Positions 1 to 64,000 of a stretch of 64,000 bases of DNA are shown piece by piece. The stretch's first letter is position 1. Each line of letters starts with the position of its first letter. This DNA comes from Paramacrobiotus metropolitanus (Eukaryota; Tardigrada; Eutardigrada; Parachela; Macrobiotidae), in contig NW_026570229.1 in assembly GCF_019649055.1 (NCBI RefSeq), positions 248,001-312,000 on the forward strand. The letters run 5' to 3'. Position numbers and translations under genes: made by a program. The notes beneath the pieces were generated by a model. The model worked only from the letters and a program-made list of their open reading frames with translations, was not told the DNA's origin and ran no database searches.

Positions 1-3000
1 AAGCTTTTGGATAAATTAAACCAAAGTGGCAGTAATATTCTTGAGCTACGTACACTTGGCTGTTTTAAAAGCGCTTTGATCACGACTAAATCCTTTAACT
101 AACTCTGAGTATGTCGGCTGTTTAGGTGCGTTTTGGTCTGACTTTTCATTGATGTTAAATTGTGCTCTCCGTATTTCTCCAGCCAGGTTTAAATCCCAAG
201 CTAGGTGTTATCCCAGCCGGATATGGGCTACCTACACTGACTCGAATTAAATTAAATTAAATTAATAACACATTAAGCAGGCATGCTAGAAGAAGCATTA
301 CTTAAATTATTTTGAGTTTTGTTGTGATTACGGTTGACCTTTGCCCGCTCAGCAAAGAAACCGCAGCAAAAAAAGGTTTTCCATTGAACTGAGCCACGGA
401 TTGTGGCTCTGGGTGTGTGTTTGAAAAAGCAATTCCATCTATTTCTCTTTCAAGCCATTTACTTATCCTGCAGTTGATTCTATCCGACACTCACAAGAAA
501 ACGTTCGTCAGCAAAGTTTTTTCCGCTTTTTGCTTTGTCTGCCGGGAGCGTGTTTACTACGCGTCTGTTGGGGCGCGTGCCGCTTGTAATAGCAAAATAG
601 GTGTTTCGTAAAATAATGAAACGGTAGAAGCACTTTCATGCTCTTGTTGTCGCTTGCGTCTTTAAACGGACAAAAGGTTGCCAAGTTGGGCTCCCAGAGT
701 CATATTTGTTCTGTAAATTTTCGGTAGTCACTCTATATGTGTTGACAATTTCGACTCCGGCGATCGGTTATGATCGATTTCACTGATCTTGGATTCCACC
801 GGTGTAAGTATTGATTTCTTCTTCGATTGGAACTACACCACTGGATCTGTATTGTATATAGGTGCAATTTTTTCCAAAAGTCGCGTGCTGGCGACGTTAA
901 TATTTCCTCGCGACTTCCTAAATTTTGTTTTTGCACGGTGCAAAGTCGCCACATTCTGATGTAGGTTACAGATATATGTAGCAGCATGCCGCACATTGCA
1001 TGCGGAATCGCATCTTATGATGGCTAATTTATTTTTTTATCTAACGTTGCAACACTCACCTTGATTGTCTGCATATCGTACTGGACATCCTGCCAAAAAA
1101 CGGACTTTTAAAGGAGTTCGTACTCCGTCCTGCATTCGCGGCTGACCTACCAGCCAAACCACATACATGGAGTTTAAATAGCATTAATGGATGGTATTTT
1201 TGACCTTTGTGTTGCACTGTTGCATGAAAGGGAAAACTGTCCCAGCGGCAACGGAAACTTTAGATCTTCAATATTGAGCCAGCAGGCAAATTCGACCTGC
1301 TTCCACTCATGGCGGGAAATCATTTCGTTGTTAAACGGCAAACCGCTTTGAAACCCATGGTTTTTGAACAAAACGTTTACGGCAAAGGGGTTGTAAAAGA
1401 AAGTCTTCTCGCAAAACGCAAAACAACGAGACGCAAAAGCCAAGAGACACTCGGCTTGCTTGCATTCTCAGTTTTTATAATTATTGTACAAATAATGGCG
1501 CCCTCTGGCATTTTTGATAGTACGTGTTTTTCGGGCTTCGGACCTCCGCGAATAATTTTTCCGCCAAGTTTGCAGTAATTATACTGTCCGGAGTAGTACG
1601 TATACCGTGCGTAGGCGCAGTTCGGATTCCGTGGATCGGATCGCGAGATATATATGGTACCAAGGAGCAGGTACATATATGCAGCTGCACTTACTTACCT
1701 TCGTCTACGAATCTATCTATCTATATAAAATAATAAGAAGGTGCACAATATTTGTGTGTGTCAGGGTCTAAGTCATAGACACGTTCAACCAAACTTGAAT
1801 ATCTTAGTACTTTTCGATAGCCCTGAATGTGTAGATTTGTACAAAGTTATCAGATTTCAGAAAAACAAAAACAGTTTTGAGAAAAAATTCAAAACTCTAA
1901 CATGGAAAGTCTATGGGACGTCAAAAATTAGTTAATGGAGCAGAGTTAAGTAAGTACTTGGCACCTGGCGCTGGTTGTGGGGATCTGCTGACTTTACAGT
2001 AACGGCCAAAAAGTACGGCTGAGCCGCTGCAACTTGCAACACATTTATCCCATTTGTTACGGTTTGTAGTCGAGTTTGTTTTAATTTGCGTTTAAATTTT
2101 CGAGAGTAAAAGGCTATAAGAGACTGCTCACTCGAGGCGGTAGACACCTCTTGTGGCTTTCTCTGTCGCCCGCCCGCACATGTCAACGCCACTCGTGCCG
2201 CGGTATTACGTTGCTCACGGTGTCTACGCTGACCAATCAGCGCATTTCTGCACTCTTGGGGCGTAGCCCAGCGCTTACGACCGATCCCGTGCTTTGCGGC
2301 ATCAGCTGTTGCATACCTGCAGCACGCTGAATCATTATCACGATTCTGACCAGCTCGCTGGCAGCTACTTCACAGCATATACCGCACTGGTTTTCTGTGT
2401 TTGTTTGTGGTTGCTTTATTGTTTCACAATAAAGGCTATTTGCCCCATTTTCTCGCTCTGCTTCCGTGTCACATCTGATATGGTAGCAGCATCGCTTGGT
2501 TTCCTTCCCGGAATCCTCTGATCTCCCAGTGAAGGCATCATTTCTGGTCGAACTACGCAGATTGCCTATAAGTAGGCCAGCCATCCCGCGACCACCATCT
2601 GTCCCTTTTTACGGGTTTCACTGGAAACCCGCAGCGCGACGGATTACATACGGGTCAGAGCTTATAAGTAGGCCCCCCGCAGCTTTGGCTCCCAGCGCAA
2701 AAACTGCGTTCGGTACGGTCCAGATTCCAATTGACGCCCTATCGGGTGCGCTGCGGCCATACGGTAGAAATGGGTGAAGAGGAACGACGGAGCAGCAGTT
2801 TGGCACGATCAACCGCCGGTAAGACTAGCTGTGGCGTCGTAGAGCTTTCGTAGAACTTTCGTAAAATTCGAGGTTTTCGGAAGAACCCGTACTTCAGAAC
2901 CCTATAACTTTTGAACGTTTCATTTGATTTGCGCAAAATTAGCATTTTTAGACTCCTCGTGAAATTCTGCACTAGAATTGTGTAGTGTTACTCTCGAGAA

Positions 3001-3520
3001 ATTTTTCCCTAATTTTTGGTGAATTATCGGCGAAAAACAACCGCCATTTTGTCCAGCCGGAATTTTCGCGAAAAGTCGCGTGACGTCAGCGTGGTTTCTT
3101 TCCATAAAGTTTCCACCAATCAGCAAAATCATGCATTTTCATAACTTACTGGATTTCCCGGACATCAGGATGGAGCTTGGGTTGGGCGACCAAGGTGTTC
3201 CTCTTTGTACCCATCCGAATGAAATGACGGATTTTTTTCGCATCTTTCAGGCTACAATGGCAATGCGAGTTGTATACGGCCGCCTGCGTTTTGTCAGACC
3301 ACCAGGAATAAGAAGGCATTTTTAGAGAGCTTTTATGCAATCGCGGAAAAAAAAACGAAACGAAAAGCAAAGAAAGATTGTTTGGACCGTAGGCAGTATA
3401 ACGTGCACGGTTCGCGCAATTGCTTTGTGTAAAATGGAAGTGTTCGCTGCATCACAGGAGGCACCTGACGTTTTCTACAGCAAGGGCAAACTGCTCTACA
3501 ACACCGCGCCATGGTTTTAA
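1..3520. other. No recognisable gene
   Basis: Both strands hold only short, overlapping frames with no recognisable domain and no consistent splice framework. There is a small AATTA microsatellite near 245-265. I see no RNA gene, TIR pair or conserved protein motif. Unrecognised exons cannot be excluded by eye. Confidence 0.5.
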
Positions 3521-3524
3521 AATA

Positions 3525-4033
3525 CCGTAATTATCGATTTTGTGGCCCTGGGGTACAAATAGTTCGAAGGCTTTGGCGGAGGGGGGCTTATTTCGGGGAG
3601 GGGGCGCAATTTCGGGGGGTGGCATTATTTTTCGAACGGTATTTTTTGGGAGGGGACATTATATTTCAAACAACTTCGCATCCAGTTCTAGTGAACTAAA
3701 CGCAGTAGTTACCGGTATACGCAACAGCGCAACCTTCCCTGCAACATTTTCGAGCGTATACTGAGGTCCCCATACACCTTTTTGCCGCCGAATACCGCAT
3801 TATATAGATGTGCGTTTAATGCTTGCTCATAAGCACAACATTTTTAAAAAAGCATTTGCGGTACACCGATCATTTTGCAGCGCTAGACATTTAATAACGG
3901 CCCCCTGGGGCATAATTTCGGGGGGTGGCCTTATTTTTCAAACAGGGTCGGGGAGGGGGGCTTATTACAGGGGGGGCTCTTATTGCGGGGAGCTCTAATT
4001 ATTGGGGGGAGCCACAAATCTTGATAATTACGG
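3525..4033. mobile_element. MITE with TA target site and G-rich interior
   Basis: The left end CCGTAATTATC-GATTTTGTGG and the right end, read on the opposite strand, CCGTAATTATCAAGATTTGTGG form imperfect terminal inverted repeats of about 25 bp. Each end is flanked by TA, the target duplication of Tc1/mariner-type and other TA-targeting elements. The 509-bp interior has no coding potential. It carries repeated runs such as GGGGGGCTTATT and TTTCGGGGGGTGGC near 3575-3665 and 3915-3990, which could form G-quadruplexes. No transposase is present, so this is a non-autonomous element. The superfamily is inferred only from the TA flanks. Confidence 0.75.
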
Positions 4034-4035
4034 TA

Positions 4036-4850
4036 CCCATAGCTACCAGGCTCTATGTGCTGAATGCGCTGCATGGCGATGAAAGACTGGTAACAAGTAC
4101 CAGTAAATGAAAAGCAGAGATACTGTCGCAGGGGCGACTGCGGCGAACAAAAACGAACGGATAACAGAAACACGAGCAACCGTGAATGTTTTGTTGGACG
4201 AGAGCGAAGACCAAACCAAAACCAACCAGAACAACTTACTGCTCAGTGCCTGTGGTATCGGCGCGGTAGTGCCGATATAAATGACAACCAGATGTCCGGA
4301 ACACATACTGACACGAGGTGTACTCGTGACATTACAACCGTTATGAACCATACATGATTAGACAACGCAGGATCATCAATGGAGTGCCTTCACAACTAAT
4401 ACTGGTATACAAGTGGTAAAGGGAAAAGGTTTTGCCGTGAACCAGCAGTCTGAGAATTTTCTGCTTCACCCAATCGTGTTACGCGTCTATTACTTGCCGC
4501 AGTGTCCAGAAATTATGTCAAAATGTACGAATACGAGTGGATATCAGTAGCGCACCTAGATAGTCCCTGTACTGCTGCCGTCATCCGCCTGGAGTGTGAC
4601 ATTACGGCAATACATACGGCTGAATCTGGCGCGGTATATAAGCACCATGTATAGCCACAACGTCATGCTCCAACCGATTGACGGCAACAAGTACAGGGAT
4701 TATCTAGGTGAGCCACTGACATCCTCTCTTATATGCTTTTTTGTACACGTTGAGTTGTTTTCGTGCTGACAGTATTTGCAGTGCTGTACTGCGTACTGTT
4801 GTGAGAAACAGTGCAAAACAGTTTTATTGTCTTTTTGGCAGATATAATTT
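4036..4850. other. No recognisable gene
   Basis: Only short open frames with no recognisable domain. A TATATAA at about 4635 precedes an ATG at 4648 and a GT donor at about 4709, but nothing downstream supports a gene. Confidence 0.4.
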
Positions 4851-4856
4851 CATGAA

Positions 4857-6219
4857 TTACCGCTTCCTTTTATCCGTTAGTTTTTTCCAAGGCTTCTGAT
4901 TTTTATCTTTACCCAGATGAAGCTTCCCGATAATGAGGAAAGCGGTAAAACAAAGGTTGGTTGCAAGTATCGTAGCCTGAACGAATGATGAGGCAAAGCG
5001 CTTCCACTTGGGAGGTGGAGTGGATGTGTTTTCTGCAACGGGTTCGGCTTGTCGGGATAGCGGTTGTTTCAATAAGCAACCAAAGGGAATCGTCGAGCCA
5101 GAAAAAGCCGCACAAATTAATATAAATCACCATTTTAACAAGGTTTCGCAGGTTGTAATTCCGAAAAAATTCCAACTTTAAGGGTTTTCCAGTTTTTGAG
5201 AAACCAAAACGATAAGCAACGCTTCGCCCGGACCGACATCTTTGGAGCGTTCTTCATAAACTTAATTTCCGGTAGAGCTATTAGGGATGTTACAGTATCA
5301 AATTCCTGTGCCAGGAAGTGGATTTTAAGACCGTAAATATAGCGATGATGGTCAAACTTGTTCACGCGATGGTGACTTATGCGTTTGTGCTAAAAACCCC
5401 CAGTTTAATCTGCTGCCCACTGGTGGAAGTAGCAGGGGCTTCGTCCCGGACGGGCAAGGTCAAAGCTTTCAAAGCCGCTTGATTCGCGGCAATAGCTTCT
5501 TCAGTCTCATCTTGCTAACAGGTAGCGTTGATTGGGTCCTTCTCTCCACCACCAGACTGTGGAAGAGATTCGTTGGTTGACAGTTGAGGTTGCTCGTTTT
5601 GAATTTCGTCAATGACTGCAGCGGCTTCTTGGTCATACGCTTAAACTTGGGCTATGCCATCGATGGGCGTATGTGGTAGCGTCTGACCAGTTGAAATTTG
5701 AATCCCTGCTGAACCCTTTCGCGTTAGTAGGGGAAACGGGATTCGTAAAACGGCCAAAGTTATAGCCGTAATCGTCGAAGGGATCTTTTCCGCTATAATC
5801 TATATTAACTAGCTCATTACGCACTCTTGGTGGTAGGTTGGAAAAATAGTGAAACGGCTTTTAGAACATCAATGTCCTGTCATTCAATATTAAGGATAGA
5901 GCACATGCATTCCGTCAGAAATTATCCACGTGGCAACGTTCCTACTGTACGGGCCTGCCGGGATGCTTTGAAACAATCGTGCGACGAGATTTATATTTTC
6001 ACCTTCCCACGGTGTGGTGCGGATGGGCGCTCACGCCGTCTTGACCCGGACATCGCCGGCTTTTCTAAAGGCAAAGACGGTACATCATTACGCATAATGG
6101 ATTCGCTTCTCTCCATGTCCTCTTTTAATAAAATGATAACAAGAAACGAGAGTACTGCACTGGAACCAAGCAAGTGTTATCCGTTCGCTTTGATGCTGCT
6201 CCGCTTGTCACACAAATAG
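4857..6219 (-). pseudogene. Possible decayed minus-strand host gene, unidentified
   Basis: Several adjacent minus-strand frames look protein-like in composition but change frame and carry stops: 5365-5135, 5175-4857, 5824-5633 and 6173-5991. One stretch contains a hydrophobic segment flanked by basic residues (around 4990-4930, LCFTAFLIIGKLHLG). Another has an acidic, aromatic-rich start (DYSGKDPFDDYGYNFGRF, around 5800-5750). This could be a broken membrane-protein gene or several unrecognised exons. I do not recognise a family. A plus-strand frame at 5827-6219 overlaps the same DNA and is probably a shadow. Confidence 0.2.
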
Positions 6220-6829
6220 AACGTATTTTGTAGCATCGCCTCCAACAATCCCAAAGTTGTGTCTTCGCAGTAGCATTTTAATTTAACTTAACTGTAAATA
6301 ATTATTAAATTATTTTCGTGACTATAGCATGGATCGATTCCTGATTACCGATTAACGTTATCGTGGAGTTCACGTCGACGTATTGTGAACGTTACCGGCG
6401 CTTCGTCCTGGATGAATACCGCATCCATGCCCCACACAGTAATGGAGCCATCAACTCTAGATGCAGCACCTGTCATGCCGAGTATCAAACACTCAAGTAC
6501 ATCTATTTACATGCTCTTTTGAATCACCATTTCGCTGACTTAGTTTAGTAAAGCTTTTATTGTCTGTGAAAATGGAATGTCCTTAGACACCGTTAGCTAT
6601 TGCTTCCTCGATGATGGTGGTCGTGAACAAAGAACAATACAACAGATACTTTGGCTGACGTTTGAAGGATGTGTTGCAGTGTAAAGTGATATTGATAGAA
6701 GAGAGTACGCATAGTTTCACATATTGGCATGAGCGGTATATGCGTTTTTTCTTCATGATAAAATTATACAACTATTTACCACTTAAACCTATCATTTGTA
6801 TTACTTAGTCCAGTACACTGTGAATTGAT
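6220..6829. other. No recognisable gene
   Basis: AT-rich spacer with short frames only; nothing recognised on either strand. Confidence 0.45.
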
Positions 6830-6831
6830 TA

Positions 6832-7244
6832 CTGTAGCCGCTAAACGAACTTGCACCACAGAGTCTGGTGTACGGAAAAATGCAGGCCCAATATACACAC
6901 TTTGCTCGCCTGCAAAAATGTTTTTGATTTTAAATATTTTCGCTCCGATGCTACCGCCGTTTTACATGTTCTGCTGTTCATTGCTAGTTTTTTTATTTTT
7001 TGCAACGCTAGATAATTATAATAAAAGCACAATGGCAGAGCTCCGGTATTCTTCTGTTTGTAAATCTGGTTTGTTGTGGTTTTTGGGGTGCCCCTGGCAG
7101 GGGCACGCAGGCACCGAGTACAGTGCTAAAATTGAAAGGCAAAGTGTGCGCCACCCGGTGGGAGGAAGGCTCGTGCTCAATGCCTGGCCAGTGGCTGGTA
7201 GCGGCCGGATCTAAAAGTGGTGCAAGTTCGTCTAGCGGCTACAG
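6832..7244. mobile_element. MITE with 28-bp TIRs and TA duplication
   Basis: The left end CTGTAGCCGCTAAACGAACT continues to CTTGCACCAC. The reverse complement of the right end matches it at 27 of 28 positions. The element is 413 bp and flanked by TA on each side (6830-6831 and 7245-7246), typical of mariner-like non-autonomous elements. The open frame read across it (6825-7214) has no recognisable domain and is probably fortuitous. The subterminal string TTGCACCACAGAGTCTGGTG recurs in diverged form at about 50660, suggesting a relative or relic there. Confidence 0.85.
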
Positions 7245-7293
7245 TACGCTTTTAACTTGTATAAACGTTAACCCGTAAAAATATCGTCGCTAC

Positions 7294-7482
7294 TAAATTT
7301 ACCGCTGATTCGTTAAGAGATGTGACGAGAAATAGGTCCGCAGGTGACTTCGGCGTGCGGTTTGTGGAGTTTGAAGTGTGCCGGCATGGCCGGAGGTGCC
7401 CGATTGCAGCTGAGGGTCTTACCTGTGGGTACAAGTCGCTCACTGCCGGCACCCTCCGCCGGTGCCCGGTTTCTTCGCCCCC
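7294..7482 (-). repeat. B2 terminal repeat of the YR retroelement
   Basis: Near-identical over about 185 bp to 7737-7931. Both copies begin AAATTTACCGCTGATTCG and end GGTTTCTTCGCCCCC on the plus strand. Confidence 0.85.
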
Positions 7483-7558
7483 CTTTATTGAACTGAATAC
7501 AGACAACAGAGATATAAGGCAAAACAGAACCCAGCCGTACCAGTAGGGCGGGCGGGTG

Positions 7559-7745
7559 GTAATCGAAACCAGAACTAGCGAAAAACTGGATGCCGTTGAA
7601 AATGAAAATGCAAAGTGCAGAAAGCGACATCGAACGCAGTTGCGATCGGCACACTGCGGTGCCGGTGAGTACAGGGAGCGGTACAGGGAACACGACCTCA
7701 GCGGTAATTTAATTTCCGCTAATTCTTAACTAATATTTAAATTTA
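7559..7745 (-). repeat. A2 repeat of the YR retroelement
   Basis: Matches the outer end of the element at 11646-11830, beginning TAATCGAAAC and ending at the TTAACTAA(T/C)ATTTAAA boundary. It lies between the two B copies. Confidence 0.85.
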
Positions 7746-7931
7746 CCGCTGATTCGTTAAGAGATGTGATGTGACGAGAGATAGGTCCGCAGGTGACTTC
7801 GGCGTGCGGTTTGTGGAGTTTGAAGTGTGCCGGCATGGCCGGAGGTGCCCGATTGCAGCAGAGGGTCTTACCTGTGGGTACGGGACGCTTACTGCCGGCA
7901 CCCTCCGCCGGTGCCCGGTTTCTTCGCCCCC
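7737..7931 (-). repeat. B1 repeat of the YR retroelement
   Basis: Inner copy of the B repeat, directly after the recombinase region. Differs from B2 by a short duplication of GATGT and a few substitutions. Confidence 0.85.
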
Positions 7932-7949
7932 AAACAAACCCTTTCTCCG

Positions 7950-8843
7950 TACAGGTTCGGTCCCGCGAGCGTGCTGGGCCGGATATACTGCTCAACGCAG
8001 TTGCTTTTCCATCTACCGGCGCGCTTGCTTTGCTCCTTTGGCAGCGACTGCGCAGCGGCTTCTGTCGCCGCTCCGATGCGAAAACTGAGTGTGCTGAATC
8101 GGGCGCAGTCCGGTTGGTCGTAGCAGCGTCTTTAGATGCGGTCCACCGCAGCGCGCGTCAATTTTTTGGCCGTCCTGGAATCGAAGGAACGGAGCATGGC
8201 TGTCCGCTTGCTTGGCCCTTTGCTGGTGAAGGCCTTGACGGCTCGTAGAGGGCAAACCGACCGGTTAGTGGCGGTGAGCGTAATTGATGCTCCGTCGCTG
8301 CCTTGGTCGGTTTTTTGTCCGTTTCAGGGAAATAACGACGGATCCTTCACCGATATGCACATCGCGCAGTAGGAGAGTGGAGGTCGCGTCGTACGTTTGC
8401 TTGGTTTTGGAGACGACTTCGCTGATGCGGAGGAAGCCAAAGTATGCCATGCAGAAGGCACACCACAGCATGACAGCTTCTTCGCTATCTCGGTGGATCG
8501 CCAGGCGAGTTTTCAGTGTCCGCATAAGGTTCAACGTGATCGGCAGTCGCTGGTCAGGTTTTGGTCCGTTCAGTCTCTTATAGCCGCTCACCGCGCGCAC
8601 CACCAGGTCGTCGACGGTAGGGTTAAGCAGACCGGCCTCTCTATGGCTATTGTTGATGGCTGCTAGGTGAACTTTCATCGTTCGGAAGGCAGCATTCTCT
8701 TCAAACAGCTGTGCCACAAAGGCCGCAACTGTAGATGGTGCTGCTGGCAGTGCTTCCCAGCCGTTCAGTTGGCAGAACCTATGGAAGCGGGTCAGCGTGG
8801 TTCCGTATGTTGTTCGCGAGGAACAGGAGATGTGGGCATGCAC
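7950..8843 (-). pseudogene. Tyrosine recombinase of the YR retroelement
   Basis: The reading frame from 8843 carries the N-terminal SAM-like segment (YGTTLTRFHRFCQLNGW) typical of DIRS/Ngaro recombinases. It continues into the catalytic fold with WCAFCMAYFGFLRISEV, where the first catalytic arginine is the R in FLRISE. The C-terminal catalytic portion lies toward B1 and is in poorer condition. The enzyme would integrate a circular cDNA intermediate. Its position just before B1 is as expected for Ngaro/PAT. It is part of a broken element and is treated as a fossil. Confidence 0.8.
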
Positions 8844-9032
8844 GAGGCGGCGCAGCGTGGTGTTGACCGGTATGTGTCCTGCAGGCTCGGAAAGATGTCC
8901 GGGAACGGAGTTGGTTGTTCGCAGGCCCCGGGCGCCAATGACCGGAAACGCGCCATCTGAAAACGAGACAGTGCCTCAGCAATACCGTTGTCGACGCCTC
9001 GTACGTGTTTCAACGTCAGGGTAAGGTTGCTG

Positions 9033-10142
9033 TCAGCTACCGCCCCAAGTCATTCGCCGCATAAGATCGAGTACGCCCGGGCTGCTGGAGCGCAAGTGTG
9101 CCCATGCCTCCACAGCGCCGGCGTTGTCGGTGTGGAACACAACCTTTTTCCGTCGCAGTCTATGCCCCCAAACAATGACGGCGAGAAGGATCGGGACCAT
9201 TCCCAGATATTCGATGGAAGGCTTCATCCGTAATAGCCAGTCCGGCCAGCATGCTTGGAACCATTCGCCGCTGTAGTATGCGCCCATTCCCAGTGTGGCG
9301 GACGCGTCCGTGTATAGATGCAGTACGTCGGAGGTCGTCCAGTCTGGATCCAGGAATGATGCCGAGCCGTTCCATTTGGGTAGAAATTTCCTCCATCATT
9401 CAAGGTCCAGGTGGAAATCTGTTTCAAGGGGAATCCGAGTCTGCCCATGAAATTTGCTCAGGAGAGCAATCATTCGCCGGGTAAATAGTCGGCTGGACGG
9501 TACACATTTCGAGGCAAAAGCAAGCGTTCCTATCAGACTTTGTAGGTCTGCCAGAGTACACGTTGCTCTTCCTTGCCAGTTTGTGGGGGCATCCAGGATG
9601 TCTTGCATTTTGCCTTCCGGGAGGCTGAGCGTCTGTGCCACCGCATTAATCTCGATCCCGAGGAATACGAGCCGAGTTGCGGGTCCTTCGGTTTTGTCCG
9701 CTGCCAACGGTACCCCAAGCTCGCTTCATACTTCGCGCATCGACTTCATTATGGACTGACACTCGCTGCTTCCGGGACTGCCGACGAACAGGAAGTCATC
9801 CACGTAATGAAGTAGGGAGCGGATGTTTGCTCTTTGCTCCACGCACCAATGAATTGCGGCGGAGAAAAACTCGAATATGTATGGGGAGGAGCGGCAGCCG
9901 AACGGTAATACTACATCAAAGTAGTACTTACCGTTAATAGAATAGCCCAGGAGGTTCCAGTCAGCCCGTCGGACGGGGATGAGCCGAAAGGCGGACTTGA
10001 TGTCCATTTTGCCCATAATCGCGCCAGTGCCTGCTACTATGGCCAGCCGAACGGCATCGTCCACCGAGCAGTACTGCAGGGGGAGTTCACTGCCGTCAAT
10101 TTGGTCGTTGACACTTCGGCCTGCCGGCTGGGACAGATCCAT
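9033..10142 (-). pseudogene. Reverse transcriptase and RNase H of the YR retroelement
   Basis: The frame at 10142-9726 has the RT core: KMDIKSAFRLIPV (motif A), the LPFGCRSSPYIF block and LLHYVDDFLFVG (the YVDD catalytic box). Downstream, 9707-9396 matches the RT thumb/connection (LVFLGIEINAVAQTLSLP), and 9287-9033 contains FHTDNAGAVEAW, an RNase H motif typical of DIRS-type elements. The order RT - RH - YR fits the family. The parts are separated by breaks and are not intact as one frame. Confidence 0.85.
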
Positions 10143-10192
10143 GATGGTGCGGATGCCGCCGTCTTTTTTAGGGCGGCACCCGAGGGCGTTTA

Positions 10193-11386
10193 CTACAAAG
10201 TTCGGGAGAGTAGCAAGTCAAAGGGGCCTACGGAGTGGCCCAAGGCGACTTCTTTCTGGACGCTGATGACCAGAGCGTCGTGGTGAATGCGGGCTGAGTG
10301 GGAGTTCTTCGTGCGCCGACGGATCTGGGGGCCTCGGTACTTGATGTCGGCGCCAAAACGAATCGTTTCGGCCACGGAACGTCGGAGGAAGGCGTCTGGG
10401 TGTGTGGCGAGCAGTCTCTCAAAGGCCTCAGCACGCAACGCCGTCTGAGCCTTTGCAGGCACTGTCGCATGGTCAACGGCTTCCGTATTTGCACTGTGGT
10501 GACTTATGGTCCTTCTCGTGACAGCGCTCGCAGATGTGGAGGCGACCGGCACCGCTGCCCTTTCGCTTGTGGTTTCCTCCGGCGCCGCATTCTGGATGTG
10601 ATCCGTGTAGGTGTCGTCGTGCTTGCGGGCCCACATGTCATACTCGAAGGGATGGTTGGTCATAAGCGACCTGAACTGCCGGTCGTACTCCATCCAGTGG
10701 GCTGTGGGGACCCCCCGTTCGACATACGCCGCGATAAGGTGCAGGTATCTGCACAATGCAGTGGCCACCTGCGGGGTTACCGTAATCCGATATGCCATAA
10801 ACACGGAGAATGACTCGCTCCAGGACGAAAAAGAGTCGACCACTGCTCGTGTTTCATTCGGCTTCAGGACCACGCTGCCCTTTGACATCAGCAGCTTCGA
10901 GCCACCGTGTTTCGGCTTTTCTACGCGGTTCTTTCGCAGAAGATCGTCGACGTCCACGTAGCGCGATGGGTCTAGCAGGCGCCGTCGAACGGGACTGGGG
11001 ACCGAAACTAGGAGTTTCGCTCCATCGTAGGGCTGACCTCGCGACGTTGATGCTCCGTAATGGTCTCCCAGCCCGTGAACGCGTTTCGGTTGAGGGCCTA
11101 GGCGTTCGTGGACGGGGCGGTGACCCGGGGAGCGGCTACGAGAGGAAGACGAGTCTGTATGACTGTGACTCTTACCTTCCTTTCGATAACGTCGTCCGCG
11201 TCTGTGGCTCGCATCCCTTCGATGGACATTCCTTTCTCCGCTTGGCAGGCATTCAACTTGCAGCCCGGAGGCGACAGTCGCCGCTGAGATTGCTCGCGGT
11301 TCTACGGGTCCCTTCGGTGCCAGCGGTGTAACGATGTCAATGAGATGCTGAATTTGTTGCTGCTGTTGATTCTGGCGTTCCATCAT
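10193..11386 (-). pseudogene. Gag-like ORF of the YR retroelement
   Basis: A 397-residue frame with an N-terminal glutamine-rich stretch, a central Arg/Ser/His-rich segment (RSRSPGHR) and a downstream globular region. A short, very basic frame just upstream (11578-11453, beginning MAGAKKGATRGRK) probably belongs to the same leader. Its position between A1 and the RT fits the ORF1/gag slot of Ngaro-type elements. I see no CCHC knuckle. The assignment rests mainly on position and basic composition. Confidence 0.6.
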
Positions 11387-11645
11387 TGTCTTCCAGTCAG
11401 GTTGAAGCTGATCGACGACTACTACTTCGGAGCGGACTGCGGGAGATGCTGATCAGCGACGCTTACGACTGAGTCGTGGTTTTGGCTGCTGCGTGCTGCT
11501 GCCAGCTTCTTGGCCCGAACGAGTTCTTCTTGAATTCGGTTTACGGCCGCGCGTGGCACCTTTCTTCGCCCCAGCCATAGTAAAAGAAAACTCAAAAGTT
11601 TTATCAGTCGAAACGAGAACGAGAACTAGCAAGAACGAGAACACC

Positions 11646-11830
11646 TAATCGAAACGAGACCAGCGAAAAACAGGATGCCGTTGAAAATGAAAATGCAAAG
11701 TGCAGAAAGCGACATCGAACGCAGCTGCGCTCGGCACACTGCGGTGCCGGTGAGTACAAGGTGTGGTACAGGGAACACGACCTCAGCGGTAATTTAATTT
11801 CCGCTAATTCTTAACTAACATTTAAAATTT
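11646..11830 (-). repeat. A1 terminal repeat of the YR retroelement
   Basis: Outer 5' end (minus strand) of the element. About 175 bp match A2 at 7559-7745, with a handful of substitutions, for example in the GAGTACAAGG segment. Confidence 0.85.
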
Positions 11831-12950
11831 TTACAGATAATGTGCATCGAATATGGATCCAATGAATTCGTCACCTTTACACAATCTGCGTTTATACACA
11901 ATCCTTGCGTTGTCTGGCGAAGCCCAACTACAGCTAGGCGACCACCTTGGCCGCTTGGAGGTTGGGCCGAACGTCGCTCGGAGCTTAAGGGTATTAGCCT
12001 GACGACGTAGGTGCGGAAAAAAAGACTTACACCGTATAAAGATTTATACCAAGTGTAACATTTTCAGTTCAAATCCTTCACAAAATACCATGAGAATGCC
12101 GATTACTCCCATGTTGGCCGGCCATCGTGTAGGGCAAGCATCGAAAATTCCCAAAAGTGCTTTGAAAATTCCCAAAAGAGTTTGATCAGACTTAAAACAC
12201 TATGATTGACGAATATGGGAGTGCTGATTCATATGACCCTTAGTGTCATTCTCATCTGCCAGGATCCCGGCTCTAAATGGATTTTATTGCTTTTGAATTT
12301 CATTGGCAAAGTCGTTTTTTCGAAGCAACGGACAATAGATGCGCAGAACAAGATCACACAGCTTCAACCGCAAAACATACATATTTATTTTTTTCAGCTA
12401 CATTCGACAGTGACGCGCGTATATCAGCAAACGGCAATGTAACGTGCGGCAAAGACGTCCGGGATTACAACGTAGGCACGATGGGAGTAGGTTACCCCTT
12501 TACTCCCTGCGATACAGACTTGGAATATTCCCAATTCCCCCGCCACTTTCAGCGCAGTACTAAGCTGCTTCAGTGAGCATTGTGTGAATATCGGCACCAC
12601 TTTTAATGCGCACACAAACAGGTCAACCAGACAGGGACGTCTTGCAAATAGGAACTACTGTATCGGGAACCCGATAAAAGCAAAACGGAAGGGCGAAGGA
12701 AGAATTGACCTTATGAATCCGTAGAAAATTACGCCAAAGCATCAGCGACTGACTCAACAAGACCGACGTCGTCGCCAATAATTTTAGTAGAAGGAACATA
12801 TCAACAATGCGTCATAAGAAAACCGAAAACAGCAATCTGGGCACAAAAACTTTGAAAAAAGTTCGCGACCAAAAAACGATGATGTAGTTTAAGTTTATGA
12901 TGCCTGTTGTACTTTTGCTTGAAAAAAAGCTGATTACGTACACTACAAGT
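11831..12950. other. No recognisable gene
   Basis: Spacer between the YR retroelement and the older Polinton relic. Short plus-strand frames at 12206-12576 have no domain I recognise. Confidence 0.4.
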
Positions 12951-13212
12951 AGATGTACGCTTATAGTCTTCTACTGCTCTCTGTTTGGGGAAAAGTTTTT
13001 GTTTCGGGCGCAGTCTTCATAATAAGATCGCGCTTGAATAAAAATTGCTGACTGATGTAGTTCACGATGTGCATAACTAGTTTTGTATTTTTAGTGCTGC
13101 AGTGGTTTGCCACCTGCCCGGGCAGAAGAAACCGGACAGTATGCAGTATCGGTGAGAGGCATTCCGCATCAGCCCTATCTATCGCAAGTTTTACCTTGCC
13201 GGTAAAATTCCA

Positions 13213-13500
13213 ATGGACGAAGTTCCTTTTTATTATGCTTGTAAGGACGAGTACAATAACCTTGTCAACGCTGGAACTCGAGAATGGCCACCGCTGGCTC
13301 ATCGGATCCATGTCTGGTTGCACAAGGACGATAAACAGGAGGGTGAAGAGCTGCGCCGTCAGTTAGCTCTTGAAGCCGCCGGGGAAGGCGAAGCGGACGG
13401 GACGGAGGACGACGAGATGGGCCAAGGAAGAGGTCGAGGTGGAAAGGAACGTGTTGGACAAAGCGAGAACAGTGGCCGTGGTCGTCGGGAAAAGAAGTGA
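13213..13500 (+). pseudogene. Relic of the Polinton zinc-finger/acidic gene, C-terminal part
   Basis: Begins with MDEVPFYYACKDEYNNLVNA, aligned with VPFPYVYKDEDNNIIDRQ in the main element, then an acidic stretch and a Gly/Arg/Lys-rich tail (GQGRGRGGKERVGQ). Fossil fragment. Confidence 0.6.
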
Positions 13501-13714
13501 GACGATCGGTGTGAATGAATACGGAGGACGACCATAATTGTTTTTGTATAGCTTTGGCAACTTACTGTTTCGTTGTTCTGGTTGTCTTATGCGAAGTGAA
13601 ATAATTTCTGGTGTTGTGATATATTGCTTTGGTAAAGAACGTTGTTTTCTTCGTACAGATTGACAAGCTGGACTTGGTTGTTTAGTTTCAAAAAGTTAGT
13701 AGCAGAAACTTCAA

Positions 13715-13990
13715 GCGGGAGAACGACGTTTTTCGATTTTGATCTCGACAGCGTTATTACGGTAGAACCTAGATCTGATCACAGTCTCGTAGATGCAGAT
13801 CAGCAAAATCCGTTCGATATGCAGCCGATGTTTGGCGGAGCTAGCTGAAAACGCGGAGAGCTCTCCAGGTAATAATGATTTGCCGGAATCTGTGGAATTA
13901 CTTCAAGTCTTGCAGACCGGGTTTGCCGCTCCTTGGTTCCATTACCGACGACGTTTTCATCGAAATTTTTAGGGCCAAGAGGTAGTCCGT
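13715..13990 (+). pseudogene. Relic of a small acidic Polinton protein
   Basis: Shares FFDFDLDSVI, LVDADQQNPFDMQPMF and a later LQTGFAA with the acidic protein at 32445-32750. The two copies show that this otherwise unknown small protein is a conserved part of this Polinton lineage. Confidence 0.6.
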
Positions 13991-15731
13991 TCTGCTTGCA
14001 CAACGCACTGGAACGATGTGTTCTCCTTCGGTTTCTTCTTTAGCTGCATCTGCCAATAATCGTTTGGTATTCTAAGATCAAAGCTGTCTCTGTCGATGAC
14101 AACCGAGAAAACGGCTCCACTCCATTTTAAAAAAAGTTTCGTGGCTGATCCATATTGGGAACCAAGGACGAAAGACCCGTGCGGTACGCAAGATGTGGTA
14201 GGAGCTCATCATAAACAAACTCTGTCCGTCGAATACCGGAATACGCCAGTTGTGATCAGAAACGACGCTTACGATATATCCGAGTGGGAACCGGATATCC
14301 GGTTATTTCTTCACGCTTGACAGCGCTATTGAACGGTTTAAGCGAAAGCGCGCATGAGGTTTTTGTGACCAATGAAAACCGGCAGATAACACATTATATA
14401 GCCGTGCTACATGATCAGGTTTTTGGCACCGGACATATACAGCCGATTGAAAACTGAACAGTTTAGCAGTACCTACTTTTATTTGCTAATCCTATCAGGA
14501 GATCTTGTAATTGATAACATGTGTGGCATGCATTTTTCGATTGAAGCTCGATCGGACTGAATTCGGAACTAACACCATAGTTTTAAACGACAACGGCAAA
14601 GTACCCCTTAGCGGCAATGTACGTCGTGAGAAGGAAGGATACTGACATCATCCGGATTGCAAAAAATATGCTGTGGGATATCAAACCGCGAAATGAAGAA
14701 ATAAGTTTCAAAAAGGTTACGTTAGGGTGGGGTGAAAAAGCGGTTCATGAATTTAAACTGATGGAAACAAACCGTTCCAATGTGGCCGAAGCACAAAAAT
14801 TAGCCACAATATTTTCAAGCAAAAGTTACTTTAAAGTTGCACGAATGAGCAACCTTACGCATCTCACTCGGTTTGTTTGGCTTTTCGGAAAAACAGATAG
14901 GTTTTACAACATGAAATTTCCACACCAGTCTCTTTAGATCTCTGGTTGAAAACGAACACACTTGTGCGGACCCAAACGTCGTTTGTCGTGAATAGGAAAC
15001 GCTGTTGGACACTAAACGCTTCTGGACCCCGAAAGGATGTAAGCGAACCGACATTTTCTTAATTGTGTTTTGAAAGCCCTTTATCTGGAAAACGAGAATA
15101 GAGATCAGCATTTAAGCATCTGAAGCTTTGCAACGGTTTTCAGTTTGATTACGATTCTGCATCTGAAAAGGGGCTTAGGCGCTCTTTCGCCCAGTTGCAA
15201 CGCTCGAAGAGGTCAAAGCATTAACTTCCAACCTCTGGATACTACATACTCCTTGAATACCTTTCTGGACTACATTCTAGAAAGCGTAAAGAACGAAGAA
15301 CAACTCAACAGGCTGATGAAATAGAACGCAAACAATCGGAAAGTGAATAAACTTCGCTGCGTAATGTTGAACGTTATCGCAAAGGTTTACGTAACCGATG
15401 TGCATTTGAACATCTTGTGGAGTCTTCACCAAACGCTCTCATATGTTTTTTTGAAGTCTGAATGCAGGCTCTGCCTTTCTCTGTTAAAGCAGGACACTTT
15501 CCAAAAAACCATACGTGACATTCGTGGGGATCTGGTTTCGGCATTCTTCGAAAAGCGCGAATTTCGATTTTCTCACAGAAGCTCCTTATGTACGTTTGGC
15601 TTGTAGGGCACCGCTTCAGCCTGAGTTGTGTTTTCATCCGGAAAGTTCGGTCGTTAATTTGCAAATCAAGCATAGGACCTCAGAAGGCATCTGTTAACTT
15701 GATGAACTCATAATTCACTTTCAACTGTAAC

Positions 15732-15937
15732 AGCAATACGGACGGCGGCCCATAGACTCGTGTGTTAAAATTTCCCGTAGACTTTGTATAGGACTGTTTG
15801 CCATAGACTGTATGTTATAACGATCCCGTAGACTTTGAATAGGACTGTTTGCTATAGACTTGTGTGCAGGACTGTCTGCCATAGAAATGTATGGTTAAGG
15901 CGAAACGGAACCACTGCTGGGCGGGTGGCAGTTACGT
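15732..15937. repeat. Left terminal inverted repeat of the Polinton
   Basis: Matches the reverse complement of 36273-36477 with about seven differences. Inside are two direct subrepeats around TATAGGACTGTTTGCCATAG and AATAGGACTGTTTGCTATAG. Confidence 0.92.
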
Positions 15938-16303
15938 TAAGGAGTCAACCACCATGAGTACACAGTTACTTACTACCGCATTGCCCAAATCCACAGCACG
16001 CTTGTATAGCACTGCACTGACATCCAACCGCCTTTGCGTACGCAGTTACAAACTATTGCACATTTTCACAGCAGACTGATATGCATTTTCACTAACGGCT
16101 GATGTGAAATCTTCGTTCTCAAGATTGCCGTAGTGTAGGATCCACTACAAAATGGTATGAACACTAATACACTGTAGATCACTGCAGTTTTTTGTGTTGT
16201 ACTAATAAAATTTGCACATACAACCTGTGTATTTATTTTACTTTGCTCTTTTTTGTAATAATTTTCATAATGTTTCGTACACCTGTTTATACTACCAATC
16301 AAT

Positions 16304-17159
16304 ATGTATGGCTACCTGTGGGATCAGCCTGCTGATTCGAAGACGATTATTTTAGATGAGTTCCCACTTGCTGATTTTTGCGACATACCCCTCACTCGGT
16401 TCACTGATCTCCAGTGCTTGTCCGCAAATGCTTGTGGAGTGTCTTCTCTGCTTGGTTTGACACAGTTACCCAACCTGACGTATCTGCAACTCAACGACAA
16501 CCTGTTGGGGTACTCCACCGACCCCCATTTTGAGATCCTGGCGACAGCGACACCTAACTTGAAGCGACTGACTTTGGCTCACAAAGGCATCAGTACCGTG
16601 GATTTCTTGGAGCCATTGAAAAACCTGTCGGCACTCCATACCGTGGACCTGTTCCGCAACAGCGTGAACCGGACCCATTCCAGTGAACTGTTCCGTGTTA
16701 TCCCCCAGGTTATGCGATGGACTGGAGAGGATGGAGACGTCGAAAGCGAAAGCGACGAAGAGATGAATGGTGAGTAGTATTTTTTCTTGTTTGCATGATA
16801 CTAGATGTTGACAGTATTCTGTCGAACTTTGATTAGGAAATTTTATGTACATAGAACCCTAGTCGGACCATGGCGATGAAGAGGATGAGGATGACGATGC
16901 GTCAACGGCTGGCTCAGGTATTTATTCGTCATTTGCTTCGTTACGGTTTGTGTGACCTTTGTAAAGTTTCTTGCGGACACTTGCAGACCTTACTTGGCTG
17001 CTGTCGGACGATGATGTGGACCACATCTCCGACTCCGCCTTGGAACCGGACGTAGATGAGTCGGCCTCGGATGCGGACGCTGATGAGATCCCGGACACGG
17101 CCTCGGAACCCGACGGCAACCGCCAGGATGGCGATGACGACGTAGTTATGCTTAACTAG
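16304..17159 (+). CDS. ANP32-like leucine-rich/acidic protein carried by the Polinton
   Basis: The first exon (16304-16777) encodes LRRs of the ANP32 type: LQCLSANACGVSSLLGL, NLTYLQLNDNLLG, NLKRLTLAHKGISTV, then a LRRcap-like end with HTVDLFRNSVN and FRVIPQVMRW. It runs into an acidic tail (ESESDEEMNG) that continues in short downstream exons at about 16863-16920 and 16985-17159 (DLTWLLSDDDVDHISDSALE). ANP32 proteins are nuclear histone-binding factors with the same layout of four to five LRRs plus a low-complexity acidic region. Placement between the left TIR and PolB makes it a captured host gene or a long-term passenger. The acidic tail here is shorter than in typical animal ANP32. LRR identity is confident; orthology to ANP32 is inferred from LRR spacing and the acidic tail. 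Confidence 0.7.
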
Positions 17160-17570
17160 TTAGTCTTAGTGCGTTATTCCTGTTTTCACCCCCTCGGAGA
17201 CCCCTTCGGTAACCATATAGCGGGTGTTATGTATTCTTCTCATTGTGACCAACTTTTTTATAGTTGATTGCTTTATTTCTGTTTTCACCACCTCGGACAC
17301 CCCTTTGGAAACCGTACAGCGTTACGAATATTTTTAATCGTCGTTACTTAAGTTTTTTGTGTTTATGTTATGGGTAGTACGTTGCACTCGTACGTGTTAA
17401 GAAAAAGCAAAATGCGTAGCAGACGTTGCTGTGAAATTTCGGTTTTCCAAAGACATAAAATTCGACAGCGCTAAAATTATTGCAAGTTAAATATCGGTGG
17501 TCTAAATTTCACATCTGTTATTTTTGCGATATGTAGAAATCGCTTTGGTTGAGTAATAATTTGCAGAATT
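17160..17570. other. Polinton spacer before PolB
   Basis: No gene. Contains two copies of a CACC(C/A)CCTCGG...CCCCTT motif at about 17188 and 17288, which recurs in other Polinton introns and spacers. Confidence 0.5.
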
Positions 17571-17592
17571 TTGCATTTGCGAATTTTCAACT

Positions 17593-20500
17593 TTTCGAAA
17601 ATGGATTACGATTTAACGGACGATGACCTTATTGATGCCGCAGCCTTGGCGGCCCTTGATGACTGGGTGTTTGATGACGGTTTAACTGATCAAGATAGGC
17701 TTGATGCTGCAGAGTTGGCAGGTTTAGATGACTGGATCGCTGACGAACCTCAAGCGGGAGCGGGTGTACCGAATGATTTTCGTGTAGCTGAACATGTCGC
17801 AGTAGAGCCCAGGGGTCACCGGTTTTCCAAGACCCAAAGTATGCATTTTTAAGCTTTTTCAAATTAGTGTCCATGATCTGGATGGCATAAGCTTTATTGA
17901 TGCTCCGGCAGTAATTGTGGCTGTGTTGGAGTACATTCTTGACACTGTTTTGGCTGGAGTAGCTCGTCACCAGTACGTCCGCGTGTCGGTGGATTCGGCT
18001 CATCTGTCGTTCCCTATCTGGACGCCACCAACACTGCGATCCCAGTTGACCGTACAGCGTTGGATGGCAGAGATATCCCAAGTGTTGAATTCCCATCAAG
18101 AGTTTGTCATAGATGGTTCTTTCGAAGTTTTGCTGGAGCATACGGAAATTCCTTCTGGTCGTTGTGTCCGGGACGTCCCTCCGATGCTGTACCAGAAGCT
18201 CAAGAAAATGACGTCAGTCATTTTGGTCAACAATGACGACGAGATCTGCATGGCCCGTGCCCTAGTAATTGGTAGAGCGTTTGCGGATGGTCAGAAGGAG
18301 TATGCCAGGCACATTGCCAAGGGTAAAAGGGAAATTCTTGCGTTGTCAAAGGACCTTATTAAAAAAGCCGGTCTGCCCATGCGTAAATATTCCCTGGCGG
18401 ACATTCCGGCTTTCGAGAATGTGCTTCGCGGTTACCAGGTCGTGGTTGTTAGTACCATGCAAGCCAACAGTATCGTGTACAGCGGAAAGCATGAAGAGAA
18501 GCATATTTGCCTGCTACTCCACAACCGCCACTTTGACGTGTTGACCTCCATGCCGGCTTTTTTTAATCGTGGCTACTGGTGCTTTGGGTGCAATAAGGGA
18601 AATAACGACCGACGAAACCATCGATGCAATGGCCAATGCAAACAGTGTCTCCGTTCCAACTGCTCCTTGGACACATCCAATATGCTGGCGTGCGGTGACT
18701 GCAATCGAAAATATCATGGACAGTCGTGTTTCGATCACCACAAACTGGGGCCCAGCGGCGAGAACCTATTTCACAACCGACGCAGCATATGCAGCACGGT
18801 AAAGCTTTGCCTACTGTGTGGCTCCATTTATTCCCTGCTCAAAAGAAAACCAGGAGCCGTTCACCGATGTGGAGAAATTTTTTGTAAGACCTGCCGGGAG
18901 CACGTTGTGGGCGACCATCGCTGCTACATGAAACCACACAAGCTGGGTCCGTTTCAGAAGATGCAGTACGCGGATGCCCAGTTTTTATTCTTCGATTTTG
19001 AAACGTATGTTGCTGATGATGGACGACTGTACCCGAACCTTGCGGAAAGTCTAAACGATCATTTTGTTGAAGTAAGATGTACCCCCTCGGGGACCCCCTC
19101 GAAATCTCATTGCTGATGCAGGTCGTACAGAATGATGAAGGCGAGGAATGGATCTTTCCGCCAGAGGGGGAACCACTGGGCGACATTACCGACTCACTTT
19201 GCCGATTTTTGTTCAGTGAAGATCATCGCGACCACATTGTTATAGCTCATAATTTCAAGGTAAATCGTTTTTAAGAATTTTTCCCGCCTACTTTTAACTG
19301 GTAGAAATTTTGTAGGCTTTTGATGGCTACTTTATTACCAACTGGCTGCTGAAGAATGGCATCATCCCCTGAGTGATTATGAATGGCGGCAAGATCATGC
19401 AGCTTGACGTGGGTCAACTGAATATTCGCTTCCGGGACAGCATTAATTATAATCCACAGAGCCTTTCAAAGTGGCTAGCGACATTTGGGATTGAAGACAC
19501 GTCTAAAGGTTTGTTCCCGCACCGCTTTAATCGACCAGAGAACTGGGATCAGGTCACAGAGTTCCCTTCCATGATGGAATACGGACATCAGTACATGAGC
19601 AAGAATGATCGTGAGGCCTTTGAGCAGTGGTACAAAGATGAAATCGCCGCCAAGCACAATACCTTCGATTTCCGAAAAGAGTTCGTGGATTACTGCAGCA
19701 ATGATGCTGCCGTCCTCCGCAAATGTTGTCTTCAGTTCCGAAACCTGTTTTTGGAAATTAGCAATGGAATCTGCCCATTTTTTTCCACGCTGACCATTGC
19801 GGGGCTATGCGGTCTGTACTGACGCAGCAGTATCCTCAAAGCCAACCAGATAGGATTGATCCCACTACAGGGATACCATTCCAATCGCAACCAATCCGTC
19901 AAAGCGCTGAAGTGCCTGCAATGGATGGAATTGGAAGAAAACTGCCAAATCCAGACGAGGGCATCGGGGGCAGAGTTCAAGATCGGTCAGTACTTTGTGG
20001 ATGGCTACTCTGCCGCAACGAATACAGTTTTTGAATTTCACGGTTGCTGGTTTCATGGATGTCCTGAATGCACTGCTCCTGACACGATACATCCATTCAG
20101 AAATCTTGCGATGACCAAGATTTACGAGGAAACCGTGCAGCGAGATGACTACATCCGCAGCCGGGGATACGGGCTCCATGTGATGTGGGAGCATGACTTC
20201 GACGGCCTTGTCAAAGAAGTGCCATGGTTTGGAGCTTACATTGAGGAAATTACCGTGTGCCAACCTACTAACCCCGCGACGCGTTCTACGGCGGCCAGAC
20301 GAACGCCACAAAACTTTTTCACAGTGTAACAGGAGAAGAAAAAATTCGGTATTTTGACGCCTGCAGCGAGTATCCCTATGTGAACAAGAACAAGCGGTAT
20401 CCCATCGGCCACCCGACCATTATCGTTAAAGAATTCGACACAGTGACTGATTATTTTGGGATCATTCACTGTGAAATTGTTCCTCCGGCCGACCTGTATC

Positions 20501-21797
20501 TTCCAGTTCTTCCATACCGTAGTAATGGAAAACTCGTCTTTCCTCTTTGTCGGACTTGTGCGGAGACCCAACATAACGCACCATGTGGACACTCTGAGAA
20601 CGAAAGGGCCCTCTCTGGGACATGGTGTAAGTAAAATTAAAAACCTCTTCGGTAAACGTTTCTTGCAGGTACACCGGAGATACATGCAGCTATTGATCGC
20701 GGCTACGTCGTGACAAGAGTTTTTGAAGTGTGGCACTTTGAGCAGACCGAAGAGAGATTATTCGCCGATTACATTGACCGTTTTCTTAAAATCAAGACCG
20801 AAGCAAGTGGATGGCCAGCTGATGTTGTCACAGACCAACAAAAGGACCAGTACGTGCGGGATTTCCATGACCACGAGGGTATTGAGTTGGACCGGGAGAA
20901 AGTGGAAAGTAACCCGGGCATGCGGTCGCTTGCCAAACTGTGTCTTAACAGGTATTATATTTTTTATATGACTTTATTAAATATTAGTCATTATTATTAT
21001 TGCTTGTAGCTTCTGGGGACGCCTTGGTATGCAAGATAATAAGCCGAACACCAAGTACATTTCCTCTCCAGAAGAATTCTACAAGATGCTTCTTTCTGGA
21101 GAATACCACATTCAGTCGTGGGACATGTTCAGTGACGACGTTCTGCAATTGGCGTATACGAAGGAGAACCTGTTTGTGGAGCAGAATCCGCATACCAACG
21201 TCGTCTTGGCTGCGTAAGTGTTTGCCCCTTTTGTTTTTGCAATTGCGGCTCGAACTTTGATATTTTATCAGGTTTACCACCTGTTGGGCGCGGTTGCACC
21301 TTTATGGTTATATGGAACAAGTGCAGGACAGACTGTTGTACTTTGACACTGGTAAGATTTGAAAGGCCGGTTCTGCAAACATGTGAATATGATATGGGTT
21401 TGCAGATTCCATAATTTTCGTGGATAAACCTGGATCACCAACGCCGCCGACTGGCAAATTCCTGGGCGACCTTACGGATGAGCTGCAGCCCGGTCAGTTC
21501 ATTAGTCAGTTCGTCAGCCTGGGACCGAAGACATACTCGTACAAGACCAACGATGGGAAGAGCGTAGTAAAGGTGAAAGGCTTCACGCTAAACGGGCACA
21601 CCAGCGAGATCATCACCTTTGAGAAAATGGTGGACGTGTTGGAGAAGAAAACGGATTTTCTTGTTGCGGAATACCCTGACAGCATCCAGCGCGTTAAAAA
21701 ATCTATGACTTTAAAACAAGTTGATCTGGCTAAACGGCTGAGTTTTACTTATGATAAACGTAGAATTGTTAATACTAATTGGAATACTCTGCCTTAA
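17593..21797 (+). pseudogene. Protein-primed family B DNA polymerase (PolB) of the Polinton
   Basis: Long multi-exon gene. The N-terminal part has an acidic start with repeated ALDDW/GLDDW units, then a cysteine-rich zinc-binding block (CFGCNKG, CNGQCKQC, CGDC, CLLCGS, CKTC). The exonuclease domain shows FLFFDFETYV (Exo I), IVIAHNFK with FDGYF in the next exon (Exo II) and DYCSNDAAVLRKC (Exo III). Polymerase motifs include YPYVNKNKRYPIGHP (motif A region), NSFWGRLG (motif B region) and LLYFDTDSII (motif C, catalytic DTDS). Introns with GT-AG ends separate several pieces (for example around 20630-20668, 20950-21009, 21214-21271 and 21350-21405). The enzyme would replicate the element from a terminal protein primer. 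Motif content is complete, and it is one of the better preserved genes of this fossil. Confidence 0.92.
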
Positions 21798-21854
21798 GGG
21801 TACACCTCGCAGTAAGTTAAAGGTCTGGTCAATCGAAGTCCGAAAAAGCCGTGG

Positions 21855-22370
21855 TCATTTTATTGGTAACATTAACACCAGATCAATCAAAGCCCATGTC
21901 AAATCGACTTCTGTCTTAGCACCTAAAAAGTTACATCGACCACTGGCGAATAAAATAGCCGTACATTCTGGCATCTTAATTCGTAAACCCAAAAAACGAT
22001 CAGCGAAATATGGAAAATTAAGCTTCTTACTGACAGCATCGAGATCAAACCGCTGACCAAAGTCATGCGTGCCCACAATGTTGACCACCTTAAAGTCAGT
22101 GACACAACATACGTATCTGATTTTAGACAGAAACCGTATAAAATATTCCAAAAGAAAACGCGATTCGACCAAATCCTTTCCGCCGTTCACGGTCACTTTA
22201 CCGTTGACATACAGCTGACAATGCGCTTTAGGCGGTAGTATACGACGCAGGAGGAGCCCGGAAAAGGATCGAGGGATGTATTGAGCCAACGGCAAGCGTT
22301 TTTCAATGTCATTCAAGTTCAGTTGGCAGTTCAGCTTTGCGGTGGCCACAACATTGGTGATCCGTACCAT
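21855..22370 (-). CDS. TATA-binding-protein-like two-repeat protein in the Polinton
   Basis: A 171-residue frame with the two-repeat layout of TBP. Repeat 1 (residues about 3-88) reads ITNVVATAKLNCQLNLNDIE, then YIPRSFSGLLLR and QLYVNGKVTVNGGKD, aligning with the TBP blocks I.NIVSTVNL.C.LDL, Y.P.RF.AVIMR and LIF.SGK.V.TGAKS. Repeat 2 (about 92-171) reads DFKVVNIVGTHDFG, FPYFADRFLGLRIKM and ILFASGRCNFLGAKTE, aligning with FKIQN.VGS.D, ELFPGLIYRM and LIFVSGKVVLTGAK. TBP nucleates transcription pre-initiation complexes at TATA-like promoters. A copy in a Polinton could drive late or element-specific transcription. It ends just past PolB, tail to tail. Conservation of the phenylalanine pairs that bend DNA is only partial. 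Identification rests on pattern recognition, not a search. Confidence 0.75.
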   Translation of the reverse strand: MVRITNVVATAKLNCQLNLNDIEKRLPLAQYIPRSFSGLLLRRILPPKAHCQLYVNGKVTVNGGKDLVESRFLLEYFIRFLSKIRYVCCVTDFKVVNIVGTHDFGQRFDLDAVSKKLNFPYFADRFLGLRIKMPECTAILFASGRCNFLGAKTEVDLTWALIDLVLMLPIK

Positions 22371-22386
22371 TCTTATGCAACCACAA

Positions 22387-22804
22387 TCAACAGTTGAGAG
22401 CCTTTCGCTGGGTGGTTTGCACCGCAGAAGTCAGTCGTCGAAACGTTGGACAATGATAGTCCTCCAAGTTGATGACTTCCGGCAAGTACTTTTCCAGGAG
22501 GCGACACTTTTCCAACCATTTGGCGTAGAAGGTAACGTCAGCTGGACGTCCGGTTCGTTCAAAAATATCTTCAAACACTACCGCCGTCTGGTTGTGGCGA
22601 TTTACCGTAGGTGTGCCAAATGAATCCATGAGAATTGCGCGCCTGCTTTTCCAAATCTCTTGCGCAATGAGAGGCACCGCGCGGTAGCGTAAAAGTATAT
22701 AGTCCCACTTCTCCTTTTTCAAGACAAAAGAACGATAGCTGCTTCATGAACTTCTGTTGGTTAATAACAAACCAATCAGCATCAAGAACACAACTAAGAG
22801 CCAT
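22387..22804 (-). CDS. Polinton frames upstream of the TBP-like gene, possibly exonuclease-like
   Basis: Two minus-strand frames (22804-22571 and 22722-22387) look coding. The first begins MALSCVLDADWFVINQQKFM and ends near HGFIWHTYGKSPQPD. The second contains ILMDSFGTPTVNR, VTFYAKWLEKCRLLEKYLPE and INLEDYHCP. This pattern (an initial D-x-D/E-like strand, a HG..W..G turn, a later 'K..LL...L..v.NLE..gCP' block) resembles an uncharacterised exonuclease-like domain seen in insect and element proteins. Whether these frames belong to the TBP-like gene through introns or form a separate gene cannot be settled by eye. Confidence 0.35.
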
Positions 22805-22809
22805 TTTTG

Positions 22810-23170
22810 AACTGAACCCACTGAACTTTAATAACCTTACTCTTTTGTACTTTGGCGGGGATCCACGTTTGGAAAAAACGCGTAGCTGAATGCTATGAAA
22901 AACGGGGTGAAAAAAGTCTTTTCACGTACGTTCCGATACAAACTTTCCCTAAAATGCGCAACAGAACGCTACGAAAAGCTGGTGAAAAATCCTAAATGCG
23001 CACGTACGAGTGCGAAGTTTTCCTGAAACTCACAGCAAGGTGCTGTGAAAAAACCTTTTTACGAACTTTTCGGATGACGGACAACCCATAAAAAGCTCAA
23101 GCGAGTGTAGTTTGCCACTTTAGTTGTTCAGTGTTTTTTTCAATTTTCTCTAACAGTTTTCTCTGCATCA
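22810..23170. promoter_or_regulatory. Divergent spacer between the minus-strand and plus-strand Polinton gene blocks
   Basis: About 360 bp without coding potential separates a minus-strand gene start (22804) from a plus-strand start (23176), so it should carry both promoters. It contains two diverged copies of a unit of roughly 110 bp (around 22880-22960 and 22965-23060, sharing GCT(A/G)(T/C)GAAAA...GGTGAAAAA). No consensus element is identified. Confidence 0.4.
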
Positions 23171-23175
23171 ACGCC

Positions 23176-24205
23176 ATGGAGTTTATTCCCGATTTTATTT
23201 CGTCCGAGCGCACCATGTCCCCAAAGCCTTCAACCAGTGGAGCCGCCCGTGAGATTCCTGCTACGCCGCTGAAGCCACGAACATTTGCAAAGCGCCGCGC
23301 TCCGGAAATGGACGACGCCAAGCTGAACCTGACCAAGAAGTTCAAAGAGACAGAGATCACCAAGCATCCCCGCCTTGCGTTCATCCATGAAGGTTCCAAC
23401 GTGTACAAGATTGGTTTCGAGAAGTATGCGTACGCCCGCTTCCAGGACGGAGTCTCTGCCATCGTCATTGGTGAATGGAAGAAGCAGAGCGACGACACCT
23501 ACCGCCGCACCCTTGAGAAGTCCATCACGGTCAAGAAACCCGGATTCATGCGTCTGTGTGCACTGATTATGAGCGGAAAGGCCGACCTGGACAAAATTTC
23601 CCAGCTTAGCAGCGGTACCGACGGCAAGTTGGCGCCCTTGTATGCCTTGGAAAGTGGACTGTACTTTGGATGGGGGCGCTACAACCGTGTCAACACGACC
23701 ACCGTCCGTCGTTATACACTTGGGAACAACGGGGACCTAATTCCGACCAAAGCGGGTGTGACCTTTGGACTCAAAACTTACGAAGGACTGAAGGAGCTGG
23801 TGGTGGACATGACGTTACTGAAAGAGCTTTTTGTTGTGGACGAAGCCAACCACGTCCCAATGACCTTAAAGTCCGCTCTGGCATACGACAAGTTGAAAGA
23901 AGTGAGTTCTTATTTCCCTGTGTTGTACAGTAGTCCATGTGCATTGTTTTGTAAAGGAAGTGGCTGAATAGTTCACGGAGCTCATCTACCAGATGCGTGG
24001 ACGAAAAGGCAAGATGGTGTGCGGGAGTGCCGACGATGACGAATGGGCTGCAGCTGAAAAAGCTATTTTGGAGTCGCGCTATGTGGAGGCTGTTCTGCTG
24101 GAAGCTGATCAAGTGGACATTGGGCAAGTTATTGGATTGGACGTTAAAGGGTATTTGGAACTTAATGCCCTGGAGTTTCGTGCCATGTTTGCTAAGCTCA
24201 TTTAA
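23176..24205 (+). CDS. Polinton protein with PC4-like core (tentative)
   Basis: The start is taken at the ATG in GCCATGGAG. The first exon runs to about 23900 and a short second exon (about 23958-24205) ends LELNALEFRAMFAKLI. The N-terminus is Ser/Pro/Lys-rich (residues 1-70) and includes a basic stretch, KPRTFAKRRAPEMDD. Residues about 88-150 (YKIGFEKYAYARFQDGVSAI, GEWKK, ITVKKPGFMRLCALI) resemble the transcription cofactor PC4/Sub1, which binds ssDNA: a KYVSVR-like strand, an F.G...I.IREW strand, then K.GI.L....W..L. The remainder (residues 150-260) is unassigned. If right, this is a second transcription-factor-like gene next to the TBP-like gene. It could equally be an unrelated Polinton protein. 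Confidence 0.4.
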
Positions 24206-24281
24206 GCGCTGTCCGTAATGCTCTTCGGTAATGTTTAATTTTTTCTTTGTTCTCATTTGGGTCTTAATTCATTAAACGCGG

Positions 24282-24814
24282 TCAGTTTTTTTCTTTATTT
24301 TTTTTTTCTGTAATGCGTTTACATATCTGACGGATAAATGCATCGTCGATCACTTTGGTATTTATGTCAAAAACCGAATTAACATACTGACAGACCATTT
24401 TGTCGTTGCTTGCTCGGTTATCGGTAAACAAATGCACAATATTGGTATAAGACTCGCCGCTAACACGCCGAAGAATAAAAAACAAACAATACTGCCCACA
24501 CACGGTAGAATATTCAGATTGAAATTGTTCGGACTGCTGTATAATCCGATTTGATGAAATCAAATTATCAAAGTCTTCGGAATACGAATCCAGTTTCCTC
24601 CCAAACGAATCGAACACTTCCAAAAGGCCATGTTCTTCTTGATAGAAAGCAATCCAGTGCGATCCGTCTTAGTCCGCTGGATCAATGTTGACCACCGCCG
24701 CTCCAGGGTAGGGCAAAAGTTCACTAGGCACTTCGTTGCTGGCGTAAACTCCACGTAGCACTGTCTTTGTAGCCGGATTCGACTGCAGTGCATTCAGAAT
24801 CTGGTCGGTGTTCA
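24282..24814 (-). pseudogene. Adenovirus-like cysteine protease (PRO) of the Polinton
   Basis: Begins MNTDQILNALQ at 24814. Recognisable blocks are GSHWIAFY (catalytic histidine), LEVFDSFGRKLD and YSTVCGQYCLFFILRR (the C-GxYC catalytic cysteine region). These are the hallmarks of Polinton/adenovirus maturation proteases, which process capsid proteins. It lies just downstream of the major capsid gene in the minus-strand block. It is part of a broken element. Confidence 0.85.
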
Positions 24815-26147
24815 TGTTGAAAAGTCCGCAATCAACTGGCGATGCTGGTTTATTTCAATAATGCTGTCGTACACCAACATGGCGACCATCATGACTGTTT
24901 TATCCAGAGGCTTCTCAAAGCTGACCGACACGCTTAAATTGCCCTGTTTCACCAAAGTGAGCGGTCCTTTTCCAGTATGTCCCGGTGTCAGGTCAAAGCC
25001 AAAGAACGTGTAGCCATTGTTATAAGCGGTCCGATTGAAATTGACGCTGTTTTGAGGATGCGTTCGGTGGCCCAGGGTGTCCAGTAAACCATCGTAGCAC
25101 TCCAGCGACTGCGAACGCCCAAAGTCGGCAGTGTAAGGTTTTGTTGGATAGCTCTGACCGTCCACCTCCACACTGATCTGCGTAATGTTGAAATGTTGAA
25201 AGTTGAAGGGATTAGTTTTGAGGCTGCCGTGAAAATCATCGCTTTCCAGGAATCCGACGAACATTACTTTGGGAATCTGCCCGATCTGGAGGTTGCTCAC
25301 CACGGTACTTTGAGTTTTTTGGGGAATATCCGACACCCGCATCACCACGCGTTCAATGTGATACTTGACAGTTTTTTTCAGCATCTCCGCGGCCAAGCCG
25401 TCATAAAGTCTGGTGCCAAAATGTATCGGCGGATGGACAAGCGCGCATTCCGAATGAATGGTTTGAACTGCTTGGTGGCATCGGTATCCCACACTCGCAA
25501 ACAAAATTCTGGCCGACTCATTACCAAGCATTATTGATGGGCACGCCGGTGCACAGCGGTTTGCTTTGGTCAAACAGGTCCTCAAAGATTTTTCCAGAGA
25601 GTTGCACGTAGTTGCTGCCAGCAAACAAGGCCTTGCGATTGACTTCGCCTTTGTTGTCCTTTTCGTCATTCATCTTGGAGGCGGTGTCGGGGTAGAAAGC
25701 GGCTGATGTTAACTGGCTTTTTTGTGCATCTACCGAATAGCAAAGCGTCGAGTCCATGTACGCCCGATATGGGTAAAATGTAGCGGCATCCGAGATCAGT
25801 CGATTGACCACGGTAATGTGGCATGATGAAAACAGTGAGTGCAGAAAATTGTTGACGGGTGCCACATTGGCGGTGTTGGTCATCAGCGTTCAATCACCAG
25901 CTCCTTTCTTTACTTTGATGCCAACCTCCAGTTCCAGAATCATATCCGCCAAGCTAAGTAGACCAGATGTACTGGGCAGAATATAGAAATTGATATCGCC
26001 CGCTGGGCCGTTATCTGTGAGAATCGTTGTTGGGTTCAGCTTTTCATGCTCGGTGCGCCAACGGTCGGTCAACGTAGCTGGTAAGGCAAAGAGCTGATTC
26101 TCCAATTGCATTGCCGGTTCGGAATTTTCCATCATGAGCAGAGCCAT
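24812..26147 (-). pseudogene. Major capsid protein (double jelly-roll) of the Polinton
   Basis: The N-terminal blocks (DLFALP-like QLFALPATLTDRW, LADMILELEVGIKVKKG, NFLHSLFSSCHITVVN, YPYRAYMDSTLCYSVDAQK) and C-terminal blocks (RVVMRVSDIPQ, FQHFNITQISVEVDGQSYP, FFGFDLTPGHTG, NLSVSVSFEKPLDKTVMMVA) match the arrangement seen in Polinton major capsid proteins. The FDLTPGHTG segment followed by an SVSFEKPL strand is typical of the C-terminal jelly roll. The protein spans several frames here and is treated as a fossil. Confidence 0.85.
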
Positions 26148-26149
26148 AG

Positions 26150-26548
26150 TTAATAGTAATCCGCGATAATCGTCGGAGGAATGCGTTTAATGCGTTGTCG
26201 GTTGCGTACAACACGGCGTTTCTTACGGATACCACTTCCTTCTTGAGGTGCTAAGCGTTTACTGATGCTCTCTTTAGCTCTATCAGCAACCTCTTTAATG
26301 GCCCCGGTAGCAGCTTCTTGCAAATGGGGCGTGGCGGCATCCAACGCAGCTTTGGCATGCGGTGCGGCCTGGCGGATTATAGGCTTGGCGAAAGACGATA
26401 TTCTGGCGAACAAACTCTTCAGAATCTGTGGGAGGCCGGAACCGTTTTGCAGTGTGCCGCGGTACCGAATAAGGGCGCTTCCTCCTGTTTGGCTGACGAA
26501 CACGTCGTCGTACCGCCGAGGATCAGGCACGTACTGTACAAAAGGCAT
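26150..26548 (-). CDS. Small structural Polinton protein, pVI/pX-like
   Basis: 132-residue frame starting MPFVQYVPDPRRYDDVFV, with a GSGLPQILKSLFARI amphipathic stretch, an alanine-rich helix and a strongly basic C-terminus (GIRKKRRVVRNRQRIKR). It sits between the two capsid genes, where Polintons and adenoviruses keep minor internal capsid proteins. The amphipathic segment suggests membrane interaction and the basic tail suggests DNA binding; both are inferences. Confidence 0.55.
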   Translation of the reverse strand: MPFVQYVPDPRRYDDVFVSQTGGSALIRYRGTLQNGSGLPQILKSLFARISSFAKPIIRQAAPHAKAALDAATPHLQEAATGAIKEVADRAKESISKRLAPQEGSGIRKKRRVVRNRQRIKRIPPTIIADYY

Positions 26549-26652
26549 TTTTAATATAACCGTTGCGGGCGGAAGTGCAGCTTGACAAGCGATTTTCCCG
26601 CCTGGAACTTAGCTTCGTCTCCGAGATCATTGGCAATAATCAGTTTAATGGC

Positions 26653-27387
26653 TTAAAAATGCTGTCGGAGAAAAGGAACATAATGCGGAATGTCGAAACG
26701 TGCTTCCACGGTTTTATTCACTTCGCCTCTAATAGGTACGGGACGCAGAAATTGCGCCGCTGTGTCTCCGATCAAACCATAGTCAGCCACGTCGCTGTAA
26801 ACGAATAAGCTTTGGTTTCCCAGGAAAGTGTTGGGCCGGTCGGAAATGAACGTAGTTGTTTTCGGTGGCGGAGCTTTGTCCCAGAATGCTGAGTATTTAG
26901 CTCTTGCCTGATCTTGGGCGGTGTCAATGGATTCAGCAGAAACGTTCGGCTCGAATTGGCTCTGATCAAAACCCAGAATCTTTTGCAGGGTCCAAGATTC
27001 AGGCGGAAAGCTGACGGATACCCGGTCATTCCCAATGCTGAGTTTCACCTTATGGTTGGTTGGCGTAAAGAACTGCACTTCAAACATTTTATTGTTCAGC
27101 AGCGCACTTCTATCGTGAATCACTTTTCCGTCCAGTAAATGCGTTTTTATGACAGGGGCCAGCGTGTTGATGGTTTGCAGAAGCAGCTCAGCGTTCTTGT
27201 AATTGCCCGGTGGCACAACAATGCTTTTTTGGGCACTGACATATCTTGGGATGTCGATAAATTCACCGTCTTTCTTCAAATAAAATTCTCGCACAACATC
27301 CAGTTGGATTTTCTGCTCAACGGGTAGTGTATAAAAAGAATTCAGATACTGCAGCTCCACCAGTGCCATTTCCCACTTCCCTTTCAA
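26653..27387 (-). CDS. Minor capsid (penton) protein of the Polinton
   Basis: 244-residue frame. It starts GKWEMALVELQYLNSFYTLP, the common 'G.wevaLvEi.yp' start of Polinton minor capsid proteins, and later has NTFLGNQSLFVYSDVADYGL, IGDTAAQFLRPVP and a C-terminal FDIPHYVPFLRQHF. These blocks match the single jelly-roll penton protein. It lies directly between the small structural gene and the integrase. The frame looks uninterrupted. Confidence 0.85.
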   Translation of the reverse strand: MKGKWEMALVELQYLNSFYTLPVEQKIQLDVVREFYLKKDGEFIDIPRYVSAQKSIVVPPGNYKNAELLLQTINTLAPVIKTHLLDGKVIHDRSALLNNKMFEVQFFTPTNHKVKLSIGNDRVSVSFPPESWTLQKILGFDQSQFEPNVSAESIDTAQDQARAKYSAFWDKAPPPKTTTFISDRPNTFLGNQSLFVYSDVADYGLIGDTAAQFLRPVPIRGEVNKTVEARFDIPHYVPFLRQHF

Positions 27388-27464
27388 GGTGATCGGATGT
27401 TACAGCTTGGTAGTCCAAATAAAAGGCGTGTTGGCAGGATCGCTAGCCACATCACTGGGCAGCG

Positions 27465-28592
27465 TTAAGTAGAATGGCGCACCTTCAAACATTTTTCATG
27501 TATCCACTGATCGTGTTCCGGTCCGTATCCCAACCAACGCACAAGGACTTTCTTTCCACGGCGCTTGACAATAAAATCCACAGTATGATCTTTGTCAGTA
27601 ACGTTGCGCACCAGCGATAACTCGGGTTCGTATAACTTTCCTTCAATGGTGTTGTCTTGATAGTCCTTCAAAAGGTAGACCGGAACTGGGTGCGGAATGA
27701 TTTGCTTAATAAAAAATATCTACTCCTTAAATCGGTACGTGTATCCCTTTTCCATTTTGCCTTTCCGGATGGAAATGCGCACCGCATCATCAACTTGTAC
27801 CGTGGTTTTTTTACTTTCACAGCCGGGTACATCTTGTTGAACACGAGCAACGAATTTTCCTGCTTGACATCAACGGGTCGCATTCCATGAGCGCTGTGCA
27901 CCGAGTGATTGTACGAATGCACAAAATCTGATAATTTGTCAATGTACCGGGTGCTTATACGGTAGCGAAATAGCCGAAAAATCCGTGATTTAATCGTTCC
28001 AATCACTCGTTCGGCCATGGCACATTTCACATCCTCGTTTTGCGAAGTAAAGAATTGTACGTCGTGTTCTTTGAGAAACGCCCGGACAGTTGCGTTTAAC
28101 ACTTCAGTGCCCTTGTCGTATTGTAGCTTTTCCGGTCGACCCAATTCTTCAAAGGATTTCTGGAGAGCGTCACGTGTTTCTTTACCGGTCTTTGTCTTCA
28201 AGGCTTGGACGCTTAGCATTTTGGAGAAGCAATCAATCACAAATAACAGATATTTGATGCCATCATTTTCCTTGAAGTATTTGGACAAATCGGCTGAATC
28301 AGCTTGGTACTGCTGCCGCAGATTGGTAACTATCACTGGATTGCGTGGAAATCGTGTCCGGCTTTCTTTGGTGACAGTGTATGCATCGATCTCTTGCAAC
28401 ATCTCCTCGGCTTTCCGTTTGTTCGCTCTGGTCTTTAGTGATCTTCGAAAGCGCTCGACGCCGCCAAAACTTCCGGGATGATGGGGGTCTAGGTATCTCT
28501 TCATCAAGCGATCCATCGTTGCAACAATTTGACACACAGTTGATCTTGAAAAATCGGCACAACCGAATAACTGACGGCAAAAATCCAGACAT
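27465..28592 (-). pseudogene. Retroviral-type integrase with C-terminal chromodomain (INT) of the Polinton
   Basis: The core frame (28537-27668) contains the DDE/RNase H-like fold: YQADSADLSKY (first D), KYLLFVIDCFSKML, LQYDKGTEVLN (second D), then the downstream helix with CAMAERVIGTIKSRI (catalytic E) and YNHSVHSAHGMRPVDV. A chromodomain follows at 27671-27465 (VDFIVKRRGKKVLVRWLGYG and WIHEKCLKV). Chromodomains on integrases target modified histones. The gene lies between the minor capsid gene and two accessory genes, on the same strand as both. Confidence 0.88.
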
Positions 28593-28996
28593 TACGACAA
28601 CGTTATCCAGTTAACTTTGCGCTTCATGCCTCCTTGCTGTTCACGTGACAGCAAGCGCGGAATGGGTATTGGTTCATCAGGCTTCTCTTTGGGTCGACTG
28701 GGTCGAGGTTTCTTTAGGGGTGATGGGGGTACTGGCGGTTGGTATTTGGGTGGTTCAACCGGATTTTCATCGGGCATCACTCTTTGTTTCAGAGCAAGGA
28801 ATCGTTCCAGTATACTAGATAGTTGACTGGCTTTCTCGTACTCGCTTATATCTTTTCGCTGTAGGGTTTCGGCAACTAAACTGTCTAATAAGACGACGGC
28901 TTTGGCTTCCGGAGGCTCGCGGTTGACTTGAATCTTTTCATGAAGTCGCTCCTCCATAACGCGGCGAGGAACAATGAAATACTCATCCATTACCAA
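28592..28996 (-). CDS. Accessory Polinton protein, proline-rich, unidentified
   Basis: 134-residue frame with a helical, charged N-terminal half (LLDSLVAETLQRKDISEYEK, ASQLSSILERFLALKQRV) followed by a proline-rich linker (PPKYQPPVPPSPLKKPRPSR) and a basic end. It overlaps the preceding gene by a few bases, suggesting tight packing. I do not recognise a family. Confidence 0.5.
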   Translation of the reverse strand: MVMDEYFIVPRRVMEERLHEKIQVNREPPEAKAVVLLDSLVAETLQRKDISEYEKASQLSSILERFLALKQRVMPDENPVEPPKYQPPVPPSPLKKPRPSRPKEKPDEPIPIPRLLSREQQGGMKRKVNWITLS

Positions 28997-29402
28997 TTAA
29001 CGAGGTCAGTACACCGGCTATAACAGGTAGACTAGCACCCAAGAATCCGCCTTGCTGCAAAATCCGCTTTTTAGCTTTCATTGGGTACCGTCGCAGCGCT
29101 AACAGCTTTAATGCTTTGCGATGACGTTTACACTTGTCGAGATCGGCGAACGACAGGCTGACGGTATTTTTAATGATGTTGACGGCAATCTCCTCCAAGG
29201 CTTTAAGCTGCGGCTTGTTGACAAATCCCATCAAGACGCGGCGCTGTTTTGGCTTCAGGCCTTTCAAGGTAATTAAAAATGGGGCAAGGGCTTTCACGCG
29301 TTCCGACATGGTTTCGGTATATCGTTGGAATTGGCTTTCACAAATATCCGCATAGACTGTGTCGGAAGTGAGTGTGATCTCACCCTTAAATACTCCGGGC
29401 AC
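28983..29402 (-). CDS. Conserved Polinton protein with C-terminal QGGFLG hydrophobic tail
   Basis: 139 residues. The central part is Lys/Arg-rich (KRHRKALKLLALRRYPMKAK), and the C-terminus reads KKRILQQGGFLGASLPVIAG followed by a hydrophobic stretch. An 'L.Q.GGFL..L' tail is a recurrent feature, from memory, of one accessory protein in metazoan Polintons, and suggests membrane or capsid association. It precedes the proline-rich gene with a small overlap and follows the ATPase. Confidence 0.6.
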   Translation of the reverse strand: MPGVFKGEITLTSDTVYADICESQFQRYTETMSERVKALAPFLITLKGLKPKQRRVLMGFVNKPQLKALEEIAVNIIKNTVSLSFADLDKCKRHRKALKLLALRRYPMKAKKRILQQGGFLGASLPVIAGVLTSLIGNG

Positions 29403-29419
29403 ATTGAACGCATATCGAT

Positions 29420-29974
29420 AATGAGCGGTTCATACGGCTCGGATGTAACTTTGCGGTACGCCTCCGGCAGCTGATTGAGCCCAGTTTGGCGCGCGAGCAG
29501 TTTAATTTAATTAATATCACGCACATTTTTGAATAAAACAAGATATTGGGAATTGAGCCTGATGTCTCTCATCGACTTTCCCTGCTTATAAAGGTTTTGC
29601 AACAGTCACACAACCGAAACGTTTTTATGATGAATGCCACGCGTGAACAAGTTTGAGCAGCGCACGTCTTTACAGATATCACTAGCCAGATCGTCGATAA
29701 TCAACAACGTGTGCAGATTGGGGTAAAAAAAATTCGGTGTTTCAAAGACAGTCTCAATGCCTTTGACGAAATCAACGGAATCCTGCACTTCATCAAACGA
29801 TTTTTGCCATTCACCATAAAAGTACACTACTCGATCGGGAAACGGACAAATCATTTGCGCGCGGTTTTTAATTAAAGACAGCACAAACTGCGTTTTACCC
29901 GACATTGTCGGCCCACAAACACACAAACCAAAGGGCGCCTGAAAGCGCGGGTGTTCTTTTAAAACACTATACAT
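29420..29974 (-). pseudogene. Genome-packaging ATPase (A32/FtsK-HerA-like) of the Polinton
   Basis: The frame from 29974 contains the Walker A GPTMSGKTQFVLSLI (residues about 20-35) and the Walker B HTLLIIDDLASD (about 93-104), with FTRGIHHKNVSVV as the following conserved block. This is the layout of Polinton and NCLDV packaging ATPases. The C-terminal portion continues toward 29420. It lies between the BIR region and the QGGFLG gene. Confidence 0.85.
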
Positions 29975-30014
29975 GATGACGAAAATGATGAATTAAAAAG
30001 AGCACTAATGTGCT

Positions 30015-30975
30015 TTAATACAAACAACACAAACTTTTACACTCAGGCTGCCGGGAACGGTGGACCTCCTCCGGATCGTCGCCCTTTTTCCAGTTGTCCA
30101 CTACCAATCCGCAATACACGCACTCAGCCGTGTTCCCCCAATTACACTGGAATCCAGCTGCAGCTAGTCGCACTGGATGGACTATCTCAGATTTCCAGCT
30201 GTCTGGATAGGATGCCAAGCGCTCTTCGGTCGTTTTCATGTCTTTGGGAGGTTGTAGAGCGTCTTCTTCGCAGCAGAAACATATGAAACCGTTGCTCGGC
30301 CCTTGCCGGTCCTACAAATCTTTGACACGGTAACTGGTAGCGTTGGCTCTCTTCTCTAGGTCGCGAATCTCTTCAATGGCTTCCGGACCAAGACGACTGA
30401 CAACCACTGGGCAATGAGGGCGGTAGCGGGCATGGTGAACGTCAAATTGTTCGTACGGTAGTAAATCCCTCAATCCCAGTCCGCAGTGATAACAGTGGCT
30501 GAGGTTGGACCAGGTGTAGGAAAATCCCGCAGCAGCCATGTCCTCCTTTGTCTGTGTGGTAAACAGCCGGTTCTTGACATGGTTAAAGCTGTTTAGACGG
30601 GCAAGATAGTGCGCCATCCGAGGATTATACGGAGCCATTTGTACTGTAAAACAAAGTTCATTAAAGCACTGATGTTGGGATCAACACAATCAAAACGCAC
30701 ATTCAGTTAGTACTCCTGCCAATATTGGTTCAGATCCCGAAGCTTCGCCGCGTACGCCGGTCGCAGGGCTTGCAAGTACCGACAGTCCGGATTGTATGTC
30801 GCGTGCTCCTTCCAGAAATCGTCGCCCCAGTCAGCGGACGCCAGACGGTGACCGCAACAGAAACACTTGACGCAGACACAACCCTAGTCGGGCACGTAGA
30901 TGTAACCGGCTTCGGCCAACCGACGGGGAATACGGATGTGAGAATTAAACCTTTCAACTGGATATGTCAACAGAC
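30015..30975 (-). CDS. BIR-domain (IAP-like) gene region in the Polinton, three BIR modules
   Basis: Three minus-strand segments each carry a BIR pattern (A.AGF.y......v.C..Cg........d....H....p.C). Module 1 lies at about 30950-30722 (LAEAGYIYVP, CFCCGHRL, WKEHATYNPDC). Module 2 is at 30638-30312 (MAAAGFSYTWSNLSHCYHCG, VHHARYRPHCPVV). Module 3 is at 30239-30015 (LAAAGFQCNWGNTAECVYCG, VHRSRQPEC). The C-x2-C...H...C zinc ligands are visible in each. BIR proteins bind caspases or IAP antagonists and are used by large DNA viruses to block apoptosis. Whether these are one spliced gene or three genes is unclear. No RING domain is seen. Confidence 0.75.
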
Positions 30976-31205
30976 GGCTTTCGACTGTGCTATAGACACA
31001 TGTACCGTAAGACTCCATTGCATAAGAAACCTGAATACCACAAATGAAGATTCACTATGCCCGGTTGAAGATTTTATACCATCTCTATGCTACGCATTTT
31101 ACCTCTTTTTCACACGTTACTCCTGTGAAAATTTTCTTTTCCATACATGTTAGCCCACCCCCACAGCTCACTCATGTTGAATCGTGTTTACAAAAATCTT
31201 TAGCG

Positions 31206-31517
31206 ATGGCTAACCTCCAAGCAATGATGCCGGACCTGCATCGCCGTGAAAAGCGACTAGAGAAAATCGTTGTCGCCGTTTTCTACTTTTTGTTGTTTGC
31301 GATGTTTACGTTTTTCGTAATTTTGGATGCTTTTGGAAAAGTGCTCCAGACGGACCACTGGAACCAGACAGTTCGCAATATGACCGCGGTAAGCCGAAAC
31401 CGTTCATTGTTTTACGAGAATCTAATTACTGTGCATTTTGCAGGACAACGGCGGGACGTGAAAGTCGACACCTTTCCGGCAGCAACTAGTTTTAGTTCAT
31501 CATCTGATATTTATTGA
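31206..31517 (+). CDS. Small single-pass membrane protein of the Polinton, unidentified
   Basis: Starts MANLQAMMPDLHRREKRLEK, followed by a strongly hydrophobic segment of about 22 residues (VAVFYFLLFAMFTFFVILDA), then an extracellular-like part with N-glycosylation sequons (NQT, NMT). A likely GT-AG intron lies near 31388-31442. It is the only plus-strand gene in this part of the element. No family recognised. Confidence 0.45.
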   Translation: MANLQAMMPDLHRREKRLEKIVVAVFYFLLFAMFTFFVILDAFGKVLQTDHWNQTVRNMTAVSRNRSLFYENLITVHFAGQRRDVKVDTFPAATSFSSSSDIY

Positions 31518-31601
31518 GATTTTATAAATTCTTGTCCCTGGAAAACACCCGAGGGGGTCAGTTGTTTAAAAATAAAATGACGGCACGGTGTCATGCTTTA
31601 T

Positions 31602-32345
31602 TCACATTTCGACTTTATGTAAAAATCGCTTCAATACTGTCGTTCGTAGATCCCATAATTGTCGCAAACTGTAGTCTCTCATGAAAATGGAATACTTGAA
31701 CAAAATCCCATAGTAACAGCCATTAGGCAGTTGTTTAAGAAGCTGTTCCTTCACACGGAGTTGTAGATCCTGCTTCAAGAAGTCTGGCAGAAATAGCTGG
31801 ATTTCGCGATTCAGTTCGACCATGTACTGGTCCCAGAACCATATCGGCAATTCTACAAAAGCAACTAGATAAAGATGATCAATAAACAAAATCGTACATA
31901 ACTCACCCGCCGAGCCGCGGTTCGTGACCGACACAAAGCTACTCAGTAGTGCAAGAAGCTTGTCGGGAGTCGCAAACCGGAAGTTCTTACAGACTTCCAT
32001 GCGAATAGTGCGAAAACTGGTGGCAGCGATCTCGATGCGGAATGTAACTTCTTTCTTTCCGGAGAGTTGCTTTCTGAAGCCCCCGCGCAAAGGTTTTCCG
32101 AGGACGTCCCACTGAAAGTCTGACGATGGGCGCTTCTCTTGAAAGGGATTCGGTGATGGGTTTCGCGAATCAAGTTTGCTCTGGTAGGACAGCATGTACT
32201 CCAAAAACGCTACGAACTGATCGCTGCTGATCTCCACGTTATCTCTGGGCGTTTCCAGGCGTACAGTGTGTGCTTCGTTCCGGTTGTCTCTCAGGATATT
32301 CAGCAGCGTGGTCTTCCCAAACAACATAGTACCCGCTTCACTCAC
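31602..32345 (-). CDS. Unidentified Polinton protein
   Basis: 247-residue frame starting MSEAGTMLFGKTTLLNIL, with a Gly/Arg/Lys-rich middle (LGKPLRGGFRKQLSGKKEV) and a helical C-terminal half (LPDFLKQDLQLRVKEQLLKQ). An intron-like segment with GT-AG ends may lie around 31850-31910. The GKTTLL string resembles a P-loop fragment but lacks the rest of a Walker A motif. No family recognised. Confidence 0.4.
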   Translation of the reverse strand: MSEAGTMLFGKTTLLNILRDNRNEAHTVRLETPRDNVEISSDQFVAFLEYMLSYQSKLDSRNPSPNPFQEKRPSSDFQWDVLGKPLRGGFRKQLSGKKEVTFRIEIAATSFRTIRMEVCKNFRFATPDKLLALLSSFVSVTNRGSAGELCTILFIDHLYLVAFVELPIWFWDQYMVELNREIQLFLPDFLKQDLQLRVKEQLLKQLPNGCYYGILFKYSIFMRDYSLRQLWDLRTTVLKRFLHKVEM

Positions 32346-32444
32346 TCCCTCTACAAATCAATGAACTAGAGTAGTTATAAATCTACCGTGCTAATAAAAC
32401 TTGACAAAACGAAACCTGTCGTTATAGCGGCAAACAACATGTGT

Positions 32445-32750
32445 TTACCAACCATCAGCAACAGGTGCTTTATTTGACATTGGTCCCAAAATGGCAAATA
32501 ACTGATCCCACTGCATCCCGCTACCGACCTCGTCAGCTACTGCGGCAAACCCGGTCTGCAGCACTTCCATAGATGCCGGCATATCGCTCGTACTTGGAGA
32601 GTTCTCTGCAAGCTCGGCAAACATCTGCTGCATATCAAATGCATATTGCTGATCAGCGTCCACAGGATTGTTACCAAGTTCAGGCTGTTGCATGCTTATA
32701 ACATTGTCAAAGTCGAAATCAAAAAAATTCGGAATTTCAAAGTCATCCAT
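32445..32750 (-). CDS. Small acidic Polinton protein, conserved in the neighbouring relic
   Basis: About 101 residues starting MDDFEIPNFFDFDFDNVISM, with VDADQQYAFDMQQMFAELAE and LQTGFAAVADEV. A diverged copy lies at 13715-13990 in the older Polinton remnant, so the gene is a conserved part of this lineage. Acidic/aromatic composition resembles an activation domain. No family recognised. Confidence 0.5.
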   Translation of the reverse strand: MDDFEIPNFFDFDFDNVISMQQPELGNNPVDADQQYAFDMQQMFAELAENSPSTSDMPASMEVLQTGFAAVADEVGSGMQWDQLFAILGPMSNKAPVADGW

Positions 32751-32759
32751 CGTAAAATT

Positions 32760-33555
32760 TCTGGTTATGGTTGCAATGAATTCAGAATGAAGAACTTGAG
32801 CGAAAACTCGAATTATGGTTCTCAAGATAATGTGTGTGGGAGCTGAGTTGCGCTCGCTCCGCCCCTTTTCTCTTCTGCTATTGTTGGCGTTACGTCACAA
32901 TTAGTGACGGGTGCATACTTCACTTTCACTATACATATTTCGGTCACTTGTGACGCAGTGCATGAATAGCTGCTGATTGCAATGCCTTTAGCCACCTGTC
33001 GAATGTGCAGTTCGCTGAAAATCCATTCCTCTCGCACTTTTACATTAAATTTCATTTGTAGAAATTTATTTACAGAAGGCTTAGTGTTCGGCGTCTCACC
33101 TGGTTCACAGTTTTTGTTAGTAATTTTGTTTTTCCTTAAAATTTAATGTTTCATTCAGTTTTCAATAAGATGAACCAATGCACTTAAGTGACCAAAATAA
33201 TAGTAAAAGCGAAGTACTTACTTTGGATTCCAACAAGGTGCGTATACTAATGCTACTGGATTTATTTTAATAAAATATGAACCGTTTAATTCTTTATGCT
33301 GATATTTTACGTACAAATTTTACAGTTGAACGGAAAACCATAACAACCGTTTGACCCGTGATTGTTTCGCACGTTGCAGTTTCTTTGGTTTGAAAACAAA
33401 ACAGACCGTTCATTTGTCACACTGTACAACGATAACATGTTTTACAAAAAAGAAGTAATACAGTGATAACCATTCCCTTAAACACGGGATGAACCAAAAC
33501 AAAAGACTATACAAGATGTCATGGCTGGAGTGTTGCAGTCATACGCGACCATCTT
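32760..33555. other. Polinton spacer without recognised gene
   Basis: AT-rich stretch between the small acidic gene and the zinc-finger gene. It contains an inverted TGACGTTACGTCAC-like patch near 32886-32915 but no recognisable coding sequence. Confidence 0.4.
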
Positions 33556-33559
33556 CTCC

Positions 33560-35551
33560 TCACTTCCGTACAGGACGCGCCCGCGGTGCCTCACGACCGC
33601 CTCTCCCCCGTCGTCCTCCGCGAGGGCCTCGTCCCCGGCCACCCGACCGTCCTACGTCACCATCCGATTTCTCCTCAGCGTCCGCTTCGGCCACTTCGTC
33701 CGCTCCGGCCAGTGGGTCCATCTCGTCCGCGTTGCCGTCGTCGTCCGACTCGTCCTCCTCGGCACTTCCGTCCTCCCCGGCCGCTTCGCCTTCCTCGACC
33801 ATTTCTTTTTCTTCCGTCCCATCCTCGTCGTCCGACTCGGCCACTTCGTCATCTTCCGCTCCATCTTCGTCGTCCGACTCGTCATCATCATCCGTAACCA
33901 CATTGTTGTCCCGGCGCGCCCGCTCGGCATCGGCTTCATCTTCAGGCCGGATTCGCAAGACAATGTCTGCTGTGGATTCCGGCCACTCGCGAAACTGTCG
34001 GTCGATGATGTTATTGTCTTCATCCTTGTAGACATAAGGGAACGGCACTTCCAGTGCTTCCAACGCAATTCTGCCGAGAAGATACTCCGAACGGAACGGA
34101 CCATTGCAGAAGTCTTTGCAGGGATATTGTCCTTGCGTTCCGAACACATGCCGGACCATGTTGTCCGGGTGACCTGGCGTCCCTTGAAGCTGGAGGCAAA
34201 ACGGGCACTGGAAGAACTTTGTCCCTTGATGCGCTCTTTTCCGTGCCTCGGTATCTTCGGCAATCTGCAAAAAAGAGTTAGTTAGGAATTATATGCGTAA
34301 GCCTTTCCGAGGGGGTTTATGAGGGGGGTATTCAGAAACGGGTCCGTGGACTTGGCCACAGACACGTCCGAGGGGGTTTATGAGGGGGTATTCAGAGACG
34401 GGTCCGTGGACTTGGCCACAGACACGTCCGAGGGGTTTATGAGGGGGTACATGCTGATTGTTCACTGGAAACTACCTTAGCATATCCCGTCCCTTCTCGA
34501 CGCAGATCGACCAGGTCTTCGAGTTTGGCAGTCGACTCCTCGAAGAAAACTTCTTCAGTGTTTATATCCGGCCAGTCCATCAGGCAATCCGTAAACGTGA
34601 CTACCGGCAGACGTTTGTTTTCGACCACGATGGTCCGGATAACGTCGACGGGATAATCGCCGTCGAGAGCGCGAGCAGATCCCACAGCCGACGCCGCTGA
34701 TGCACCAGGCTGTGCCGTGACGGGAGTCCGAGAAGAGCCGATGTTGTTCCGCAGTGAAATCAGCTGATTTCCAGGCTTTGCCGCCGGTGCGGACCTACAG
34801 AACAACTTGTTATTAAGTAGGGCCATCTACAAAACGGAACAAATGTCTTATTTACCGATTGGCATCTGAGGCACGAGCGCTGCGTGTACGGCTAGCTATG
34901 GACTCTGCTGGTGAACGGCTGCGTGACGTTGCCGGTGCCGGCGGAGACTCCATGACGCTTACAGGGCGGCTCGGCCGGCTCCCCGTGGAAGCAGCGTTGG
35001 ACACAGCTCGGGACGTAGATCGGACCCCTGGCAGAAGCGAGCGTGCCAACGGGATGGACCCTGCCGAAGATCTGGCGTGTGACGGTGAGCGGTACGGATG
35101 GACCAGCTGATAGACCCGAGCAGGGGCCGAGACGGAGGGTGATGGCGCAGGACTGACTGGAGCCGGAGAGAAATGCGTTGGGCTATGGCGTCCAGATGGC
35201 GTATCAAATGCAAATAAGACCATGCCCGGCGCAAATTGAGTCTTATTGAGCCTCGTCGTCGTCCAGTTTTTGTTGTGCGTTACTTCTACAAGAAATGTAA
35301 AGAAATAGCACGTGGACTACTTTGACTTTCGAGTTTTCTCACCGCCAATCTTGATCGACTCAACACGAGCCTGAATTTTTGCAGAAATCATGTTCCGAAT
35401 CTGCTCCAACTACAAAGGCCACAACACCATGAAAACCAGCGTCAAAGAATAAATTGAATTGTTTCGGTTCCCGAATTACCGTGTAGGAACCTTCCACCCC
35501 GATTTTGACGGTGGAGTTCTTGAAAGGAACAGCTACCTCGACTGTCAACAT
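33560..35551 (-). CDS. Multi-exon Polinton protein with zinc-finger and acidic/RGG tail
   Basis: Several minus-strand segments appear to be exons separated by GT-AG introns: 35551-35360 (start MLTVEVAVPFKNSTVKIGVE), 35223-34852 (Ser/Pro/Arg-rich, disordered), 34800-34470 (VIRTIVVENKRLPVVTFTD, FFEESTAKLEDLVDLRREG) and 34270-33560. The last has a Cys/His block (FFQCPFCLQLQG, HPDNMVRHVFG, YPCKDFC), a conserved VPFPYVYKDEDNNIIDRQ, then a long Asp/Glu-rich stretch and a Gly/Arg-rich end (GGRGRGPRGGRRGRGG). A diverged copy of the last part lies in the older relic at 13213-13500. The function is unknown; the composition suggests nucleic-acid or histone binding. Confidence 0.5.
34306..34448. repeat. 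Tandem repeat of about 66 bp in a Polinton intron
   Basis: Two full units and a partial third, each beginning CGAGGGGGTTTATGAGGGGG and continuing through TCAGAGACGGGTCCGTGGAC and TTGGCCACAGACACGTC. It lies between exons at 34470 and 34270 of the zinc-finger gene. Read on the gene strand the units carry the CCCCCTCGG motif seen in other introns of the element. Confidence 0.85.
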
Positions 35552-35559
35552 TTCTGCAA

Positions 35560-36272
35560 AACAAAACCATAAAAAACATGAGAAAGCTTAAGAAAACATG
35601 AGAGAAAATAAGAAAACATGAGAGAACATGAGAACACATATTAAATATGAGACAATATAAAGATACGAAATGCGGCAACAGCACTCCACTTGCACTTGCC
35701 ACAAATCCATCAGTGTTAAAAACAGTTGAACACAAACCACATGCAAAGCAAGGCGGCTTACCTTTCGTTGAGTGGTTTCTGGAAGGCGAGGAGAAATTCG
35801 GGAAGGATGAGGAACGTGTGTGAAGGAGAGGCCACGCAGTTAACCGTCTGCACCGATCACAACGACGCTGCAAAACAACAGCACAGATAAAATTCGGTGG
35901 TGGCCGCGAAATATTTGCCTAAAAGCAACCAATATTGCTGCACAACAACAAACAACGATGCAGGCCGTCAACACAGGTGATTCCACGATGAAGTTCCACG
36001 CTAGAAACTGCGTAATCCCGTCTGCGTCTGAGTATCCAAATGGGAGAAGGCTTCCAGCAGCACAACCAATGGAAACACGCAATCAGTTTCCACAAAAACT
36101 ATTGCAGCTGATATCATGAGGTCAGAAACAGTCTGGCAAAGAACAGAAATCAGCAAACAAAACTGTCACACTAATCAAGAACCGAGAACCAACACAAAAT
36201 CACAAGTGGCGAACTCACCGCATACTTTAAAAATTTGGATTTTAAATTTCAGTATTTTTGCTGGAAGTCAGC
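35560..36272. other. Polinton right-end spacer with (ACATGAG)n-rich patch
   Basis: 35570-35655 is a low-complexity run of GAAAACATGAGA units, similar to the core of the foldback at 59.4 kb. Minus-strand frames at 35873-35442 and 36082-35840 are hydrophobic or low in information and not convincing genes. Confidence 0.45.
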
Positions 36273-36480
36273 GCTAACTGCCACCCGCCCAGCAGTGGTG
36301 CCCTTTCGCCTTAACCATAGATTTCTATGGCAGGCAGTCCTGCACACAAGTCTATGGCAAACAGTCCTATTCAAAGTCTACGGGATCGTTATAACATACA
36401 GTCTATGGCAAACAGTCCTATACAAAGTCTACGGGAAATTTTAACATACGAGTCTATGGGCCGCCGTCCGTATTGCTGCT
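36273..36480. repeat. Right terminal inverted repeat of the Polinton
   Basis: Reverse complement of 15732-15937 with about seven differences, ending GTCCGTATTGCT at 36477. The three extra bases GCT before the probable duplication may belong to the repeat. Confidence 0.9.
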
Positions 36481-36551
36481 AGTAACAAACAAACAGTGTT
36501 AAGAAATGACGAAGTTTTAGTACAGCCAGGCAGAAAATCGGAGGCCGTCGG

Positions 36552-39500
36552 CTACACCCAATTCGCGTTCCTGATTTTGATGAAGGCGTGCTCGTTGCCC
36601 TTTTCGTCTCCGTTGTCGTCCCATCGCTGGAGCAAATACTGCGGCACAACGGCAACGGCGTAGTATTGTCTGATGGGCAATGTGTTATGCACCTTGCTCC
36701 ACCTATCCGTCCGTTCGTCGTAGCACTCCACCACTTCAGTCCAGTCACCAATATTAGTTCTGAACTTGGTTATAATTCCCCCGGCAGCGTACACTTTTCC
36801 ATCCACAACAGCTAAGCGTGGAAAGGACCGCTTGTGCAGCATAGGACCTGTGGTCAGCGGCCAAGATCAAACCCCTAGCGCGCGCATTTGACGAACGATA
36901 CGTGTAGTGAGTCGGCGAAACAGGTGTAAGTTGATGGTTTGGAGTCGAAGTCGATCGAACGGCTTGAACTGTGGCCACTGGTAGAAGTGCGCATACGCAA
37001 TATGCCACTTAACGGCTGAAAATGGCAACCAATCAGAAGACAGTAGGTGGCGTGGACCGCGTGGTGACGGTTCTGCCCGACTGGTTAAATTTGGATGTCG
37101 CTAAAATTTTTATGAGGTGGAAAAAACATCACAGTTTGTTAAAAAGGTCAAAGTTCGCTGTATTTTATCGAATTATATCGCTAGCCTCAATTGTAAAACT
37201 AGTGACTTGCAATGGGAACTCTGCTGTGCGCGAGAGGAAGTATCAGGAAAATCTTCAAATTGGAATTTAAAAGAAATATTTGTAACTAGCGAGCCAACTA
37301 GTGTTAACAAAACAAACGAACTTGGAACGCCGTTCAACGGCTGTAATTTGCCAGCCAAGTGTGGCGTTTGCCCGCTTCTACCATTAGCCACAGTACAAGC
37401 CGTTCGATCCACTTTCGACTCCACAGTCCACACCATCAACTTACACCTGTTTCGCCGACTCACTAATGGTCTCACTTTTTTCGAAGTGCTATTTTGCCGC
37501 AGTGTTTGCGGCAAAACAGCCACTTGCTGTTTTACCGCACTATGGTCGGTACAATGGCCTTTTGCTATTTTGCCGCACAGTGCGTTACAATAGCCATTAG
37601 CTATTTGCCGCAGTATGGATGGCAAAATCGCAAAAGGTGTTTAAATGCAGTTTGCGGCAAAATAGCAAATGGCTGTTTTGACGCACTGAAGAAACCTTAA
37701 AAATGGCCTTAACCTACTTCGTTTCAGCCAACAATTCCGTGCCACATTGTAAGTCTCCACACAAGCCAGGCGGTGGAAGACTTCTTCATAATCATCCATC
37801 TCCGCGTTCCTCTCATAGTGACTTTCGCATCCGCCTACACCCGAAATCCCGGATATGAGCGTCTATAGCAACTTTACATTATACTGAGCGTCACATTTTT
37901 TTACCAATGACGTAAATTAGCCCGTTCGCGCCGACGCAGGCCGAAGCCGTATAGCGCGCCGTCGGCATCGGGGCCAACCGGCTCCACTTGTTGCTGGAGG
38001 GATCGTAGCGAAATGCCCAGTTCACTGGCATCCAGTCGATCCCACGCTTTCTTTTACACCCACCGAACACGTACAGGCAATCTTGCCACACGACATGGGC
38101 CATGCTCCAGAAATAGATTTTCTTCTTCTCCAAGAAGTCATTCCGTATTTGTAGCCAACAAGCGGTCTGTGCGTCGTAGCAATCAATTTGCCGATTGTTG
38201 GCAATTACACAGTAATTTCCGTTGAGAAGCGATAAAACAAATGAGTTACAGTCAGAGCAGAAAAGGGCAGCCGATAAGCCATCACGGGGTTTTGGATCCG
38301 AAGATGCAACCCACGTGCGCCTGACGGGCTCGTACACGTAGATGCGATGCGAGCCCACGTAGAGGCGATGGCAGACGCGCACAGCGACACGATTGTCGGG
38401 CGTCACGACAACGGACGGCATAAAGCCTTTTAACTCTGACGGCGGCCGGCAGGGCTGTCTCCACTGCGGATAGCACCGGCCCCGGCAGTGCCTTGCCGGG
38501 TCGCTGCAGCCAGTCCGACGCACACTTTTTGTAACTGGGTTCGGATGATCTGGATTAGGCGCGGTAATGTAAACCACGGTCGGCTCTGCAATGCCTCAGT
38601 TTTAACATTACGGACCGGATGTGAGAACGCAAAGCATGCACACAGAGCGACAGAGTCAAATCGACAAGTACTGACCGCTACATCCTGAACAACAAACTAC
38701 GCACGACATTTTGCGGACCGACAAAGTCCTTCCCGACAATTTGTTGTTAAGCAGTTAGAGTATTCGATGGCCGACAGGTTACTGAACAACTAATTCCTCA
38801 CTAGTGAAAAAAACCTAAGAAAACTTGTTAAGGTACCTAAGAACCTGAGGAAAAAAGCTCATGTTACTTACCTAAGAAAGATACTACGAAAGCTAAGAGA
38901 GTACAGAAACAAAGCAATCTTAAACGCTCGAAGAGCTCTTAAGGGTATAAACCCAATAACCAGACCTATAAGTTGGCTGTCGGTCAATTATGAACACAAC
39001 GTCGGTCATCGAGGTTGTCGAAAAGCGAACTGTCGGGAAGGAAAATCACGGTCAGGAAAATGACGCGCTACCGTCACAGACGTACGATAGGAGTTGCGCG
39101 GCTTGTAATGGCGCCGTTCAGCTAGCAACTGATAGATGGCCTGACAGAAGGACACTCCCGAGGAAATTCCTTGCAAGAATTTGAGAAAGCCGGCGGTGAG
39201 ATAAGCAACGCGCACCAGGCACAACATGTCCTTGGCGGCGGACATTCGTTCGGCGACCGTGACGTCCAACCAACGAAAAAGCGCCTCTCCAACGCGGTCT
39301 TCGCTGTCCACTTGCAGATCGTCCGAGCTGATTAATTCCATCACCTGACAGATTTTAATATTCACATTTTATGCAGTAATGTGTGAGTATTCAACTGTAT
39401 TCCGATAAGTGAAGGGACGCTAGGGACAACTGGCCTAAGCGGAATAAGGCCTGATTTCGGGCGTCAACTATTGTGGTTCCCACCTTGTTTTTGTCCAACT

Positions 39501-40054
39501 CGAAAAAGGTCTGAGTCCGGTAGAAATCGAGAAAATTCTCGTAGGGATACACTCGGGCTTTCTCTGCCAAATCGGGATGAGACAGCATTCCCGCCCAGTG
39601 CGCAATGCTCCAGCAGTTCGTCAAGTCGAGATGCGACGCCAGAAATTCCTTGCAGGCCTCCACAATGTGCGGCATATCCAGCATTTCCGATGTTTGCAGC
39701 AGCGGGAGGGCGTTATCGCCGTCGATAGCGATGTCATGCGAATACATGTAACCGACCAATCTGCAAAGTGCGGTCGCCAAACATCACACGCCCCGGTTGC
39801 CTCTCCTCGTTAACAAAATTATAATACACTTTGATAGAATTATTGTTCCGATGCCGTTGCTTCTGAAACACCACTTACTGTTTCAACACGTTATGTGGAA
39901 TACCGTGCAGCTGAACGAATTTCTCGCGAGATTCCTTCATTGGCGATGCGAACATTGCGGCAAAATACGGACTGTGCTTGCTTAAAACGGAGCGGTGACA
40001 GGGAATCCACTCCGACGCGGTCTCCGTGCCTTTTACGTATACGTCGTGATCCAT
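36552..40054 (-). CDS. BTB-BACK-Kelch protein, six exons, apparently complete
   Basis: Exons by splice signals and paralogue comparison: 40054-39879, 39760-39484, 39344-about 39072, about 38583-37905, 37834-37718 and 36847-36552. Exons 1-2 give a BTB domain (DVYVKGTETASEWIPCHRSV, SPYFAAMFASPMKESREKF, LVGYMYSHDIAIDGDNAL). Exons 2-3 give BACK (CKEFLASHLDLTNCWSIAHW, LISSDDLQVDSEDRVGEALF). Exons 4-6 give Kelch repeats (CLYVFGGC, YDPSSNKWSRLAPMPTARY, IYVIG joined to GCES, KVYAAGG, VVECYDERTDRW). Such proteins are substrate adaptors for CUL3 ubiquitin ligases. All joins keep frame. The ATG at 40054 aligns with paralogues. The exon 3 donor is the least certain. Intron 3 holds a foldback, and intron 5 holds a foldback and a TA-flanked MITE. 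The Polinton begins about 70 bp past the stop. Confidence 0.82.
36907..37463. mobile_element. Long-TIR MITE with TA duplication in an intron of the Kelch gene
   Basis: Terminal inverted repeats of about 115 bp, starting GTGAGTCGGCGAAACAGGTG at the left and mirrored at the right end (CACCTGTTTCGCCGACTCAC on the plus strand). They are flanked by TA at 36905-36906 and 37464-37465. The 557-bp element has no coding capacity. It lies in intron 5 of the BTB-Kelch gene, just before the last exon. The TA target suggests mariner-like mobilisation; the long arms give it foldback character. Confidence 0.8.
37485..37692. repeat. Small foldback with GCTATTTTGCCGCA motif arms
   Basis: The left half repeats GCTATTTTGCCGCA-like units (37489, 37526, 37564 and 37600, imperfect). 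The right half has the inverse TGCGGCAAAATAGC near 37650-37665 and TGGCAAAATCGC near 37620. It lies in intron 5 of the BTB-Kelch gene beside the TA-flanked MITE. No coding capacity. It is the smallest member of the motif-armed foldback class. Confidence 0.6.
38655..39072. repeat. Foldback with CCGACAATTTGTTG-type arms and CCTAAGAAAA core
   Basis: The left arm (38660-38790) has units such as CCGACAAAGTCC, CCGACAATTTGTTG and GGCCGACAGGTTACTG. The core (38810-38900) has CCTAAGAAAA-like repeats. The right arm (38960-39060) has the inverse units GGCTGTCGGTCAA, ACGTCGGTCATC and AACTGTCGGGAAGG. It lies in intron 3 of the BTB-Kelch gene, with its right edge at the preceding exon's donor, so it may supply or overlap that donor. 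Confidence 0.65.
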
Positions 40055-40059
40055 GGGAC

Positions 40060-41190
40060 TCGGAGTCGTTGAAAATGATTAAATTTTACGTCTCTATTTA
40101 AACGAAAGCGTCAAAACAATAATATTATGAATTATCCGCGAAAACACGCTCAAAATTTGGGTGGTTCAAAAAACAGTGCGATTGTATCCAAACGGTTACG
40201 AGAACCTGCTGTAGTTTACAATCTTGTGAGCGGCACAGTCACCCAACTGGTCGTAGACAGCTCCAGTAGACCCGGATAACTGAAATGCAAGCCTGCCGGC
40301 AATTTCGACTTGTAGTTGAACAGCATGCTGCATTTTTTGCCGCTACATGTGAAAGAATTTGGCAACCGTTATTTATTTCAGATACTGTTAGGTAAGAATC
40401 TCAATTGTGCAAACGGGTAGGTATCTGGTACAGGCAGTCGCACCGGTGCTCTGTATTAATCACGGTATGAATGTGCAAAAAAATAGAGTTTAATATGGCA
40501 GTCACTAAAGGCTGTTTGTGCCTATGCCGTGCCGGTGCGTTATAACAAGCTGCTTGTACCTAAAGACCGGGTCGATAGTTCCCGGAGATGGACCTTCAAC
40601 TCGTTTGTACAAGTAATAGACCAACAAGCCAAACCAATCATAGTGTGTCATACACTACCACAGCAGTCCGCAGCCGGATGGGGCGTAAAAGGCACGATAT
40701 GATATAAATAAGATAATTTATTATCGTTTTCTCTATGGCACAGCCAGTGCAGTGCGCTTAAAGCTATCCTATCGTTTTTAAATCGCTTATGACTCCGCTG
40801 AGTGTGATAATGCCCAGTACGCATTACGGAGCGTAATAGCCACGTTTTACTGAAATTATTAAGAATACTACCGTACTACAACGCGCTGACGATACTGGCA
40901 AGAAATGCCCGCAGCTATGCTGCTTAAGAGAGTCGCTCGCTCGATGTACAATCTGTACGGCGGTTGATTGGTTTACGCGAAGCGATTAAACTTCTCATAT
41001 CAGTTTATTTTACAATCGAATCGCGATCGTACAGAGTGTGAAGCATAAAAACATTCATGAAGTACTGCATTACGTGAGCATGTTCAACTGCGTACTGTAT
41101 ACAAACAATCAGTCGGCTTGGAGGAATAAGAAACGTTTATTCTTATCGCAGATACTCGTGTGTATTTCCACGTCCACCCATTTCTTAAAA
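40060..41190. other. No recognisable gene (upstream region of the Kelch gene)
   Basis: AT-rich spacer upstream of the BTB start at 40054, so it should contain that gene's promoter, but no element can be assigned. Only short frames are present on both strands. Confidence 0.45.
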
Positions 41191-41232
41191 GAGTTAGGTA
41201 TTTACGACTGGTACATGTTTCGGGGAAAGATC

Positions 41233-41411
41233 ATGTCCGATTCTCCGTGTCTCCCTGAAGTATACGTGAAAGGTATGGAGACGGTGTCCCCATGGATTCC
41301 CTGCCACCGCTCCATCCTCAGCGCTAGCAGCCCGTATTTCCACTCCATGCTCGCATCGCCTATGAAGGAATCCCGCGACAGATTCATTCAGCTGCACGAT
41401 ATTCCCAGCGC
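41233..41411 (+). pseudogene. BTB exon fragment, plus strand, truncated at an inverted junction
   Basis: Encodes the first half of a BTB domain (PEVYVKGMETVSPWIPCHRS, SPYFHSMLASPMKESRDRFI), closely similar to exon 1 of the gene at 40054 but on the opposite strand. At about 41411 the homology ends, exactly where the paralogue's exon ends. The next bases belong to an antisense Kelch segment. The reading frame is open from an ATG at 41233. Without a following BTB/BACK exon in sense it is most likely a relic produced by rearrangement. Confidence 0.7.
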
Positions 41412-41414
41412 CAA

Positions 41415-41580
41415 GCAGTGCGGCTGCCCCACATCGAAAGGCCCCGGCAACCGGGGTAGTGTCGTCCATGTGGGGTGGGCGTGGTCGTAGACGTACAGAC
41501 GATCGTAGGCCAATACGGCCACGCGGTTATCCGGCGTCACACAAACCGATGGCGGCATCCGGCACCGGTTTGGCACCTAC
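41415..41580 (-). pseudogene. Kelch exon fragment, minus strand
   Basis: Contains PPSVCVTPDNRVAVLAYDRL and YVYDHAHPTWTTLPRLPGP, matching FMPSVVVTPDNRVAVRVCHR and IYVYEPVRRTW of the intact Kelch gene. It is cut at about 41415, where the plus-strand BTB fragment begins. It probably belongs with the BACK fragments at 43.4-44.0 kb as one minus-strand gene remnant. Confidence 0.65.
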
Positions 41581-42559
41581 CTCGACGAAGGCCCATCTAG
41601 TGTGCCTCTTGCACGAGCGGAAATGGTTTTAGCCTCCGCACAGTTGCCGTGTATTCAATGGGCCGTCGCAGACGATTTCGCGCGAAAACCGGTTTTCTGA
41701 CTGACACACTGGCTATAGCCAGAGATAGAACGCTGTTGGCTCCTGTATTCACAGCAACTGAGCGGAGGCTAACGGAACCTTTGGTCGTAAAAGAGGGCTA
41801 CTCGTGTAACCCATTTAAGAAGAAGTTATACCATTGTCAGGTTTCGAAAAACTGATTTTTTCAAACTGCTCATACAGCAAGAATACTGTCTTATCTACAA
41901 TCGAGAACAATATGAGTTCAGTATGGCGAGTTGCAAAAAAGTAGCAGAACCATTTTGGTTATTATAAGCTGTAACGGTTTCTGCTATCAACGTTGTGCGC
42001 ATCGCGCACAGGCGATTCTACCGCGCAGACCACGAACACGGTATAACTTCTCGTTAAGGAAAATGGCCCGGTACATAGAGTCAAAAAGGGGATACATACA
42101 CAACAAGTTTTGCTTTCGCGCACTCCGAATCATTTTTTTTGTAATACTTTATGTCATTGTATAAATTAAACTAAATAGTTTGTATACACTTACTGTTCTG
42201 AAAAAGGTTGGGTGCCCAACATCCGGTTGCCGAGATATGGCGCACTAAAATGGGCGAAAAGTTTTAAATGCATTGTTGTGCACATGAAGACGTTTCACAC
42301 TGAACCAGAGAGGTACTAATTTTTAAAAGTATAAAATGAATTTGTTAATTTTTGAAATTCATTTTAGATTTAAAAACTGCTGGAGCCGTGGTTCGATGTA
42401 AAAGCGATCTGCATAGTGCATACTAATATGCATTTTTACAGGCAAAATTTTAAAGATCTGTCTATAATAGCTTGTGGTACACAGGACTTTGTTAAACGTT
42501 TGGAATTTACTTAGTTATAATTTTCCAAATGTAATTTACGTGCGCAAACGGTTTTACGC

Positions 42560-42865
42560 CAGTGCGTAGAAGGAATCTGATTAGAGAATGTTGTAAAATA
42601 GTGTTCCTTTATATGTATGGATATGTATATGTATGGATGCGAGCATCGCTCACAGAAATACATTCAAATGTTACGTTAAAGGAGATTGGAAAGAAGTTGT
42701 TTTTAAGGACGGGCGAGAGCCGCTCTACTTGTTTTTTGTTTCAGCGTTTAAGTTTGGAAATAATGCGTGGGAATGCCATGAGTGTGTTATGTACGGTCCC
42801 TTCTCGTGCCAACTGGGACAAAGTTTTCATTTGAATGTTGTAAAACAATGCGAGAAATAATTTAA
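42560..42865 (+). mobile_element. 3' fragment of a LINE
   Basis: The frame LKEIGKKLFLRTGESRSTCF and FQRLSLEIMRGNAMSVLCTV matches the C-terminal end of the LINE protein fragment at 54010-54685 (IKEIGKRLRNQTGEARSHEF, RQRLSLEIQRGNAASVFGTM). Only the last part is present and the upstream frame is lost. A 5'-truncated, diverged copy inserted between Kelch gene fragments. Confidence 0.7.
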
Positions 42866-42959
42866 AGTGCACGAAAGTGAAAGGTTTCGTGCATGTACAC
42901 GGGTTTGGTACCATGTACGTACCGGGTCGCTTCTCTTAACTATTACAGCTCTAAGTTGG

Positions 42960-43230
42960 CTAGAGCTCGGCTAGAGCTTGTCTTCCATAGAAAAACTGGA
43001 ATGGAGAAATGAAGGCTGGACACACCTGCGGCAGCAAAAACCAGTTCCGTGGCGAGTCGTCTTCGCCCCATCGCGGAAAACAAGATTCGCTCGGTAGACG
43101 GCAGCAGGCACTGACACAGACCTTTTGCTGGCTTGGCTCCTCCAGACTAACATAAGCCAAAACGCGCCCTGAAATAACCATGTCCACAATCTCAAAGTGC
43201 CCGACGCCTCCTCTAGCGATCTGCGCATAC
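42960..43230 (-). pseudogene. Possible start of a Kelch exon, decayed
   Basis: The minus-strand frame from 43187 (VCVSACCRLPSESCFPRWGE) loosely resembles the Cys-rich lead-in of the intact Kelch exon 4 (HCRGRCYPQWRQPCRPPSEL). Its position between the BACK fragment and the Kelch fragment fits a broken minus-strand gene interrupted by the 41.6-42.9 kb insertion. The similarity is weak. Confidence 0.3.
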
Positions 43231-43399
43231 TGTGATTAGATAATTTAGATTCACGGGATAATTAGAAATTCGATCTCGCAGCTGACGCTTCCTCGTGCAA
43301 ACGCAACAGAAATTTCTGAATTTACAACCCAACGCGTGCATCTTAGTAAGCTCGATCGGCGCTCACTAAACCAAAGTACTGCCAGTTTTCTTCAGAACC

Positions 43400-44010
43400 T
43401 TTGCCTTACATACACCAGTCGAGTCCTATACGATTTTGCCTGCGTATGCAATTCGTTTTTGATGACCTGTCTGTCCCGCTGCAGCATGCATGGCCTGATG
43501 CAACTTGTGCCCGGTGGAGCTCGTCTGCAGCGACGTGATGCAGACGGGACTGAGATACGGCACGCGAACCAAGGAGGCCATTTCCATGGCGGCAGACATA
43601 CGCCGGTCAACGTCACAGTCCAGCCAGCGGTGAAGTGCCTCCGCTACCATATCCTCGCTGTCAACTTGCAGACCGTCCGCGTCGAGCAGTTCTGACACCT
43701 GCCGGAAATGTGTTCGCCACTCAGTTTCCATAAATCAACCAAACCTGCTTCTGAAGTACGAGCAAGCAGCATTATTCTATCAGCGATTCGTACTTGGCTT
43801 TTATCTAATTCCAGAAAGTCCGCCGACTGCGAAATATTGGTAAAATTTTTGATGCAGAGGAGCTTGGCTTTCTCAGTGAGGTCCCGCTGCGACAATAGTC
43901 GCGCCCAGTATAAGATCACACAGCCGTTGCTGGCATCGAGATGCGGCTGCAGGAAGTCGATGCACTACGCCGCAATGCCCGCTTGTTTCTTTTTATTCGG
44001 GCAATAGCCA
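43400..44010 (-). pseudogene. BACK-domain exons of a broken BTB-Kelch gene
   Basis: Two exon-like pieces are aligned to the intact gene. About 43985-43798 (CIDFLQPHLDASNGCVILYW, LTEKAKLLCIKNFTNISQSA, FLELDKSQ) is followed by a GTACGA donor. About 43695-43430 (VSELLDADGLQVDSEDMVAE, ALHRWLDCDVDRRMSAAMEM, ASLVRVPYL) is preceded by a TTCCGGCAG acceptor. A TAG lies just upstream of the first conserved cysteine, and no BTB exon is found beyond 44010 on this strand. The exon boundaries match the intact gene, so it is a true paralogue that has lost its N-terminus. Confidence 0.7.
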
Positions 44011-44316
44011 ATTAACATACGTAACAACAAGCCTGGTTCGCAGTCCCGGTTCACAGTACAAAAACAAAGTGCAGCGATTCGTGGGACCGGGCAGTAAACG
44101 GCTTTAAACCATGTAGCCTGGTTCTAGGCGGCAGGACTGACTGCATAAAATCACCAGATATTCCGTCACTGCTGTTTTGAGCTGCTGACAGCGCCCCTTC
44201 AGGCGTGCGCTATGATAAGTTGAGCCATAACAACAGAGAACAATTTGACGGAACGATGTTCCTTCACAAGTGATTTTGCATTAATTTACTGCACACTGCA
44301 CAGATTTGAAAAGAGC

Positions 44317-44410
44317 ACCGAGCACGATTTCATTAAGATCAGGAACGCGAACCGGGTGAAGCCGAAGACCTCTGATTTTCTGCCGGGTTGTACGAGCGCT
44401 TCGTAATTTT
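44317..44410 (+). pseudogene. C-terminal Kelch fragment, plus strand
   Basis: Encodes EHDFIKIRNANRV followed by KPKTSDFLPGCT, matching EHAFIKIRNANWV plus the 3' flank of the intact Kelch gene (which also reads SDFLPGCT past its stop). Homology across the stop shows this is a genomic duplicate. It lies in the opposite orientation to the BACK fragments 400 bp away. Confidence 0.65.
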
Positions 44411-44419
44411 TGTGCCACT

Positions 44420-44813
44420 GCTGCAGGTTTCTGAAGATAGCGATGACACTGCTATTATTTGGCGAGACCGCTATCTGACCTTACTAATTCTATCTAACCG
44501 CTATCTAACCTATCTAACCTTACCTTACGGTTCTTTAATCAACAAAACACAGCGGTTGCGCAGTGCTTCTTGCTAATGCATTTCATCAGACTGCGCAGCC
44601 GAGAACAAAACATCAAAGTTGATCAGGCTGTACAGAGCAGGAAAAATAAGAAAAACCGTGAAACTTTTGTGCAAAAACGGGAAAAATACAAGAATAGAAC
44701 TAATATCTGCTAGCAAAGTACGCGGCGTCCTGCGCGCGAAAACGACAGTTCGGTCACTTTGGTGTACATGGTTAACATTCAACGTACAAGCCGTCTTCAA
44801 AACAAGGCGCCCT
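44420..44813. other. No recognisable gene
   Basis: Short spacer with a run of CTATCTAACC(TTAC) units near 44485-44525 and nothing else recognised. Confidence 0.45.
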
Positions 44814-47309
44814 TTACTCATCGGAATCGCTGGTTACATAGTCCTCATCATCCCAGTCCTCCATGCAGCGCGATAAGGCGCACAGGCAGAAGTGATTCAG
44901 CTGGCGAACGTCCACGCAGGCCATATTGTACAAGGACCATCGGTGTGCCCGATACTGCTCCTTGAAACGCGGATCCCCGGCTTGGTAGGTTTCCAGAATC
45001 TGCAAAATTATCAGTGAATTAATTACCGAAACTATATAAATTAGCAGGTACTTGTTAACGGTTTTCGACGTTGGGTCCGAAGTCTTGGGCTAAGTTTCAG
45101 TGTTTTAAATCAACAATGTTTAAAAAGTATAACGAAGCCATTTTAAAACTGAGCGAAATTAGCGGAAATGGGGTCCCGCGAGAAATTCATCTTCGCATTT
45201 AAGAATGTGGATGTAGGAAATCCGAATAAGAGCGGAGGTCAGAAGCTTCGGTAATCCGCGTGTTTGAAAAACTTGTGCATTTAAAAGATCATTGTAATCG
45301 GGGTGGGAAAACTGTCATGACGACGCTATGCACGCCTGCACATAGCCACATAGTACCTTTCTCACTGCTCTGGCCCTCTCTGCACTGATAATCCCATTGA
45401 GCATGCACTCTTCTATGCGCCGCACATTCACCGGCGGCCCCTGACTGCGCAGATGCTTCTCCGACAGCTACACAACTTCGTCAACATCGACGTACCACCC
45501 GCTGAGGACCTCGAGGGGAACGCGGATTTCCATAACGGTTAACTCTTCATTCATCACGCTAAGGACGAAATCCTTGACAATCACCCGCTGACAGCGTGCC
45601 ATCAACGCATACCGAGGCCAGAACAAGCCCGCGGTCATCGCGGAGGACATGGCGCCCAATGTCGATGCCTTCAGTTCGTGCTCATGGAGGCTGGTCGCTC
45701 GGCGGCGCAGGACGAGACGGTGGAGGCGGATGCCGGTGCGCTGCAGGAGATCCCCCGTAAAACTGAAGACCGGTTTTGCCAACGTTCCGTCTTCGCGCAG
45801 ACTGAGGGTGCGGGTGGCGGGCGTGAGGTGCTTGGCGATACAGGCGTACATGACGTGTCCATCCCTGGTTTTTTCATGCGGCCGCCCTGTCCGCACCTCG
45901 CTGTACATGTCCGCCGCGGTGAGAATGGCGTTCCACAGATGACAGGTGCGCCGGCAACGTTCGCGGTCAACGGTGTCCAGTGAAAGAAATACTTCCTTCA
46001 GCACTTCCAACGGCAACGATATGGAGTTTCCACTTTCTACGACACTTGACGGCGTCTTCCGCTTGGGCTCACCGTCCGCCGACGTTTCGGCTTGCTCGAG
46101 GTGTTCATTGCGAGAGAGAGCGTACGTCATGGCATTTCGCAACGTCATCGCCTATGAAAGACCGTAGAAGTATGAGCATATGGTAGTGGGGCAAGTATTT
46201 CCATGACTTTTTATTTATTGGTGAAGCATTGTGGATAACAGGTCAATTCGCCGAATTGTTAACAGTCCGCTGACCGACATACTGCTGACTTAAATTACCA
46301 GCTGCCGACAAATTGTTGAACGACGCTTTGCGGCCTTTGCCGAAACCTTTTGTTGACCGACTACTTGTTTTTCGGTTTGTTACGTCAGTTTTCGAGTTTT
46401 CTCAGCTTCCTGTTGTTTTTTCTTAGGTTTTTCGAGTTTCTTAGAGTTCTTGGTTTCTTAGGTTTCTGAAGTCAGCAAGTTGTCGGTGTTCACAAAAGGT
46501 CGTTCAACGGGATACCGTTCAACGATTTGTCATTTCAGACTGTGTTGGGTCATCGTTCGTCGGTCAGCACTCAGCAGGATAGTGTTAAGCGAAGTGCCTG
46601 TGAAGTGCCTGTGAAGCAGTTGTCTAGCCACCCAAGGGGCTGCATTATAATGATTATACACGCAGAGGATAGGCAACAACGTACAACCACTCACCACCAC
46701 ATCTTCATCCGGCAACAGCACGTCCTGCCGGTGGCGCAGATAGTGCATCGTCTGGCTGAGGACCTGGCCGAAGTGCACCTGGCACTGTTTTTCCACGTAT
46801 TGCAGCAGCCACGTCGCTGCAGGTCGCCCTAACATCCAGTAGTCGTTGGGCACGCTGCACGTCTGCATGACAAAAGGACTCGCTGCCAGAAACCCGCGCC
46901 TCCCAGCTTTTCCACAGGCACCGCGAACTTGTACCTCGGGAAGGAGTTCGCGACGCTACTGCCCGTCCACCATGACCTCCACCAGCGCTGCCTCCTCGAA
47001 GTGGTCGAAGCGGGGCATCAGCATTTTCCCCGGGTACCATATCCAGTGCGGGCCGTCACGCAGTAGCACTTCCACTGCAGCTCCCTTGACTGGGTCACCG
47101 AATCGTCGTGAGGAACATTCCCAGACCTTCCCGTACTCTACCAGCACCGCCTGCTGTGATCGACATCCGAAATCGACCAGCAAGCGCTGCGGAGTGCTTT
47201 CGTTCTCGTCCAGGCCGATCACGTGGCCGTGCTGTAGCCTGCCATTAATCTCAACGTCCACGGCGTTCCATGCGTACACTGATCGTCGCATATCTTCGTA
47301 CAGATGCAT
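44814..47309 (-). pseudogene. Tudor/Agenet-like plus F-box gene, three exons, two in-frame TAG codons
   Basis: Exon 1 is 47309-46695 (MHLYEDMRRSVYAWNAVDVE, GAAVEVLLRDGPHWIWYPGK), exon 2 is 46151-45357 with an F-box (LPLEVLKEVFLSLDTVDRER, CRRTCHLWNAIL), and exon 3 is 44999-44814 (ILETYQAGDPRFKEQYRAHR, ending SDSDE). Splice signals are GTGAGT / TTTCATAG and GTACTA / TTTTGCAG, and all junctions are phase 0. Compared with the intact paralogue at 51687-56191, two codons are TAG: 46958-46956 (after VDGQ, before RRELL) and 45470-45468 (after VDEVV, before LSEKHL). Otherwise the frame is open, so inactivation would be recent. F-box proteins recruit substrates to SCF ubiquitin ligases. Intron 1 contains a foldback. 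Confidence 0.78.
46240..46575. repeat. Foldback with CCGACA/CTGACCGACA arms and TTTCTTAGG core
   Basis: The left arm (46255-46385) has CTGACCGACATACTGCTGA, TGCCGACAAATTGTTGAACG and TTGACCGACTACTTG. The core (46395-46470) has TTTCTTAGGTTT and related units. The right arm (46470-46570) has the inverse GCAAGTTGTCGGTG, GTCGTTCAACG and CGTCGGTCAGCACTCAGCAG. It lies wholly within intron 1 of the F-box pseudogene. Confidence 0.7.
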
Positions 47310-47399
47310 TTTTACGGTCTGGAATACTCTGGATGAAAAGGAGAACCAGAAAATGAGCTGTGTATAATGGCAATTAGTCAATTACCAAAACAAGTTTCG

Positions 47400-48380
47400 T
47401 GCGCTATGATAACCTGAGTTATAGCAGAAGAGCACAGCTTGACGGGCGATGTTCATTCACATGTACTAGTATTTTTAATTTGTACTTAGTACTTAGTACT
47501 TAGTACTTACTATTGTACACCTTTAAGGAGCAATGCCAGCAATAGCAATGGAGAAATATCTGGTGATTTTATGCAGCCAATCCTGGCGCCCAGAACTAGG
47601 CCAGATGGCTTAAAGCCGTATACTGCCTGCAAGGAATCAATGCTTTTTGTGTTGTGAACCGGGATTCGTGATTCGTTCGCTTGTTGAATACTGGCCCACA
47701 GTCCAAACTTGCACAGCACAGATGCGGCGCATCTGTGCATGTGTTCTGCTATTTGCTATGGTGCTATTGGTCGGCGATGGTGCTATTGCATACTGCATTC
47801 GTATTTGTTTCCGTGTGCATCGTTTTTCAGAACTTTCGATAAAGTCGATTTGGCCCAGCAAATCTGCTGATAAAAAAATTGTGAATACTTGGTCCGTTGT
47901 TCTGCAAACTCAACCAATACTGCTGTCCTCTTCTTGAAGAGGTGGACCAGGACGCCTTCAGTCCTAGTCACACTGAACAGGAAATCACCGTTCAACAGGC
48001 GATACGTAGAGGATACCATGAGATACGGCGGGATGTTACGGATATAAGTAAAAAAAATGCCTCGAAACCTTTAACGTGTACGAAGTCGTCCATATCCAAA
48101 TTCTGAAGCTACGAGCACACCGCGGGGCTAAGAACCGGCACTTTTGATGGCGATTAGGAGCGGATCACTTTCTGGTTCGCTGTCATCGACTTGAGCTGCG
48201 CTTTGCCATGTTGCCATTTTCGTGTTTATATAATTATAGGAAAGGACAAGACAGACCAATAACATAGTCTGCAATTTGTTATTTGACACCTGACGGAATC
48301 GCGTACTACGATTGTCGCTATTTCCACAGCCCGCGAGACGCTGTTCTGCTTTTAACATTTCAGAGACATTTTTATTAACA
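47400..48380. other. Intergenic; no recognised gene
   Basis: Contains a short (TACTTAG)n tandem at 47482-47512. Frames at 47510-47937 on both strands overlap each other and have no recognised domain. Confidence 0.45.
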
Positions 48381-48381
48381 G

Positions 48382-50012
48382 TTATGTTAATATTCCTCCG
48401 TTGTAGTGTTCGAAATGGCTGTCCGGTGCTGACTCGGGCTCGGATGTTGTGATGCAGCATTCAAACAGTTTGCCGTAAATCTTTCTGATCCGGCGACACG
48501 GCATGACGGATGAGCAGACGGGGTTATCACACAACATGAGGTCCGGTCGATCGTGAGGTGCGGACATGCTGTGCAAGAAGCGGTCATCGACGTTGGTTAG
48601 TTGATTAAACATCAGCAGCACCGACGCTACTCCGTGCATGACGTAGAAGCGGCTGAGAACAATCCGCTGGATATGATTACTCGAAAGGTCTAGGTTCTGC
48701 AACAGCAAATCCAAGTTTATTTTAGGACACTATTGCCTTGTTACGGACCGCTATTAAGCCTTCGTCAAGAGCATAAAATCTGTCTGATGCGAAGTAAAGC
48801 GTAACGTAACACCTTCCCAATTCCCCACAAATTCACTACCATTTGTTAGTGGCACTGGAGCTCGCGCTCATGCAGAGATATGGTAACAACCACCGCTAGT
48901 AATATGTTGGACCAAGAACTTACTACAGGTAGAGGACTGGGAAGCGACTCTGCAACGGTCGACTGCGTCATCACTGTCGCATACAGAATGTACTGCTGTG
49001 CTACTGCTTACCACAGGGCCACAGATTTTATTGTCCCTTTTTAAAGATATTCTCAGTTCCTTTCTCCTCTAAAGCTTTCTGATATTTTTAACAGATCATA
49101 TTGAATTTAAAAACCCAAACATGAGGGGCTAGAAATAGAAGAGAAAAGAAATATGCTGAGAAAACTGACAAAAACCGTAAAAAACGCGCATCTGTCACCA
49201 TGGCAGCCGCCCTCCCGTGTATGCGAGAGTGATGACGTCAAACGGTAGGTTACCAGTCCTCCTCACACTATAGTAAGTATTTGGTTGGACTAAAGAGAAA
49301 ATTTCATATCCTGCACTTTCGATACCTTGAGGCTGCTGCTTAGCGGTTTGAAGACCGTCCAGTCCAAGGTAGTTAGATTGTTGAATGTGATGCTGAACCG
49401 ACCGAGACTCGGTAGCGCCGATCCCGACGCAGCGCCCACCGCGGTAAACGCATTGACCTCAATGGTCGACAGGCGGTTACTGTACAGCGCCTCCAGACGC
49501 ACAAACCCGCCGAACGTCGCCCGGGTGATCGTCGGCACTCGGCAGATAGACCTGCGTCAGGTCCAAAGTAAGTCAGCATCGCCTGCACATTGACCAGGAA
49601 TCCGGCGACGGGGAAGGGCCGGTCGTCGGGAGCCACCCAGATGTGGGTCAAGAACACGGCGGTGACGTTAGGGCGCGGTGGGAGGGGCGTGAAGGTATCC
49701 AGTAAGCAGCTGGGTGGCACAGATTGCGCGACATGGTTCCCAGTAGGATCTCGGGGTGGCGTTGGCGGCGATGGCGCTGAGATTGACAGCCGGAATATCG
49801 CAAGCGCACTGCTGGCACTGGTCACTGCAACCCGATAAAGTCCAGCGCTCGCAAGGAGCACGCCGTAACAGTTCTTTATTATTCGGCGACGGATGGGAGA
49901 ACTCTTCTGGGACGGGACAATTCCATGGGGGTGCTAGACAGTCCACGCGTCGCGGGAGAACGCACAGCACCGGCAGAAAAAGCAGGTAATAATTCGGTCG
50001 TAATCGAGTCAT
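48382..50012 (-). pseudogene. Secreted leucine-rich-repeat protein gene with indels
   Basis: Starts MTRLRPNYYLLFLPVLCVLP, a signal peptide, then a Cys-rich N-cap (CERWTLSGCSDQCQQCACDI). LRRs follow in shifting frames (FGGFVRLEALYSNRLSTIEV, LGRFSITFNNLTTLDWTVF). An intron with donor GTATCG at 49325 and acceptor GTTGCAG leads to a last exon at 48696-48382 (NLDLSSNHIQRIVLSRFY, LCDNPVCSSVMPCRRIRKIY, an LRRCT-like end). The first exon changes frame near 49740-49760 and twice around 49535-49570, where an extra base splits a TYLDLTQVYL strand. It is therefore a recent pseudogene, or the assembly has indel errors. Extracellular LRR proteins usually mediate recognition; no specific function can be given. 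Confidence 0.65.
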
Positions 50013-50679
50013 TGCGAGGAGATTCAGAGTAACTGCAATAAGAGATTGCAGCCTTAATGCGTGCCACTGCACTCAGTATACTGTATCCGAGCAAAAGAAG
50101 AGCAACTAGGCAGCACATTGCTGCTTCTCTACTGGTATCTCAAGCCTTTAGGCGTTCGGTGAGTCAGCGGACGATGGACTGCAGATGCGACGCAGCGGCC
50201 GCTTTCCGCGACAGGATACTACTTGCCATGATTCAGCGGCGTCTGACGGTGGAAACTACTTCCTTGTCAGTGTAGTTTACTTCCTTGTCAGTGTCAGCCG
50301 GCAAACTCTTACTTATGTTAGGTCCGCGTTCAGGCTGAACGTGTGTGCTGAACGGTTCAGCACACTTTGCGCTGACTTTAAATACTACAGACGGTAGTGT
50401 GGGTTTTCTGTCAGATAATGCTACCGATCTGGAATACTGCTTAGCACAACATACATACTGCTTAGCACTCGTATAAGTATTCTTAGCAATAATACAGTAC
50501 TCCAAATTTGATAAGTCCTCTCCGCTTTTAGCTGCCTTCAATGGGAACGTGTGCACTGGATTTTGCTTCGTAATAATTATTGCTTGTGGCACTATTAGGA
50601 TTTTCAGTTGTATTGAAAGTTTCAAAGGTACAAAAACGTGTAGTGCAGCTGGATGGAATTTGCACCACAAAGTCTGGTA

Positions 50680-50988
50680 TACTTCGCATGGGGCCTTAAG
50701 TTTTCCCCTCATACAGTACGGGAAATTTTGTTTTCCCCCGCACATGTGCCGCTTAGTCGCTTACACGCTTAAAGCTGACTGCAGCTTAAAGCCGCGTGCG
50801 CTGCGGCAACACGTGAGTTGTCTCTAGTTCAGTTGCGCAACCGGATATACCGAGTTGGCCAGAAACCGGTTTTTAGCTGCAGCCAACTTTAAGTTGCATT
50901 CGTGTATGCGACTAAGCGGCACATGTGCGGGGGAAAACGAAATTTCCCGTACTATACGAGGGGAAAACTTAAGGCCCCATGCGAAGTA
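50680..50988. repeat. Palindromic element with 81-bp inverted arms
   Basis: The left arm 50680-50760 and right arm 50908-50988 are near-perfect inverted copies, with ends TACTTCGCATGGGGCCTTAA and GCCGCTTAGTCGC, separated by about 147 bp. No ORF of interest. The sequence just left of it (50659-50680) resembles the subterminal part of the MITE at 6832. Possibly a foldback MITE; no clear target duplication was found. Confidence 0.75.
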
Positions 50989-51011
50989 CAGAAACCGACG
51001 CACACGCTGCT

Positions 51012-51052
51012 CGACGTTCTACGTAACGTGTGCGACGCTTCGTAGAACGTCG
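51012..51052. repeat. Perfect 12-bp hairpin
   Basis: CGACGTTCTACG at 51012-51023 and CGTAGAACGTCG at 51041-51052 with a 17-base loop. It lies next to the palindromic element and may be part of the same insertion. Confidence 0.6.
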
Positions 51053-51059
51053 GGCGGCG

Positions 51060-51686
51060 GGCAACGGGCGGATGTTTTCTTCATTTTTCAGCCGTTTGAT
51101 GGTTTTATCTATATCTGTAGTGTACGATGATTTTTCTAACCGTTGCCACGCTTTACAAAAGCTCTACACCGTGTCCCGAAGAGTTAAAAAATCAATCAAT
51201 GACTGGTTTGGGAGAAACCCCTCTCAAGCATATTTACCCTTTTGCCATTTACAGATCAAACTGAACGTACACTTTACAAGAACTTTGTATTAGGAGTTTA
51301 CAAAAACTCTGGACTTTATGAATTATGGCCACCGCTTATTCGTTTACCATAATGGGCGGTGACCCCTTGAACGACCATAACAGTAGAACGTGTAGTCGTG
51401 TACCAACCACCAATGCCACCAAATGCATAAAATAAAGAAATTGCGGACTGTGTTGTCACGTGGCTGTGTTGTAGATCGATGAAAATGCATGTAAAATAAG
51501 AACGAAAACACGAAAAAACGCGTGGCGAAAACAAACACGAATAGCTATTAAGCAAGGCGGCGTCGTGACCATGAAGATCTCAACCGCTACAGCTACATGA
51601 GGTCATACAGATACCGTTCTGCCTACCATGATTAACAATCAACATTGTCGGTAAACGTCTAAGCAAAATTCAACAAAGTGCGCTTT
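51060..51686. other. No recognisable gene
   Basis: Downstream spacer of the F-box gene at 51687-56191; short frames only. Confidence 0.45.
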
Positions 51687-54600
51687 CTACTCATCGGACT
51701 CGGACTCCGGGTCGCTGGGTGCCAGTTGCACAGGGTGTGCGCTCTCGTATGCGGACCAGTACTGCGTGTAGCGCCATAAGACACACAGACTGAATCGATT
51801 CAGCCGGCCCACGTCCACGCCGGCCACATTGTACACACACCACCGGTGTTCCCGATACTGTGCCGACGGACGCGGATCGCTGGATTGGTAGTTCCGCAGA
51901 ATCTGCAAATTACTTATCAGAACCCATGTGTTACGCGTTACGCGATATACTAGTATTATACCGGGCTAATGACTCCACTAGCTTTATGTGCTGCCCAAGG
52001 CACTTTACGCAGTTAAGCCTAACATAGAAATCCCGACACGGATTCTGAGACTTTATCAATTGCGAAACACAGTTCAAATGACAGCTAGATGACTTCCAGT
52101 GGACTCAGACAGAGTGGACCCTCTAGCATTAGCAAGCTTGGCGGTTTTATAGTCACATTCGGATAAACTGCATAAACATCTACATTAAGAAACTTCTAGA
52201 AACTTCCAAAGACTTAGATTACTAAAATGTTAATAAGAACAATAAAACGACATAGCAAAAGAAGACGGGAAATCTGTCGATTCAGATCTTATGAACTTAT
52301 GTCCAAATATGGAACTAATTGATATTCTCCCAGTTCGCTTGGTAGCTAATGATTTTGTTTACCAAGCTGTATCTTAAAATAGGTCACAGAGACTATATGG
52401 CTGATAACACGATGTTTCTTTAACCTAAGGAACCACCTTGAAAACCAAACGAACCCAAAAAAGTCAGCAAGATGCCGATCAGTGACAAACCAGTAGCGTA
52501 CCTTCTTTACGATCGTCGCTCCCTCTGCAGTGATGATCCGATTGCCCATGAAATGGGCTACTTGCTGCACATCCACCGGCGGCCCCTCATAGTGCAGATG
52601 CTTCTCGAACAGGTCCACAACGTCCGCCTCATCGACCGCTCCCCGGGTGAAGACGATCAGGGGAACGCGGAACTCTAAGAGGGGCGCCTCCCACTTGTTT
52701 TGCACGACAACGGCCAGATCTTTGAAAATCACACGATCGCAGCAGGACTCCAGCCGGAACCGTGGCTCCGCGACTTTGTCGGTAAACAAGGCGAATTTCC
52801 ATCGAGTAAATGTTGACTCTTTGTACGCGAGCGATCGCCGGTGCACGATGCAACGGGCAAGGCGGATGCCGGCGTCCTGCAAGAGACGCTGCACAGCATC
52901 GAACACGTCATTAGAATACATGCCGCTTTCGCGGATGCAGATGGTGCGTGTGGCGGGTGTGACGTGCTTGGCGAGGCCGGTGTACAGGACGTAATTATCC
53001 CAAAAGCTGTACTGCGGCCGCGGGAGGATCACCTCGCTGCATATCTCCGGCTTAATAAGAATGTCTGCCCACAGCGGACAGGTGCGGCGGAAGCGCACAC
53101 GGTCAATGGTGTCCAGTGAGTGGAAGATCTCTTTCAGCACTGCCAACGGCAACGTTAATCTGTCTTTTTCACCGACGTTCAACTGGCTTAACGGCATCCT
53201 ACGCTTCCGCTCAACATCCAGCTCTTCGTTTTCATCAAGGAATTCAGTTTGCCAGCCAAAATCGTGCTTGCTCCTCTGGTCCTCGAACGCGGTCGCCTAT
53301 GGTAGGAGATTCAGAGCAGGATGTTAATAAGTATACCACACTGTAAAAATTGTACAATAATTGTACAGTAATAGGAAGACGTTCCCATAATTATTTGGCA
53401 AAATATCGGGGAATTCACCTTGAACGTAGTCATAAATGGAAATTGCCGTGTGAAAATGGTTTTTTAATAAAAGTGTTTTTTCTCTCTCAGGCTGCTGTGC
53501 ATCCGTAACATTTCCAGTTGAAAAGGGACTAATTGATACTGTTAACAGACGGGCTTGCGTTCTGGTCAGGAATCAACAGATTCCAAAAAATTGTGGAGTA
53601 AAATAGCCCAACACGCGTCCGTTCACTTCGGCCGCGTTACATTTCGGCCGCACACGTTCATTTCGGCCACCGCTCGTTTCGGCCATCGCTCAGTTCGGCC
53701 GAAGCTTAAATTTTATGTTTTTTATGTTATTTTTTATTATGTTTCTTGCTTTAATGCTTTTTTATGTTTCTTATGTTTCCTTCTGTTATTTATGTTTTCG
53801 TACTTTTTTTTGTTTTATTTTGATATGTGTTTCATGTTTTCTATGTGTTTCATGGTTCTTTTGTTATTTATGTTTTGTTGTATTTTTTAAATTTTTATTT
53901 CATGATGATTTCATGTATTTTTTCTTATTTTTCCTTTCTCATGTTTTTTTTTTATGTTTTTATGTTTCCTATGTTTTATTCGTTATGTTATGCTCTCTTT
54001 TGGTTTCTTAGGTTGCTTACTTACCGAGATTAGAAATTGGTTTGAGAGACTTACAACACATGTGGCGAACTACAAAAGCGACCGGCAGCGTGGCATAAGA
54101 CGTTTGCAGACACCTTCTATTGTATGCAATTTGCGTTATGCACACCACGGCCTATCCTGCACTTTCTCAGCCGGCAGGCACCCACGGCACGGCGGGCTCA
54201 ATAACATTGTATGCCGCGCCCTTGTTTCTGCCGGCTTCCCCGCTAAACGGGAACCACGCGGCACCTCACATACGAGCGAACGACGCCCAGACGGCTGCAC
54301 AACGTTTGCATGGCAGAGGGGTATGTGCTTGGCATGGGACGTCACTTGTGTCGATACGGTTGCTGCTTCCCATATAAGGTCTACATCGTCGACTCCCGTA
54401 TGGGCGGCGGTACAGGCAGAAGAAAGGAAAGCCAGTTTGTACTCGTACCTAAGTGGGCGCTACATTTTCGCAGCCATTGCCTTTGAAACGATGGGCCCAT
54501 GGGGACCGTCAGCTACCGCTATTATCAAGGAAATCGGGAAGCGTTTACGTAATCAAACTGGAGAGGCTCGCTCCCATGAATTTCTCCGACAGCGATTGTC

Positions 54601-56191
54601 CCTGGAGATTCAGCGGGGAAATGCGGCTTCAGTTTTCGGAACAATGGACGGAGTTGAAAAGTTTACTGAGCTCTTTCTGTTGTGATAATAAATTCTTCTT
54701 TCACCGTTTAGTTAACTTATTAATGTTTTTTGATATGTATGCTGCAGTCGTTTACAAATAAAGAGGTTTTTTTATTTGCGTTAAAAGACAACCCGTAGAA
54801 TGATGGCCGAAATCAGCGTAAGCCGAAATAAAAACGGCCGAAGTGATCGGTAGCCAAAACAACAGATCCCATAATGGCATTGCGGAGTATATCGAACCAT
54901 ACAGACTGATACAGTACTGCAGGTATCGAAAATGTTCGGAGAAGATTCGTTCGTTCACTACCTCTGAAAGTTCGTTCACTACCTCAGTCGAATAATTTTG
55001 AAAGCAGAGTTAAACAACTTAGCAGAAGACTGGAGCAGATCGCGCGGCGAAATGTCCACCACAGTCTACCACTGACCTACAACTTTTCAGCAACCTTGTG
55101 TCCCTAACGGAGATAAATTATTCCACAAGGATGTTACTGCGTATTCTGGTGTTGCAAGTGCGACGCCTAATCGGCAGAGCATGGCTGACATCCGTGCCCA
55201 ATAGTCCCTTTCGAATCTACATTTTGCGGTCACGCACTCCCACTCTCAGATAAACCATTCGCCTACGGAACTGCGAGGGTATGGAACGATTTAAGGATAC
55301 CGACTGAAGCTTATGAAAGTTGACGAAACAGCTTTAATATAAATAATGTTGAATGGAAGACACTAATGTCGACTGTCGCTTTAGAAGTCGCACCATGCAG
55401 CTCATATACTGTTTGCTAGAAATATGAATGTCTGTTAAGTTGTTTGTCCGTCGTTGTTCAATGTTTGATTATTTTCATGTGACGACTCTGGTGAGTCGAA
55501 TTCGGGTGTTACCCAGATTGTGTGCAAACGTTAAACGATTAAACTTAATCAATCATTAACGATGACTTACCAGAACCTGGTCACTTAAGGGCAAGTCCCC
55601 GTGCCTCCGCAGATAGTGCATCGTCCAACTAAGAACCGTGACAATTCGCAGGTTGCACCGGCTCTCCACTTGTTTAAGCAGGAATGCCGCCGCAGACGGC
55701 TCCATAGCCCAGTAGCCGTTGGGCACGTTACACGCCTGCATGACGAACTCGCCCGCCCCAAGAAGTCCCGACCTGGCTGTTTGCCCCCAGGCATCGGCCG
55801 CATCGCGAATCTGATTGGTGGGAAGCAGTTCGCGACGCCGCTGCTCGTCCACCAGCACCTCCACCAGCGCCATCTCATGCAGCTCGTCAAAGCGCGCAAT
55901 CAGTATGATTCCGGGATACCATGTCCAGTGCGGGCCGTCATACAGCAGCACTTCCACAACAGCTCCCTCGCTAGCGTTGCTGGATACATGGCGGGAGCAG
56001 TCCCATACCTTCCCGTATTCCACCAGCACCGCCTCCTGTGTCGGGCATCCCAAATCCACCAGCAGACGAGGGGAAGCGCTCTCGGTCTCTTCCAGGCCGA
56101 CCACGTAGCCGTGCCGCAACCGACCGTCAATCTCCACGTCCACAGCGTTCCATGCATACAACGATCGTCCCGTATCTTCGTAGAAGAGCAT
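51687..56191 (-). CDS. Tudor/Agenet-like plus F-box protein, three exons, apparently intact
   Basis: Exon 1 is 56191-55571. It encodes MLFYEDTGRSLYAWNAVDVE, two beta-rich modules (GRLRHGYVVGLEETES, EGAVVEVLLYDGPHWTWYPG) and a helical end (FVMQACNVPNGYWAMEP). The layout recalls the tandem Agenet/Tudor segment of FMRP-type proteins, at low confidence. Exon 2 is 53296-52502 and carries an F-box (LPLAVLKEIFHSLDTIDRVR, FRRTCPLWADIL) followed by a substrate-recognition-like region (AKHVTPATRTICIRESGMYS). Exon 3 is 51902-51687 (ILRNYQSSDPRPSAQYREHR, ending SDPESESDE). Splice sites are GTAAGT / CCATAG and GTACGC / TTTGCAG, all phase 0. An upstream in-frame ATG at 56371 exists, but the start at 56191 aligns with the paralogue. 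Intron 1 is expanded by a foldback and a LINE fragment. The likely role is an SCF ubiquitin ligase adaptor. Confidence 0.8.
53630..54855. repeat. Foldback with TTCGGCC arms enclosing a TATGTTT-rich core and a LINE fragment
   Basis: The left arm (53627-53705) repeats TTCGGCC units (CACTTCGGCCGCG, CATTTCGGCCGCACACG, CATTTCGGCCACC, CGTTTCGGCCATC, CAGTTCGGCCG). The core (53710-54010) is TTTATGTTTC-like. A LINE fragment occupies 54010-54770. The right arm (54800-54850) has the inverse ATGGCCGAAATC, AAGCCGAAAT and ACGGCCGAAGTG. It lies in intron 1 of the intact F-box gene. Confidence 0.65.
54010..54770 (+). mobile_element. LINE 3' fragment with open C-terminal frame
   Basis: The frame ending at 54685 contains the C-terminal block of non-LTR retrotransposon ORF2 proteins: LSCTFSAGRHPRHGGLNNIV, AGFPAKREPRG, RPDGCT, LAWDVTCVDTVAASHI, then AEERKASLYSYL, FETMGPWGPSA and RQRLSLEIQRGNAASVFGT. 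It is followed by TGATAATAAA and a short 3' region with AATAAA at about 54756. The RT and endonuclease domains are absent, so the copy is strongly 5'-truncated. The clade cannot be named from this part. Confidence 0.8.
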
Positions 56192-56399
56192 TTTAGCTGA
56201 AGAGCATTTTAGCTGGGCGGATAAGGAGCCGTGTGTACAAGTGCCTGACAACGGTAGATTTGTTCCGTTATCAACAGCGTGGGATAAGATATAGACAAGC
56301 CTGCATAAAAAACAAGTACCTTTGCCGGTCAAATACGTAACCAACGATAGATTCGTGTAAAGAGTGTTCATTATGGGAGATCAACATACGGTAATTTTT

Positions 56400-58720
56400 T
56401 CCTTCTACTGATGGCTGAAGATTTTAAGCCTGGGGCAGAGTGAATGACTTCTATCGCGTGACCTCTATCAGCAACTAACCCGAATTCTCCTCGGTCCTTG
56501 TCTCGCTATTGTGAACCATCTGGTTCATGGATTGCCTTGTCCTACTGTTGCTATAACAACTATTATGTGTGACCCGGATCTGTGGTTGCGTTATCCACTT
56601 ATAAGAAGCCATTTTGCAAAAAGAGGCAGCTGCACTGATCGAAGACTGCCCTACCACATGGCCAAAAGATCAAAGTGATCAGACTTTTTTTAAAGTTGGA
56701 TACCTAATCTAAGTAAAGGTGCAAAGGGTGACCGGCCCGGCTCACCATTACGTACGCTGACGCATATGCAAGTTAGCGCAAATTTTCAATGGAGAACACA
56801 AAGCTGTGATCTAAGCACATCTTTTATTTTACTGACAGCCATTACTGACTAAACCGAGTACTGGTTAGTAGAATGAAAACAAATACCGAAAGACAAAACA
56901 TTTTGATCACACACAAGTGTGGAAAGGAGCGGACAGTCAGCTGTCTGGAGAGTCTCTATGGTCTGATGCGTGTTGTGTGCTGAAGCAGTCGACGGCTCGA
57001 CATGCGCATGACCGATCTAAACTTGCACGAACTTTCAAAGGCAGCCGTTCAAACTGCAGCCGATAAAGTTTGAAAACTAACTATTAGTTCAGATGTTACC
57101 TTACAATATTCAAACTTGATGCATTGGATGCGAAAATACCTCGAAAGTTTAATTGCAAGAGCGATTTTTAAAAAAAATCGCTTTTACTCAAGTTGTTTTT
57201 GAAAATCGAACACATAAATCTTTTTTTAAGGTTATAAAGTAAGAAAATTTTATATCAAAAAACTCCTTGGAAGATTCAGGTCTATTTAAAATTCTGCGTT
57301 GACACTTGCAGAATGCTGACTAAGTAATTTTTAGGCAAGATTTCTTCAAACTTTAAAGTGTCTGTTTAAAGCCGTTCTCATTTTGAGCTGCGAATTTTTC
57401 TCGATTTAAGATGTCACATGGCACTGGCTAGGCGCACATGTGCCCTCGACGGAACAACCCGAAAGTATCGAAAGTTTATTGAGATACTGCCAGAAAACAC
57501 ATCTCTACCCAACTGACATGTGCGGATGCTGTAGACAGCGCAGTTGTGCTACAGATCCGTGAGAGTGCAAGAAAAATGCCCAGACAGGAAAAACCCAAAA
57601 CCGACAAATGACAGAAGGGCTAAGTCATAAGCTATGCGTGAGCCCGCCCTGACAAAGATGGTCTTAAAAGTGGATGTAAAAAGCGATATTGATTTCAAAA
57701 ACTAAGAAAACTGAAAAACTTCATCTGAATTAAGCCGTTGTACCTATGGCCATAAAGAGAGATTTTCTGTCTGAAAACCGAACTTTCGGATAACCCGTGA
57801 AAGGGTGAGTTGTACGCCGCAATCAGCAGTAAATCATCTGTTACCTATGTTACCAAAAGAGTACTTTCATCAGATAAACACACGGTTACACACCAACGAA
57901 GAAAGCTTGCTGGATTCGGCTAAATGCTAATACGGTGGCATAGTGTATTTCTGCTAAGATCATATTCTTGAAGGTCAAGCGCGCCATTTGACGAAAAAGT
58001 GACATTCGTACGGATATAAGCATTTCTCTGGGCTATTAAAGCGTCAGGGTTTTGCGGGCATATGTTATTGGACTGCTGCAATAAGCGCACATTGCCACTG
58101 TCTGGTCGGTGACAATGTCTCCACGTGTATCGTTAATTTTCCTAGGTTCCTCCGTCTGCGTACTTTTTATGCTTTCTTATGATTTAGTGGGATACATGTA
58201 GGATACGTAAAGGATACTGCAGAGATGCGCTAGGACAGGGCAATGAAATAAAACAAGTCAGAAAAATGCGAGGATACATGAAGGATATGTAGAATACGGG
58301 GGATATACAGGGGATACAAGTAAAACAACATCTCCAGAAAACTTTAACGTGTACGAAGTCGTCCATACCTATAGATTATAAATCGGTCGTAACGTGAAAA
58401 ACAAATTTTTTAATAACGATATTAGTTTGTATGTATGATATTCCGCGCGCGCCCAAGGCTGTCTTATCATTCTCATAGCGGAACGGCAGCTTTTTGTATA
58501 TAAAATGAGCACCGCATACGGATTTTTGCAGTCAGCGCAACTGCAGAAAAGCATACAGTACCTTGCATCAGTCAGGCTTCCTGTCTCAGGAGTAGTAAGA
58601 CCCGCCAATGAAGTAATGCCGTATAAAAAAAACCATAAGACTCTGCGCTTAACTGTTTTGATTCAGTTATTTCTGGACTGCTTGTTACTGAATCTACCTG
58701 CATCTGCTTAAAGCAATCAT
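56400..58720. other. Intergenic; no recognised gene
   Basis: AT-rich stretch of more than 2 kb with no frame above background and no recognised repeat ends. A small hairpin AGCGATTTTT/AAAAATCGCT lies at about 57170-57183. GTGTACGAAGTCGTCCATA occurs at 48077-48095 and again at 58349-58367, a shared fragment of unknown nature. Confidence 0.45.
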
Positions 58721-58727
58721 GTCAACC

Positions 58728-58908
58728 CAGAGATTACCTGATGTGTTTGTGAAAGCACGGAGACCGCGTCGCCGTGGATTCCCTGCCACTGATCCGCTTT
58801 AAGTGGGTGCAGTCCTTATTTCGCGGCCATGTTCACATCAAATATGAAGGAATCCCGCGAGAAGTTCGTTAACTCCATGATAGCCTCCACGGCATGTTAA
58901 AGCAGTAC
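58728..58908 (+). pseudogene. BTB exon relic, plus strand
   Basis: Aligned at DNA level with exon 1 of the BTB-Kelch gene (shared GTGGATTCCCTGCCAC, GAAGGAATCCCGCGA, CACGGCATGTTAAAGCA and the exon end). Small indels and stops break the reading frame. No following BTB or BACK exon is found in sense. The Kelch copy at 60.07-62.58 kb lies on the opposite strand, as with the BTB/Kelch pair at 41.4 kb. Confidence 0.65.
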
Positions 58909-59202
58909 AGATAAGTTACGGCTTGTTGATAAATACTGCGATTAAATTCGTAACGTGAGGAACATGTGTCATGTGAGGAACGTGATGTAATGATGTTGTG
59001 ATCACACGTTCACGATCGAAGCGTATACGTCTACGACCGACGTCTATGCGACTTGGAATATCGTGGGCCTCACGGCGTAATATTGCTTCCGGAATATCGC
59101 TAGGTATTCATTTAATCACGTCTACTTCCTTCAATCTGTGCCTATATAAGCTATGCACCGCTGTACCATCTCCGATCGATGTCATCTACGACTACCAGTA
59201 CT

Positions 59203-59271
59203 CATCATCTGTATGCATGTTAGCATTGCACAACGTCGGACGGTACAATGCTAGCATGCATACAGATGATG
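59203..59271. repeat. 26-bp inverted repeat hairpin
   Basis: CATCATCTGTATGCATGTTAGCATTG-type left arm (59203-59228) and its inverse (59246-59271), 25 of 26 matching, with a 17-base loop. It lies immediately before the foldback arm at 59.28 kb. Confidence 0.8.
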
Positions 59272-59279
59272 GGCACACC

Positions 59280-59430
59280 GACAATCTGCTGACCGACAAA
59301 ATACTTACTTACCCGACAAGTGGTTGAAACGACAAGTCTGTGATCGAGGAGTTGCTGTACGACAGTTTGTTGAGCCCGACATTTTGCTGACGACAATCTG
59401 CTGAATTGCTAAAACAAAAAAAAACATGAG
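59280..59430. repeat. Half foldback: CCGACA motif arm and AAACATGAG core
   Basis: Contains CCGACAATCTGCTGACCGAC, CCCGACAAGTGGTTG, ACGACAGTTTGTTGAG and CCCGACATTTTGCTGACGAC, then an A-rich AAACATGAGAAATCATG core. The motif is the one used at 38.7 and 46.3 kb. No opposite arm was found downstream, so it is probably truncated. Confidence 0.55.
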
Positions 59431-60816
59431 AAATCATGTTTAAAGATAAATAATTAATTAACAAACAGCATCGTTGAATGTTGTTTTGCTTATTTTTTAT
59501 TACTTACTGAATTACTATGACTTTGTCTTGTAACATTTTCGTTCTGTATCTGACTGTGATTATTAAAGAGCCGCACATTACGGTGCCTTGCACATACAGC
59601 CACTTGAATGCACTAAAGAAGCTTTTAGAGTAAAGTAAAGACACTTAAGACAGTATGAGTGATTTGACTGAGGAAGAAAAAGGCCGTGTATTTCGTCATC
59701 CAGCGCACGCGATCGTCATGAAGTGACCTTTGCTTAAGTCTGCGCATGCGTCTCCATCACAAAATCGGTAATCTGTTTCGCGTATGATATGTATATGCAC
59801 GATAGATACGACAACCAAATTTAGCAATTTGGCAGCAACAATTACGCGTATCAAATTAATAGTTTCATCAGGTAGCAGGTAGCCTGTAAATCTGCTGTGT
59901 TTCACATACACATCTTGGGAATCGAGCAGAGTGAGGATATCAGCCCTTTAACGACTGTTCTGCATTGTAGCGAGGAATCAATCGACTAGGGAAAATAGAA
60001 TCGTAGCTAGGAGAGAAACCAAAGAATCAAGATAGTTGTTAAGGAAGAGGAAATAGAAAAAGAAATAGTAATCAGGAACAAGTACGCGCATGTATCACGC
60101 CGTCGCTAGACAAAGTTAGCGTTGCTGATCTTAATGAAGGTGTGCTCGTTGCCCTTTTCGTCTCGTCGGCATTCCATCGCTTCAGCAGACACTGCGGCAC
60201 CACGGCGAGCGCGTAGTGCTCTTGGATGGGCAGTGCGCCGTGTACCATTCTCCATTTGTCCGTCTCTTCGTCGTAGCACTCCACTACGTCAGTCCAGTTA
60301 CCAAAACTGGATTTAAACCCATTTAACAATCCGCCGGCAGCGTAAACCTTTCCATCGAGAGCAGCTAAGGGTGGATAGGCCCGCTTGTGCATCATGGGAC
60401 CTGATTGGCCAGCATACATAGTTTTTAGTAACGAGCGCAGCATGCAGAGGCAAAGTCTTACTTTTTCTGTACCAACAGTTCCGTGCCACGTTGTAGGCTT
60501 CCACGCAAGGCAGGAGCTCGATTAAAATTTCATCGCAGTGTGCCTCGGTGGCATCAGCGCGGCTTTCACATCCCCCCTGAACAAAGAGATGATTGTCGAT
60601 GTCAAAGCAGCTGGCGGTGTATTTCTTCCACTTACCGATGACGTAAATCAGCCCATCCGCGCCGACACAGGCCGAAGAATGGTAGCGCGCCGTTGGCATG
60701 GGGGCCAATTCGCTCCAGGTGTTGTCAGTGGGATCGTAGCAGAACGCACTGTCCAGCGCAATCAGTTCTGCCCGTCTGGTGCCCTTCCCACACCCGGACA
60801 ATTGGGAGTGTGACAT

Positions 60817-62392
60817 TTCGCCGCACTCAAACTCGACGCGCGACTTTTCGCCGCGAAGACATTTCGCCGCCGGACATTCCGACTCTGAGACACTTCGGTT
60901 CGGGACATTACGCTTTGAGACATTTTACCTTTGCGGCATTTCGACGCAAGACGTCTGGTCGCGGACATTTCGTCTTGGGACTTTCAAACGGTGCGACTAA
61001 ACGCCGCAAAATATTTCACCGCGCTTAATTCTCACTAGATTTTCAGATTTTTTAAGCTTGTTCTTAATTTTTTCTTAGTTTTCTTAGCCTTTCTTAGACT
61101 TTCTTAGGTCTTCTTAGATTTTAATCTTCTAATGTTTCTTAGGTTTCTTAGATTTCTTAGGTTTCTTAGGTTTTCTTACCAGGGAACATAGGGGTCCTCC
61201 CCCTTCAAAAAAATCTCATTTTTTGAAGAAAGATAGTATGGGTATGTAGTTCCTTTAAAAAAATATTTTCAGCTGCTGTAATTAAGATGGGCGTGGCCAA
61301 ACGCAAATTAGAAGACTACGCAATACCACATACGCACTATGTATTACCATACACAGCGCAGGCTTTTTGCCTAGCAGTCACTGCAGTAGGCCATTAGCAT
61401 GCACTCGGGCAGCTTCCTAGCACCGAGGCGGGTGAAACCGCGTGCGGTCGTCCCCGCCATCGTTTTCAAATTGCAAATTTTCAAAATTTGTTTTTTCTGG
61501 ATTTGGGCGTTTACTAATTAGTAAAGAAAATTTTCCGCATTTTTTACACATGTTGTAATAATAACACATGTTGGATCATAACACATTTTTGAAAGTCGGC
61601 AATTTGAAAGCGGTGGCAGGGACTACCGCACGCGGGTTTCACTTGCCTCGGTGCTAGGCAGCTGCCCGAGTGCATGCTGATGGCCAAGTGCAGTGACTGC
61701 TATGCTTAAACTTTAAAGCCTGCGCTCTGCATGGTAATACATAGTGCGTATGTGGTATTGCGTACTCTTCTAATTAGCGTTTGGCCACGCCCATCTTAAT
61801 TACAGCAGCTGAAAATATTTTTTAAAGGAACTATATTTTTTTTAAAGGAACCATACCCATACTATCTTTCTTAAAGGAACCATACCCATACTATCTTTCT
61901 CCAAAAAATGAGATTTTTTTGAAGGGGGAGGACCCCTATGTTCCCTGGTTAGGTTTGTTACGTTTCTTAGGTTTTCTTAGGCTTCTTAGGTTTCTTAGGT
62001 GTTTAGGTCTTTATGGGTTTTTTGGTTTCTTAGGTTTCTTAAGTTTCTTATTGTTTCTCAGGTTTGTTAGTTTTTCTTTGGTTTCTTAGGTTTTTTACGT
62101 TGTTCGTTTGATTTTGTTTTTAGTGTTCCGTTTTCTGACTGATTCTGTTATTAATTGTAGCTTTGTAAATCATTTGTCTGATAGGCGAACTGTCGCTTCG
62201 TCGAGAAATCCTTGCGGCGAAATTTCATTGCGTCGAAGCGGCCATGCGACGGAAAGTCGTGCGGCGTAAAGTCCTACTGACGAAATGTCCTGCGACGAAA
62301 TGTCGCGTGGCAAGATGGGCTTGCGGTGGAATGTCTGCGAGCAAAAGTCCAGCGACTAGTTGTCCGCGGCGAAATGTCGCGGTGTCCGTACT
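60817..62392. mobile_element. Composite foldback with GACATTTCGCCGC motif arms
   Basis: The left arm (60817-61025) is built of degenerate units such as GACATTTCGCCGC, GCGACTTTTCGCCGCG and GACACTTCGGTTCGG. The right arm (62185-62392) has the inverse units (GCGGCGAAATTTC, GCGACGAAATGTCGC, GCGGCGAAATGTCGCGG). Between them are TTTCTTAGG repeats (61035-61175 and 61952-62110) and the nested palindrome at 61179-61948. The host sequence on both sides is one Kelch repeat. The two breakpoints share GTTGGAAG/GTGGGAAG on the minus strand, a possible diverged 8-bp target duplication. No coding capacity. Confidence 0.75.
61179..61948. mobile_element. 770-bp palindromic MITE with TTA duplication, Harbinger-like
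   Basis: The ends CCAGGGAACATAGGGGTCCT and AGGACCCCTATGTTCCCTGG are exact inverses, and homology continues through nearly the whole element (arms of about 340 bp). TTA flanks both ends (61176-61178 and 61949-61951), the 3-bp TWA target duplication typical of PIF/Harbinger. The right arm has an extra tandem copy of about 31 bp (AAAGGAACCATACCCATACT, near 61838-61900) and a few substitutions. No transposase is present. It is inserted in the TTTCTTAGG core of the surrounding foldback, so it is the younger of the two. Confidence 0.85.
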
Positions 62393-62589
62393 TCCAACCA
62401 CCGAATGCGTACAGACGGTCCTGGCAGACGACCAGCGCCATACTGCGCACCTGAATGCTTTTTCTTGCAAGAAAGTTGCCGGTGTACGCTGCCAGCAACC
62501 CAACTGTTCGTCATAGCAATCGAGCTGCAGATTGTAGGTAATGGCAGCGTACGCTGTAGCAACAATGAGTTCTACCTGTAGTGCTGTGT

Positions 62590-63390
62590 GTATGAGCCCT
62601 ATGGATCAGGTCGACGATGACCTTTACAATACCTATAACGATTAGGCAACGCACCGGTGTTTGACTGACCTTTAATGATAATCAATGTGCCCACTACAAC
62701 AAAGCTATAAGCTAAACAAAAGGTCAAGCTAGTACAATCGCTAGATGGTCCGGTGCAGGGCAGGCTGTAGACTGCTGGTCGGTTGACTTCGCAGGGGAAA
62801 GCACACTGACTTCCGGTGGTTGCAGCTGTGGTTTATATACCCGCGCGGCGGAGTGGTGCCGCCAGCCGGAAGGTGTGGTCACTGGCGTTATCGCGTGGGA
62901 ATGAGGCCGCATGATGCAAGGCTGAGCAAGGCTGATGCAAGGCTGATGTCATATGATGTAATCGTCGCTGACCCCGATGATGCTGATGACTATGCCGTCC
63001 GCGTCCGTGACAGTCCTCCTTTTTGAGATTCGACGTCTCTGGCGAATCCAACAGGAACAGGGAGTAAAAAACAATTGTATTTGAAAATAAGGTATTAAAA
63101 TACACACTTTTCACGGCAGGAAAAAACGTTGTAGTGGGCGTTTACAGTATCAAACAACAATGAAAAAACAGGCATAAATTTTATATAAAAAACAATGTTA
63201 GCACAATATATTGCAACAACTAGACAAAACATACATAATATAATGTATATATTAACGCGAACACAAGTGTAGATATTTATGTTTTAAATTTATATTAATC
63301 GGTTTTTTATTCAACAATTAATCATTTATAATTCTTTTTTTTGTATTTTAATATAAAAGGAGTTATAATAAAAATTAACCTCAGTGCAAA
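62590..63390. other. No recognisable gene
   Basis: Contains a small direct repeat of GATGCAAGGCTGA(GCA) near 62912-62945 and AT-rich sequence. No frame recognised. Confidence 0.45.
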
Positions 63391-63391
63391 C

Positions 63392-64000
63392 TTATTGCTG
63401 GTCGGCAGCACTACGGTTCACAATCACGTAGCGAGGCGTATCCTCGTCCGGACTTGCTGGTGTCCCCGCGCAGTGCTGAATGTCGTCATTGACCATCGGG
63501 CTGGGGCTTCGTGGTGACTCGACATAAGGCGGTGGTGAGCGCAACTGGGCAAAATACGCAGGCAAACAAAGCTCCCGGTTCGAGCGGATGATTCCCCTCG
63601 GATGAGGTGTAGGCTGCCGCTTGAATGGTCGGGGCTGCACCATCGCCATAGTCGGCGCCTCGGCTGCTGGTTTAGCAAAGGCCGGGAAAACGAAGGATCG
63701 TGGCGGTTGCTCATCACGCGGAGGGCTGCTCCGCTGCACAGCTGATGGTCCCGCTACCATCTGACCGGTGTGTTCCGAACTGGGCTGATCTTTACCGACA
63801 GCATCCCAAATCTTTCGGCACTTGGTAAGCGCATCCCACAGCAAATCGTTGTCTTTTGCAAGCGTCTCCAATGCAGTCGTGGTCCGCTGTGCCAAGTCCA
63901 TCAGGATGTTCATAGCAGGCTGGTCGTGTGGAAAACCTTGCTGGTTGACAACGGTGTGCGTGAATTCCGTAAACTCATCCACCATGGCTTTGATAGCGTT
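63392..64000 (-). CDS. Unidentified protein, C-terminal part, open to the window edge
   Basis: The frame is open from the right edge to a stop at 63392 (ending RYVIVNRSAADQQ). The N-terminal visible part is helical (MNILMDLAQRTTTALETLAK, DNDLLWDALTKCRKIWDAVG) and the rest is Pro/Ser/Arg-rich and probably disordered (FKRQPTPHPRGIIRS, SPPPYVESPRSPSPM). It could be the last exon of a host gene or a gag-like ORF of an element lying mostly outside the window. No family recognised. Confidence 0.45.
   Translation of the reverse strand, partial: NAIKAMVDEFTEFTHTVVNQQGFPHDQPAMNILMDLAQRTTTALETLAKDNDLLWDALTKCRKIWDAVGKDQPSSEHTGQMVAGPSAVQRSSPPRDEQPPRSFVFPAFAKPAAEAPTMAMVQPRPFKRQPTPHPRGIIRSNRELCLPAYFAQLRSPPPYVESPRSPSPMVNDDIQHCAGTPASPDEDTPRYVIVNRSAADQQ

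Follow-up and report, generated by a model that had tools for sequence, protein, structure and literature searches.

Why would a Polinton carry a gene for a TATA-binding protein (TBP), and what would the protein do there? The window analysed here is a 64,000-nucleotide stretch of the Paramacrobiotus metropolitanus genome (contig C9:248001-312000; assembly of 169.8 Mb in 533 contigs), and the gene in question is an open frame of 171 codons at positions 21855-22370 on the minus strand; the plus-strand frame over the same interval is riddled with stops. An earlier note, made from the letters alone, had read the two TBP repeats, in order, from this frame. That reading holds. The Pfam family PF00352 matches the frame over two stretches at 4.5e-29 and 100.6 bits (cut-off 22.9), and the best match in a sequence search of the PDB is yeast TBP (3.4e-21); both are far above chance. 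Each repeat contains an F..L..R-type strand and a (S/N)GK..G(A/G)K-type block: SFSGLLLRR with NGKVTVNGGK, and RFLGLRIK with SGRCNFLGAK. The TBP saddle, which the earlier note had proposed as a check, is seen in an AlphaFold2 model calculated from a 37-row alignment (A3) with a mean pLDDT of 96.5. Foldseek ranks human TBP (1cdw) first for this model (TMq 0.84, 27% identity), all 44 PDB matches at E ≤0.001 are TBPs or TBP-containing entries, and unrelated folds appear only from E 1.7e-3 on. Thus, the frame encodes a true two-repeat TBP, and its identity is secure.

The genes around the TBP gene are those of a Polinton, as the earlier note had supposed. Convergent with the TBP gene is a PolB region made up of several open pieces (17917-21797, plus strand; PF03175 at 19373-19822), in which GT..AG interruptions made out by eye near 21214-21271 point to short introns. 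Directly upstream of the TBP gene lies g22.4 (22387-22804, minus), a conserved gene with no assigned function whose frame is broken in the window copy and which overlaps the TBP start in locus L031. Beyond it, a region defined by its position (22805-23175) separates g22.4 and the TBP gene from a divergently oriented PC4-like gene (23176-23967, plus). The following genes are all on the minus strand: a partial protease-type gene (24282-24623), which has no Pfam protease match and owes its name to its position and to protease-type motifs; the major capsid protein gene (24812-25883), broken into two frames (25521-25883 and 24812-25669), whose database relatives are labelled F54H12.2-like, a label that we take to denote a capsid role; the small conserved gene g26.1 (26150-26548); a minor capsid candidate (26653-27387), named by position and with no Pfam match; an rve integrase gene (27668-28537; PF00665, 1.9e-12); two further small conserved genes, g28.6 and g29.0 (28592-29402); a piece of the packaging ATPase gene (29606-29974; PF04665 Pox_A32, 7.8e-5, its 22.7 bits falling just below the cut-off of 22.8); and a piece of a gene with a BIR (IAP) domain (30312-30638; PF00653, 8.5e-9). 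A second BIR-like domain can be made out by eye past a stop codon, down to about 30010 on the same strand, at the end of the element. A candidate short terminal inverted repeat of 30 nt (83% identity) has its left arm at 17392-17421 on the plus strand and its right arm at 31088-31117. Local alignment of the two outer regions, a search for longer terminal repeats, scored 36.5 against a shuffle maximum of 43, and terminal repeats are therefore not established. PolB, the integrase, the packaging ATPase (a weak match) and the capsid genes (recognised via their relatives) nevertheless stand together in the window. Compared with relatives, the reading frames for the capsid protein, the integrase, PolB and g22.4 are interrupted or shortened, and the TBP frame is full length. 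The element is a decayed Polinton of P. metropolitanus.

Is the TBP gene peculiar to this copy? Searches of the genome with PF00352 (150 of 493 candidates scored), with the TBP query P0001 (150 of 282) and with the divergent element TBP L051 (150 of 285) merge into at least 228 TBP places, a figure that includes fragments and is not a gene count; in the P0001 search, 131 of 150 rows, fragments again included, are free of internal stops. Parallel searches gave at least 136 capsid places (136 of 452 candidates scored) and at least 130 merged integrase places (135 of 811 scored). A TBP place lies within 15 kb of 121 of the 136 listed capsid places and 116 of the 130 listed integrase places, and within 8 kb of 117 of the 136 capsid places, as compared with a fraction of about 0.02 expected if places were evenly spread. 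Conversely, 156 of the 228 TBP places have a capsid or integrase place within 15 kb among the matches listed; the other 72 have none listed, and one of these is the host's own gene on C4. Capsid and TBP places within 9 kb of one another fall into three main arrangements: same strand with the capsid gene followed by TBP 2-3 kb further downstream (63), same strand with TBP 6-7 kb upstream (26), and opposite strand with TBP 6-7 kb upstream (22), with 7 arranged otherwise and 18 capsid places having no TBP at that distance. Fifteen capsid places have no TBP place within 15 kb, and a few of them are near contig starts (for example, C31:3259 and C390:4147).

The same neighbourhood was followed gene by gene with tblastn, using pieces of the window, in 20 loci of 10 kb chosen for having a TBP place with a capsid or integrase match nearby. 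In all 20, g22.4 and the PC4-like gene flank the TBP gene in constant order and orientation, the g22.4/PC4 stretch being shortened in L034. A PolB match adjoins the TBP gene on its other side in 16 of the 20, so that the gene recurs beside PolB within this genome, which was the second check proposed by the earlier note; tblastn gave no PolB match in L036, L037, L042 and L050, though the stretch extends 2.4 kb beyond TBP. Capsid and protease matches are each present in 19 of 20 loci, both missing from L043, and the capsid match is displaced far off in L047; integrase matches are present in 17, with none in L033, L047 and L048. TBP is securely a standard, core gene of a large Polinton lineage.

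Similar proteins are found outside this genome. A protein profile search with A1 returned 438 proteins, of which the best 120 were listed; the 67 rows that score at least 160 bits, P0062 of the tardigrade itself among them, make up what we call the Polinton-type set, as a rule at 38-57% identity, and cellular TBPs follow at 141 bits and lower, mingled with short fragments. Among the matches listed, metagenome proteins of the Polinton type whose contigs reach 12 kb or more come from contigs of ten sizes. Three of these sizes (20,036, 21,688 and 27,637 bases) recur, with the same source, among the listed capsid relatives (120 of 199), and TBP and capsid genes thus appear, judged from shared size and source, to lie on the same three metagenome contigs. 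Scans of viral contigs with P0001 and A1 found no Polinton-type TBP.

How are the element TBPs related to the TBP of their host? On one account, the element recently took up the TBP gene of the tardigrade itself and has no use for it; all that speaks for this account is the presence of a TBP in the host, an animal. We calculated a tree of 83 sequences (24 tardigrade element TBPs, 32 of the 66 metagenome rows, 14 cellular TBPs, the host piece and 12 IMG/VR sequences; IQ-TREE, LG+G4). Element TBPs and those from metagenomes come together in a single group (support 74/78, or 98.7/100 once the fish protein P0110 is included), and the tardigrade element TBPs are scattered among the metagenome ones. 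In contrast, the host TBP piece on C4 groups with animal TBPs, apart from the element TBPs. Of 13 TBPs found in IMG/VR, the 12 in the tree are placed away from this Polinton-type group; their contigs are unclassified, and no named mirusvirus TBP is in the tree. The tree is midpoint-rooted, and its deep supports are low.

Selection on the gene is likewise at odds with a useless passenger. Among 741 pairs of element TBPs, 39 have dS between 0.02 and 1.0 (Nei-Gojobori with Jukes-Cantor correction; the pairs are not independent). At dS 0.1-1, dN/dS is 0.04-0.23 in 16 of 19 pairs, and the three exceptions (0.30, 0.45 and 0.71) involve L012 and L018, whose ends do not seem to be in frame. Below dS 0.1, the ratio spans 0.10 to 1.03 across 20 pairs, and all values of at least 0.76 involve L012. 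The window copy and its nearest relative, L031, give 0.48 at dS 0.04 (8 replacement and 5 silent changes), as expected after insertion. Judged by these ratios, most moderately diverged element TBP pairs are under purifying selection. Recent capture is contradicted by the tree, by this constraint and by the substitutions common to the whole family, described next, and we consider it very improbable.

Which residues distinguish the Polinton-type TBPs? We compared 56 of them with 15 cellular TBPs, transferring yeast numbering by alignment. We take N69, T124, N159 and T215 to be base contacts of TBP and positions 114, 122, 124, 203, 205, 213 and 215 to face the bases. The asparagines are retained (N69 in 51 of 56, with 4 gaps; N159 in 55), and so are the kinking aromatics F99 (55), F190 (56) and F207 (56), with F116 replaced by Tyr in 51; the window copy has Phe, Tyr, Phe and Phe at intercalating positions 99, 116, 190 and 207. 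The base-facing positions are replaced throughout the family: L114 by Gln (53/56), V122 by Thr (52/56), T124 by Asn (55/56), V203 by Thr (43/56), L205 by Val (48/56), V213 by Asn (54/56) and T215 by Leu (55/56). Leaving F116Y aside, we treat Q114, T122, N124, T203, V205, N213 and L215 as a seven-residue signature. Six or all seven of these residues occur in 51 of 56 Polinton-type TBPs (22 of 24 tardigrade, 29 of 32 metagenome), the two lowest tardigrade sequences having three and four, as compared with at most two in 14 cellular TBPs and at most one in the 12 IMG/VR TBPs. The window copy has six, with Ile at 205. Of its base contacts, both asparagines are kept, T124 is Asn and T215 is Leu, so that the case for a TATA preference is weaker and TBP ancestry is unaffected. 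We suggest that the site preference of the element TBP is probably altered relative to that of the host TBP. The fish protein P0110 (Channa argus), a fast-evolving TBP-like sequence, resembles the Polinton-type TBPs at T122, T203 and Y116 but has M114, T124, T205, S213 and S215, and so holds two of the seven signature residues; its placement with the Polinton clade (98.7/100) reflects either long-branch attraction or a real relationship.

We propose, as the probable function, that the element TBP and the PC4-like protein direct the host's RNA polymerase II and TFIIB to promoters of the element itself with a changed site preference. Polintons are not known to carry an RNA polymerase. First, the element would make its own TBP together with the neighbouring PC4-like protein. 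Second, this TBP would recruit host polymerase II and TFIIB to element promoters, which would include TATA-like boxes between the PC4-like and g22.4/TBP genes. Third, the reworked minor-groove face would confer a site preference unlike that of host TBP. The same protein might instead act mainly against the host: by competition with the host's TBP/TFIID, TFIIA or TFIIB, or by titrating them away, it would damp host transcription or evade silencing. TBP places of the element type (>200, fragments included) vastly exceed the host's own TBP in this one tardigrade genome, and such a copy number would suit interference. So would a weakening of regulator positions, by which the protein might escape host regulators: basic TBP positions such as R137, which presumably serve regulators in cellular TBPs, are conserved there (R137 in 14 of 15) and mixed in the Polinton type. 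The DNA-facing surface, however, is conserved within the family and unlike that of host TBP, which fits a separate set of sites better than competition for the host's, and we regard interference as unlikely.

In the window, the divergent region between g22.4 and the PC4-like gene holds two TATA-like boxes, identified by consensus match: TACAAAAG (22842-22849, minus), upstream of g22.4/TBP and followed some 27 nt on by an initiator-like TTCAGT seen by eye, and CATAAAAA (23087-23094, plus), 89 nt upstream of the PC4-like ATG. The corresponding region was resolved in 20 of 21 sequences (not in L034), and 18 were used, L038 and L049 being left out for want of clear starts. Of these 18 regions, 10 have a relaxed TATA box, [TC]A[TC]AAAA[AG], on the PC4-like side (shuffle mean 1.6) and 7 have one on the g22.4 side (shuffle mean 1.3), with 0 of 300 shuffles as high on either side; strict TATAAAA occurs in 6 of 18 on the PC4-like side (mean 0.7, 0/300) and 2 of 18 on the g22.4 side (mean 0.6, 37/300), and TTCAGT in 5 of 18 (14/300) and 6 of 18 (2/300), respectively. 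All these counts are judged against shuffles; they come from seven patterns per side, picked after viewing, and from regions that are not independent, several being close copies and some having uncertain gene starts. Host TBP could equally read these TATA-like boxes, which counts against our proposal.

Short palindromic repeat arrays, seen by eye and varying among lineages, occupy the same intergenic region in L041 and L044-L047; they are a possible enhancer or origin. They bear on another account, in which the saddle would serve as a mark on the origin or the ends of the element, or would organise its DNA, and has no part in transcription. Possibly origin-like repeats in several lineages would fit such a role in replication or packaging, as would a PC4-like neighbour, PC4 being a family of single-strand binders. 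On the other side, the TATA-like boxes lie at promoter distances, and both PC4 and TBP are transcription factors in cells; we see slim prospects for this account.

Motif searches upstream of other element genes, in one of which starts were located for 1 to 19 of 21 sequences per gene, did not reveal a preferred binding site for the element TBP, nor a common non-TATA motif upstream of the capsid genes across element copies. TGTAAA sites were considered because the family has two of the three changes of the TGTA-reading mutant TBPm3. One candidate, TGTAAAAG, precedes the ATPase ATG by about 61 nt in the window and by a similar distance in L034, and its surroundings are found again at other places, seven in all with that in the window; we rejected it as a promoter because in the window it codes for part of a BIR domain, with the codons for E-C-K-S just before a stop. 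No other systematic placement of TGTAAA was found in the upstream scan. A second candidate, TATTTAAG, which follows the TATTWAA pattern of the herpesvirus-type box, precedes the integrase ATG by about 35 nt in one clade, where it is invariant, at synonymous sites too; it is not a rule upstream of the other genes scanned, is absent from the window copy, and is at best a weak lead to a putative promoter box. A scan for synonymous constraint gave signals mostly at gene overlaps and alignment edges. In L040, L043-L046 and L049, a small frame, M.G.LPSVLRLCRIFKINCVS.CCN, overlaps the integrase start in another frame and contains TATTTAAG.

What partners are available to the element TBP? For the gene beside TBP, the match to the PC4 family (PF02229) stays under the curated cut-off in the window copy; of seven relatives tested, four exceed it. 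A search of the genome gave 10 PC4 matches, 9 of them within 1.6 kb of an element TBP; the tenth and strongest, 17.6 kb from the nearest, is taken as the host gene. A seeming second, N-terminal PC4-like half can be seen by eye in the PC4-like gene of L036, L040, L042, L044 and relatives (23176-23967 in the window). The genome has just three TFIIB matches, one each on C45, C100 and C28, contigs that carry no listed TBP, capsid or integrase place, and no TFIIB match was found at the elements. At the positions that we take to be the TFIIB contacts of the TBP stirrup, the Polinton type has E186 in 25 of 56, E188 in 50 and Leu or Ile at 189 in 47; the window copy reads Phe, Ala, Asp and Arg at 186-189 and matches none of E186, E188 and L189. 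The variable contacts, the failure to find a TFIIB match at any element or a common non-TATA motif upstream of the capsid genes, and the PolB match missing beside TBP in 4 of 20 loci stand against our proposal. According to passages of a survey of double-stranded DNA viruses, almost all viral TBPs are accompanied by a viral TFIIB and are argued to be unlikely to use that of the host (PMC7221094); elements with no TFIIB match contrast with this pattern, which counts against a reliance on host TFIIB.

Set beside the observed fold, recurrence, synteny, purifying selection, separate clade and altered DNA-facing residues, transcription of the element's own promoters with changed specificity is, we infer, the best-supported function. 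More tentatively, widespread animal-associated Polintons may possess a private polymerase II promoter code, consisting of a TBP, a PC4-like factor and sites ignored by host TBP, that evolved independently of, but parallel to, the herpesvirus late-gene system; we hold this possible, somewhat short of probable. A core TBP with a conserved, non-cellular DNA face makes it testable whether small integrating animal viruses use a promoter code of their own. Furthermore, the element TBPs offer many natural variants for studying how DNA specificity changes in a highly conserved transcription factor.

Finally, how does the Polinton TBP compare with known systems? It shares with cellular TBP, TRF and TBPL the two-repeat saddle, the intercalating aromatics, N69 and N159, and differs from the four cellular TBPs in A3 by its low identity to them (26-29%) and by its family-wide changes at DNA-facing positions. 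The surrounding element resembles the vertebrate Mavericks/Polintons, described with int, polB, atp, pro, and major and minor capsid genes (PMC8097293), and the terms TBP and TATA are absent from the main text of that paper and from that of a survey of double jelly-roll viruses (PMC11071308). Among titles, opening lines and passages of the open-licence PMC papers listed we met no earlier description of a TBP in Polintons. Virus-encoded TBPs as such are reported from mirusviruses, with passages of one paper giving 59% of genomes (PMC10132985), from African swine fever virus (B263R; PMC5825884) and, sporadically, from elements of putative mirusvirus origin in an alga (PMC10675990); BFVD matches of the element TBP include giant-virus TBPs. 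The 12 IMG/VR viral TBPs, from unclassified contigs, are unlike the Polinton type in falling outside its clade and in holding at most one of the seven signature residues. A laboratory mutant, TBPm3, reads TGTA, as reported in passages of PMC4466886, and two of its three changes, V203T and L205V, recur in Polinton TBPs when matched by spacing from I194 (Thr and Ile in the window copy); the third, Ile to Phe, is absent from Polinton TBPs, where the residue is mostly Ser, Ala or Arg, and TGTA reading by them is putative. The nearest functional parallel is the late-gene TBP mimic of beta- and gamma-herpesviruses, whose mode of action that of the element TBP would resemble, but with a complete stand-alone TBP. 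As described in passages of PMC12529657, KSHV ORF24 has a TBP-like saddle, kinking aromatics and altered TFIIB contacts, as does the Polinton TBP; it uses host polymerase II, and at its TBP interface the hydrophobic contacts give way to polar ones, rich in asparagine, that late genes require. ORF24 is a multidomain protein of 752 residues that acts with other viral factors at TATTWAA sites, whereas the Polinton protein is a stand-alone core of 171 residues with a clearly cellular-TBP-like sequence. The asparagine replacements in the two proteins would represent convergence in kind rather than at demonstrably identical positions.
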